35,622 nt of DNA from a virus, in IMG/VR virus record IMGVR_UViG_3300025151_000132, positions 1-35,622 of that record; one strand, written 5' to 3'. A model generated the notes under the pieces. The model did not search any database. It saw nothing but the letters and a program-made list of their open reading frames with translations, and was not told where the DNA came from. This document shows, piece by piece, positions 1 through 35,622 of this stretch. Positions within the stretch are counted from its first letter, which is position 1; each line of letters starts with the position of its first letter. The position numbers and the translations under genes were made by a program.

Positions 1-732
1 TGCTGCTTGTTGTGGAGCAGGAGCATCAACTCCTCTTCTCTTAATAGGTTGATCTGGAGTAGCTCTACCGAATAGCTGGTCTATTTGTTGCTGTGTAGCT
101 CTTTGAGCAGAAGCCTCTTGTCTATCCTGAATCTTTTGCTGCTGTGCTCTTTCTGCATTAATTTGTGACTGTCTCTGCCTTCTCTCCTCGTCAGTAGCAG
201 TATTAAGTTGATTTCTTAAAATTTCCATTTGCTTACCTGCACTTCCTGTAAGTCTTCCCTTAGAAGTTCTAGGTAAGTTAGCAATTCTTTCCCTAATAAC
301 ATCTGATTGTTTTGTAGGAGAAGTAACTCTCTGAGAGTCCTTAATGCTTTGAAGGGCTCCTTGAGAAGCACCAAGAAGAGATTGCTTTTCAGCAATGCTC
401 TTTCTTCTTCCAGGTTGATTAATCTGTGATGCAAACTTACCTTGAGTGACTGGTTTAAATCTCTTAGCTCTCTCTGCTCTTTGCTGCTGCATCATTCTTC
501 TTTGATCAGCAAATCCTGACTCACCGCCACCTACGGCTTTTGACACTGCCCTTTGTGACATTTTACCAGTCATGCCAATTCTCCTTTGAGCATTGGCAGC
601 TGCAGTCTTTTTTAGTTCAGATTGTCTAACAGCACTTTGAACTCTAGACCTTCTTGCCGTAGGTTTTTGTATAGCTTGAGTTAGTCTTTGTGACTTTTTT
701 GCCGCTTTTAATCTATCTAGTCTAGTTGCCAT
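1..732 (-). CDS. Gln/Arg-rich virion protein, N-terminal part (runs off the left edge)
   Basis: An open minus-strand frame starts at the ATG at 730-732 and stays open for 244 codons to position 1, so its 3' end is outside the window or wraps round. It begins MATRLDRLKAAKKSQRL and is rich in Gln, Arg, Lys and Ala, with long helical or disordered stretches and no domain I recognise. The start follows an A-rich leader (TTAATAAAAACAA) like those of most other genes here. It comes after the tail and fibre genes, where podoviruses encode internal or ejection proteins. The frame is in phase with the open frame at the right edge (33865-35622), which carries a CHAP domain, so the two may be one gene. 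The reading frame is seen; the virion role is inferred. Confidence 0.75.
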   Translation of the reverse strand, partial: MATRLDRLKAAKKSQRLTQAIQKPTARRSRVQSAVRQSELKKTAAANAQRRIGMTGKMSQRAVSKAVGGGESGFADQRRMMQQQRAERAKRFKPVTQGKFASQINQPGRRKSIAEKQSLLGASQGALQSIKDSQRVTSPTKQSDVIRERIANLPRTSKGRLTGSAGKQMEILRNQLNTATDEERRQRQSQINAERAQQQKIQDRQEASAQRATQQQIDQLFGRATPDQPIKRRGVDAPAPQQAA

Positions 733-741
733 TTGTTTTTA

Positions 742-2421
742 TTAAATTATAGCTTCCCATGTAAATACAATATTAGGACTTTGCACGAAACCTGATTTTG
801 TCCATGTGAATGTTAGGTTTGTACCGTCTGCGGTAACAGTTGCTTGCTGAATACCCGAGTTTAGCTGATCTCTAATGTAAATAATTCTAGATGCAGTACC
901 ATTACTAGCTCCAGGTGTTTGACCGTCTAATCTACTTGCAACCCATGCACATGAATGAGTTGTAAAGTTTGATGTACCTGTAGAATTAGACCAGATGTTG
1001 TCATTAGAAGCTCCGTAGTTCCAGTACGCAGTAACTTTTACAAGAGTTGGAGTTCCAGATAGTCCATGAGCAATAACTTGATCACCCGATCCAGAAGTTC
1101 CTGCTCGTGAAGCTGAACCATAAGCAACAGAAGAGCTACCTGGATGAAAATGTAATGCAGATGCATCACTTCCATTTGTCAAAGTGTCTAGGTTGGCAGT
1201 CGTTACAGTTCCTCCAACACCGTCACATACCTGATTTACTTCTGCAGCTGTAGCAGTTATTCCCCCAAGGTCTCCAATATCTAGCATTGAAGAGTTCACT
1301 TTACCAGAAGAATTTAAGACAGGAACTTTATTTTCATCAGCAGCTTGGTTTAAAACCTTGTCTGTAACAGTACCGTTTCCAGTGTCACAATCCATAAAGT
1401 TTGTAGCTCCTGCTCCAGATATGTCAGTACCAACACCAGCAGAACTAGCCACTGTTATTGCACTTGTAGCAGTAGTATTTACAGAAGAAACAATAAATTT
1501 ATTAGTTGACCATACAACAGTCTCAGTAGAACTAGTCGCAGCACGTATTCCAGCCTGGATAGTAGCCGCTACAGCATCCATGTCAGCATCAGCATTGAAA
1601 TCAAGTCCAGAAACATCTCTTTGTGTTCCATCAATTGTAATACGAACTGAACCATCAGTCACAGCGTTCCAAGTACCTATTACAGAAGTTGCATTTGTAC
1701 CACCTGTTAATAAAGCAGGAGTGTAAGTAGCAGGAGCTTTGATCGTATTCTTAGATTGCATTACTAGAGGCCCTGCAGATCCAGATGTTGCTTGAGACCC
1801 TTGCTCTGCTAATGTAGCTAGCTCTACCTTTCCTGAACTAGTCTCAGAGGCATTAGAAACGGGTGTACCAGTGTCAATTACCTCCCACGCACTTTTGTAC
1901 ATGTAAAAGTTTCCGTCGTCGCTATCGTACGTTATATCTCCCTGACTACCAGTAGCAGTTCTTTCTGCTGTTGTCTTAACTGGAACCTTCATATCTGTTG
2001 TCGCACCAGTAAAAGACACATCATTAGTAAATGTGTTAGTTCCAGACCATGTATTGTTTGCAGCTAAGTCTGCAGCGTTGTTTACACCGTCTACAACGTC
2101 CTTTAAAAACTGATAAGGGTTAGAGATGATAATAGTAGAACCAGATGCATGCTCTTGTGGTGCAGTAGTAACACCATTACCTTGAGAAAGGTTTCTTCCT
2201 CCTGACTTAATAGTGATAGTCTTAGCAACAGCATCATAAGATTCTATTTCTACATCTTCTCTAGTTGACTTTTTAGGGTTTATAGTTGCAATCGTTGTAA
2301 CCCCTGCTGGAAAAGTAAAGTTTGGAGTTGCTGCTACACTTATAACCAGACTAGAACCGTCAAGGTCTTGTGTAAGGTTTGTGCTCCAACTTTCCTGTAG
2401 TGGATATCTTGTTATTGGCAT
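742..2421 (-). CDS. Tail/fibre-type structural protein with DUF3383-like module
   Basis: This 559-residue protein is rich in Ser, Thr, Ala, Gly and Asn, typical of beta-structured phage tail appendages. The N-terminus (MPITRYPLQESWSTN) leads into a small beta domain of the kind that attaches phage appendages. Residues of about 230-345 read like the repeating tail module of the DUF3383 type: a short beta unit, an Asp/Ala stretch with VAATIQAGI, then WSTNKFIVSS and a GTDISG-like turn. The C-terminus ends in a compact beta region with TFTWTKSGF. It is the last tail gene before the internal proteins and lies 9 bp upstream of the next start. The fibre or tail role is inferred from composition, module and position. 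Confidence 0.7.
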   Translation of the reverse strand: MPITRYPLQESWSTNLTQDLDGSSLVISVAATPNFTFPAGVTTIATINPKKSTREDVEIESYDAVAKTITIKSGGRNLSQGNGVTTAPQEHASGSTIIISNPYQFLKDVVDGVNNAADLAANNTWSGTNTFTNDVSFTGATTDMKVPVKTTAERTATGSQGDITYDSDDGNFYMYKSAWEVIDTGTPVSNASETSSGKVELATLAEQGSQATSGSAGPLVMQSKNTIKAPATYTPALLTGGTNATSVIGTWNAVTDGSVRITIDGTQRDVSGLDFNADADMDAVAATIQAGIRAATSSTETVVWSTNKFIVSSVNTTATSAITVASSAGVGTDISGAGATNFMDCDTGNGTVTDKVLNQAADENKVPVLNSSGKVNSSMLDIGDLGGITATAAEVNQVCDGVGGTVTTANLDTLTNGSDASALHFHPGSSSVAYGSASRAGTSGSGDQVIAHGLSGTPTLVKVTAYWNYGASNDNIWSNSTGTSNFTTHSCAWVASRLDGQTPGASNGTASRIIYIRDQLNSGIQQATVTADGTNLTFTWTKSGFVQSPNIVFTWEAII

Positions 2422-2432
2422 TTTATTTATCG

Positions 2433-4478
2433 TTATGCTTGAAATTGTATTGGGAACTCATCAAAGTCCATTGCTTCATATCCCACACTTATTTTATCTA
2501 AAGACCAGTTAGCATTCTTGCTTTCTGAGTAAACCTTTACCTGAACCTTCCTTCCTGTTACATGCTTGTATATCCTGCATATGTAAGGATATAGGTCTAG
2601 GGAATCGTCTGCCTCTTCAGAAGAACCAGCTATTGGCTCATCTCCTATTGGTTCAGATCCAATCGTACCCACTGGAGCTTCACTTGTTGTAAAGTCATCC
2701 CCTATAGTTGTTAAATCTTCAATCTCGCCATCAATTCGTATCTCAACCTTTAGATCAAAACCTTTAGTCTTAAGCCCTGACAAAGTCAGAGAACTATACT
2801 CTTTAGATAGCGCAGGATCTCCGAAGTCCCACTCTTTTGTTAATACTTCATGATAGATTGCAATACCATTGTCATTAAACCCGTTTTCTATCTTATATAT
2901 TATACCATTAGATGCTGAAGTCATCAAATTGTCGATTGTACCGTCAGAATCTTCGTATCTAGCAAAGTCATAAGAAGTAGGGATAGTATACTTAGACCAA
3001 GAGTTACCTCCTAAGAGACTAGAGTAAACGTAAGTTGTCTCTGGCTTGTCATCGTTACCAGTATCTATAGATATATAGAAGTTTGTAAGCTCCTTGATGT
3101 AAGTACCACAATTAGAATTGTAATGATTAGGATTGACCTGTATAAATGACTTTCTTAGGTTGTCAGTCATAGGCTTACTCTCTAGTGCAGAAGCTCCTAT
3201 TTGAGCAGACTTCTGACTTAACGTGTCTACACCTATACCGTTGTAGTAAAGTATTCCGTTTCCTACATTCTTTGCACACCTATGAGAGAACCCTCCGTTC
3301 TGAGAATCTATAGCCTGTGTTACGTCAGTAGATCCAAACACATCTAGATAGTAAGACTTTTCATTCTTAAAGCAGATCATAAGGTTACCTACTGGGAACA
3401 AAACATTTATTGACCCTTCCTCGTCAGCACCTACCTTTATACTATCTGCATATGCAGAAAGGTTTGCAGGATAAGGAGATGTGTAAGATACAGTACTAGG
3501 GTTGTCAGGATCTCCAGCTATAAATGCTATACCAGAAAGATAAGATAGATACTTACCTTTTATAGCGACATCTGTACTAATAACCTTACCATTCCATGTC
3601 TTATAACCATCCACACCATTAACACCGTAGATAACATCCTTATAAGAGATAAAGCTCCACCTTGTTCTGTTTGTTGTAGATCCTGTCTCAAACTCTGACA
3701 GTCCAGAGTCTATTTGCTCCCAGCAGCTAGCCGCTACATTCCACAAGAACATGTTAGTACCAGCTGTACAGATTGTTACTGTCTCACCTGTTGTCTCATT
3801 CTTGTAAGAATAAAGGCTAGAAACTGGCTTAGTGTAAGTAGAGGCGTATGATCTAATGTCATCTATAATAAAATCTGTATACCCAGCGTATCCTGCAGAT
3901 GTAGTAACTTCTACCTCAAAGAAGTCTATAGCCGTGTCTGTTACGGTTCCTGTAGTACTTGCATCGGCATAGTTTAGCTTAATAAAGCTATTAGTGTTTG
4001 CTGTAGGGTTTGTAATAGTCCACATATAGAAGTTAGAGGCGTCGTTACCTAGTCTAACTCTTATGCTTGTAAGGTTAGTTGTATAACCTGTAGGAAACTT
4101 AACCCATAGACCTAGATAACCTTTTGTAGAACTTATATCTACAGTAGATGATCCTGTATAAGTAAGCTTACCTACGCCAGAGCTGTATGCAGACATGTCA
4201 AAGTTAAGAGCTCCAGCTCCTCTTATTTCATTAGTAGTGTCTAGAGTCAGGTTGCTAGCATCTCCTGACGCAGCCCAGTCTGTAGTAGCCTCACATGTAT
4301 TAATAGAAATAGCAGCGTCTGGCACTGTTGACCATTGTGTATAACCCCTTCTAGACTTTAGTCTAAAATCAGAGTCATAAAACATGTTAGTAGAAGACAC
4401 TAACTCGTTGTCTTTTATCTTAGTATTGTCTAATAGACTAAGACCACCTGTAAAATCCTCTTGATTAAAGATTGTCAT
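2433..4478 (-). CDS. Tail nozzle-like protein (T7 gp12 / tail tubular B type)
   Basis: This 681-residue protein starts MTIFNQEDFTGGLSLLDN, a start typical of podovirus nozzle or stabilisation proteins, followed by a segment ending in SRRGYTQW. The middle has repeated beta blades with motifs such as WSFISYKDVIYGVNGVDG and KTWNGK, as in beta-propeller nozzles. A carbohydrate-binding-like jelly roll (about 75-205) is inserted near the N-terminus. Its ATG overlaps the stop of the upstream 200-residue adaptor gene (ATGA), and this pairing matches the T7 gp11-gp12 order. In such phages the protein forms the distal tail tube through which DNA exits. Family assignment rests on length, pairing and motifs. 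Confidence 0.72.
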   Translation of the reverse strand: MTIFNQEDFTGGLSLLDNTKIKDNELVSSTNMFYDSDFRLKSRRGYTQWSTVPDAAISINTCEATTDWAASGDASNLTLDTTNEIRGAGALNFDMSAYSSGVGKLTYTGSSTVDISSTKGYLGLWVKFPTGYTTNLTSIRVRLGNDASNFYMWTITNPTANTNSFIKLNYADASTTGTVTDTAIDFFEVEVTTSAGYAGYTDFIIDDIRSYASTYTKPVSSLYSYKNETTGETVTICTAGTNMFLWNVAASCWEQIDSGLSEFETGSTTNRTRWSFISYKDVIYGVNGVDGYKTWNGKVISTDVAIKGKYLSYLSGIAFIAGDPDNPSTVSYTSPYPANLSAYADSIKVGADEEGSINVLFPVGNLMICFKNEKSYYLDVFGSTDVTQAIDSQNGGFSHRCAKNVGNGILYYNGIGVDTLSQKSAQIGASALESKPMTDNLRKSFIQVNPNHYNSNCGTYIKELTNFYISIDTGNDDKPETTYVYSSLLGGNSWSKYTIPTSYDFARYEDSDGTIDNLMTSASNGIIYKIENGFNDNGIAIYHEVLTKEWDFGDPALSKEYSSLTLSGLKTKGFDLKVEIRIDGEIEDLTTIGDDFTTSEAPVGTIGSEPIGDEPIAGSSEEADDSLDLYPYICRIYKHVTGRKVQVKVYSESKNANWSLDKISVGYEAMDFDEFPIQFQA

Positions 4479-5077
4479 CTTGAGTAGTTAAATGTTACTG
4501 ACGAGTCGTCTATTTGGTAGTTTGAAACAGTATTTATTTGCATCTCGTAATCCCTAAGCCTTAACTCTCCTCTCTGATCATTGGGTAGGTATGTAGAGAA
4601 TCCAAGGTAAGCAGCGTATTTAACTATTGCTTTGTCAAATCTTGCTGGCAACTCTGAATTAACCACAGACGTAAGATCTGGTAGTTGTTTCCTGTAATAT
4701 ATAGTAACTGTAGAGTTAGGAACCTTGTCTAATCCAATTTTTCCTCCATAAAGGTAATATTTAGAAGGAGAACCTACTGCAGTAAGATCAATATTTCTAT
4801 CTACCATTTCTAATTTGTCTCCTCTCTCCAAAGTAACGTCTCCAGCCTTTACAAGATTAACAGTAATAAAGTCACTAGGAACGTCAGCTTCGTTGTTACT
4901 AAAGCTAAGTACAGCAGATGCTTGGTTTTGACTCCAATCAAAGTTACCATCTTTTTGTACTTGAAAATATGCTTGATTAATAAACTCAGTCACAACGTCA
5001 GAGGTCCACAACTTAAAGCTCTTGTTTATTCTCACATCGTTGTTGAATTTAGAAAGTAATGTATCTAAAGTACTCAT
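4475..5077 (-). CDS. Head-tail adaptor-like protein (T7 gp11 / tail tubular A type)
   Basis: This 200-residue protein opens with a helix (MSTLDTLLSKFNND), then FINQAYFQVQKDGNFDW, a beta section (DVPSDFITVNLV), YYLYGGKIGLDKVP, YYRKQLPDL and a C-terminal helix (ARFDKAIVKYAAYLGFSTYL). This arrangement is characteristic of the podovirus adaptor ring that binds below the portal and carries the nozzle. It ends in TGA inside the ATGA overlap with the nozzle gene, which implies translational coupling and shows that TGA is a stop codon here. A candidate promoter and a tiny reading frame lie just upstream. Confidence 0.75.
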   Translation of the reverse strand: MSTLDTLLSKFNNDVRINKSFKLWTSDVVTEFINQAYFQVQKDGNFDWSQNQASAVLSFSNNEADVPSDFITVNLVKAGDVTLERGDKLEMVDRNIDLTAVGSPSKYYLYGGKIGLDKVPNSTVTIYYRKQLPDLTSVVNSELPARFDKAIVKYAAYLGFSTYLPNDQRGELRLRDYEMQINTVSNYQIDDSSVTFNYSR

Positions 5078-5097
5078 TTTTGTGTTTTAATATATAT

Positions 5098-5126
5098 ATT
5101 ATACAATCATTTAGCTTGTTTTAACA
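5098..5126 (-). promoter_or_regulatory. Candidate leftward promoter before the adaptor gene
   Basis: On the minus strand a TATAAT -10 (plus 5098-5103) lies 17 bp from TGTTAA (plus 5121-5126). The -35 is a weak match. It would give a transcript for the adaptor and nozzle genes with a leader of about 20 nt (ATTAAAACACAAAA then ATG). It overlaps the end of the 20-codon frame at 5111-5173. Confidence 0.4.
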
Positions 5127-5173
5127 GGTTTGTCCGAACAAGGCTTCTGACCTGGTTTTATTTTCTTTATCAT
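5111..5173 (-). CDS. Tiny ORF, 20 residues, Lys/Pro-rich with one Cys
   Basis: ATG at 5171-5173 opens 20 codons (MIKKIKPGQKPCSDKPVKTS) ending in TAA. It lies between the 620-residue fibre gene and the adaptor gene. The start follows GTTAACAAATAAAT, which matches the A-rich leader seen before many genes in this genome; that is the main reason to list it. No function is recognised. It could be a real micropeptide, a leader peptide, or chance. Confidence 0.35.
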   Translation of the reverse strand: MIKKIKPGQKPCSDKPVKTS

Positions 5174-5182
5174 ATTTATTTG

Positions 5183-7045
5183 TTAACGCCATTGTAGCCA
5201 CGTGCCATGGACACGTTGCTGCTTGTCATTGGCAAATGTAATTTTATATTTGATACTTGTCCCAGAAGGCTGTGATGACACATCTATATCACCAGTTGTA
5301 AGAACCTCTACATTGCTGTCAAAGTCTGCATCCTTAGTCAAAGTTGCTTGAGTGTATGTAGTCCCTCCGTCTCTACTTACATTAAGGATAAAGTCTGTGT
5401 TAAGAGTTACGGTCTCCAATGGTTGATGTAGCAACACTGCTCTCAAATAAGACGGCTCTGAATCAGCTGTAGTTGATGTAGATACAATATCTCCACTAGT
5501 AGCATTAGAAGCAAGGCCAACATGGACAGACGGTGTATTTGAGAAAGCGGTTAGGCCTTGATTGGTTGTATTTGATGTATACACAGTAGAGGTGTAGTAA
5601 AGATTAATACCTCCAGAAGCCCACCTATGCCAATTTGAACTTCCTACTGAAGATATACCAACCATGTCTGTAGAGGCGTTTAAGGTAGCAGGTGTTGAGA
5701 GTGTAAATGTCACTCTATCTCCATCGTTTCCAGTTACTGAGGTAGAGCCTACGTGTGTTAAATCCCAGTTAGAACCATTTGGTACTGCTGTTAGAAAATT
5801 AACAGTGAGGTTGCTGCTGTTACCAGAACCTATAAAGTATTTTATTTCAGAAACGGAAACACTACCGCTTAAACCTAAATCAGAAAGCTTTACAAAGTAT
5901 GTTTGAGATGAGGTTGAGCTTGGTACATCAGTTTCCTCAAAACTTGCTGGAGCTTGTGTTGCTGAAGCTTCAGATGAGTAATAATCTCCACTTGCAGCAT
6001 ATGCAAGCCCTGAAGATGCTACTCCTGTTTGATCCTCATACTCGTCAGCTATTCCATCAATCATATCTAATATAGTCCATCCTGCATCTACAGAATCTCT
6101 TAATGTATTAATAGCAAGCATGTTTTCAAGTAAATCAATTCTTGCGATTGTTTCCGCACTTGCACCTCCTGAAGGTTGTTGATTTTCCCAAAGTCCGCTT
6201 GTTGAGTTATATGTAACAACATCGCCATCTGCCAAAGTTCCAAAACTAACATCATGGCAATCTTTAAGATCCTCACCAATATCTATGTTTAATTCAATAG
6301 TTCCTGTAGTCGCATTAGATACAGTAACAATCCCTAAAAATATTGCGTGTACTGGAGGGCTTGGCTTTACGTTAGTAATTTGGCCTGGTGTTTGAGAAAG
6401 AAATACATGATCCCCAACACTAAATGCAGAAGTATCTAACTCTCTAGCAAGTCCAGAAGTAGCTACATAGCCATTAAGATTATCAGATATATCAGCAAGA
6501 ACTATTCCTATAGTACTATCTGCTTGTGATTCAATGTCTGCATCAGCTAGTGCTATTGTAGGCCTTTGTCCTTGTGCTCCGTTTATATAGACAACACTTC
6601 CTTTGCTTATAGTTGATCCTGTTTGGTTGTTAACTCTAACTACTTGCTGTTGTCCTAAAACTACCTGTATATCTGCTGCCTCTGTGTCCATCTGTAAAGC
6701 CTTGTAGTCATCATTCCAGTGCAATGACCCCTCACTATGCACATGAGTAGGGTTTAGATCAAATTGCAGGTTTCCAATAGTAAGAATGTCACCTGAAGAG
6801 TTATAGGTAAAGTTTGCACTATCAGTTACACCATTAGAACTTTCAAATAAAACTCTTCCGCTGTTATACGTTGCGATAGTATCTGATATGTCAGTAAATG
6901 ACATGTCATCAATTGAATCCAGTGCGAGCTGAACATTTAAATCACTAGAGCTTAATATATTACTAAAGCTACCTATGTTTGTATTTACATCTGCAGCACT
7001 GGGCGAAGTGCCCAGCTTTTTGATGATTGGATAATTATTAGACAT
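5183..7045 (-). CDS. Tail fibre / appendage protein
   Basis: This 620-residue beta-rich, Ser/Thr-rich protein starts MSNNYPIIKKLGTSPSAADV. Residues of about 130-255 form a module common in phage fibres (QVVRVNNQTGSTISKGSVVY, then IGIVLADISDNLNGYV and a segment ending in IFLGIVTVSN), which usually caps or links fibre trimers. A short unit follows (GDVVTYNSTSGLWENQQPSG) of the LADGDVLxYNxxxxxW type also present in the 228-residue protein at 11127. A helical stretch (IARIDLLENMLAINTLRDSV) precedes a C-terminal beta domain that may bind receptor. Its ATG overlaps the stop of the upstream gene (TAATG). The exact receptor or enzyme role is unknown. Confidence 0.72.
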   Translation of the reverse strand: MSNNYPIIKKLGTSPSAADVNTNIGSFSNILSSSDLNVQLALDSIDDMSFTDISDTIATYNSGRVLFESSNGVTDSANFTYNSSGDILTIGNLQFDLNPTHVHSEGSLHWNDDYKALQMDTEAADIQVVLGQQQVVRVNNQTGSTISKGSVVYINGAQGQRPTIALADADIESQADSTIGIVLADISDNLNGYVATSGLARELDTSAFSVGDHVFLSQTPGQITNVKPSPPVHAIFLGIVTVSNATTGTIELNIDIGEDLKDCHDVSFGTLADGDVVTYNSTSGLWENQQPSGGASAETIARIDLLENMLAINTLRDSVDAGWTILDMIDGIADEYEDQTGVASSGLAYAASGDYYSSEASATQAPASFEETDVPSSTSSQTYFVKLSDLGLSGSVSVSEIKYFIGSGNSSNLTVNFLTAVPNGSNWDLTHVGSTSVTGNDGDRVTFTLSTPATLNASTDMVGISSVGSSNWHRWASGGINLYYTSTVYTSNTTNQGLTAFSNTPSVHVGLASNATSGDIVSTSTTADSEPSYLRAVLLHQPLETVTLNTDFILNVSRDGGTTYTQATLTKDADFDSNVEVLTTGDIDVSSQPSGTSIKYKITFANDKQQRVHGTWLQWR

Positions 7046-10000
7046 TATAGATCTTGTTTAAGTGCTATTACCTTAGGTAGATTTTCAAGAACCTCTCCAG
7101 CACTACCATTAGGGTTAGTCTCGCCTACAACTGGCTTTTGCCATACAGCATTTCCTATGGCATCGAAGTCGCGAGCTATGTAGGCCTTTGAAGGGTCTAG
7201 TTGGATTGAGTTAGAAGCAGCAGCAATCACAGTGTCATCATCATCCCTACGAATGTAAGCCCCTGATATCTTAACGGGCGAAGACGATGTGTTATTTAGC
7301 TTTAGATCAAGAACACTTGTAACAACAACGTAATTAAACGCATCATCTGGCAATATCGCACAAAATAAGTTAGCAATACCCTGAGATGTAAATTCATTGT
7401 ATTTAAACCAAGCATATAGCCTTTGTATTGTTGTTTCTCCGTCAGCATCTGATACATCTATCTCAACATTAGGATAATCAGCAGAATATTCAGTAACAGT
7501 TGATCCATCGATTGCATTTGCAATATAGACACTGTCATCTGTTTGGTTGGCTAGTACAGACCATCCAGACGCTCCAGCAATAGTGTTTACCTCAAGACAG
7601 TTCTTTGCCGTAACCCCACTAACATATGCAAATCTAATTCTTACATTATCACCACTGCTGAAATCTCCACCTTCATTGTATGTAGCTACATATGAAGTAC
7701 CCGCAACTACATTGTTGTACACCTCAGTCGATGTTGTTGTGTTATAGATTTGTATACGAGACCCTGCAGTAATGTTTGTTATAGAAATATCTTTCTGATT
7801 ATTTACTGTAATGTTTGGGCCTGTGTTAGTGCTTACGGATGCACCGTTTATCAGTGTAAGCGTAATTGAACCGCCAGAACTATTTGTAACCTCGTTTAAT
7901 GAACCTCCATCTATTGTGTAAGTACCAGCAGTATTGAAGTCTATTGAGTTGCCAGAAGTAACAGTAACATTAGTAAGAGTTGTACCTGCTCCTGATTGGT
8001 AATTAACATCGCAATCAAAAGTACCTCCATTCAATAATGCTCCATTAGTTGTAGTGACAGATCTACTTCCAGTCGATAGAGCTCCTCCCGTATAAGTTGA
8101 AGCCTTAATAGTTGCTACAGTTCCAGTCAAGTCTCTTACAGATGAGGCTGTAGCATCAATAACTAAGCTTGTTGCACTTTGATCAAGATCAACTTGGTTT
8201 CCCTGCCTTCCTAGTATCAAACTAGTTTCTCCTGCGTAATTATCATAGAATTCAGACTTAAATGCGTCGTATACTTTTTGTGCAGTTCCTAGTTCAGTGT
8301 ATGCATCTACTGTAGTTTTATTAGTTTCAGTCAATACTAGATCTGTAATCAACACCTGCTCTTGGTTAAGAGTTGATACACCCTTCAGCTCTATGTTAGT
8401 AGATCCTATATCGTGGTTATAACTAACACTATTAAATGTAAATATGTCAGTAGAATTATTAGCATTTCCTCTGTAGTCAACAAGGCTGTATACGGGGTTA
8501 CCGCTAGGGTTAGTGCTGTAATGAACTGAGAGAAGTACTGAATTAGCTACGCTAGACAGATCAATTACCCCTAGAGCGCTTGAAACGCCCGTATAAACCC
8601 TGTCTGAAGTGTAGCTGACGTTAGTACCAACTTGGTTAGCCGCAAGCCTTGAGCCGTTATCTGTGTCGACCATATGAAGCTTTGCATTCTGTATAGCAGT
8701 ACCTGTTTCATCTTCGTAATTAAATATCAATCCTTTTCTACTTTCTACTAAATATGTTTGCTGCGACGATGAAGATGTGCTTTGTGCTGTAACTGTTATG
8801 TTTGAACCCAGATTTGTGTTGAGTAGCCTTACCCATGTGTTACTTTTACCTCCCACATCCCTTGTATTTCCCTTACCTGCTATTAAATCGCTAAAATCAT
8901 AAAAACTTGAGGCTGTACTTTGATTAGACATGTCTATTGCACTACCTGAAGATATAGGCTCATAACCACTGAATGAGGTTGGCTTTCCTATCATTAGCAA
9001 TATCCCGAACTTATTAACAAATCCGTCAATAATTTGGTCGCTTGTTTGCATCCTAATGTAAGCCTCTGGCCTGCTTGATTGTAACTTACTTGGTACAGAT
9101 ACAAACATAGCTTCTTTAGAATACGTTCTAAACTCTGATCCAGGGCGTGGTAATATTAACCCAACACTCTGAATCTCTCCTCCGTACCAATCAAGTCGTG
9201 AGTTATTTTCAAGCTTTAAGTTTGCCCAAGCATCTGCCACTGTAAAGTTTGCGCTAGGTGAATCATTTGAAAATACTAGTCCAGGACCGCTTGAATAGAT
9301 TGTAAATCCTCCAACTACCTTTGCCTTTCCTAGCTGTAAACGCCCACCCCCATCAACTATTAGTGTATTAACATTGCTGGCAGGAGTTACACCACAAATC
9401 AATTGTTCTACGTCACTATCAATCGTCAGATCTCCTGTGCTAGATATAACTATTCTAGTCGATTCATTTACTGTATATACGATTTTACCTCCCGCATCCG
9501 CATAATCTACCTCTGCAAGACCTCTAAGTCCTAGCAAATCTCCCTCAGTACCAGATAAAGTCAAAACATTAGATGACACAGACCAGTTAGCACTTGGGTT
9601 CAATCCATCACCTCTTACAAGAGTTCCCGTACCTGTTATGTTTGTAGTTGTGAGCTTAGCGTTGTTAATTCCTATAATTGTAGTTGACCCAGTTCCAGTA
9701 GTTTCAATTTCAGTAGGTATAAATCCGTCAATAGTAAAACTAGTTACGGTGTCTGTGTCTACAACAAATTTCTTTTCCGCATCTACAGTATAAGTTGTTC
9801 CGTTAGTTACATTTATTATACCCGCATCAACTATTATAAATGACCCGTCAGTCTCTAATAATGTAGGGGTAGGTGTACCATTAAGAAGGTTAACTGTAAC
9901 CGTATTCCCTGATACGTTCTCAATAACTGGAACAATACCTCCATCAATAGTGTAAACAGTTCCTGAGCCGTCAAATACAATCTTGTCATCCTGAGGATTA

Positions 10001-11127
10001 ACTATAGTCTGATCTGCAGTTACACGCTTAGTATTGTTTACTACTACTATTGAGCCGCCACCTGTATAAGTAGCTGTTGTTGTCTCTACTTCACCAGGAG
10101 TAGATGTATATTTAATAACCGTTCCATTGGTATCTTCGACTGTAAGTGTGCCTGTTCCTACGAATTGGATAGAAATATCCTCTAAGTTATCATCAGCATT
10201 GAATGTAATATCATCAATAAAAAGCCTATAGTTAGTTGCGTCTGTGGCCTGAATAATACGAATAGCACAGTTTGTATTCTCGTAAGTATTACCAATCAAA
10301 GCGTCAAGTGCTGCTTGTTGGTTGGCAACCGTATCTGCTGCTATGGTCACGTCTGCAAAAACTGTTCTTTCAAATATTTCTCTGGATTGTGCTTGTGTCA
10401 AAGAAACGTTATTGAACATGCCGAGGTAATTACAGTTTTTGGCTGTTGTTTGACTTTGGAGTGTCGTCCCTGTAAATGATTGAAGAGATTCACTTGAATT
10501 ACCAATTGTAATATCACCACTGTGACCAGGGAAAGAATCGGTCCCAGTCAACTCTCTTATGCCTTGAAGTACACCGTTTATATAAAATAGGATTCTATTT
10601 CCTGATCCTGCATGATTAGAATGATGCTCCCAGACACCCACTAAAAAATAAGGTCGATTTGCCTGCGCTAGACTGAGTGACTGTAAAATCAAAAATGGTT
10701 GCCCAGAGTCAGCTGCTTGGAAAGTTGTTAGGGCACCACCCATAAATGCAAAGTTGTTTACACCCCCTCCCTGTTCATAAATACATGTGGCATTCTCAAT
10801 AAAATCCTGCTTAAACCACAGCATTAAGCTTCTTACTCCATTATTATAATCAAATGAGCTTGTGCCGTTACCACCAGTTTGTCCATTATTAATATCCGCT
10901 CTATTATCAAAAACCCCACCGTCAGTTGAATTAGTAGTGCTTGCGGCAGTCTCCAACGAATGTGTTACTCCCTCACAAACGGGGTCGGTTTGAAAAGTGT
11001 ACGTACCACCCGATATATTTGTTGGGTCTACACTATCACCTTTATCATCGGTCGTTAGAGTCCCTTCATTGTTGAGCGTGAAGAGATGTGTGGCCCCCAG
11101 CCCTTGCAAATATGAAATTATTGCCAT
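7045..11127 (-). CDS. Large tail fibre with N-terminal LamG-like lectin domain
   Basis: At 1360 residues this is the largest gene in the window. Residues of about 90-265 look like a concanavalin/LamG-type domain: SLMLWFKQDF, then NRILFYINGVLQGIRELTG, a GDITIGNSS strand and YLGMFNNVSLTQAQ leading into IFER. The rest is a long Thr/Val/Gly-rich stretch with many short beta repeats (forms of TVDGGxxxVxxVTG), consistent with a beta-helix or elongated fibre. The C-terminus is more globular and includes WFKYNEFTSQGI and DDAFNYVVVTS. It is probably a host-binding fibre. It shares TAATG junctions with both neighbours, so four appendage genes form one coupled block. Confidence 0.75.
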   Translation of the reverse strand: MAIISYLQGLGATHLFTLNNEGTLTTDDKGDSVDPTNISGGTYTFQTDPVCEGVTHSLETAASTTNSTDGGVFDNRADINNGQTGGNGTSSFDYNNGVRSLMLWFKQDFIENATCIYEQGGGVNNFAFMGGALTTFQAADSGQPFLILQSLSLAQANRPYFLVGVWEHHSNHAGSGNRILFYINGVLQGIRELTGTDSFPGHSGDITIGNSSESLQSFTGTTLQSQTTAKNCNYLGMFNNVSLTQAQSREIFERTVFADVTIAADTVANQQAALDALIGNTYENTNCAIRIIQATDATNYRLFIDDITFNADDNLEDISIQFVGTGTLTVEDTNGTVIKYTSTPGEVETTTATYTGGGSIVVVNNTKRVTADQTIVNPQDDKIVFDGSGTVYTIDGGIVPVIENVSGNTVTVNLLNGTPTPTLLETDGSFIIVDAGIINVTNGTTYTVDAEKKFVVDTDTVTSFTIDGFIPTEIETTGTGSTTIIGINNAKLTTTNITGTGTLVRGDGLNPSANWSVSSNVLTLSGTEGDLLGLRGLAEVDYADAGGKIVYTVNESTRIVISSTGDLTIDSDVEQLICGVTPASNVNTLIVDGGGRLQLGKAKVVGGFTIYSSGPGLVFSNDSPSANFTVADAWANLKLENNSRLDWYGGEIQSVGLILPRPGSEFRTYSKEAMFVSVPSKLQSSRPEAYIRMQTSDQIIDGFVNKFGILLMIGKPTSFSGYEPISSGSAIDMSNQSTASSFYDFSDLIAGKGNTRDVGGKSNTWVRLLNTNLGSNITVTAQSTSSSSQQTYLVESRKGLIFNYEDETGTAIQNAKLHMVDTDNGSRLAANQVGTNVSYTSDRVYTGVSSALGVIDLSSVANSVLLSVHYSTNPSGNPVYSLVDYRGNANNSTDIFTFNSVSYNHDIGSTNIELKGVSTLNQEQVLITDLVLTETNKTTVDAYTELGTAQKVYDAFKSEFYDNYAGETSLILGRQGNQVDLDQSATSLVIDATASSVRDLTGTVATIKASTYTGGALSTGSRSVTTTNGALLNGGTFDCDVNYQSGAGTTLTNVTVTSGNSIDFNTAGTYTIDGGSLNEVTNSSGGSITLTLINGASVSTNTGPNITVNNQKDISITNITAGSRIQIYNTTTSTEVYNNVVAGTSYVATYNEGGDFSSGDNVRIRFAYVSGVTAKNCLEVNTIAGASGWSVLANQTDDSVYIANAIDGSTVTEYSADYPNVEIDVSDADGETTIQRLYAWFKYNEFTSQGIANLFCAILPDDAFNYVVVTSVLDLKLNNTSSSPVKISGAYIRRDDDDTVIAAASNSIQLDPSKAYIARDFDAIGNAVWQKPVVGETNPNGSAGEVLENLPKVIALKQDL

Positions 11128-11813
11128 TATGAGTAGGTTAGTGATTGTCTATTGTCCCATACGTTGTCATAGTTTTGGTTTCCATCTGCATATGTGATTA
11201 TACCATCAATAAACGAATACCGCGATATTCTCCATACTGTTGCAGATGTTGCAGATCCTGGAACTGCCTTACCTGTGTATAGATATTGCTTGTTAGCAGA
11301 GTCATATTCACTTCTTGTGACAGTATATATTGATCCTCCTAAATCTTGTGCCCTGTAAGGCGTTACAATAGCCTCAGTAGTGCTTATCGCCTCAAGTATA
11401 GGGTTTGAGTAGATATTAGACTCTGTAGTTGTTATAAGGCCAGCTGTTGCGTCTGACACATAGTATTCTTCACCAGATACTAGCCCCGATAGACCTGTAA
11501 CCTTACCAGACAAAGTTACTTTAAACGTGTCAGCATCTGTTACTGTGCTAACAAGACCTTTACCTATCGTGTCTATATTGTCTGCTCTTGCTTTTTGCCA
11601 ATCAGTACCATCAAAATATACTGCTTCTTGTACACTTAGCCCGTGTCCCACTTGTGATACGTCAATAACAACAGAATCACCGCTTCCTCCGACAGTTACA
11701 CTGTCATTAACCCAAACAGAACCGTTGTACTTCAAGAACTGCCCATTTAATGGACTAGTTAGAGTTACATCGGTTAGATTTGCAAGGGATTGTTTACGTC
11801 CTCGTACTGGCAT
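11127..11813 (-). CDS. Small fibre / appendage protein
   Basis: This 228-residue protein starts MPVRGRKQSLANLTDVTLTS and continues with NGQFLKYNGSVWVNDSV. This is a recurring phage fibre unit, of the LxDVxLTSPxxGQxLKYNGSxW type, that joins appendage shafts. The middle (SGKVTGLSGLVSGEEYYVSD) is a common fibre insertion domain. The C-terminus is short and aromatic. It starts right after the stop of the 224-residue gene (TAATG) and its own stop overlaps the next ATG. It is likely an appendage adaptor or a short fibre. Confidence 0.7.
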   Translation of the reverse strand: MPVRGRKQSLANLTDVTLTSPLNGQFLKYNGSVWVNDSVTVGGSGDSVVIDVSQVGHGLSVQEAVYFDGTDWQKARADNIDTIGKGLVSTVTDADTFKVTLSGKVTGLSGLVSGEEYYVSDATAGLITTTESNIYSNPILEAISTTEAIVTPYRAQDLGGSIYTVTRSEYDSANKQYLYTGKAVPGSATSATVWRISRYSFIDGIITYADGNQNYDNVWDNRQSLTYS

Positions 11814-12487
11814 TAGCTATAGATTACAATTCTCATAGTTTGCGAAGCGCTTGGGCTCTGAAACCTGAGAACTGTTCCCGCTGCTAGATCTAAGTTTTGC
11901 CGCCAATACATTTCATTGTCTTGGACTGGAATATAGCTAGTTGCTGAGTCACCAGCTCCTCCTCCTATATTCAACTTAAAATCTGCTGTGGAATCTATGT
12001 CTAATCTCATTTCTAAGCTTTTGGCCGCGCTTGGCAATGTGTAAGTGTATTCTGTGTCGGCCGAAGACATTGATACACTAGCGTATGTTGGCGCACTAGA
12101 AGTAATAAGCTGACTTGCGTCTACTCCTGATGCAGTTATTGTTGTACCCTCATAAGAGTTACAGAATCCTGGCTGAACGTATACGCTAACGTTACTACCG
12201 TCTTTACTGATAAGGTTTAAGTTAGTTAGAGATATATTTCTCCCTAAATAAGCATATCCTACGTCTAAAGGTTGCCCTTCAGTCGCAGTTGGTGTGTTTC
12301 CATCCTCTTGAAACACTATATCACCACTTATTGGAACTATGTCTATACCATTTGCCTTATTTATATCAAAACCAGCAAACTTTAATGACGTTCCAGCAGC
12401 TGTGTTGATCAAATCCCATATATTCCCAGAAGTTGCCGTCACGGTGATCATAGAACCCGCAATGTTTTGATGTTTTAAATTAAGCAT
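11813..12487 (-). CDS. Putative virion structural protein
   Basis: This 224-residue beta-rich protein starts MLNLKHQNIAGSMITVTATS, with WDLINTAAGT and DINKANGIDIVPISGD following. It has no catalytic motif I can recognise. It lies between the small protein downstream of the capsid and the fibre block, and its ATG overlaps the end of that small gene by 8 nt. A head-decoration or tail-associated role would fit both place and composition, but this is inference. Confidence 0.6.
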   Translation of the reverse strand: MLNLKHQNIAGSMITVTATSGNIWDLINTAAGTSLKFAGFDINKANGIDIVPISGDIVFQEDGNTPTATEGQPLDVGYAYLGRNISLTNLNLISKDGSNVSVYVQPGFCNSYEGTTITASGVDASQLITSSAPTYASVSMSSADTEYTYTLPSAAKSLEMRLDIDSTADFKLNIGGGAGDSATSYIPVQDNEMYWRQNLDLAAGTVLRFQSPSASQTMRIVIYS

Positions 12488-12683
12488 CTTTCTTTTTAGA
12501 TTTTCTAACTACTTTCTTTACTACTTTCTTGATAACTGTCTCTTTCTCCTCTTTCTTGTACTCAAACTTACCAATGTCTGCAATCTCATTACCCTCCTTG
12601 TCACACACTTTGTAGTGATCATTAGGGTCTAACGAACTTGCATCTACTAAAACTCCGTCTGAAACTCTTTTATATAAAATCAT
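12480..12683 (-). CDS. Small Lys-rich protein downstream of the capsid
   Basis: I start this gene at the ATG at 12681-12683 (67 residues, MILYKRVSDGVLVDASSLD) rather than at an upstream in-frame TTG. The bases before this ATG (ATTAACAAAAACATT) match the genome's A-rich initiation leader. The first 45 residues are mixed; the C-terminus is highly basic (KKVVKKVVRKSKKKDA). It follows the capsid gene behind a very stable hairpin. A capsid-associated or DNA-contacting role is possible; the family is unknown. Confidence 0.6.
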   Translation of the reverse strand: MILYKRVSDGVLVDASSLDPNDHYKVCDKEGNEIADIGKFEYKKEEKETVIKKVVKKVVRKSKKKDA

Positions 12684-12702
12684 AATGTTTTTGTTAATAA
12701 CC

Positions 12703-12733
12703 AACCCCTAACTCCCGAAGGAGCTAGAGGGTT
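12703..12733 (-). other. Stable UUCG hairpin after the capsid gene
   Basis: Read on the minus strand, an arm ending CTCC, the loop TTCG and an arm starting GGAG fold into a stem of about 11 bp with two wobble pairs and one bulge, plus two more A-T pairs at its base. UUCG closed by C-G is an unusually stable tetraloop only in the leftward RNA, which supports that strand. It lies 5 bp after the capsid stop. No T-run follows, so it is more likely an mRNA stabiliser, processing site or partial attenuator than a terminator. Confidence 0.7.
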
Positions 12734-12738
12734 AGCGA

Positions 12739-13944
12739 TTAAGAATCCATCTTTACCTTGATGTTTACCATGCTCTCTCGTCCATCCTTGAAACTCTTAA
12801 TTCCGTAAAGGATAGTAGAAACGATAAACTTACCATTTCTCTTAGGTGCTTGGTTGATAAGCATTGAAGGGTTTGATTGTACAACAACTGTAATACAGTC
12901 TTGTATACCAGCGATAAAGTGAGTAATCGCTTTGTCAGAATCCCATCCGTCTGAACCTGCAGTTAGAGAAGCAGATACAGCTAGCTCAGGAATACCCTTA
13001 CCGAATACTGTTAGTCTGTTGTTTGTGTCGTCGTTAGTAGCAACGATGTTTCTTAGCTTAAGTTGATCAGCTGCAGATACTGCAACGTACTCTCCAGAAG
13101 AAGAAGTAGCTCCAGAAGCGTTCAATACAGTTGCGATCAATCCTCTAGAAGTGTCTGCATCAGCAGCAACGTCGATTTCTCCAGCTCCAGATGGTGCTGC
13201 AGCAGCAGTTAGAACAACTCCATTAACTGTTAGAGTGTCTCCAGCCGTCCAGTTAGTTGCGAAGTCTAGAGTTTGAGATCCTGTAAGGTTGTTAGATACG
13301 AATACTCGGAATCCATTAACCTTTCCAACGAATCCATTCTTGTAGATTACGTCTCCCATAGTAGTCTCCCTAGAGATACCATATTGGTAAGCAACGTCCT
13401 CTCCTGATGGTGAGATAACCATGAATGCGTTCTCGAATCCAATGTTCTTCTTTCTTAGAGACTTCTTAGCTCCTCCGATAACCTCTGGGAAAGTAGTAGT
13501 TGTCAAAGCAATACCATCTCCAGCAGTTCCTCCAGTTACATCTCCTCCGTCTAGTACAGAGTCAGCGTTTCTAACCTCTGATAGAACGTCAGCATCCAAC
13601 TGGTTAGAAATTTTCCTAGATACTAGGTTTCCAAACTTTTGAATGTCGTCGAAAGCAGATTGTAGCTTGTCGAACTTGTCAATGTAGAAAAGATCTCCGA
13701 ACTCCTTGTCTACAGAAAGTGTCTCCTCGTTAGAGTTTACAGCTTGCTCAGTCAAGTCAGAACCTCTTGTGTAGTCCTGAATAGTGTTCTCAGTGTAGTA
13801 AGGTCGTGTTAAAGTTTTACCTCTTGTTAGATCAGGAAGGAACTTGTTAGAAGTGATACCCATAGATACATTCACCTTAGTGAAGATCTCTTGCATCTCC
13901 TTAGCCCAAATTTTTCTGAAACTTGCCGCAAGATTATTAGCCAT
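12739..13944 (-). CDS. Major capsid protein (HK97-like fold, with insertion domain)
   Basis: This 401-residue protein starts MANNLAASFRKIWAKEMQEI and sits right after the scaffold-like gene, the normal place for a major capsid protein. The N-terminal 200 residues have features of HK97-type capsids of this class: TLTRPYYTENTIQDYTRGSD, a helical stretch around KFDKLQSAFDDIQKFGNLVS, and a P-domain-like IGFENAFMVISPSGED. Residues of about 215-330 look like an inserted beta domain (GDTLTVNGVVLTAA, then NNRLTVFGKG). The C-terminus (FIVSTILYGIKSFKDGRES) returns to the capsid core. Hairpins lie on both sides of the gene. The fold is inferred. Confidence 0.85.
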   Translation of the reverse strand: MANNLAASFRKIWAKEMQEIFTKVNVSMGITSNKFLPDLTRGKTLTRPYYTENTIQDYTRGSDLTEQAVNSNEETLSVDKEFGDLFYIDKFDKLQSAFDDIQKFGNLVSRKISNQLDADVLSEVRNADSVLDGGDVTGGTAGDGIALTTTTFPEVIGGAKKSLRKKNIGFENAFMVISPSGEDVAYQYGISRETTMGDVIYKNGFVGKVNGFRVFVSNNLTGSQTLDFATNWTAGDTLTVNGVVLTAAAAPSGAGEIDVAADADTSRGLIATVLNASGATSSSGEYVAVSAADQLKLRNIVATNDDTNNRLTVFGKGIPELAVSASLTAGSDGWDSDKAITHFIAGIQDCITVVVQSNPSMLINQAPKRNGKFIVSTILYGIKSFKDGRESMVNIKVKMDS

Positions 13945-13952
13945 TTTATTTA

Positions 13953-13985
13953 AATTAATTGATTTATATGTCCCACCAATTAATT
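13953..13985 (-). other. Inverted repeat in the capsid leader
   Basis: A perfect 9-bp inverted repeat, AATTAATTG and CAATTAATT, surrounds a 15-nt loop between the scaffold stop and the capsid ATG. It ends about 8 nt before the ATG. It is AT-rich, so a weak hairpin, but it is positioned to affect translation or decay of capsid mRNA. Confidence 0.5.
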
Positions 13986-13997
13986 ACGTGATACTAC

Positions 13998-14651
13998 TTA
14001 CCCTTCTACAGTAAAGTTTATTCCTCCTCCGCTGTTTGAATTAGACTTAATAAGTTGATTGTATTCATCATTATTATTGAAATCTATTTCATCCACATTA
14101 GAATACTTCTTTGTATCAGGGCTTCTGCCAATAATACCCCTAGATTTAGCCTCTTCGATCTTTGCAAGATCTCCTAGAGAGTTTTCTTCAGCTACCATGT
14201 GAGGTCGCTTTCCAGCGTTCTCAGGTAACTTCATAAGGTTTTTTAAAACCTTTGAATGCTCACCTAGGTTGAGAGACTTAATCTCCTCTTCGTCTTTAAT
14301 CTCCTGTTTAACGTTCTCGATCTCTTGACGAAGTCTAGTGTTCGTTGCAATGTCTAGCCTTTCATACTCATCAGTAAGGTTTGTGTCGTTCTGTGGAACT
14401 TCTTCCTGTACTTGAGCTTGTTGATTAGCCTTATATTGCTCTAACTCAGCCTTAAGGGCCTTGTTCTCATCTATTAAAGGATTAACTCCCTTTCTTAAGT
14501 TTCTGTTTTCTGCCTCAAGATTAGATAGCCTATCCTCGTTCGATGGTGTCGGATTAGCATTATTGTCTTGCGGCATAGACTCGTTTGCAGCTTCTCCAGA
14601 AATATCTGGAACAAACATGTCATTTGCTTGGCTTTCAATATTAGCGTCCAT
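13998..14651 (-). CDS. Putative scaffolding protein
   Basis: This 217-residue acidic, Gln/Asn/Glu-rich protein has a long predicted coiled coil (about residues 40-130: NLEAENRNLRKGVNPLIDEN, then LRQEIENVKQEIKDEEE). It lies immediately upstream of the capsid gene. A disordered N-terminus, coiled-coil centre and position before the capsid are the standard profile of podovirus and siphovirus scaffolds, which shape the procapsid and then leave. The A-rich start context (AACCCAATAAT) agrees with the chosen ATG. Confidence 0.72.
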   Translation of the reverse strand: MDANIESQANDMFVPDISGEAANESMPQDNNANPTPSNEDRLSNLEAENRNLRKGVNPLIDENKALKAELEQYKANQQAQVQEEVPQNDTNLTDEYERLDIATNTRLRQEIENVKQEIKDEEEIKSLNLGEHSKVLKNLMKLPENAGKRPHMVAEENSLGDLAKIEEAKSRGIIGRSPDTKKYSNVDEIDFNNNDEYNQLIKSNSNSGGGINFTVEG

Positions 14652-14671
14652 ATTATTGGGTTATATTATTG

Positions 14672-14744
14672 CCTGCTAGTTAAGCAGATGCTGCCCATAA
14701 GGCTGGTGGGAAACCTTACAGACAACGTCCGCCCAACTAGCAAG
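14672..14744 (-). ncRNA. tRNA-sized four-way-junction RNA element before the scaffold gene
   Basis: In the leftward RNA a 10-bp closing stem (CTTGCTAGTT with AACTAGCAGG, one G-U) encloses three short hairpins: GGAC-GTT-GTCT, TAAGG with CCTTA, and GCAG-CATC-TGC. The whole element is 73 nt. The wobble pair becomes a C-A mismatch on the plus strand, which favours the minus strand. It resembles a cloverleaf, but it has no TTCGA T-loop and the middle loop has 11 nt, so it is not a normal tRNA. It occupies nearly the whole gap between the 77-residue gene and the scaffold gene. Confidence 0.5.
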
Positions 14745-14747
14745 TTG

Positions 14748-14981
14748 TTAGAACTCCTCGATTTTAAATTTTTCTAGTAATTCGCTATATGCATTGTAGT
14801 TGGCCTGAGCCTTTAGCATCTCTACATGGTCAGTAGCTGACTTCAATGCGCTTAAATGTACATTCTTTACTTCCTCACAGTATTCTAGAACATGTTGGAA
14901 CCCTACATCGGATTGAAGCTTTACAAGACTGCTTCGCACCTCTTCCCACTCCATCGTAGCCTTCTTTAGTTCAGCATCCAT
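14748..14981 (-). CDS. Small helical protein between portal and scaffold
   Basis: This 77-residue, mostly alpha-helical protein starts MDAELKKATMEWEEVRSSLV and ends YSELLEKFKIEEF. It has no Cys pairs or membrane segment. The ATG lies 1 bp beyond the portal stop, so translation is likely coupled. It is listed as real because it fills the operon exactly between two structural genes. A head assembly role would be a guess. Confidence 0.6.
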   Translation of the reverse strand: MDAELKKATMEWEEVRSSLVKLQSDVGFQHVLEYCEEVKNVHLSALKSATDHVEMLKAQANYNAYSELLEKFKIEEF

Positions 14982-14982
14982 A

Positions 14983-16878
14983 CTATTGAGTTAATTCTTC
15001 TTGACCTCCAGCAACCTGTGCAGTCAGATTAGCAGCCCTGTCCTCAGTATCTGGAACCTCTGGAACGTCTTGAGGCTTAGCAGCAGCTTCAGGAGTTCCT
15101 TGCTCCTCTTGCTTGCTACTTCCTAGTATGTCATCAACATCTAGCCTCTCATACGTGTCTAGAAGTCCTCTAGCGATCTTCTTAACAGCATCAGCATCTA
15201 CAACACCTAACTGGAGTAACTGAGTCATCTGGTTAAGTAGTGCAATACCGTTTTCTCTTCTCTTATCAGCGTCATCGAATGCAGAAGAGTTAGCTTCGAT
15301 CTTAATAGAGTATCTAGTAATAGCATCTCTCATTGATTCCTTGTTTATATCCCAAAACTCAGAAGATCCTTGTTTCTTGATAACTAGATTGCTCTTAAGG
15401 TTTTCGAATGTTGTCTTAAGTAGCTTGTAACCTACCTTAGAAATAGCGCTCATAGTGTTGTCTGCTACTAGCTGTATTACCGAGTTAGCATCAAATGCGC
15501 TTATTCTTGCTCCTGTAGCTGTATCTGTAAGAGCTGAGCTAGATCTAGGAGTATTAGGATTAACTAGGAAAGTACCGCTGTCTATTTGCCTTTCTAAATC
15601 GTTCTGCTCATTAAAGTACTCTGCTGGTAGTGGTTTAAAGTCGAACTCGTATATATGATCTCTTAGAGCTTGTACATTCTTTACCTTGATTATCTTTCCC
15701 CCAGTATTAAGGTTAAGCTTCTCAGGAGGTACCCCCAAAGCATCATCAATAGCAAAAGAACGGAAAAGCGATAGATTAACTGCATCCGCATAGGCTTGTT
15801 TTTTAAAGTTTAACTCGTCTTGTAGTGACATAATTCTTTCTACTAGACCAGTACCATAAAACCCTTCTGGGTTCTCAAAGCAGTGTAAGGCTACAAAAGG
15901 TATATCTAGTATTTCTTCAAATCCTATAACAACCTGATTGTTTACAATTGTAATCTTGTACATATCCTCCTTACCATCTACTTCAAAGTAACCGTAGTAG
16001 CAAAGAACCTCGAAGTTATTCTTGTTTATCCTGTTCTTAACTGGAGGTACATTAATACCAAGGATTGTCTTAATCCTTTCGTTGTACGTGTCGTCTGACA
16101 TGTTGCCGTCCTCATTAGTAACTGCACTGATCTTCTCTATCTTATCTAGGTTGAAGTAAGACTTGTTCTTTCTTAGCTCTGACAATCTTACAGACTCTCT
16201 AAGCTCTATAATACCTGGCATGTCTTTAATCTCCTTGTATCTAGCATCTAAGTAGATATCTTTCCAAGGAGTAACCTTAAGAGTAGGATATTCACCTACA
16301 ATCTTCTCTACAACGTTACCAGCTCTATTTCTTTGCTTTTCTACATCGTACTTGTACTCAACCTTTGCAATTGCAGTACCGTACACAAGCATGTTCTTAG
16401 CCCAGTGCCTAATCTTATCTCTAAGATCATACTCATCAAATAAGTATGTAAGGTAAGCCTGTGCTTGATTAGCCATCTCAGAAGTAAACTCTCTTTCCTC
16501 TGTTTGTATCTTTAAAAGCTCCATCTCCGCTTCCTCGAACTCTATTTCTCCGTTTTCTAGCCTTTCCTTTAGTTCGTTCTTTCTTTTGTCAAAATCCCCC
16601 ACACCAAAACTGTCAGTATTTCTAGACAAGATAAACCTAGGATTCTTTGCGATGATCCTAGGTAACCACTTCTCTACTGCCTCTGAAGCTTTGTTTATAA
16701 TAAACTGAATCTTGCCACCAGCTGTCTTACTATCTTTGTAAGTATCGTAAGCCTCGAACACATCAGTCATTCGAGTCCTATAAGGTTGTGATTGGTCCTT
16801 TAGAAAGCTAAAAGTGCTAGACACTACTTCTATCATCTCTTGTTGCAATGCTAAAGGAATTCTTTGCTTGTTGGCCAT
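14983..16878 (-). CDS. Portal protein
   Basis: This 631-residue protein follows the terminase and methyltransferase block and precedes scaffold and capsid, where a portal is expected. It has typical features of long podovirus portals: an N-terminal helical clip region, AQAYLTYLFDEYDLRDKIRH, WAKNMLVYGTAIAKVEYKYD, a wing with TPWKDIYLDARY, DIPFVALHCFENPEGFYGTG and MSLQDELNFKKQAYADAVN. It ends in a Pro/Glu/Ala-rich tail after about residue 590. It forms the dodecameric DNA channel at one capsid vertex. The start is the ATG at 16876-16878, following an A-rich leader and a candidate promoter. Confidence 0.85.
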   Translation of the reverse strand: MANKQRIPLALQQEMIEVVSSTFSFLKDQSQPYRTRMTDVFEAYDTYKDSKTAGGKIQFIINKASEAVEKWLPRIIAKNPRFILSRNTDSFGVGDFDKRKNELKERLENGEIEFEEAEMELLKIQTEEREFTSEMANQAQAYLTYLFDEYDLRDKIRHWAKNMLVYGTAIAKVEYKYDVEKQRNRAGNVVEKIVGEYPTLKVTPWKDIYLDARYKEIKDMPGIIELRESVRLSELRKNKSYFNLDKIEKISAVTNEDGNMSDDTYNERIKTILGINVPPVKNRINKNNFEVLCYYGYFEVDGKEDMYKITIVNNQVVIGFEEILDIPFVALHCFENPEGFYGTGLVERIMSLQDELNFKKQAYADAVNLSLFRSFAIDDALGVPPEKLNLNTGGKIIKVKNVQALRDHIYEFDFKPLPAEYFNEQNDLERQIDSGTFLVNPNTPRSSSALTDTATGARISAFDANSVIQLVADNTMSAISKVGYKLLKTTFENLKSNLVIKKQGSSEFWDINKESMRDAITRYSIKIEANSSAFDDADKRRENGIALLNQMTQLLQLGVVDADAVKKIARGLLDTYERLDVDDILGSSKQEEQGTPEAAAKPQDVPEVPDTEDRAANLTAQVAGGQEELTQ

Positions 16879-16901
16879 AATGATTTGTTTTTGCTATTAG
16901 T

Positions 16902-16929
16902 ATTATAGCATCAAACAAGCTCAAGGCAA
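16902..16929 (-). promoter_or_regulatory. Candidate leftward promoter before the portal gene
   Basis: On the minus strand TTGCCT (plus 16924-16929) and TATAAT (plus 16902-16907) are 16 bp apart. The start of transcription would be about 15-20 nt upstream of the portal ATG, within AATAGCAAAAACAAATC. It could be an internal late promoter for the head genes. Confidence 0.5.
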
Positions 16930-16946
16930 ATTTTTTACATTTTTTC

Positions 16947-17300
16947 TTAGTTCACGACCGTTTTTGTATGCTCAGGGTTGTAAATACTAGAGTTCCACTT
17001 CTTTTTTGTATAGAAATACTTAGTATGCCTCTTTTTTGGTACATGAAACGTTGTATTTGTATCAATATCTATATTATCTACCCTGTATTTATAGTTTCTC
17101 CTAATTAGATCTCTCAAGTATGGATCAAGCGGCTGAGGATTGATTCTCTCTGGCTTATACTCCTTAACATGAGCAACAACCTCTTTTTCTTTAAATGCCT
17201 CTTGTGGCTCAACCTCTACAGTTCTTTCTATAGCTATCTTCTTGTTAGCTTGTATCTGCATCTTTGTATACTCTTGTATTGTTAGAAACTCTGTAATCAT
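16947..17300 (-). CDS. Hypothetical protein, 117 residues
   Basis: It starts MITEFLTIQEYTKMQIQANK and is mixed and charged, with a basic C-terminal half (RNYKYRVDNIDID, then FHVPKKRHTKYFYTKKKW). No known domain is visible. It lies between the methyltransferase region and the portal, in the terminase-portal interval. The ATG follows ATTAACGCTAGACTATC, only a partial match to the usual leader. Coding is supported by the uninterrupted frame and the tight packing. Confidence 0.55.
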   Translation of the reverse strand: MITEFLTIQEYTKMQIQANKKIAIERTVEVEPQEAFKEKEVVAHVKEYKPERINPQPLDPYLRDLIRRNYKYRVDNIDIDTNTTFHVPKKRHTKYFYTKKKWNSSIYNPEHTKTVVN

Positions 17301-17335
17301 GATAGTCTAGCGTTAATAATATCTACATATTTCTC

Positions 17336-17422
17336 TTAATGATTAGATATCATAATCATAAATGTTAGTATTACTGAAAATATAAATAATCCATTTAAAA
17401 TCTCATATGTTTCTGGCTTCAT
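17336..17422 (-). CDS. Tiny membrane peptide, 28 residues
   Basis: ATG at 17420-17422 opens 28 codons: MKPETYEIL followed by a hydrophobic helix (LFIFSVILTFMIMIS) and NH before TAA. The leader AAATAGCAAATTAGA matches the genome's A-rich start pattern. It fills most of an otherwise empty interval between the 117-residue gene and the methyltransferase. A single-span membrane peptide is plausible; function unknown. Confidence 0.4.
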   Translation of the reverse strand: MKPETYEILNGLFIFSVILTFMIMISNH

Positions 17423-17499
17423 TCTAATTTGCTATTTCTTATTCTGTATATTAATCATGTATTAATTATATATAAAGATCAAGTTGTTTTATGTATTTT

Positions 17500-18663
17500 C
17501 TACCTGTGTTCTTGGATCATCTTTGATTCAGCCTCTGCGATTCTCGCCTCCCCGATCTTGACATACTCCTCCTCTCGCTCTATTCCTATAAAGTCACGCC
17601 CTGTATTCACACAAGCTACACCAGTTGTAAAACTTCCTGCAAACGGGTCAAGTACTACACCCCCCGTAGGTGTCTTGGTTAGTGTACATAGGTATTCCAT
17701 TAGCTTGAGGGGCTTAACTGTCGGATGTCCGTTGCCTTCTCCTCGTTCTTTCTTACTCGCTTTAGCACAATAAAAGAATCTTGAAGGCTCTCCAAGCATC
17801 TCTCCTGCTTCCTCGTCTAGTATGATGTTAGCTGGAAATCTCTTGCTTTCTCCCTCTCCGATTCTTGCCCCTTCAATGTTTAGTCCTGATACACCATGCT
17901 TTAATGCGTTATTAGCATACGTACCATCATTTGGCTTAACTGCTACTAGTATAGGCTCATAAGCTGGCTTAAGTCCGTGTGACTTCCAACCTTCCCATAG
18001 TTGAGCTTCTGGTGTTGCTGCTTTGGTGATGTCTCTATCTACAAATTTTGTACTTCCGTCTGTGTTCCACCCGCTCATTGCATTCTCTTGCTTACCCACA
18101 ACCTCCCTTTCTGCCTCCTCTATATAAGTATCCCACTCATCGCCAAAAGCAAATAACTCTTTAAGCTTTAAGTAGTGTTCCTTCCTTGGAATTGAATTAT
18201 TGCTTTGTGATAGTGCAAAGAAGTGAAATGCACCTTCCTTCAATCCAAGAATCTCATCTAGTTGATTATTTGTATAATCTCCTTTGTTCGCACGCAAGAA
18301 CTTTGTAAACTCTAATTGTTTATCAAAACCCCTACCCTGCACTTTATCCAACTGCTTACTTATATCAGTAGCCTTCGGAAACCCACTGCCATATAGCCAC
18401 ATAATACAATCTTTCAATTCAAACCCTGCATCCTCTACATTAACCGCCATACGGTGCTGTGTTCTACTACCAGCAAAGATCAAAGCTGTTCCACCTGGCT
18501 TCAGTACCCTCAAGCACTCTTGCCATAGTTCTACGCTAGGAACATCATAATCCCATTTCTTACCCATAAAGCTAAGTCCATAAGGAGGATCAGTTATCAC
18601 TGTGTCTATGCTATTGTCGTCTAACTTCTTTAACTCATTAATAGAATCTCCGTGTATTATCAT
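17500..18663 (-). CDS. DNA methyltransferase (N6-adenine/N4-cytosine, beta class)
   Basis: This 387-residue protein starts MIIHGDSINELKKLDDNSID and carries TDPPYGL at residues 24-30 (catalytic motif IV). This is followed by LWQECLRVLKPGGTALIFAG and, near the C-terminus, HPTVKPLKLMEYL and DPFAGSFTTG (S-adenosylmethionine-binding motif I). The order DPPY then target-recognition insert then FxGxG is the beta-class arrangement. The middle section (about residues 100-260) is the likely recognition domain. No restriction enzyme partner is next to it, so it is probably an orphan phage methylase that protects DNA or regulates packaging. Its start codon follows an A-rich leader (ATAATAAAATAAA). Confidence 0.9.
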   Translation of the reverse strand: MIIHGDSINELKKLDDNSIDTVITDPPYGLSFMGKKWDYDVPSVELWQECLRVLKPGGTALIFAGSRTQHRMAVNVEDAGFELKDCIMWLYGSGFPKATDISKQLDKVQGRGFDKQLEFTKFLRANKGDYTNNQLDEILGLKEGAFHFFALSQSNNSIPRKEHYLKLKELFAFGDEWDTYIEEAEREVVGKQENAMSGWNTDGSTKFVDRDITKAATPEAQLWEGWKSHGLKPAYEPILVAVKPNDGTYANNALKHGVSGLNIEGARIGEGESKRFPANIILDEEAGEMLGEPSRFFYCAKASKKERGEGNGHPTVKPLKLMEYLCTLTKTPTGGVVLDPFAGSFTTGVACVNTGRDFIGIEREEEYVKIGEARIAEAESKMIQEHR

Positions 18664-18672
18664 TTTATTTTA

Positions 18673-18822
18673 TTATTTTTTTTGACATCTATACTTCTTC
18701 TTAAACATGTATGCTCCTATAGCTGCTCCTATTATACCGCCATAAAAAGCTCCATAAGCTCCAAAGGTTAATAGATAACCTACGAAATCGAATATAGCTA
18801 CGAATATATCTCTAAAGTCCAT
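18673..18822 (-). CDS. Small membrane protein, 49 residues, glycine-zipper helix
   Basis: ATG at 18820-18822, after TATAATAAAATAAG, opens 49 codons. The sequence is hydrophobic with GxxxG-like spacing (YGAFYGGIIGAAIGAY) and a basic end (FKKKYRCQKK). One or two short membrane helices are expected. It sits between terminase large subunit and methyltransferase with 9-bp gaps on either side, which supports a real gene. The function is not recognised; glycine-zipper peptides of this size include pore formers and membrane anchors. Confidence 0.6.
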   Translation of the reverse strand: MDFRDIFVAIFDFVGYLLTFGAYGAFYGGIIGAAIGAYMFKKKYRCQKK

Positions 18823-18831
18823 CTTATTTTA

Positions 18832-20322
18832 TTATATAGGCCTTCCGAACTTATCGTACTGTGTCTCATACTCTTCACCAAAGTAAGAACTAGCCATTGT
18901 TGACGTTCTCTCTGCAATAAGAGGGGATAGTTCAAATAACATCTGTATTGAGTCAGGTAAGTCATCGTGATTAGCTCTAGGGAATGATAAAAGCTGTCTT
19001 TCTAGCTCTCCTATGTACTCAGCACCTCTCTTGTGGAATATCTGCCCGTTTCTATACAAAGGCTCTAGCTTTCTTATCTTCTCTTTACTGTCCTTCCTTG
19101 CAGTCCCTTGTACAATGTCTTCTAGCCTACAGTATAGCCCCTCTCTATCTAAAGCATTCTGTAAAGGTATCTTAATAAACTTTTGGAAACCATTCTTCTC
19201 AATACCACAACTGATAGGGTTCCACTTCCTAATCATGTGCACGATCTCACTAATTAGCTCATGCTCTGCATACCTACCAAAGCTCATGTCTTCTATATAT
19301 AGCAAGTCATCTACAAACCTACCTACAGCAATACTAGTAAAGTCAGTATCGTAACCAACAGCGTCAGAACTCGCAGGATCAACGGCAATATAGATCTGTC
19401 CGTCTTTTGCATTGTCGAAGTACCTGAACCACTCCTTAAAGAATATTCTATTGTCGTCTGATATGGGTCTTTGTTGATACTGTGTGCTCCATACAAGTGG
19501 GGATGTGTCTCTCTTAATCTGCTCATACTTAGAAAGATTAAAATGTTTATTATTCATGAGTGCTTCTCCAGCTACTCTTTTCTCATCACTAATCTCTGCA
19601 ATTGCAGGGTATTCTAGTACCTTCCACTCCTTGGCAGTGTCTCTACTCATAAGTAGCCCTGGCAAGTCCTCTTCATGTGTTCTTTGTGCAATACATATAA
19701 GTGCTCCTGTATCTGGATCATCTAAACGAGAGGGGATAGTGTTTAAATACCAGTTATTAGTTTTTATACGCTTAACATCGCTTTCAGCATCTGCAGGCTT
19801 TAACATGTCATCCATTATGATGAGATCAAATCCCGTTCCTGTAATACGTCCATCTACTGAAGTAGCTAGGTAACAACCTCCAGCCTCTAGCTTCCAATAT
19901 GTCTTAGTGTCTTGATCTTCTCTACATGGTGATCTTCTAGGGAATACCATAGAAAAAGCTTTAGACTTGTATAAGTCTTTAGCTTCTTGCGAGAACTTCT
20001 CTGTAAGAGCCTGCGAATAACCCACAACAGCAATAGAAGTACTAGGATCTTTACCTAGCCTCCAAATAGCATACATAATCGTAGTCATCATAGTCTTACC
20101 AGATCTAGGAGGTACATTGATTATAATACGCCTACTACCACCCTTCTGTATCTCCTCGAGAGTAGAAGCTATCTCCTCATAATGCCAGCTAGTTTGAAAC
20201 TCCTTTTTAACTGCATGCTTAAACATATGTTGTATGAAAGCGATGATATTAGTTCTCTCCTTAGCATAGTGTTTCTCGAGAGCTATTATCTTCTTTGCCT
20301 TCTCTAGGTTTGCATTACTCAT
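18832..20322 (-). CDS. terL: Terminase large subunit
   Basis: This 496-residue protein has both enzyme halves. Residues 70-78 (VPPRSGKTM) are the Walker A of the packaging ATPase and 167-172 (LIIMDD) the Walker B. CIAQRTHEEDLPG follows at the coupling region. The C-terminal RNase H-like nuclease shows AVDPASSD (Asp near 315), GIEKNGFQ (Glu near 375) and NHDDLPDSI (Asp near 453-457). It cuts concatemers and pumps DNA through the portal. Its ATG overlaps the end of the upstream 45-codon gene by 8 nt. Length and motif spacing are normal for the family. Confidence 0.95.
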   Translation of the reverse strand: MSNANLEKAKKIIALEKHYAKERTNIIAFIQHMFKHAVKKEFQTSWHYEEIASTLEEIQKGGSRRIIINVPPRSGKTMMTTIMYAIWRLGKDPSTSIAVVGYSQALTEKFSQEAKDLYKSKAFSMVFPRRSPCREDQDTKTYWKLEAGGCYLATSVDGRITGTGFDLIIMDDMLKPADAESDVKRIKTNNWYLNTIPSRLDDPDTGALICIAQRTHEEDLPGLLMSRDTAKEWKVLEYPAIAEISDEKRVAGEALMNNKHFNLSKYEQIKRDTSPLVWSTQYQQRPISDDNRIFFKEWFRYFDNAKDGQIYIAVDPASSDAVGYDTDFTSIAVGRFVDDLLYIEDMSFGRYAEHELISEIVHMIRKWNPISCGIEKNGFQKFIKIPLQNALDREGLYCRLEDIVQGTARKDSKEKIRKLEPLYRNGQIFHKRGAEYIGELERQLLSFPRANHDDLPDSIQMLFELSPLIAERTSTMASSYFGEEYETQYDKFGRPI

Positions 20323-20452
20323 AGGCTGATTCTTCTATTTCTTTTTTCCATTGCTCTATGTTCATCTCCATAACCTTCTCTGTAAGCTCGTCCCCTAATG
20401 AGAAAGGATATGTCTCCATAATCTCATACAAGTCTTTTAGATCTATTTTCAT
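20315..20452 (-). CDS. Small acidic protein between terminase subunits, 45 residues
   Basis: ATG at 20450-20452 opens MKIDLKDLYEIMETYPFSLG and continues to a Glu-rich end (KKEIEESAYE). It is preceded by CTAATAACAAAAACAAA, one of the clearest copies of the A-rich initiation leader here, and its stop lies 8 nt inside the terminase large subunit gene (ATGAGTAA). Such nesting is typical of translational coupling. No domain is recognised. Confidence 0.65.
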   Translation of the reverse strand: MKIDLKDLYEIMETYPFSLGDELTEKVMEMNIEQWKKEIEESAYE

Positions 20453-20465
20453 TTTGTTTTTGTTA

Positions 20466-20867
20466 TTAGTATATCTCATCGATTACATCATCAAAGTCAT
20501 TAAGCTCTCCTTCATCTATAAGGCTTAAGTACTCATCTACACTTCTAACGTTTACATCTGCATCGATAGTCTTCTTAGTATTAAACTCGTCACTCTTTTT
20601 GTTTTTGAGGAACTCCATAGCTAATCTAGGATCGTCTTCCAGCTTATTAACCACTGATAGTCTAGCTTTCCTGATAGGATTGCTTTTCAATGTCTCTTTT
20701 CTGTCGATAAACTCAGGATGTGCTTGTTGGTACTTATATAACGTACTTTTGTCAATATCCGCATTTAAACATGCTTCTATATCAGTACACCCCCATGAAA
20801 ATGCTTCTTCTAATTTATCGATTGTCTCCTGTGTCATAACACTTGGTCTTCCTACTGGATTACTCAT
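20466..20867 (-). CDS. terS: Terminase small subunit
   Basis: This 133-residue protein opens MSNPVGRPSVMTQETIDKLE, then has a helix-turn-helix of the small-terminase kind (AFSWGCTDIEACLNADIDKS, then TLYKYQQAHPEF), KSNPIRKARLSVVNKLEDDP and an acidic C-terminus. This pattern (GRPSxxTxEx, HTH, then the KxxxEFxxKK segment) is common in phage TerS proteins, which bind the packaging site. It lies just upstream of terL with one small gene between. The leader ATAATAAAAACAAA agrees with the ATG. Confidence 0.85.
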   Translation of the reverse strand: MSNPVGRPSVMTQETIDKLEEAFSWGCTDIEACLNADIDKSTLYKYQQAHPEFIDRKETLKSNPIRKARLSVVNKLEDDPRLAMEFLKNKKSDEFNTKKTIDADVNVRSVDEYLSLIDEGELNDFDDVIDEIY

Positions 20868-20890
20868 TTTGTTTTTATTATATGTTTTGA

Positions 20891-21280
20891 TTATACATCT
20901 ATACTTTCATTTGGCAAAGGTATAAATATACTGAGGTCTGTGCTTGCCCATCTCCTTATGTTAGAGCAATAGTCTTCGAATGTTTTTGTATCCATACCCT
21001 TTGTCTCTTTCATTACCTTTAGACCATTGTCATCTTCCCACGAGCCTATAAACTTCTCTTTGAGTGAATAATGCATCTCTTCTGCAGTATATCCTAACTC
21101 ATCAGATAATATCTTGACGATAACCCCCCAGTAATAGCTATTCTCATTAAGACTTCTTGTCTTGTAGCTTTTAGTTATCTCAAGCTTGTAGTCTCCGTCT
21201 TCTTGCTTTCTAGACCACTTTTCTATCTCGAATAAGTCTAAATCAATTTGCCCGTCCTTGATATTAGTCTTAATCTTCAT
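20891..21280 (-). CDS. NinB-like recombination protein
   Basis: This 129-residue protein has the pattern of lambda NinB (Orf) relatives: KSYKTRSLNENSYYWGVIVK, ILSDELGYTAEEMHYSLKEK, then TFEDYCSNIRRWASTDLSIF ending in IPLPNESIDV. NinB-type proteins bind single-stranded DNA and work with annealing or RecA-type recombination. An ERF annealing protein is encoded on the other strand, so the phage may have a two-part recombination system. Its ATG overlaps the stop of the upstream gene (TAATG). The assignment is from remembered family features. Confidence 0.65.
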   Translation of the reverse strand: MKIKTNIKDGQIDLDLFEIEKWSRKQEDGDYKLEITKSYKTRSLNENSYYWGVIVKILSDELGYTAEEMHYSLKEKFIGSWEDDNGLKVMKETKGMDTKTFEDYCSNIRRWASTDLSIFIPLPNESIDV

Positions 21281-21945
21281 TATTTCTTAGTTATTCTTTT
21301 AGTGTAGCTTTCTACATTCTTTTTCAATAACCTTTCTACTATCTCAGCTAGGTAGAGCATGTAATATTTCTCTGTTCCTAGGTTCTCTGCATACAATACT
21401 AGCTTTTCTTCCATTATAGGAGTTCCATCTGGGTTGTACATAGGAGCTTCTTTACCGATATCCTTTACACCCTTAGCCTTTAGCTCTTTTCTCTTCTCCT
21501 CTGTAACTTCCTCATACTTCTGGACCAATCTTACATCGAATCTTTCCATAAAGTTCTCAAACATACCCTTGAAGTACCCGTCTAGTAGAGGCATCCATAT
21601 CTTTTGCATCCTTACTAAGTGTTGATAGTACTTTTCATCATCCTTGTGCTTCTCTAGCAATTCTTTGAATGAATCCTCTGTACAGTGCACGATACTTCTT
21701 TTTTCTAGCTTTAGCTGGTGCTTCATAACTGCCTTAGCCTCTCTCTCTACCTTTTTAACAAACCTCTTCTCTGCAGCCTCTATTATCTTCCTGTCTTTAG
21801 GGTCTTTCTTCAATTCGTCTATTATGATCTCTGGAATCTCCTCAAATGCATCATCTAGTACATCTTTGTCACAAAGAACGTGCTCCCTAATCTCAGATAC
21901 TGCTAAATCAAGATCTTCTTGCTTTATATCTATATTTTTACTCAT
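21280..21945 (-). CDS. Hypothetical charged helical protein, 221 residues
   Basis: It starts MSKNIDIKQEDLDLAVSEIR and is strongly charged and helical through about residue 130, then has MYNPDGTPIMEEKLVLYAEN and EKYYMLYLAEIVERLLKKNV. No enzyme motif, zinc site or membrane segment is visible. It starts after a good A-rich leader (ATAATAACAAAAAAAA) and is coupled to the NinB-like gene. Position among recombination and nucleotide genes suggests a DNA metabolism role, but I do not recognise it. Confidence 0.55.
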   Translation of the reverse strand: MSKNIDIKQEDLDLAVSEIREHVLCDKDVLDDAFEEIPEIIIDELKKDPKDRKIIEAAEKRFVKKVEREAKAVMKHQLKLEKRSIVHCTEDSFKELLEKHKDDEKYYQHLVRMQKIWMPLLDGYFKGMFENFMERFDVRLVQKYEEVTEEKRKELKAKGVKDIGKEAPMYNPDGTPIMEEKLVLYAENLGTEKYYMLYLAEIVERLLKKNVESYTKRITKK

Positions 21946-21957
21946 TTTTTTTTGTTA

Positions 21958-22281
21958 TTATACTTGTTCTGCCCTCATTAGCCTTACAGCCTTAGAAAAG
22001 TCTCCATACCTCTTCATTTTCTCCTGCCTCTTACTCTCTACATCCGATCTTATGTTTAATTCATCAATAAATGCATCTATGATATCAAGTAGATCACCAA
22101 CCTCTGAAGCTACCTCGTCTATGTTGTCTGCCTCCATAACTTCCTGTGTTTCCTCTAAGATCTTAGAAAGGATTGCCTCAACATAATCGAAAGAATCGTA
22201 ATGAGTAAACTCTACTCTTCTACCTTCTTTTTTTATTTCTGCAGGTATGCCATTCCTGACAAGTTTATCTATATTTTTCAT
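21958..22281 (-). CDS. MazG-like nucleotide pyrophosphohydrolase (COG4997 type)
   Basis: This 107-residue protein starts MKNIDKLVRNGIPAEIKKEG, the KLVRDxIPxxI signature of a small phage and bacterial NTP pyrophosphatase family. The metal-binding Glu residues follow in KILEETQEVMEA and EVASEVGDLLDIIDAF. Such all-alpha enzymes hydrolyse NTPs or related nucleotides to monophosphate and pyrophosphate; in phages they are proposed to clean nucleotide pools or lower ppGpp. Its start lies 17 bp inside the end of the HNH gene. Confidence 0.82.
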   Translation of the reverse strand: MKNIDKLVRNGIPAEIKKEGRRVEFTHYDSFDYVEAILSKILEETQEVMEADNIDEVASEVGDLLDIIDAFIDELNIRSDVESKRQEKMKRYGDFSKAVRLMRAEQV

Positions 22282-22504
22282 TATGTATTTGTTTTAAATA
22301 GTCAACTTTGTACTCTTCTCTGTGTGCCTTTTCGTGACACTCTCTACACAAAGCTATAATGTTTTCCGCATCATTCGTACCACCTCTACTTAAGTATTCT
22401 ATGTGGTGAAGGTCTACAGCTTGCTTGCCACAAACCTCACATAAGATTACATCTTGCTCTCCATAACCGTATGCTTTTAAGTAGTTCTTTACATGTGTTT
22501 TCAT
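22265..22504 (-). CDS. HNH endonuclease
   Basis: This 79-residue protein is a near-minimal HNH nuclease: C22 and C25 (CEVCG), LHHIEYLSRGG with H33-H34, NDAENIIALC with N49, then CRECHEKAH giving C53, C56 and the final His. These form the two-knuckle zinc site and beta-beta-alpha metal active site. Stand-alone HNH proteins in phages can be homing nucleases or take part in packaging cleavage. The gene is not next to terminase, and its upstream region has hairpins that can pair with the ribosome binding site, which is more like a mobile nuclease. Confidence 0.85.
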   Translation of the reverse strand: MKTHVKNYLKAYGYGEQDVILCEVCGKQAVDLHHIEYLSRGGTNDAENIIALCRECHEKAHREEYKVDYLKQIHNEKYR

Positions 22505-22594
22505 ACTCCCCTACCCTACTGGGTGTTATATAGTATTTTTTACAATGGCTTGTGTAAGCCCTAAACGCTATCCCCTACTGAAGAGGGGAGGGGA
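22505..22594 (-). promoter_or_regulatory. HNH leader with competing hairpins over the ribosome binding site
   Basis: In leftward RNA, CCCCT-CTTCAGT-AGGGG forms a hairpin, and GGCTT-ACAC-AAGCC a second one. The AGGGGAG just before the HNH ATG is complementary to the upstream CTCCCCT, which overlaps the first hairpin, so the two pairings exclude each other. A -10-like TATATA lies between. This could hold HNH translation low on read-through RNA. Confidence 0.4.
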
Positions 22595-22792
22595 CTAGAT
22601 AGATCTTATCTTATTTAAATGAGCTCTTACTCTGTTATAGATCTCTCTACACTTTTCGTCACATGTATATATGTTTTCCTGAGTTACGTGCATCTCTTCG
22701 TTACAGACTACGCACTTCTTTTTTCTTAATACCTTTCTTTCTAACGGCTCTATAAACTCAGAGCTTTTGTATACCTTTTTTTTTAACGACAT
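22595..22792 (-). CDS. Small zinc-finger protein, 65 residues
   Basis: I use the ATG at 22790-22792 (MSLKKKVYKSSEF) instead of an in-frame TTG nine bases upstream. A zinc site is formed by CVVC and, about 16 residues later, CDEKC, in a basic context (ERKVLRKKKCVVCNEEM, then REIYNRVRAHLNKIRSI). This looks like a small treble-clef or ribbon nucleic-acid-binding protein. It overlaps the end of the VRR-NUC gene by 35 nt. Confidence 0.6.
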   Translation of the reverse strand: MSLKKKVYKSSEFIEPLERKVLRKKKCVVCNEEMHVTQENIYTCDEKCREIYNRVRAHLNKIRSI

Positions 22793-23159
22793 GTTTATCA
22801 ATTATTTTTTTTGCTTCATCGAACCCCTTTGCTACATACCCGTAAACTCCTTCGCATTTATTTAGCTCTTCTAGCCACTCTTTTTGCTCTGGACTTACTT
22901 TGCCCCCTTTAACTCTTTTTAACTCTATAAACACAATTGTGTTAGCTATAAGGCACATGTAGTCTGGTACTCCCTTACTTACACCTGCCTCTTTGTTCTT
23001 TCTCTTTTGATTCCAGCTTGTTGTAAACGTTTCATTACTTATATGAGTGTGCTTTATACTCAACAAATCTAGATATTCGTGTAACAACTTACTCTCCTCG
23101 TGTTCCGACAAGACCTTTTTTGTACTCAAACTTCCTGATGTGCTCTTCAAGCTGCTCAT
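22758..23159 (-). CDS. VRR-NUC domain nuclease
   Basis: This 133-residue protein has the compact VRR-NUC layout: SEHEESKLLHEYLDLLSIKH (N-terminal helix with conserved Glu), then GVPDYM (catalytic Asp), FIELKRVKGG (Glu-x-Lys) and SPEQKEWLEEL with a terminal helix ending in FDEAKKIIDK. These PD-(D/E)xK enzymes act on Holliday junctions or branched DNA and are common in phage replication and recombination blocks. The start lies inside the 57-codon upstream gene. Only the family is certain. Confidence 0.88.
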   Translation of the reverse strand: MSSLKSTSGSLSTKKVLSEHEESKLLHEYLDLLSIKHTHISNETFTTSWNQKRKNKEAGVSKGVPDYMCLIANTIVFIELKRVKGGKVSPEQKEWLEELNKCEGVYGYVAKGFDEAKKIIDKHVVKKKGIQKL

Positions 23160-23262
23160 TTATTCTAATTATTGCCATTTCATAGTCTGGATCATAGTGT
23201 CCTAAAGCTTCATATTCATCTTGTAGCTTCTTACGAACCTTTGTGTATATATTACTCCTCAT
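23089..23262 (-). CDS. Small protein overlapping the VRR-NUC gene, 57 residues
   Basis: ATG at 23260-23262 shares a base with the stop of the upstream zinc-finger gene (TAATG) and opens MRSNIYTKVRKKLQDEYEAL, then GHYDPDYEMAIIRINEQLEE and a basic C-terminus. The last 24 codons overlap the VRR-NUC gene in a different frame. The tight coupling upstream supports it. Sequence is helical and charged; no family is recognised. Confidence 0.55.
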   Translation of the reverse strand: MRSNIYTKVRKKLQDEYEALGHYDPDYEMAIIRINEQLEEHIRKFEYKKGLVGTRGE

Positions 23263-23453
23263 TACATGTATGAGTTAATTTCTGCTTCTTTCTTAGACTT
23301 GTTGCACTCGTAGCATGTCTTAAATCCTTTCATTAGAGATATTCTCTTAGTACAACCGTCTACCTCACAATCTTGCCATGACTGATTCTTTAAATAGGTA
23401 TGTATTTCCTTGATCATCTCCTCAGTACTTAGCTCTTTATACTTTTTTTCCAT
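23262..23453 (-). CDS. Small zinc-binding protein, 63 residues
   Basis: It starts MEKKYKELSTEEMIKEIHTY and carries four Cys in a zinc-ribbon arrangement: CEVDGC at about residues 29-34 and CYECN at about 47-51. The C-terminus is charged. Its start overlaps the end of the 85-residue gene and its stop overlaps the next ATG. It is one of several tiny zinc-binding proteins in this part of the leftward transcript. No specific function can be given. Confidence 0.6.
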   Translation of the reverse strand: MEKKYKELSTEEMIKEIHTYLKNQSWQDCEVDGCTKRISLMKGFKTCYECNKSKKEAEINSYM

Positions 23454-23694
23454 TTCTCTTAGTGTTAGTTTTCTTTCTTATGTAAGTTCTCTTTTCTGTC
23501 TCTACTAGTTTCAAGTTAGCTTCGTCAAGCTCTCTATTTAGCTTGCGAAGCTCTCGCCTAGCTGTGTATAACTGAGTACTTATATGATTTAGCTCATGTC
23601 CCATCTTGATATTGTCATCTATTAAAGATGTGAACTTATACGCGACTGAAAAGCCTATCAAGCAAGTACCAACTATTATTAAAGCTATACCCAT
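23437..23694 (-). CDS. Membrane-anchored coiled-coil protein, 85 residues
   Basis: It begins MGIALIIVGTCLIGFSVAYK, a single membrane helix or signal anchor, followed by a long coiled coil (about residues 30-70: NHISTQLYTARRELRKLNRE) and a very basic end (YIRKKTNTKRNGKKV). The topology, an N-terminal anchor followed by a coil, recalls inner-membrane spanins, but the gene is far from the endolysin and no outer spanin partner is seen. The basic tail could equally bind nucleic acid. Confidence 0.6.
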   Translation of the reverse strand: MGIALIIVGTCLIGFSVAYKFTSLIDDNIKMGHELNHISTQLYTARRELRKLNRELDEANLKLVETEKRTYIRKKTNTKRNGKKV

Positions 23695-23696
23695 AA

Positions 23697-24035
23697 TTAT
23701 TCATTAATTTTACTTGGTTTCCATTCTTTGTTTTTGATTTTCTCTAAGAATGCTTTGTTTTTTTTATTTGCCTTTCTGTAATCATAATTCGATGAGATCA
23801 GCCCTGGTACTCTATCAGTGTATTTTTTAAGTCCTGGTCTTAAAGGGGTATCAGAACATGCTGGTATAGTCCACTCTCCACCGTTCTTTTGAATCATTCT
23901 TTTCTTTCTCATTGTATCCATTTTTTTCAATCCGTTATATAAGTGTCCGTTGACTGGGTTATCTCCTTCAATACGTCCAGTGTGTGATCTGAATGAATGT
24001 AGAGATTGCAGGTTCAAAGAATTATAATTACTCAT
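23697..24035 (-). CDS. Hypothetical basic protein, 112 residues
   Basis: It starts MSNYNSLNLQSLHSFRSHTG and is basic and polar, with a mid-section NGLKKMDTMRKKRMIQKNGG and Pro-containing turns (TPLRPGLKKYTDRVPG). It has no zinc site, membrane segment or enzyme motif I know. The leader AAAACTAAAACAAAATC matches the usual start pattern, and it is 2 bp from the next gene. A nucleic-acid contact role is possible from charge alone. Confidence 0.55.
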   Translation of the reverse strand: MSNYNSLNLQSLHSFRSHTGRIEGDNPVNGHLYNGLKKMDTMRKKRMIQKNGGEWTIPACSDTPLRPGLKKYTDRVPGLISSNYDYRKANKKNKAFLEKIKNKEWKPSKINE

Positions 24036-24141
24036 GATTTTGTTTTAGTTTTTTTTCCTTCCCCCCTATAAGTAATATACACTGATTCTCATAACATTAC
24101 TATAGAAGTGTCAAGCTCTAATATATACATAAAAAGAGGCT

Positions 24142-24357
24142 TTATAGCCCCTTCTTCCTAGTATTAGATTGCATATACTTAAGAGTTCTTTCCATCATTG
24201 CATTAGACCTCTCTTTAGCTTCATCTCTTTCTCTCTTGTGATTATCTAGATCACTCTGCCTTATGTTTTCTTTATCTAGTAATATGCCTAGTAACTTCTT
24301 TACTTTCTGTAAATCATCATAGACATCTTTGATAGTAGGATTATATTTTGTTTTCAT
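24142..24357 (-). CDS. Small coiled-coil protein, first gene of the leftward operon
   Basis: This 71-residue protein starts MKTKYNPTIKDVYDDLQKVK and is almost entirely helical and charged, with a likely coiled coil. It is the first gene behind the structured leftward leader, a place where phages often put small host-takeover or regulatory proteins. The leader TAATAAAACAAACAC fits the genome pattern. No family is recognised. Confidence 0.6.
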   Translation of the reverse strand: MKTKYNPTIKDVYDDLQKVKKLLGILLDKENIRQSDLDNHKRERDEAKERSNAMMERTLKYMQSNTRKKGL

Positions 24358-24445
24358 GTGTTTGTTTTATTAACTAGTAGTAATTAATATTTATTAACTA
24401 TTACTAACCAACAATAAGCATATATGTATATAGTAAGCCTAATTT

Positions 24446-24480
24446 CCTGAGGGAGAAGCTCTTACCTGAGTGTTAGCTCT
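24446..24480. repeat. Two tandem CCTGAG-N4/5-AGCTCT units
   Basis: Plus strand 24446-24462 and 24465-24480 both read CCTGAG, a 4-5 nt spacer, then AGCTCT, with a period of 19 bases. The period is close to two helical turns, so two protein copies could bind on the same face. In the leftward RNA these are tandem AGAGCT-CTCAGG units that do not fold on themselves. Confidence 0.55.
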
Positions 24481-24549
24481 TGGTTTGAGTTAAAAAAGAA
24501 AGGGAAAAAATTAATATTACAAATACACCGTACTATACAAAGCTAAGTA

Positions 24550-24571
24550 AGCCTTTTAGTAAGGTTTTTTT
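24550..24571 (+). terminator. Weak rightward terminator-like hairpin
   Basis: AGCCTT, loop TTAGT and AAGGTT form a 6-bp stem with one wobble, followed by a run of Ts. On the plus strand it resembles a short intrinsic terminator. No plus-strand gene precedes it, so it may only block antisense transcription into the control region. Confidence 0.35.
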
Positions 24572-24653
24572 ATAGTTCTAGTTTTCAATGTACACACTAC
24601 TCACGTGTTGTAGTTCAGGAGAAACATTTCCGTCGGTCGAAGACTTCCGTCGT

Positions 24654-24707
24654 GCTTCTTAACTTGGCTCTAGGTTTCCCTAGCGTCAGTGACTGAGGCT
24701 TAAGTGC
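24654..24707 (-). ncRNA. Three-way-junction element in the leftward leader
   Basis: In leftward RNA an outer helix (GC-A-CTTAA with TTAAG-AA-GC) encloses TCAG-TCA-CTGA and CTAGG-GAAA-CCTAG. The second hairpin has a GNRA (GAAA) tetraloop only in the leftward RNA. It starts about 40 nt after the expected transcription start. It is GC-richer than the surrounding sequence. It resembles no Rfam family I recall; the position recalls cis-acting antitermination RNAs such as HK022 put, an analogy only. Confidence 0.5.
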
Positions 24708-24755
24708 TGCCTTTATTCAGTTTAACTTGAGTACTTAGATAAACTAAGTAGATTG

Positions 24756-24784
24756 AGTATAGAGTAGTTTATTGACTATATCAA
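24756..24784 (-). promoter_or_regulatory. Main leftward promoter (PL-like)
   Basis: On the minus strand TTGATA (plus 24779-24784) and TATACT (plus 24756-24761) are exactly 17 bp apart. It points at the structured leader and the long minus-strand operon. An operator-like ATATCA-A-TGATGT (plus 24778-24790) overlaps the -35 box. It is the best candidate for the start of the long leftward transcript. Confidence 0.65.
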
Positions 24785-24815
24785 TGATGTGACTATAGCC
24801 ATGGTTAATATTATG

Positions 24816-24843
24816 TTGCGTACTAATATATAGTTGATATAAT
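24816..24843 (+). promoter_or_regulatory. Rightward promoter before the 78-residue gene
   Basis: TTGCGT (24816-24821), a 16-bp spacer and TATAAT (24838-24843). TGATAT overlaps the -10 as in the other early promoters; the left half of the operator (ATATAT) is imperfect. The next gene starts at 24870 behind an AGGAGG ribosome binding site. Confidence 0.65.
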
Positions 24844-24869
24844 TATTAGCATATACAGGAGGGTCTTTA

Positions 24870-25106
24870 ATGAAAAAGGGTGACGCTTTATGCGCTAATA
24901 GTAATGACAGATTAACAATATCTTTGCTAGAGGAGTCACCTAGTAAAGTAAAGATATCTGTCACTGCCAACAAAGTTACTAAGATATTAGAACTAAGTAG
25001 GCCTGATTTTAGAGAATTTTGTGAGTCATACGTTCTGGACAATACCCCAGATCCATTGAGTGCCAAAATCATTAGTGATTTTAATAAAAAGAGTAGGTTA
25101 ATGTAG
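24870..25106 (+). CDS. Small accessory protein with own promoter and terminator, 78 residues
   Basis: It starts MKKGDALCANSNDRLTISLL behind a strong Shine-Dalgarno sequence (AGGAGG, 6 nt before ATG), unlike most genes here. A central beta-rich part (KVKISVTANKVTKILEL) is followed by SRPDFREFCESYVLDN. The gene is bracketed by its own promoter (24816) and intrinsic terminator (25112), the layout of a moron-type cassette. The second half slightly resembles the next gene (AR-DARNFLVKYESLLPL), so the two may be distant paralogues. No function is recognised. Confidence 0.68.
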   Translation: MKKGDALCANSNDRLTISLLEESPSKVKISVTANKVTKILELSRPDFREFCESYVLDNTPDPLSAKIISDFNKKSRLM

Positions 25107-25111
25107 CTCTG

Positions 25112-25144
25112 CAGAGGGATTTTAAATAGTCCCTCTGTTTTTTT
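25112..25144 (+). terminator. Intrinsic terminator after the 78-residue gene
   Basis: CAGAGGGA (25112-25119), a 10-nt loop, TCCCTCTG (25130-25137) and a run of seven Ts form a perfect 8-bp rho-independent terminator, 5 bases after the gene ends. Confidence 0.9.
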
Positions 25145-25189
25145 ATGTATATCAGCAAGTGTTTTTTATTGTTTGTAAAGACGAAAGGC

Positions 25190-25218
25190 TTGCATGGTGA
25201 TAAAGCACGTGCTAAATT
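25190..25218 (+). promoter_or_regulatory. Early promoter with inverted-repeat operator
   Basis: TTGCAT (25190-25195), 17-bp spacer, TAAATT (25213-25218). The spacer and -10 contain AAAGCA-CG-TGCTAA, whose core AGCACGTGCT is a perfect palindrome. This is the same position and spacing as ATATCA-NN-TGATAT in the sister promoters, but with different arms. Confidence 0.72.
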
Positions 25219-25246
25219 ATATACACGTTTTTGACAGGAGATTAAC

Positions 25247-25426
25247 ATGAACGTATTTATTAAACAGAAAAAATCAAATCTGTTCGAAGTGAATTTATAT
25301 ACCAATAAATCTTTTAGATACATTGGATCTCTTTTACTAAATGCAAGAGATGCAAGAAACTTTTTGGTTAAGTACGAGTCTCTTCTTCCTCTATCTGAAG
25401 ACGAAGAAACAACCGTTTGCGTATAA
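25247..25426 (+). CDS. Small accessory protein with own promoter and terminator, 59 residues
   Basis: ATG at 25247 follows CAGGAGATTAAC, a good Shine-Dalgarno sequence. The protein starts MNVFIKQKKSNLFEVNLYTN and has a helical second half (LLNARDARNFLVKYESLLPL) and an acidic end. It is bracketed by a promoter at 25190 and a terminator at 25437, so it is an independent cassette like its left neighbour. The unknown pair may belong to one small family. Its clear promoter, ribosome binding site and terminator make coding very likely despite its size. Confidence 0.72.
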   Translation: MNVFIKQKKSNLFEVNLYTNKSFRYIGSLLLNARDARNFLVKYESLLPLSEDEETTVCV

Positions 25427-25436
25427 TAAGATCGAG

Positions 25437-25469
25437 AACCTCCTTCTATAACTAGAAGGGGGTTTTTTT
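25437..25469 (+). terminator. Intrinsic terminator after the 59-residue gene
   Basis: AACCTCCTTCT (25437-25447), loop ATAACT and AGAAGGGGGTT (25454-25464) pair over 11 bp with one U-G, followed by a T-run to 25469. It separates this cassette from the cyclase promoter. Confidence 0.9.
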
Positions 25470-25488
25470 ATTTGTAAACAGCAATTAG

Positions 25489-25517
25489 TTGCATAGTGAT
25501 ATATAACATGATAAATT
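25489..25517 (+). promoter_or_regulatory. Promoter of the cyclase-like gene
   Basis: TTGCAT (25489-25494), 17-bp spacer, TAAATT (25512-25517), with the operator ATATAA-CA-TGATAA overlapping the -10. It lies about 25 bp before the cyclase-like ATG. Confidence 0.75.
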
Positions 25518-25541
25518 ATAACCAAGAAGTAACAATATAAT

Positions 25542-26219
25542 ATGGAAAGTAGAAAGCTTGTTAAGCATAGGTTAGAAGGAGAAAAGAAGAACATTATTAT
25601 GGGACTTGCAGATATAGGAGGATTTACTAACTTTATGCATGTTAGTAGAATGGCTACCAATCACAGTCAGGCGATTATCAACGACCTTATAGATTGCATT
25701 ATATCAACGATTAAGCCTCCGTTTAGAATAAATAAGATTGAGGGTGACGCAGTATTCTTCTACGCCTTAGAGAGCGAAATAACGCCAGCTGACGTAAGAA
25801 AAATGTCAGATAACTTACTAGAGATATTTACTAACTTTAAAACAGCACTAATAAGACAAAGTATGTCTAACTTCTGTGAGTGTCAGGCATGCAGTAACGC
25901 ACACACGCTTAGTATAAAGACGGTTATACACTCAGGTACTGCTTACTTTTACAACATTGCTAATCAGTTTGAGGAGATAGGAGGTTTAGATGTAATTATT
26001 GCACACAGACTACTAAAGAATAATGTACCTTATAGAGATTACTTGTTGATTACTGATGAGGCTATGAAATGGTTTGTATTTGATGAGAATGTAAAGTTCT
26101 CTGATCATATGGAGATGGAGCCTACTGTAGGAGCTATAGATTGTGAGGTGCATGTTATAGAGACTTCAGAGGAGGAAAAGGAGTTGATAGAAGCAAAGAA
26201 GATTAGGGATTGTGAATAG
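25542..26219 (+). CDS. Class III nucleotidyl cyclase-like protein (DUF2652 type)
   Basis: This 225-residue protein has the core of class III adenylyl/guanylyl cyclases: GLADIGGFTNFM with the first metal Asp at 24, NKIEGDAVFFYAL with the second at 69, and LSIKTVIHSG. GLDVIIAHRLLKN then follows at the place of the usual VNxAxR motif, where Arg156 is kept and the Asn is replaced by Ile. CECQACS (Cys 112, 114, 117) and the general layout match, from memory, DUF2652, a cyclase-like family best known from Bacteroidota. The protein has no membrane or sensor domain. It has its own promoter. It may make a cyclic nucleotide signal or interfere with one; activity is unproven. Confidence 0.82.
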   Translation: MESRKLVKHRLEGEKKNIIMGLADIGGFTNFMHVSRMATNHSQAIINDLIDCIISTIKPPFRINKIEGDAVFFYALESEITPADVRKMSDNLLEIFTNFKTALIRQSMSNFCECQACSNAHTLSIKTVIHSGTAYFYNIANQFEEIGGLDVIIAHRLLKNNVPYRDYLLITDEAMKWFVFDENVKFSDHMEMEPTVGAIDCEVHVIETSEEEKELIEAKKIRDCE

Positions 26220-26228
26220 ACAAGAGGG

Positions 26229-26257
26229 TTGCATTGTGTTATATCATGTGATATACT
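26229..26257 (+). promoter_or_regulatory. Promoter of the zinc-binding / ERF operon
   Basis: TTGCAT (26229-26234), 17-bp spacer, TATACT (26252-26257). The perfect inverted repeat ATATCA-TG-TGATAT (26241-26254) overlaps the -10; this is the reference copy of the shared operator. Confidence 0.8.
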
Positions 26258-26307
26258 AGTACCACAGTTAAGGAATTGGGGGGACAATAAATTAACAAAA
26301 ACATATT

Positions 26308-26631
26308 ATGAAAACTAAGAATTTATTTGCTGAAGAGTTTGCAGCACAACTAGAGTCAGAGATAGCATTTCAAGAGCACATGTCTGACGTAGAATTTAAC
26401 AAACACATGGACGATGTAGCACAGGGTCAATCTGACTCTGTCCTACGAGACGCGGAGCAATGGGTTGAGGATAACTACAAAGCTATTAAAGGAAACTTTG
26501 TATGTAAAGTATGTGATGAGCCAACTAACGAGCTTGTAGCAGACCCTAGCGATAAGAGAGCACAGTTTGAATGCAGACAGTGCGTGGTAGAAACAGTACA
26601 CGAAGACCTATTAGACACACTTAACTCATAA
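26308..26631 (+). CDS. Hypothetical zinc-binding protein, 107 residues
   Basis: It starts MKTKNLFAEEFAAQLESEIA and has an acidic helical N-terminal half (FNKHMDDVAQGQSDSV, then AEQWVEDNYKAIKG). A zinc ribbon follows: FVCKVCDEP with CxxC at about residues 72-75 and ECRQC at about 94-97. Its ATG follows an A-rich leader (TTAACAAAAACATATT). It is 2 bp upstream of the ERF gene in the same operon, so a partner role in annealing is possible. The family is not recognised. Confidence 0.65.
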   Translation: MKTKNLFAEEFAAQLESEIAFQEHMSDVEFNKHMDDVAQGQSDSVLRDAEQWVEDNYKAIKGNFVCKVCDEPTNELVADPSDKRAQFECRQCVVETVHEDLLDTLNS

Positions 26632-26633
26632 GC

Positions 26634-27167
26634 ATGATTGATAAATTAATAAAGGTTCAGCAGGAGCTTAAGGCTCCTAAAGGACAAAGTAATGACTTCG
26701 GCGGTTACAAGTACAGAAGCTGTGAAGATATCCTAGAGGCAGTAAAGCCTCTCCTTATAGAACAAGGTTTGTTCATGGTAATAAGCGATGACATTATATC
26801 TAACGAGCAGCGTGTATATGTAAGAGCTACTGTAAGCATTACAGACGGTAACGAAAAGATAGAGGTTACTGGATTTGCTAGAGAATCTTTAGACAAGAAG
26901 GGTATGGACGCTAGTCAGATTACGGGATCTGCATCTAGCTACGCAAGAAAGTACGCCCTTAATGGTATGTTCCTTATAGATGACACTAAGGATGCTGATA
27001 CTAATGAATATGTATCTCAAACAACACCAAAAAAGGTAGAACAAGAGATGCCGTGTCCCAAGTGTGGTACAGAGATGGCGATAAGGGATGGTCAGTACGG
27101 TCAATTCTGGGGATGTCCTAAGTATAAAGATTGTGGTCAAAGACCAATAAATATAAGTGAAGCATGA
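26634..27167 (+). CDS. ERF-family single-strand annealing protein fused to a zinc ribbon
   Basis: The 177-residue protein opens MIDKLIKVQQELKAPKGQSN and then DFGGYKYRSCEDILEAVKPL, the hallmark ERF start, followed by RVYVRATVSITDG and GSASSYARKYALNGMFLIDD. This is a complete ERF core of the phage annealing kind, used with recombination and replication restart. Residues of about 140-173 add a topoisomerase-type zinc ribbon (CPKCGTEMAIRDG, FWGCPKYKDCGQ), an unusual addition that probably contacts DNA. It ends with TGA, after which the same frame stays open for 27 more codons. Confidence 0.88.
   Translation: MIDKLIKVQQELKAPKGQSNDFGGYKYRSCEDILEAVKPLLIEQGLFMVISDDIISNEQRVYVRATVSITDGNEKIEVTGFARESLDKKGMDASQITGSASSYARKYALNGMFLIDDTKDADTNEYVSQTTPKKVEQEMPCPKCGTEMAIRDGQYGQFWGCPKYKDCGQRPINISEA
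27147..27165 (+). repeat. Direct repeat copy 1 at the ERF 3' end
   Basis: The 19-nt sequence ATAAATATAAGTGAAGCAT occurs here within the last codons of the ERF gene, and again exactly 101 bases downstream at 27248-27266. Both copies are preceded by GATTGT a short way upstream. The pair encloses an 82-bp segment that may be an inserted or duplicated piece. Confidence 0.85.
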
Positions 27168-27247
27168 ATAGATGATGATGATCACTATGTGGATATGGTA
27201 AATGCAGAGATTCATCACTTTGGGTATAGTGGAGACTCAGATTGTAG

Positions 27248-27266
27248 ATAAATATAAGTGAAGCAT
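27248..27266 (+). repeat. Direct repeat copy 2 before the 106-residue gene
   Basis: Second exact copy of ATAAATATAAGTGAAGCAT, just after the TAA (27249-27251) that would end a read-through of the ERF gene. It lies 16 bases before the next gene's ATG. The spacing of 101 bp is not a multiple of three, so it does not encode the same residues. Confidence 0.85.
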
Positions 27267-27281
27267 AATTAATATAATAAT

Positions 27282-27602
27282 ATGAAGAATATGAAAGCTA
27301 TAAAAAGCATGCTAGCGATTGTGCTAGCATTCGCAATAGGTGCAGGCATAACAGCAGCTAGCGCCTCTAGTGAGAAGGTTGTTTATAAAGAGTCTGTAGA
27401 GTGCCTTATTGCAAAGAAGAAGCTAGAACACAATGAGCGTAAGCACCAAGAAACTGTGTATGACATGTTTAATAGGTATCTTAAAGAAAAGCAAAAGGTT
27501 ACTGATTTTAATAACTGTATAGACAAGCTAGAGGGTCTTACTGGATCTAAGGCTGCAAGTGGTATGTTAAGATGTATATCTGAAAGCAATATAAGAAACT
27601 AA
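27282..27602 (+). CDS. Secreted or membrane-anchored helical protein, 106 residues
   Basis: The N-terminus MKNMKAIKSMLAIVLAFAIG, ending GAGITAASASSEK, is a clear signal peptide or anchor with an AxA-type cleavage site at about residues 26-29. The mature part is charged and helical with four Cys (VECLIAKKKLEHNERKHQE, FNNCIDKL, MLRCISES), fitting an exported coiled protein. A second ATG three codons in is also possible. It is between the ERF and HTH genes, in the same direction. It may act at the envelope, for instance in superinfection exclusion; this is inference. Confidence 0.65.
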   Translation: MKNMKAIKSMLAIVLAFAIGAGITAASASSEKVVYKESVECLIAKKKLEHNERKHQETVYDMFNRYLKEKQKVTDFNNCIDKLEGLTGSKAASGMLRCISESNIRN

Positions 27603-27611
27603 TAAATTACA

Positions 27612-27788
27612 ATGAATGCAAGAGAAATTATTACAAAACTATTAGAGTCAGGTATGAATCTAACTCAAATATCTAGAGAGCTAGATGTACCTAACTGTAC
27701 TGTTTCAAGGTGGTATAACAATCATTATAAACCAGTTAAGCTTTATAAGAAGATGTTAGATGAGCTATATGAGAAAAATAAGAAATAG
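27612..27788 (+). CDS. Small helix-turn-helix DNA-binding protein, 58 residues
   Basis: ATG at 27612 opens MNAREIITKLLESGMNLTQI, then SRELDVPNCTVSRWYNNHYK and a basic helical tail ending YEKNKK. The segment MNLTQISRELDVPNCTVSRW is a classic HTH: Gly before the first helix, Ile-Ser-Arg-Glu-Leu, a short turn, then the recognition helix with TVSRW. It is as small as Cro-type repressors. It lies just upstream of the 27791 promoter that carries the shared operator, so it is the best candidate to control that family. The leader AATAAATTACA fits the genome pattern. Confidence 0.75.
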   Translation: MNAREIITKLLESGMNLTQISRELDVPNCTVSRWYNNHYKPVKLYKKMLDELYEKNKK

Positions 27789-27790
27789 GG

Positions 27791-27819
27791 TTGTAATTTA
27801 CTGTATCATGTGATATAAT
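27791..27819 (+). promoter_or_regulatory. Promoter of the coiled-coil / lysozyme-like operon
   Basis: TTGTAA (27791-27796), 17-bp spacer, TATAAT (27814-27819). The operator GTATCA-TG-TGATAT (27803-27816) overlaps the -10. It starts 2 bp after the stop of the HTH gene. Confidence 0.78.
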
Positions 27820-27866
27820 ATATAGAAGCATTAAGCTTCACCAAACAAAAAAACTAAAAAAAAATT

Positions 27867-28199
27867 ATGAAAAACAAAATTATTATAGTAAGCATGGCTG
27901 TTGTACTAATAGCAGCCACTACAGTAGGAGCATTCTCATTCGGATCAAGAGATAAGGCAGACATAAAGGCTAATTACAAAGAAATAGCACAAATCGACAT
28001 AGATACATACGATGCGATGCAAAAGCTAGCAGACAGAGAGGCAGAGCTAAGGATGTATGAAAAAGAGATAGGCAGAGTAAACTCAGAGATAGATCTTATA
28101 AAGAACCACATAGATTCTAATAACAACTTAAAGAAGGAGTTAGAAGAAGAGATTGCAGGTCTAAGATCAGGAGATTTCACGCAGCCCCAGAACCAGTAG
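27867..28199 (+). CDS. Secreted coiled-coil protein, possibly the front half of a broken gene
   Basis: This 110-residue protein starts MKNKIIIVSMAVVLIAATTV, a signal peptide or membrane anchor, and continues into a long coiled coil (DREAELRMYEKEIGRVNSEI, then NLKKELEEEIAGLRSGD). It ends at TAG after QPQNQ. The -1 frame is open from 28124 through this stop into the lysozyme-like gene, reading AAPEPVDNDRAVKELTIGEM across the junction with no start codon available. Anchor, coil and catalytic domain would make a sensible exported enzyme, so this may be one gene split by a frameshift. See the finding at 28124-28240. Confidence 0.7.
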   Translation: MKNKIIIVSMAVVLIAATTVGAFSFGSRDKADIKANYKEIAQIDIDTYDAMQKLADREAELRMYEKEIGRVNSEIDLIKNHIDSNNNLKKELEEEIAGLRSGDFTQPQNQ

Positions 28200-28237
28200 A
28201 TAATGACAGGGCTGTAAAGGAACTTACAATAGGAGAG

Positions 28238-28528
28238 ATGGACATAGACATTATTACTAGATCTGTGGCTTATGCAGAGACTGGTAATGGTAAAAAGGGG
28301 TACGGTGCAGATAGAAACAACATTTGTGGGATTATGTACTGGCCTAATGGAAATAGAGCGCCTAAGTCTTATGGTACTTACATGGACGGGTTTAATGACT
28401 GCTCATCACTTCTAACAAGAAAGTATTCTGGTCACACTATAGATTCTATGGCAGTAGTATGGACTGGTAACCATAACCCTGATACGTGGGCTAGTAATGT
28501 CAAATATTGGTATAATAAACAAAAATGA
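28238..28528 (+). CDS. Lysozyme-like domain protein
   Basis: The 96 residues start MDIDIITRSVAYAETGNGKK, where AETG holds the likely catalytic Glu. GYGADRNNICGIMYWPNGNR, a loop with YGTYMDGFNDCSSLLTRKYS, and AVVWTGNHNPDTWASNVKYW follow. This is a compact lysozyme-like fold that, from memory, resembles small muramidase-type proteins found in Patescibacteria and their elements. The only usable ATG is at 28238, with GGAG just 2 nt upstream, too close to be a good ribosome binding site. It ends in TGA overlapping the next ATG. It could loosen peptidoglycan on entry or at release. Confidence 0.7.
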   Translation: MDIDIITRSVAYAETGNGKKGYGADRNNICGIMYWPNGNRAPKSYGTYMDGFNDCSSLLTRKYSGHTIDSMAVVWTGNHNPDTWASNVKYWYNKQK

Positions 28529-28836
28529 AAAAATATACACGATTAGAAAAGGTCAAGGACGTTCTTAGAGAAAAGCCAGCGTCAAGATCTTCAGACAAAA
28601 TTCTTATAATGGAATACATATATAAGTTTCATCCCGAGCTTGTGTCTAGAGGCAAAATAAAGATCATAGACATGATCAACCTACCTTCTTTTGAGGCAAT
28701 TACTAGATGCAGAAGGAAAATACAAGAACGAGGATTGTATCTAGCAAGTTGTGAAGTTTCTAAGTCAAGAAAAGAACTGGAGGCAGATATGAGACATAGC
28801 ATACTTGGATCAATCATCCCCAACTTTCTAAAATAA
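28525..28836 (+). CDS. Phage protein with SxxxxRRKIQ motif, 103 residues
   Basis: It starts MKKYTRLEKVKDVLREKPAS and has DKILIMEYIYKFHPELVSRG, then LPSFEAITRCRRKIQERGLY and LASCEVSKSRKELEADM. A family of small phage proteins shares this order (a helix with VKxxLxxxPxxRxSD, then ExIxRxRRKIQxxGLY near an xxVxxxR), and I recall them as uncharacterised; the helical RRKIQ segment looks like a DNA-binding recognition helix. The ATG overlaps the stop of the lysozyme-like gene (ATGA). It is followed by an intrinsic terminator. Confidence 0.68.
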   Translation: MKKYTRLEKVKDVLREKPASRSSDKILIMEYIYKFHPELVSRGKIKIIDMINLPSFEAITRCRRKIQERGLYLASCEVSKSRKELEADMRHSILGSIIPNFLK

Positions 28837-28855
28837 CACCCTCTCGGGTGTTTTT
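28836..28855 (+). terminator. Intrinsic terminator of the rightward operon
   Basis: ACACCC, loop TCTC and GGGTGT form a 6-bp stem followed by TTTTC. It begins at the last base of the preceding stop codon. Confidence 0.85.
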
Positions 28856-28884
28856 CTTTATGTATTTTAAATATGTGGTATAAT
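28856..28884 (+). promoter_or_regulatory. Weak promoter before the 46-residue zinc protein
   Basis: A consensus -10 TATAAT at 28879-28884 with TGTG just upstream, but no good -35 at 17 bp (CTTTAT). The operator-like TGGTAT overlaps the -10 as in the sister promoters; the left half is poor. Confidence 0.45.
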
Positions 28885-28904
28885 GCATAAAATAAAAAAT
28901 AGAT

Positions 28905-29045
28905 ATGATATGCCCCCACTGCATAGAAGAAGGTTATCTAATAGAGATGGAAATCATACCATCGTCAGATGCAATAGACCCTTATTTCTGTGACGATGAA
29001 AAGATATACATATATCAATGTCCATCTTGTTTTTACGAACAATAA
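28905..29045 (+). CDS. Small zinc-ribbon protein, 46 residues
   Basis: ATG at 28905 opens MICPHCIEEGYLIEMEIIPS and ends YIYQCPSCFYEQ. Two Cys pairs, CPHC at residues 3-6 and CPSC at about 39-42, make a simple zinc ribbon. It stands alone behind its own -10 element and ends at the convergent terminator. Proteins of this size and pattern occur in many phages without known function. Confidence 0.6.
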   Translation: MICPHCIEEGYLIEMEIIPSSDAIDPYFCDDEKIYIYQCPSCFYEQ

Positions 29046-29075
29046 AAAAGGGTGCAGTCATTTGACTACACCCTT
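29044..29075 (-). terminator. Leftward terminator of the small-protein operon
   Basis: On the minus strand GGGTG-T-AGTC-AAAT-GACT-G-CACCC forms a two-part hairpin followed by TTTTTT. It lies 10 bases beyond the last gene of the 29085-30102 operon and touches the end of the convergent gene. In the plus direction the tail is poor, so it serves mainly the leftward transcript. Confidence 0.85.
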
Positions 29076-29084
29076 ATAGCTGAC

Positions 29085-29345
29085 TTAATCAGCTGTTATT
29101 TTAAGCTTAGGAGATACTTTAGTTGTCATCTCAAGCAGCTCATTCATCTTACGAATAATATCTTTTATAAGCTTTACTTGTGCTTCACTTGAAACACTCA
29201 CTTCTTGATAAATTCTTATTGTTTTAACTGGCTTATCCATGCTTCCTATACTGACTGACTGTCCAATCTTTACAGAATGCGACTCAGATTTATAATCTGC
29301 ATGTAATGACATTGTTACTACAAAAAGTATTATAAAAATCTTCAC
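29085..29345 (-). CDS. Secreted small protein, 86 residues, GTG start
   Basis: The GTG at 29343-29345 follows AAGGAG by 8 nt and overlaps the stop of the upstream gene (GTGA), so this start is well supported. MKIFIILFVVTMSLHADYKS is a signal peptide with likely cleavage after SLHA. The mature protein has SHSVKIGQSVSIGSMDKPVK, then a beta and helix section (VKLIKDIIRKMNELLEM). It is the last gene of an accessory operon. An envelope-located function is likely; the family is unknown. Confidence 0.68.
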   Translation of the reverse strand: MKIFIILFVVTMSLHADYKSESHSVKIGQSVSIGSMDKPVKTIRIYQEVSVSSEAQVKLIKDIIRKMNELLEMTTKVSPKLKITAD

Positions 29346-29611
29346 TTATTCAACTCCTTGTATGATTGCTCATTTTCTTCAAGCCTAGCCTTGTCGACTA
29401 GCCCCTTCTCTTTCTTGCTCCATGAAACTCTAGGCAATACCTTGCACAAAAACTTCCATGTTCCATTAGAGGCTGTTATAAAACCCTTCTTGGCTTTCTT
29501 TGCAGTCTCTACAGTGTGATGCTTAGCCTTTCCGTAGACATTCAAGTCCTTGTACTCAGCTGCACATAGCTGCTTTATGAATACACACAAAGCTATTATC
29601 GTTACTCTCAT
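29342..29611 (-). CDS. Secreted basic protein, 89 residues
   Basis: I start this gene at the ATG at 29609-29611, because AGGAG lies 8 nt before it and MRVTIIALCVFIKQLCAAEY is a good signal peptide. The mature part is Lys-rich (KAKHHTVETAKKAKKGF, then PRVSWSKKEKGL). A longer frame upstream exists, but it overlaps the 46-residue gene in another frame and is discarded. It is coupled to the next gene by GTGA. An exported, positively charged protein could act on the cell envelope. Confidence 0.65.
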   Translation of the reverse strand: MRVTIIALCVFIKQLCAAEYKDLNVYGKAKHHTVETAKKAKKGFITASNGTWKFLCKVLPRVSWSKKEKGLVDKARLEENEQSYKELNK

Positions 29612-29628
29612 TGCATTATCTCCTGTTA

Positions 29629-29769
29629 TTATGAACCGTCGTTTATTGTAAAGATAATTTCTAAAGGTATACCCCTTCCATCCGCGTTTTTGTAAAAATA
29701 AGAATACAGAAAGTATGACAAAGCTGAACATACACAAAGCAGTATTGCAATATATTTATTTTTCTTCAT
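29629..29769 (-). CDS. Small membrane protein, 46 residues
   Basis: ATG at 29767-29769 overlaps the end of the preceding gene and opens MKKNKYIAILLCVCSALSYF, a membrane anchor, then LYSYFYKNADGRGIPLEIIF and TINDGS. A single-span protein with a short outside tail is expected. It has no partner motif I can name. Its place in the operon, just after another single-span protein, suggests that they act together. Confidence 0.6.
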   Translation of the reverse strand: MKKNKYIAILLCVCSALSYFLYSYFYKNADGRGIPLEIIFTINDGS

Positions 29770-29899
29770 CACCTGATCCTGTTACATACCTATCTTTAAC
29801 ACGTCTCTTTAAAATGTACCCTAAAACACCCAGCCAAATGACAAAGGCATATATTAGAAATATTTTTGTTAAATAAGACTCTACATTGCTTAGTTGCAT
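29756..29899 (-). CDS. Small membrane protein, 47 residues, CcmD-like topology
   Basis: ATG at 29897-29899 is part of a TGATG stop-start with the upstream gene. MQLSNVESYLTKIFLIYAFV is followed by IWLGVLGYILKRRVKDRYVT, so one membrane helix with a basic cytosolic tail. The topology is like small membrane adaptors such as CcmD, but no homology is claimed. It overlaps the next gene by 14 nt. Confidence 0.6.
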   Translation of the reverse strand: MQLSNVESYLTKIFLIYAFVIWLGVLGYILKRRVKDRYVTGSGDEEK

Positions 29900-30102
29900 C
29901 AGAATAACCTCGCCTTAGGCTGCTTTTCTTCACTTGAACAAGCTAGCTCAACATGCAGCATGGTGTTAGCCATGTGATTACATGATTGGCTAGTACAGCA
30001 AAGGTAATAGTTTACACCTCTTTGCATCTTATAGACTGCTCTTTTCTCACAAAATGAACACTCTGAATCTCCTGCTATATTTATCTTAACACATCTACTC
30101 AT
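29899..30102 (-). CDS. Small zinc-binding protein, first gene of the accessory operon
   Basis: This 67-residue protein starts behind AAGGAG, spaced 7-8 nt from the ATG, and reads MSRCVKINIAGDSECSFCEK. A second Cys group (YYLCCTSQSCNHMA) follows after about 16 residues. The CxxC and CCxxxxC pattern suggests a zinc knuckle that may bind nucleic acid or protein. It is followed without gap by two membrane proteins and two exported proteins in one operon. No family is recognised. Confidence 0.65.
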   Translation of the reverse strand: MSRCVKINIAGDSECSFCEKRAVYKMQRGVNYYLCCTSQSCNHMANTMLHVELACSSEEKQPKARLF

Positions 30103-30138
30103 TTATTATCTCCTTCGGTAAGTTAATGTACTACTGTA

Positions 30139-30166
30139 ATTATATATCATATGAAATAATTGACAA
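30139..30166 (-). promoter_or_regulatory. Promoter of the leftward small-protein operon
   Basis: On the minus strand TTGTCA (plus 30161-30166), 16-bp spacer, TATAAT (plus 30139-30144). ATTTCA-TA-TGATAT lies next to the -10 and matches the operator seen in the rightward promoters, shifted by about 2 bp. It suggests that this operon belongs to the same regulon. Confidence 0.72.
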
Positions 30167-30169
30167 TCT

Positions 30170-30196
30170 AAAAAGAGGAGCTCTCACTCCTCCTCT
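30170..30196 (-). terminator. Terminator of the leftward lysis/virion operon
   Basis: On the minus strand AGAGGAG, a 9-nt loop, CTCCTCT and a run of Ts. It stops transcripts from the lysis and internal-protein genes just before the promoter of the next leftward operon. Confidence 0.8.
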
Positions 30197-30232
30197 TCCT
30201 CCTTTACAAAGGTGGTCATAAAAAAAAATTAC

Positions 30233-30403
30233 TTACAAAAGAGATAACATGTTATCAACCACCTGCCTTAATGCTCCGTTATCTAAATCTAAATTTAATA
30301 AATCATTAGCAAGGAATCCAGCAATTGCAAATATTGCTAACTTTATCCAGTGACTATCTTTCATCTTTTTAGAAATTCCTTTTAACCTACTTTTTAGTGT
30401 CAT
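30233..30403 (-). CDS. Small membrane protein after the endolysin, 56 residues
   Basis: ATG at 30401-30403 follows AAATAACAAAACTACA, one of the best copies of the genome's A-rich leader. MTLKSRLKGISKKMKDSHWI precedes a single hydrophobic helix (KLAIFAIAGFLANDLL) and an amphipathic end. It directly follows the endolysin gene, so it may be part of lysis, as a pinholin-like or accessory membrane protein. The topology is seen; the role is inferred. Confidence 0.62.
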   Translation of the reverse strand: MTLKSRLKGISKKMKDSHWIKLAIFAIAGFLANDLLNLDLDNGALRQVVDNMLSLL

Positions 30404-30413
30404 TGTAGTTTTG

Positions 30414-30968
30414 TTATTTTTTAAAGTGCTTATCGATGTACTTGATAACTTTTTGCATTTTCTTCTCCATTGCTATGTCTATAAGAGCCTTGATTTGCTC
30501 TATGTCTGTGTCCTTAGCAGCAGAGTTATGCTTAATAGTGTACTCAGTAGAATCCATGTAGTTTTCCATAGTAGCAAAATAATCTACATCAAACTCGATA
30601 TTCTTACTCATTTTGTTTTGGTTATATTCTGATCCATCGCATTGAAAGTGAGGCATATCCTTCCCCCAAAGATCGTAACCCCAATCCATACCTAGCGGCT
30701 TTAAAAAATCAGCCACCTTACGCCATCTCCCCATGTCACTAGGATACAGTTCAGGACCTCTAAAGGCAATGTCGAAAGCTCTAGCCTTTGGGTTCATCAT
30801 GTGGTAACTATTCATTGTCCACGAAACGCCCTTAGCTATGTTCTCTCTTTGCTGTTCCTCTGTTCTACCCGTTTCTGTGATGAACACGTCTGAGAACTCA
30901 TTCTCGAGCCTCTCAGCGGCATTCTTAACCTTATCTGTAAGTTGATTCTTGTCTCTACTTAAAGCCAT
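30414..30968 (-). CDS. Endolysin, M15-type peptidase
   Basis: The 184-residue protein has an M15/VanY (LAS) metallopeptidase core: SYHMMNPKARAFDIAF with His56 and Asp66, and MPHFQCDG with His107, the usual zinc ligands; FITETGRTEEQQREN is a typical N-terminal part. Such enzymes cut the peptide stem or cross-bridge of peptidoglycan at the end of infection. The C-terminal 60 residues (about 120-184) are charged and helical and may bind or regulate. There is no signal peptide, so release probably depends on the neighbouring holin-like proteins. The A-rich leader agrees with the start. Confidence 0.85.
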   Translation of the reverse strand: MALSRDKNQLTDKVKNAAERLENEFSDVFITETGRTEEQQRENIAKGVSWTMNSYHMMNPKARAFDIAFRGPELYPSDMGRWRKVADFLKPLGMDWGYDLWGKDMPHFQCDGSEYNQNKMSKNIEFDVDYFATMENYMDSTEYTIKHNSAAKDTDIEQIKALIDIAMEKKMQKVIKYIDKHFKK

Positions 30969-30969
30969 A

Positions 30970-31317
30970 TTATTTTTTTATTTTTTTTGATGATGTTATT
31001 GCAGCTTTGAGAAAAATCCCTTGATACTTCTCAACAGAGTCTAATAAAAACTTATACATAAAACCAGCTATAAAAGACATTGCAGTTTTACCAACCTCTA
31101 ATCCTAGAACACTATAGGTAAATCCATCAGGAACTATTGCATCAACAAGGTTACCACAAAACACACCCAGGACTACAGCTATCAGCAGTGAGCTAAATTT
31201 AAAAGCTATACTTCCCTTTTGGTACATATATAGGTAATGAGCAAACGCTGCAAAGCCAGCGTACATTCCAGATTCAATAATTTTGCACAACGATTCGAGT
31301 GTTTGACTTTGCATCAT
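30970..31317 (-). CDS. Putative holin
   Basis: This 115-residue protein has three likely membrane segments: AGFAAFAHYLYMYQ, FSSLLIAVVLGVFCGNLVDA and TAMSFIAGFMYKFLL, with a basic C-terminus (SSKKIKK). The pattern resembles class-III LydA-like holins. It starts in a TGATG overlap with the upstream membrane gene and lies 1 bp before the endolysin. In this location and topology it most likely makes the membrane hole that lets the endolysin out. Confidence 0.7.
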   Translation of the reverse strand: MMQSQTLESLCKIIESGMYAGFAAFAHYLYMYQKGSIAFKFSSLLIAVVLGVFCGNLVDAIVPDGFTYSVLGLEVGKTAMSFIAGFMYKFLLDSVEKYQGIFLKAAITSSKKIKK

Positions 31318-31637
31318 ACTTTACATTTATGGTATTTATGTCTTAGCTTTTCTTTTACGTACAAGTGATTTAGTCCTATTATTTGAGCAAATAAGTTCAT
31401 TCCAGCAACTATCTGCCACATTCCACTTTCTATCGGGTTTAGTATAACAGCAACTGTTGCTACTGAGTATGTTACTAAGAAAGATATAACTATAACGAAA
31501 TGTCTTTTTCTATAATCTTCACAATAACACCCAGGTTTAAATCTTTTCTGTGACTCTAGCAAAGCATCAAATATCTTTAGGCATATGTACACCAGGTAGA
31601 TACATGCGATTGCTAGTATAAAATTTAATATGTCCAT
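31314..31637 (-). CDS. Membrane protein in the lysis cassette, 107 residues
   Basis: It starts MDILNFILAIACIYLVYICL and has three likely membrane segments (also FVIVISFLVTYSVATVAVIL and MWQIVAGMNLFAQIIG), and a basic tail (KEKLRHKYHKCKV). A cytosolic Cys pair (GCYCEDYRKRH) lies between the first two. It ends with TGA inside the next start (TGATG). It may be a second holin, an antiholin or an accessory lysis protein. Confidence 0.62.
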   Translation of the reverse strand: MDILNFILAIACIYLVYICLKIFDALLESQKRFKPGCYCEDYRKRHFVIVISFLVTYSVATVAVILNPIESGMWQIVAGMNLFAQIIGLNHLYVKEKLRHKYHKCKV

Positions 31638-31948
31638 TATTCTGGCTTAAATAAAAAGTCTTTTGGTAGGCCCCTCCTTTTCTTCTTAGGCTTAGCAGCC
31701 ATCTTAGAAGCCTTTTCTTTTGCAAGTCTTGCCTGGTTAGCTTTAAAGTTAGATTTCAAGTTCTTTGCTGCTTTAGCTGTTTCAGCCTTTAGAACCTTTC
31801 CAACTGGAGACTTTACACCCGCCTTTCTAATACCTCCACCTATTTTAACTAAATCTTTGCTTACCTTTGGAATAGCCTTAGCTACTCTCATTGCACCTTT
31901 ACCGTAAGCTTTTAATGCTTTTTTTCCGTATCCAACACCTTTAGGCAT
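31637..31948 (-). CDS. Very basic Lys/Ala-rich protein, 103 residues
   Basis: The protein, starting MPKGVGYGKKALKAYGKGAM, is dominated by Lys and Ala and has few acidic residues (ending PKKKRRGLPKDFLFKPE). It looks like a small nucleic-acid-binding or packaged virion protein, similar in character to histone-H1-like tails. It follows another basic gene and its stop overlaps the next ATG (TAATG). The leader AAATAACAAATTATT fits. Its role is inferred from charge only. Confidence 0.6.
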   Translation of the reverse strand: MPKGVGYGKKALKAYGKGAMRVAKAIPKVSKDLVKIGGGIRKAGVKSPVGKVLKAETAKAAKNLKSNFKANQARLAKEKASKMAAKPKKKRRGLPKDFLFKPE

Positions 31949-31957
31949 AATAATTTG

Positions 31958-32278
31958 TTATTTCTTTTTAGATTTCTTGTATTGTTCTAACAACCTTCTT
32001 CCCTTCGCTACAGCACTAGCCTTATCTCCTCTATGTCCCCACGCCTCTAAAGACAGCTTTAGCCTGGTTTTTTTACCGTCTTTATTTAGAGCTCCCTTAG
32101 CTGAACCCATCCTTACCAGAAAAGAACCCTTTCTTCTTTTCTTCTCTGGTGTGTCAGCTCTTCCCTTAACTGGAGCTTTTAGGTTACCTCCCGTAGCGGT
32201 GTTGTACTTACGTCTTCCCGATGCTGTGAGGCCTCCTTTTGGGTTCTTGTCTTCTTTTCTGAGAATAATTTTAGCCAT
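31958..32278 (-). CDS. Basic phage protein, DUF6321-like
   Basis: This 106-residue basic protein reads LTASGRRKYNTATGGNLKAP, then TPEKKRRKGSFLVRMGSAKG and RLKLSLEAWGHRGDKASAVA. The GGLTxxGRRxYxxATGxNLKxxV core and the KRRKGSF(L)xR segment match, from memory, a widespread phage family labelled DUF6321. It often sits among virion or accessory genes and may bind DNA. The leader GAAATAACAAACTACA is a strong match to the genome's start pattern. Confidence 0.72.
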   Translation of the reverse strand: MAKIILRKEDKNPKGGLTASGRRKYNTATGGNLKAPVKGRADTPEKKRRKGSFLVRMGSAKGALNKDGKKTRLKLSLEAWGHRGDKASAVAKGRRLLEQYKKSKKK

Positions 32279-32287
32279 TGTAGTTTG

Positions 32288-33859
32288 TTATTTCTCAATC
32301 TTCTTAAGCATTTCCTGTAGGTTTTTTATTTTACCTTCTAACTCTTTCTTTTTAGGACCCTTCTCTTTATTTGCTATATCTTGCAAGTCTTTCATTATCT
32401 TTCTCCCCATCTTTAGATCTTCAGGAATCTCAGGACCATCCGACAAAGCCTCTACAACATCATCCTTTCCTGGTGCTTTGTTTACCTTAGCCTCCTTGCT
32501 CTTAAGATTCTGTAATATTCTAGGAGCTTTCTTTTCTTTACCTGCAGACTTAAATGCTTTCTTTATTAGGAAATCTGGATCTCCAATCTTCTTAGCTCTT
32601 GCTCCTAATGCAGTTTGTGCAATACCCTTAGCTACTCTTCCGAGATCAACTCCTTTCTGGAAAGATGTAAGACCTCCTACTATTTCTCCAAGCCCTGATA
32701 TTCTTCCGAACTGCTCAAAGACATCAGCTGGACTCTTCCTTTGAGCTACGATAAGTCTTTTTAAAGTATCTTCACCTACCTGACTAAGAGCTCCGTACCT
32801 TTTGTGTAAGTCTTTAGACTGACCCTCTACCTTAGATATCTTATTGTCAATATCTGACCTTAGCTTAGCGACAAACTCTTTCTTCAAATTCTTTTCAGTT
32901 TGATTCATTGCGAAATCACCAAAGGCAGTCTCTAACTCTGCATTTAAGAATTGTCTAATAGACTCAGCGTCATCTACAGAAACTTCACCCCTAGTCTTTA
33001 GATTGTCTGCAAACTCTAACACCTTCTTTTGAGCTGCTGGGTTTACAACGCCAAGATTAGGATCACTAGCTTTTTCTGCAATATCGTCAGCATATTGAGA
33101 CAGATCTATTTTAGCGTCAGAATCTTTTATAAGGCCTGATATTTCACTCCACACATCCTTCTTTGTTTGAGTAATAGCATTAGAGAACTCTTCAAGGTTT
33201 TTAGGCTTTAGACCTTTGCTTGCAATTGTATCAGCTGCAAGGTCTACATTTTTCTTAACATTTCTAAGGTTCTTTTTCTTAGTAATTCTTGGCCTAATAG
33301 CCTTAAACAAAGCTTCAGAGTCTGCAGACTTAGTAGCTCCAGTAGGGACTAGCTCTACAGCCTCTTTTGCTATCTTAGCACCCTTTGCACCAGTTTTAGC
33401 AGCCTTAGTAGCAACCTTTGACGCTGGACCTGCTCCTACAGCCATACCAGCAACCTCTCCTATCTGAAGAGCACTACTTAATGTTGGTTTATCTTCTAAG
33501 AACTCAGAAGCTTTTTGTAATCCCTCTTGCGCACCTGGAACTTTTTCCACAGCCTTTTGAACGCCTGTTTCAAAAACTTCCTCTACTTTCTTAGGAACTA
33601 CAGCCTTTACTCCAGCTCCTATTACGTCAGATACAACTCCTCCAGCAGCTCCAGCTCTTTGTATAGGAGCCTTTAAGAAGCCAGCACCTCTAGCTTCCCT
33701 TAACTGCTCTCCTCCTTCTTTAAATGCAGTTGATACATCTCTTCCAAACTCTTTTGCAGCTCCAAGTAGTGTACCCTCATCTGACTTTTTCCTCTTGTAT
33801 TGAGAGAAGTCAATCTTCTTTTGTCCTGTGTTTTGATATTTAGAAAAATCTATGGCCAT
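32288..33859 (-). CDS. Internal virion / ejection-type protein, 523 residues
   Basis: It starts MAIDFSKYQNTGQKKIDFSQ, where two copies of IDFSKYQ/IDFSQYK form a short N-terminal repeat. Residues of about 60-180 are Ala/Gly/Val-rich and could be membrane-active (GGVVSDVIGAGVKAVVPKK, EVAGMAVGAGPASKVATKAA). The remainder is long helical and charged. Podovirus internal proteins have such architecture, and the gene sits between a CHAP-bearing virion gene and the lysis genes. There is no enzymatic motif. The ejection role is inferred. Confidence 0.65.
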   Translation of the reverse strand: MAIDFSKYQNTGQKKIDFSQYKRKKSDEGTLLGAAKEFGRDVSTAFKEGGEQLREARGAGFLKAPIQRAGAAGGVVSDVIGAGVKAVVPKKVEEVFETGVQKAVEKVPGAQEGLQKASEFLEDKPTLSSALQIGEVAGMAVGAGPASKVATKAAKTGAKGAKIAKEAVELVPTGATKSADSEALFKAIRPRITKKKNLRNVKKNVDLAADTIASKGLKPKNLEEFSNAITQTKKDVWSEISGLIKDSDAKIDLSQYADDIAEKASDPNLGVVNPAAQKKVLEFADNLKTRGEVSVDDAESIRQFLNAELETAFGDFAMNQTEKNLKKEFVAKLRSDIDNKISKVEGQSKDLHKRYGALSQVGEDTLKRLIVAQRKSPADVFEQFGRISGLGEIVGGLTSFQKGVDLGRVAKGIAQTALGARAKKIGDPDFLIKKAFKSAGKEKKAPRILQNLKSKEAKVNKAPGKDDVVEALSDGPEIPEDLKMGRKIMKDLQDIANKEKGPKKKELEGKIKNLQEMLKKIEK

Positions 33860-33864
33860 TGTTT

Positions 33865-35622
33865 TTAGTTAGAGAATAAACTAGCTTCTATTTCTTCCAA
33901 TGAGTAATCTTGAAGTAATGCATCGATATCTAGATCCATCTCCTGCAATGCTTTAGACACTCTCTCAGGTATGTTTGCCCTTTCTGAACTCAGATTAGGT
34001 ATTTGAGAATTTTCCATATCTCCCATAAAATCCTCAATATCATCAAGCAAGTATTCAAAGTCAGAAACATTATAATTACCAGCATATAAACTAAGAGTGT
34101 TTTCTATTGCTCTCTTAGCAGCAGTAGCAGTCATATTAGTCATCATCTTCGCAATCTCTGGAGTTGTATCAAGCCTTGGCAATGTTTGTATATAGTTCCT
34201 TATGTCTGCATCTGTAAGTACTCCAACCTCTCCGTAAACACCCCTAGCAAGGTTAGGAACTGTAGATTGGAGAATTGCCTTAAACTGAGCAGCATCAGTG
34301 TCCCACGGATCAAGGTTTTTAAGCTTACCCTTAAGAACTCCCATTTCACCCTCTTTCTCTGCATCAATTATAAGGTTATTAAGATCTGCTATATTGCCAA
34401 GAACTGTTTTAGCCTTAGCTAACTCTTTATTAAAGCCTTGAGGTGGTTTGTCTTTGTTTGCATCTTTTGAAGCTCTAACCCTACCTCTTGTGTCTAAGTC
34501 CCTATCAAGTGTCTCTCCTCCGTTAAGTGCAGAGGTAATCTGCTCAAGAACACCATCTCTTTCAGCCTTATCAAGCAAAGAACCAAATTCAGAGCTAGTA
34601 ACCTTCCCTGCTCTTACTCTAGCAATTTCAGCCAACCATCTTTGAGTTAGGACAGCTTCTTTTTCTGCCTGCTGGAAAGGAGCATCATTAGAACCTTCGT
34701 ACTCAACATTTTCTCTATTAACAATCTGAGCTGGCTCGTTAACACCCCCATTGTCTGGAACAAATCCTATAACAGTAGAGTCGTTTGGATCTAGAACTCT
34801 TCCTTCTGTAACCTGACCTGGCGTGTAGTTCGCCTCGTCTAATATGATATTACCTTGATCATCAAAGCCTGCAACGATTGCAGCATGACCATACTTTCCT
34901 TCTTTAGTAAGAACAGCATCTCCTACGTTTACCTGAGACATGTCTTTGTTTCCAGCCATTTCTATAGCTCTTTCCTTATCCTCTATAGAGAAAAGACCAT
35001 AAGGTAGATTGTTTACTTGCTCTCTAGCATATAGAACACAATTAGCGCCATTCTTAGAGTCTGAAGCTACTACTTGCATATTGCTAGTATCAGAAGACTT
35101 AGAAGTTCTAGCTGAGAAAGTACCGTCTTGGTTTTCTTCTACAACAATTGTGCTGTCATTAACTGGAATTCTATCTCTTGGGTTAGCTGGGTTGTAGTAG
35201 TAACCAGCTTCTTTATTAAGTTTGTAATTAGGTCGCTTCTTAGCTCCTTGTTTTTGTGGTATCTGAACCTTTTGATCTCCTACTGGGTTACCAAAATCAT
35301 CTACTAAGTACCCAAGCCTGTCTGACAATCCAACATTAACCTTTCTCTCACTACCTGGATCAGTGTCCCTCATTACAGACAAGAACTCTGAAACAGCTTG
35401 ATCAGCTGCTAGATTGCTAGATATTGCTGCCTTAGAAGCTCTGTCTAGTGCCATTTTTTGCTCTTGGAATATGTCATCCTTAACCTCAGCTATCCTGTCG
35501 TTGTAAGACTGTATTTCGTCAAACCTAGCTCCTGCTTGCATTAGCCTTAGCTTGTCTTGTTGCAAGTTAGTAGCCTCTTGTCTTCTTTGAATAGACCTAT
35601 TTAGATTCTCATCTATTCTAGA
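33865..35622 (-). CDS. Virion-associated CHAP-domain protein (C-terminal part, runs off the right edge)
   Basis: The frame is open from the right edge to TAA at 33865-33867, 585 visible codons; the 19 codons beyond the first TTG are also open and coding-like, so the true start lies outside the window. A CHAP amidase/peptidase domain sits near 35050-34740: NGANCVLYAREQ (Cys, near 35038), VNVGDAVLTKEGKYGHAAIV (His, near 34882), then LDEANYTPGQVTEGR. Helical regions lie on both sides, with a long coiled C-terminal half. It probably degrades the cell wall during entry. It is in phase with the gene cut at the left edge. Confidence 0.82.
   Translation of the reverse strand, partial: SRIDENLNRSIQRRQEATNLQQDKLRLMQAGARFDEIQSYNDRIAEVKDDIFQEQKMALDRASKAAISSNLAADQAVSEFLSVMRDTDPGSERKVNVGLSDRLGYLVDDFGNPVGDQKVQIPQKQGAKKRPNYKLNKEAGYYYNPANPRDRIPVNDSTIVVEENQDGTFSARTSKSSDTSNMQVVASDSKNGANCVLYAREQVNNLPYGLFSIEDKERAIEMAGNKDMSQVNVGDAVLTKEGKYGHAAIVAGFDDQGNIILDEANYTPGQVTEGRVLDPNDSTVIGFVPDNGGVNEPAQIVNRENVEYEGSNDAPFQQAEKEAVLTQRWLAEIARVRAGKVTSSEFGSLLDKAERDGVLEQITSALNGGETLDRDLDTRGRVRASKDANKDKPPQGFNKELAKAKTVLGNIADLNNLIIDAEKEGEMGVLKGKLKNLDPWDTDAAQFKAILQSTVPNLARGVYGEVGVLTDADIRNYIQTLPRLDTTPEIAKMMTNMTATAAKRAIENTLSLYAGNYNVSDFEYLLDDIEDFMGDMENSQIPNLSSERANIPERVSKALQEMDLDIDALLQDYSLEEIEASLFSN

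Follow-up and report, generated by a model that had tools for sequence, protein, structure and literature searches.

Does a tailed phage carry its own nucleotidyl cyclase, and what would it use the enzyme for? The question is raised by an ORF of the viral record IMGVR_UViG_3300025151_000132, whose positions 1-35,622 (35.6 kb) make up the stretch of DNA analysed here, called the window below. The first-pass annotation had read the product of this ORF as a class III cyclase-like protein of the DUF2652 type with intact metal-site residues, carried by a phage, and our analysis supports that reading.

Profile searches showed that the window belongs to a tailed phage, with the hallmark genes present. 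Genes were recognised for both terminase subunits and the major head protein, together with endolysin-type proteins and one ERF annealing and one NinB-like protein. Judging by the SU10-like portal and adaptor, the phage is short-tailed. The structural and packaging genes occupy the minus strand. The plus strand has a block of small genes, ERF among them, and the cyclase ORF (25542-26219, +) sits near the start of this block (Table 1). The ORF has a GC content of 0.37, and both its GC content and its codon usage resemble those of the other genes of the phage. Because phage genes flank it on both sides and its promoter motif is a shared one, the ORF is unlikely to have arisen by misassembly or to be a stray gene of the host. 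The gene is apparently intact, and the contig may be incomplete.

Table 1. Coordinates and supporting evidence for features of the window discussed in the text
Feature	Position	Strand	Evidence
Terminase large subunit (phage hallmark)	18832..20322	-	phrog_38 E 3e-94
Terminator-like hairpin between upstream small ORF and cyclase gene	25434..25467	+	15-bp stem and T run; fold z-score -4.0
Promoter-like site, TTGCAT, 17 nt, extended -10 TGaTAAATT; overlaps operator-like half-repeat	25489..25517	+	25-nt pattern
DUF2652 / class III nucleotidyl cyclase-like protein, 225 aa	25542..26219	+	PF10851 E 3.2e-29; pLDDT 92.7; Foldseek CyaC E 9.6e-11; hhalign P 95.2, E 2.5e-8
D24 codon, putative first metal-binding Asp (LADIGGFT)	25611..25613	+	Invariant in 72 aligned sequences; aligned to FxDxxGFT Asp of class III cyclases
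Codons K65-I-E-G-D69, base-contacting Lys position and putative second metal Asp	25734..25748	+	GD invariant (72 sequences); K65 on class III Lys, D69 on GD Asp (hhalign); K65/E145 covary, charge-swapped
Codons C112-E-C114-Q-A-C117-S, candidate metal-binding CxCxxC, clade-specific	25875..25895	+	Conservation in 71 sequences
Codons E145-I-G-G-L-D-V-I152-I-A-H-R156: base-contacting acidic position, Ile at Asn site, putative transition-state Arg	25974..26009	+	Aligned to class III VNxASR
Promoter-like site of next (ERF) operon, TTGCAT-17-TGaTATACT, ATATCAtgTGATAT inverted repeat	26229..26257	+	Same motif, exact match
ERF ssDNA-annealing protein, early/recombination-region marker	26634..27167	+	PF04404 E 5.7e-39; phrog_155 E 4e-47
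Small HTH protein, 58 aa, candidate (early) regulator	27612..27788	+	PF13384 E 7.5e-6; phrog_6831 transcriptional regulator E 3e-4

That the encoded protein belongs to DUF2652 and has the fold of a class III cyclase is close to certain. In the Pfam search, PF10851 (DUF2652) was matched over its full length (1-118 of 118 profile positions) with 101.8 bits against a cut-off of 22.1. The ORF, D24, D69 and CECQACS (112-118) were found where the first-pass annotation had placed them, and the protein is a single domain, in agreement with the earlier statement that it has no receptor domain. A scan of bacterial genomes recovered 69 relatives in Pseudomonadota, Myxococcota, Ignavibacteriota, Actinomycetota, Bacteroidota and other groups. 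The best relative comes from a Bacilli MAG (~39% identity), and identity to any relative found is at most about 40%. In the tree the phage protein has the longest end branch of all (2.27 changes per column), and its exact placement is unsure. The protein retains all invariant columns of the 72 aligned sequences, among which K126, H130, K159 and N160 are specific to the family, and departs at no near-invariant catalytic column. Since all these columns are retained despite the longest end branch, the active site is probably under selection.

Sequence searches of solved structures returned chance-level matches only, and the PF00211 model gave no match to the phage protein. The AlphaFold2 model (43 sequences, pTM 0.87) is predicted with high confidence to have the class III catalytic fold. 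Its 50 best PDB matches in Foldseek are class III cyclases (E about 1e-10), the top one being CyaC with a bound ATP analogue, and the target-normalised TM-score lies mostly between 0.65 and 0.74 for isolated catalytic domains. Moreover, hhalign aligned DUF2652 with 23 class III cyclase domains drawn from the genomes of bacterial relatives (Table 1). In this alignment D24 and D69 fall on the metal Asp columns, K65 on the base-contacting Lys, I152 on the Asn and R156 on the Arg. A class III cyclase-like nature of DUF2652 had been proposed in 2016, independently of the present analysis (PMC4886424).

The position of R156 is occupied by Arg in 62 of the 71 sequences and by Lys in nine. The base-contacting pair is Lys/Asp in ATP-using class III enzymes; here the putative pair is K65/E145, a conservative variant which covaries across the family. 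E145 lies seven residues ahead of the Asn column; judging from the motif and from what is established for the class, this is the site of the base-contacting Asp in adenylyl cyclases, and the alignment is gapped close by. At positions 65/145, K/E is found in 18 sequences, that of the phage among them, E/K in 29 and G/E in 20, and a like-charged pair (K/K or E/E) was never seen; as the sequences are related, the counts do not represent independent events. Taken at the sequence level, the pair appears functional. The K,E combination has been read as an ATP/GTP group and E,K as a preference for GTP, both as predictions (PMC4886424), and a purine, ATP or GTP, is the most likely substrate base of the phage protein.

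The transition-state Asn of class III cyclases is not found in the protein. The Ile reported in its place by the first-pass annotation is real (I152), and Ile occupies this position in 68 of the 71 aligned sequences. It is thus by the alignment a family trait and no phage-specific loss, and we rejected the idea that it marks a dead enzyme, since Ile is the DUF2652 norm. The same replacement has been published for mycobacterial DUF2652 members, and some established cyclases also lack the Asn (PMC4886424).

Regarding the cysteine motif, CECQACS had been associated with DUF2652 as such. The motif is present, but it does not define the family, as CxCxxC is missing from all 24 Bacteroidota members in the set, and we rejected it as a DUF2652 signature because it is limited to one branch. 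C112 and C117 are found in 47 of the 71 sequences and C114 in 43, and H41 is co-conserved with CxCxxC in 43 of the 47; together CxCxxC and H41 mark the non-Bacteroidota branch. The motif follows the long second helix and precedes the next strand.

Upstream of the cyclase gene, a sigma-70-like promoter site having an extended -10 lies between the terminator-like hairpin and the gene itself, and the same motif precedes the ERF operon. Of the earlier claim that the gene has its own regulated promoter, a promoter-like site of its own is supported. The -35, the -10 and an operator-like sequence are common to the two promoter-like sites, and a palindromic ATCATGTGAT element overlaps the spacer and the -10. 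The 25-nt pattern has two exact matches and one match with two mismatches (25190) where 0.02 are expected in shuffles, and a close motif variant lies at 27791 (chance expectation 0.12 for the second pattern); both patterns were built after viewing the sites, which makes the chance figures optimistic. A generic promoter scan of the region showed no excess over shuffles, and the stretch from the cyclase gene to ERF contained no predicted terminator. Because its promoter-like site shares the -35, -10 and operator-like sequence with the ERF operon, the cyclase gene is likely expressed early, judging from motifs and gene order alone.

The ATCATGTGAT-type operator-like element is seen in the promoter-like sites at 25190, 25489, 26229 and 27791 (+) and at 30166 (-). 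This distribution suggests that one phage regulator may control several plus-strand units and one minus-strand unit. The gene of the small HTH protein lies directly upstream of the site at 27791.

No second viral DUF2652 protein was recovered from 50,697 phage records (tblastn with three DUF2652 proteins) or from pattern scans of 2.9 million viral contigs (queried with the phage protein and with broad and clade-specific DUF2652 alignments); the scans rely on short conserved peptides, which distant members could escape, and the collections may omit records very near the window. The DUF2652 HMM also had no match over 80 ERF-bearing viral loci and four TerL relatives. Cyclases of the PF00211 type were found in ten phage records, including Pelagibacter phage HTVC008M and Methylophilales phage Melnitz, and BFVD holds further phage cyclase-like models. 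An adenylate cyclase has also been described alongside curli genes, among the auxiliary genes of uncultivated pelagiphages (PMC9599517). The first-pass remark that phage cyclases are not commonly described therefore needs qualifying: a cyclase in a phage is not new, and what appears new is DUF2652 in a phage.

We also inquired into possible signalling partners. No cNMP-binding or TIR family is present among the Pfam matches listed for the window proteins (best 25 of 28 families). Among 93 scanned neighbours of bacterial DUF2652 genes there was no recurrent neighbour pointing to a pathway and no recognisable defence neighbourhood; cNMP-binding families are absent from the most frequent families of these neighbours, with one CRP-type gene seen. 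On a Rhodobacteraceae plasmid a Crp/Fnr-type cNMP-binding regulator (L004:4740-5498) adjoins DUF2652, a possible receptor pairing.

The explanation we prefer, to which as a whole we give about an even chance, is that the phage makes a soluble homodimeric mononucleotide cyclase, expressed early and used as a host-signalling tool. The gene product, a small DUF2652 protein, would be soluble, act as a nucleotidyl cyclase of the class III type and, by analogy with class III cyclases, form a head-to-tail homodimer. Two metal ions would sit at D24 and D69, the base would be contacted by K65 and E145 of the partner chain, and R156, perhaps with the family-invariant K159 and N160, would help to hold the transition state and the triphosphate, the presumed reaction being NTP to 3',5'-cyclic NMP. 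Transcription would begin early, from the promoter which shares its operator-like sequence with the recombination operon; regulation of this early type would fit host take-over or counter-defence. No receptor was recognised in the contig, so the targets of the product would have to be host proteins, and the cyclic nucleotide would shift host regulation in favour of the phage through a host-supplied receptor. Weighing against this explanation are the family-wide Ile at the site of the transition-state Asn, the bacterial neighbourhoods with their lack of a pathway hint, and the fact that the papers searched contained no assay of a DUF2652 protein.

The replacement of the transition-state-stabilising Asn by Ile could instead mean that this cyclase-like protein turns over slowly or not at all and serves to sequester a bound nucleotide or cyclic nucleotide, a decoy as the first-pass annotation had also suggested, and sponges of the Tad/Acb type are a known phage strategy (PMC12043709). 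However, the Ile is shared by nearly the whole family, the two metal Asps, the Arg and the putative base-contacting pair are all in place, and a pure binder would have little reason to retain the metal Asps over so long a branch. We favour an enzyme over a decoy because the complete set of invariant residues is retained; a pure decoy became the less likely reading, and sequestration in general we regard as rather unlikely. An active enzyme might still make something other than a 3',5'-cyclic mononucleotide (e.g. a 2',3' product or an oligonucleotide), with a metal-bound Cys3His element in a structural or regulatory role. The family-specific invariants and the co-conservation of C112/C114/C117/H41 speak for this, as does the fact that no product measurement was found in the papers searched. 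The best PDB matches, however, are mononucleotide cyclases and not GGDEF enzymes, and we hold such a product to be improbable.

Phages often keep anti-host genes in regions such as the one occupied by the cyclase, whose gene lies among small plus-strand genes adjoining the recombination operon and has a promoter motif in common with that operon. The protein could accordingly serve counter-defence, by making a cyclic mononucleotide (or consuming NTP) that competes at a host receptor, e.g. of Pycsar, or signals to it wrongly. A single domain without a receptor would suit this role, and the lack of DUF2652 in any other searched phage is expected of a sporadic anti-defence gene. On the other hand, direct evidence of any defence target is lacking, bacterial DUF2652 genes have no recognisable defence neighbourhood, and Pycsar receptors are cUMP-specific (PMC11224242), whereas the K/E pair hints at a purine. 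We consider counter-defence possible though unlikely, and its narrower version, in which the cyclic nucleotide out-competes or mis-triggers host immunity, so that the phage would counter defence by synthesis of a signal and not by its destruction or sequestration, doubtful. The superfamily is the same as that of PycC, and the Cys motif, a candidate metal-binding site, is reminiscent of the zinc finger in clade D PycC (PMC11224242), which might suggest that the phage carries a Pycsar-like module for defence or superinfection exclusion. This version of the first-pass reading lost ground, as no Pycsar receptor or effector was recognised beside the gene, PADLOC defence models had no match in the window, no integrase or lysogeny gene was recognised there, and the Cys motif does not lie in the C-terminal ribbon. 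We consider it highly improbable.

Among known systems, bacterial DUF2652 proteins (PF10851, PMC4886424) are alike in the full-length domain, both metal Asps, the Ile in place of Asn and the Arg; the K/E pair is that of the mycobacterial/proteobacterial group, and both are single soluble domains. Unlike them, the phage copy resides in a tailed phage, on a very long branch and at low identity. With class III cyclases of PF00211, e.g. CyaC of Spirulina platensis, the protein shares the predicted fold and the placement of the metal Asps, the base-contacting Lys and the transition-state Arg, but it differs in Ile for Asn, Lys/Glu for Lys/Asp, the DUF2652-specific K159-N160 and CxCxxC. The PF00211-type cyclases of HTVC008M, Melnitz and the pelagiphage curli cluster (PMC9599517) are likewise of class III type in phages and possibly used for host signalling, but they represent a different family; the phages HTVC008M and Melnitz are about 141-147 kb, and the copies of pelagiphage podoviruses accompany curli genes. 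PycC has the superfamily and the metal-Asp chemistry in common with the phage protein, and one PycC clade needs its zinc site for activity; the phage protein differs in having no PADLOC match, no recognised receptor gene and its Cys motif elsewhere.

A compact and probably active phage member would offer a clean test of the DUF2652 product. DUF2652 would also be a second cyclase family among the few known in phages, pointing to cyclic nucleotides as something that phages make as well as degrade.

Several minor observations concern the rest of the window. About 500 nt without a long ORF (24358-24869) lie between divergent minus- and plus-strand genes, with no Rfam match at the gathering threshold, and no RNA families or tRNAs were detected in the window. 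One small protein has a weak match to the restriction-alleviation protein Lar (PF14354, E 0.0017). A scan of viral contigs with the portal protein found nothing. The fragment of a sister phage, L074 (TerL 77% identical), stops before the position of the cyclase. In the window a gene for an N6/N4 DNA methyltransferase (17500-18663, -) stands between terminase and portal; as the portal directly follows the terminase in L074, this gene appears to have been gained or lost.
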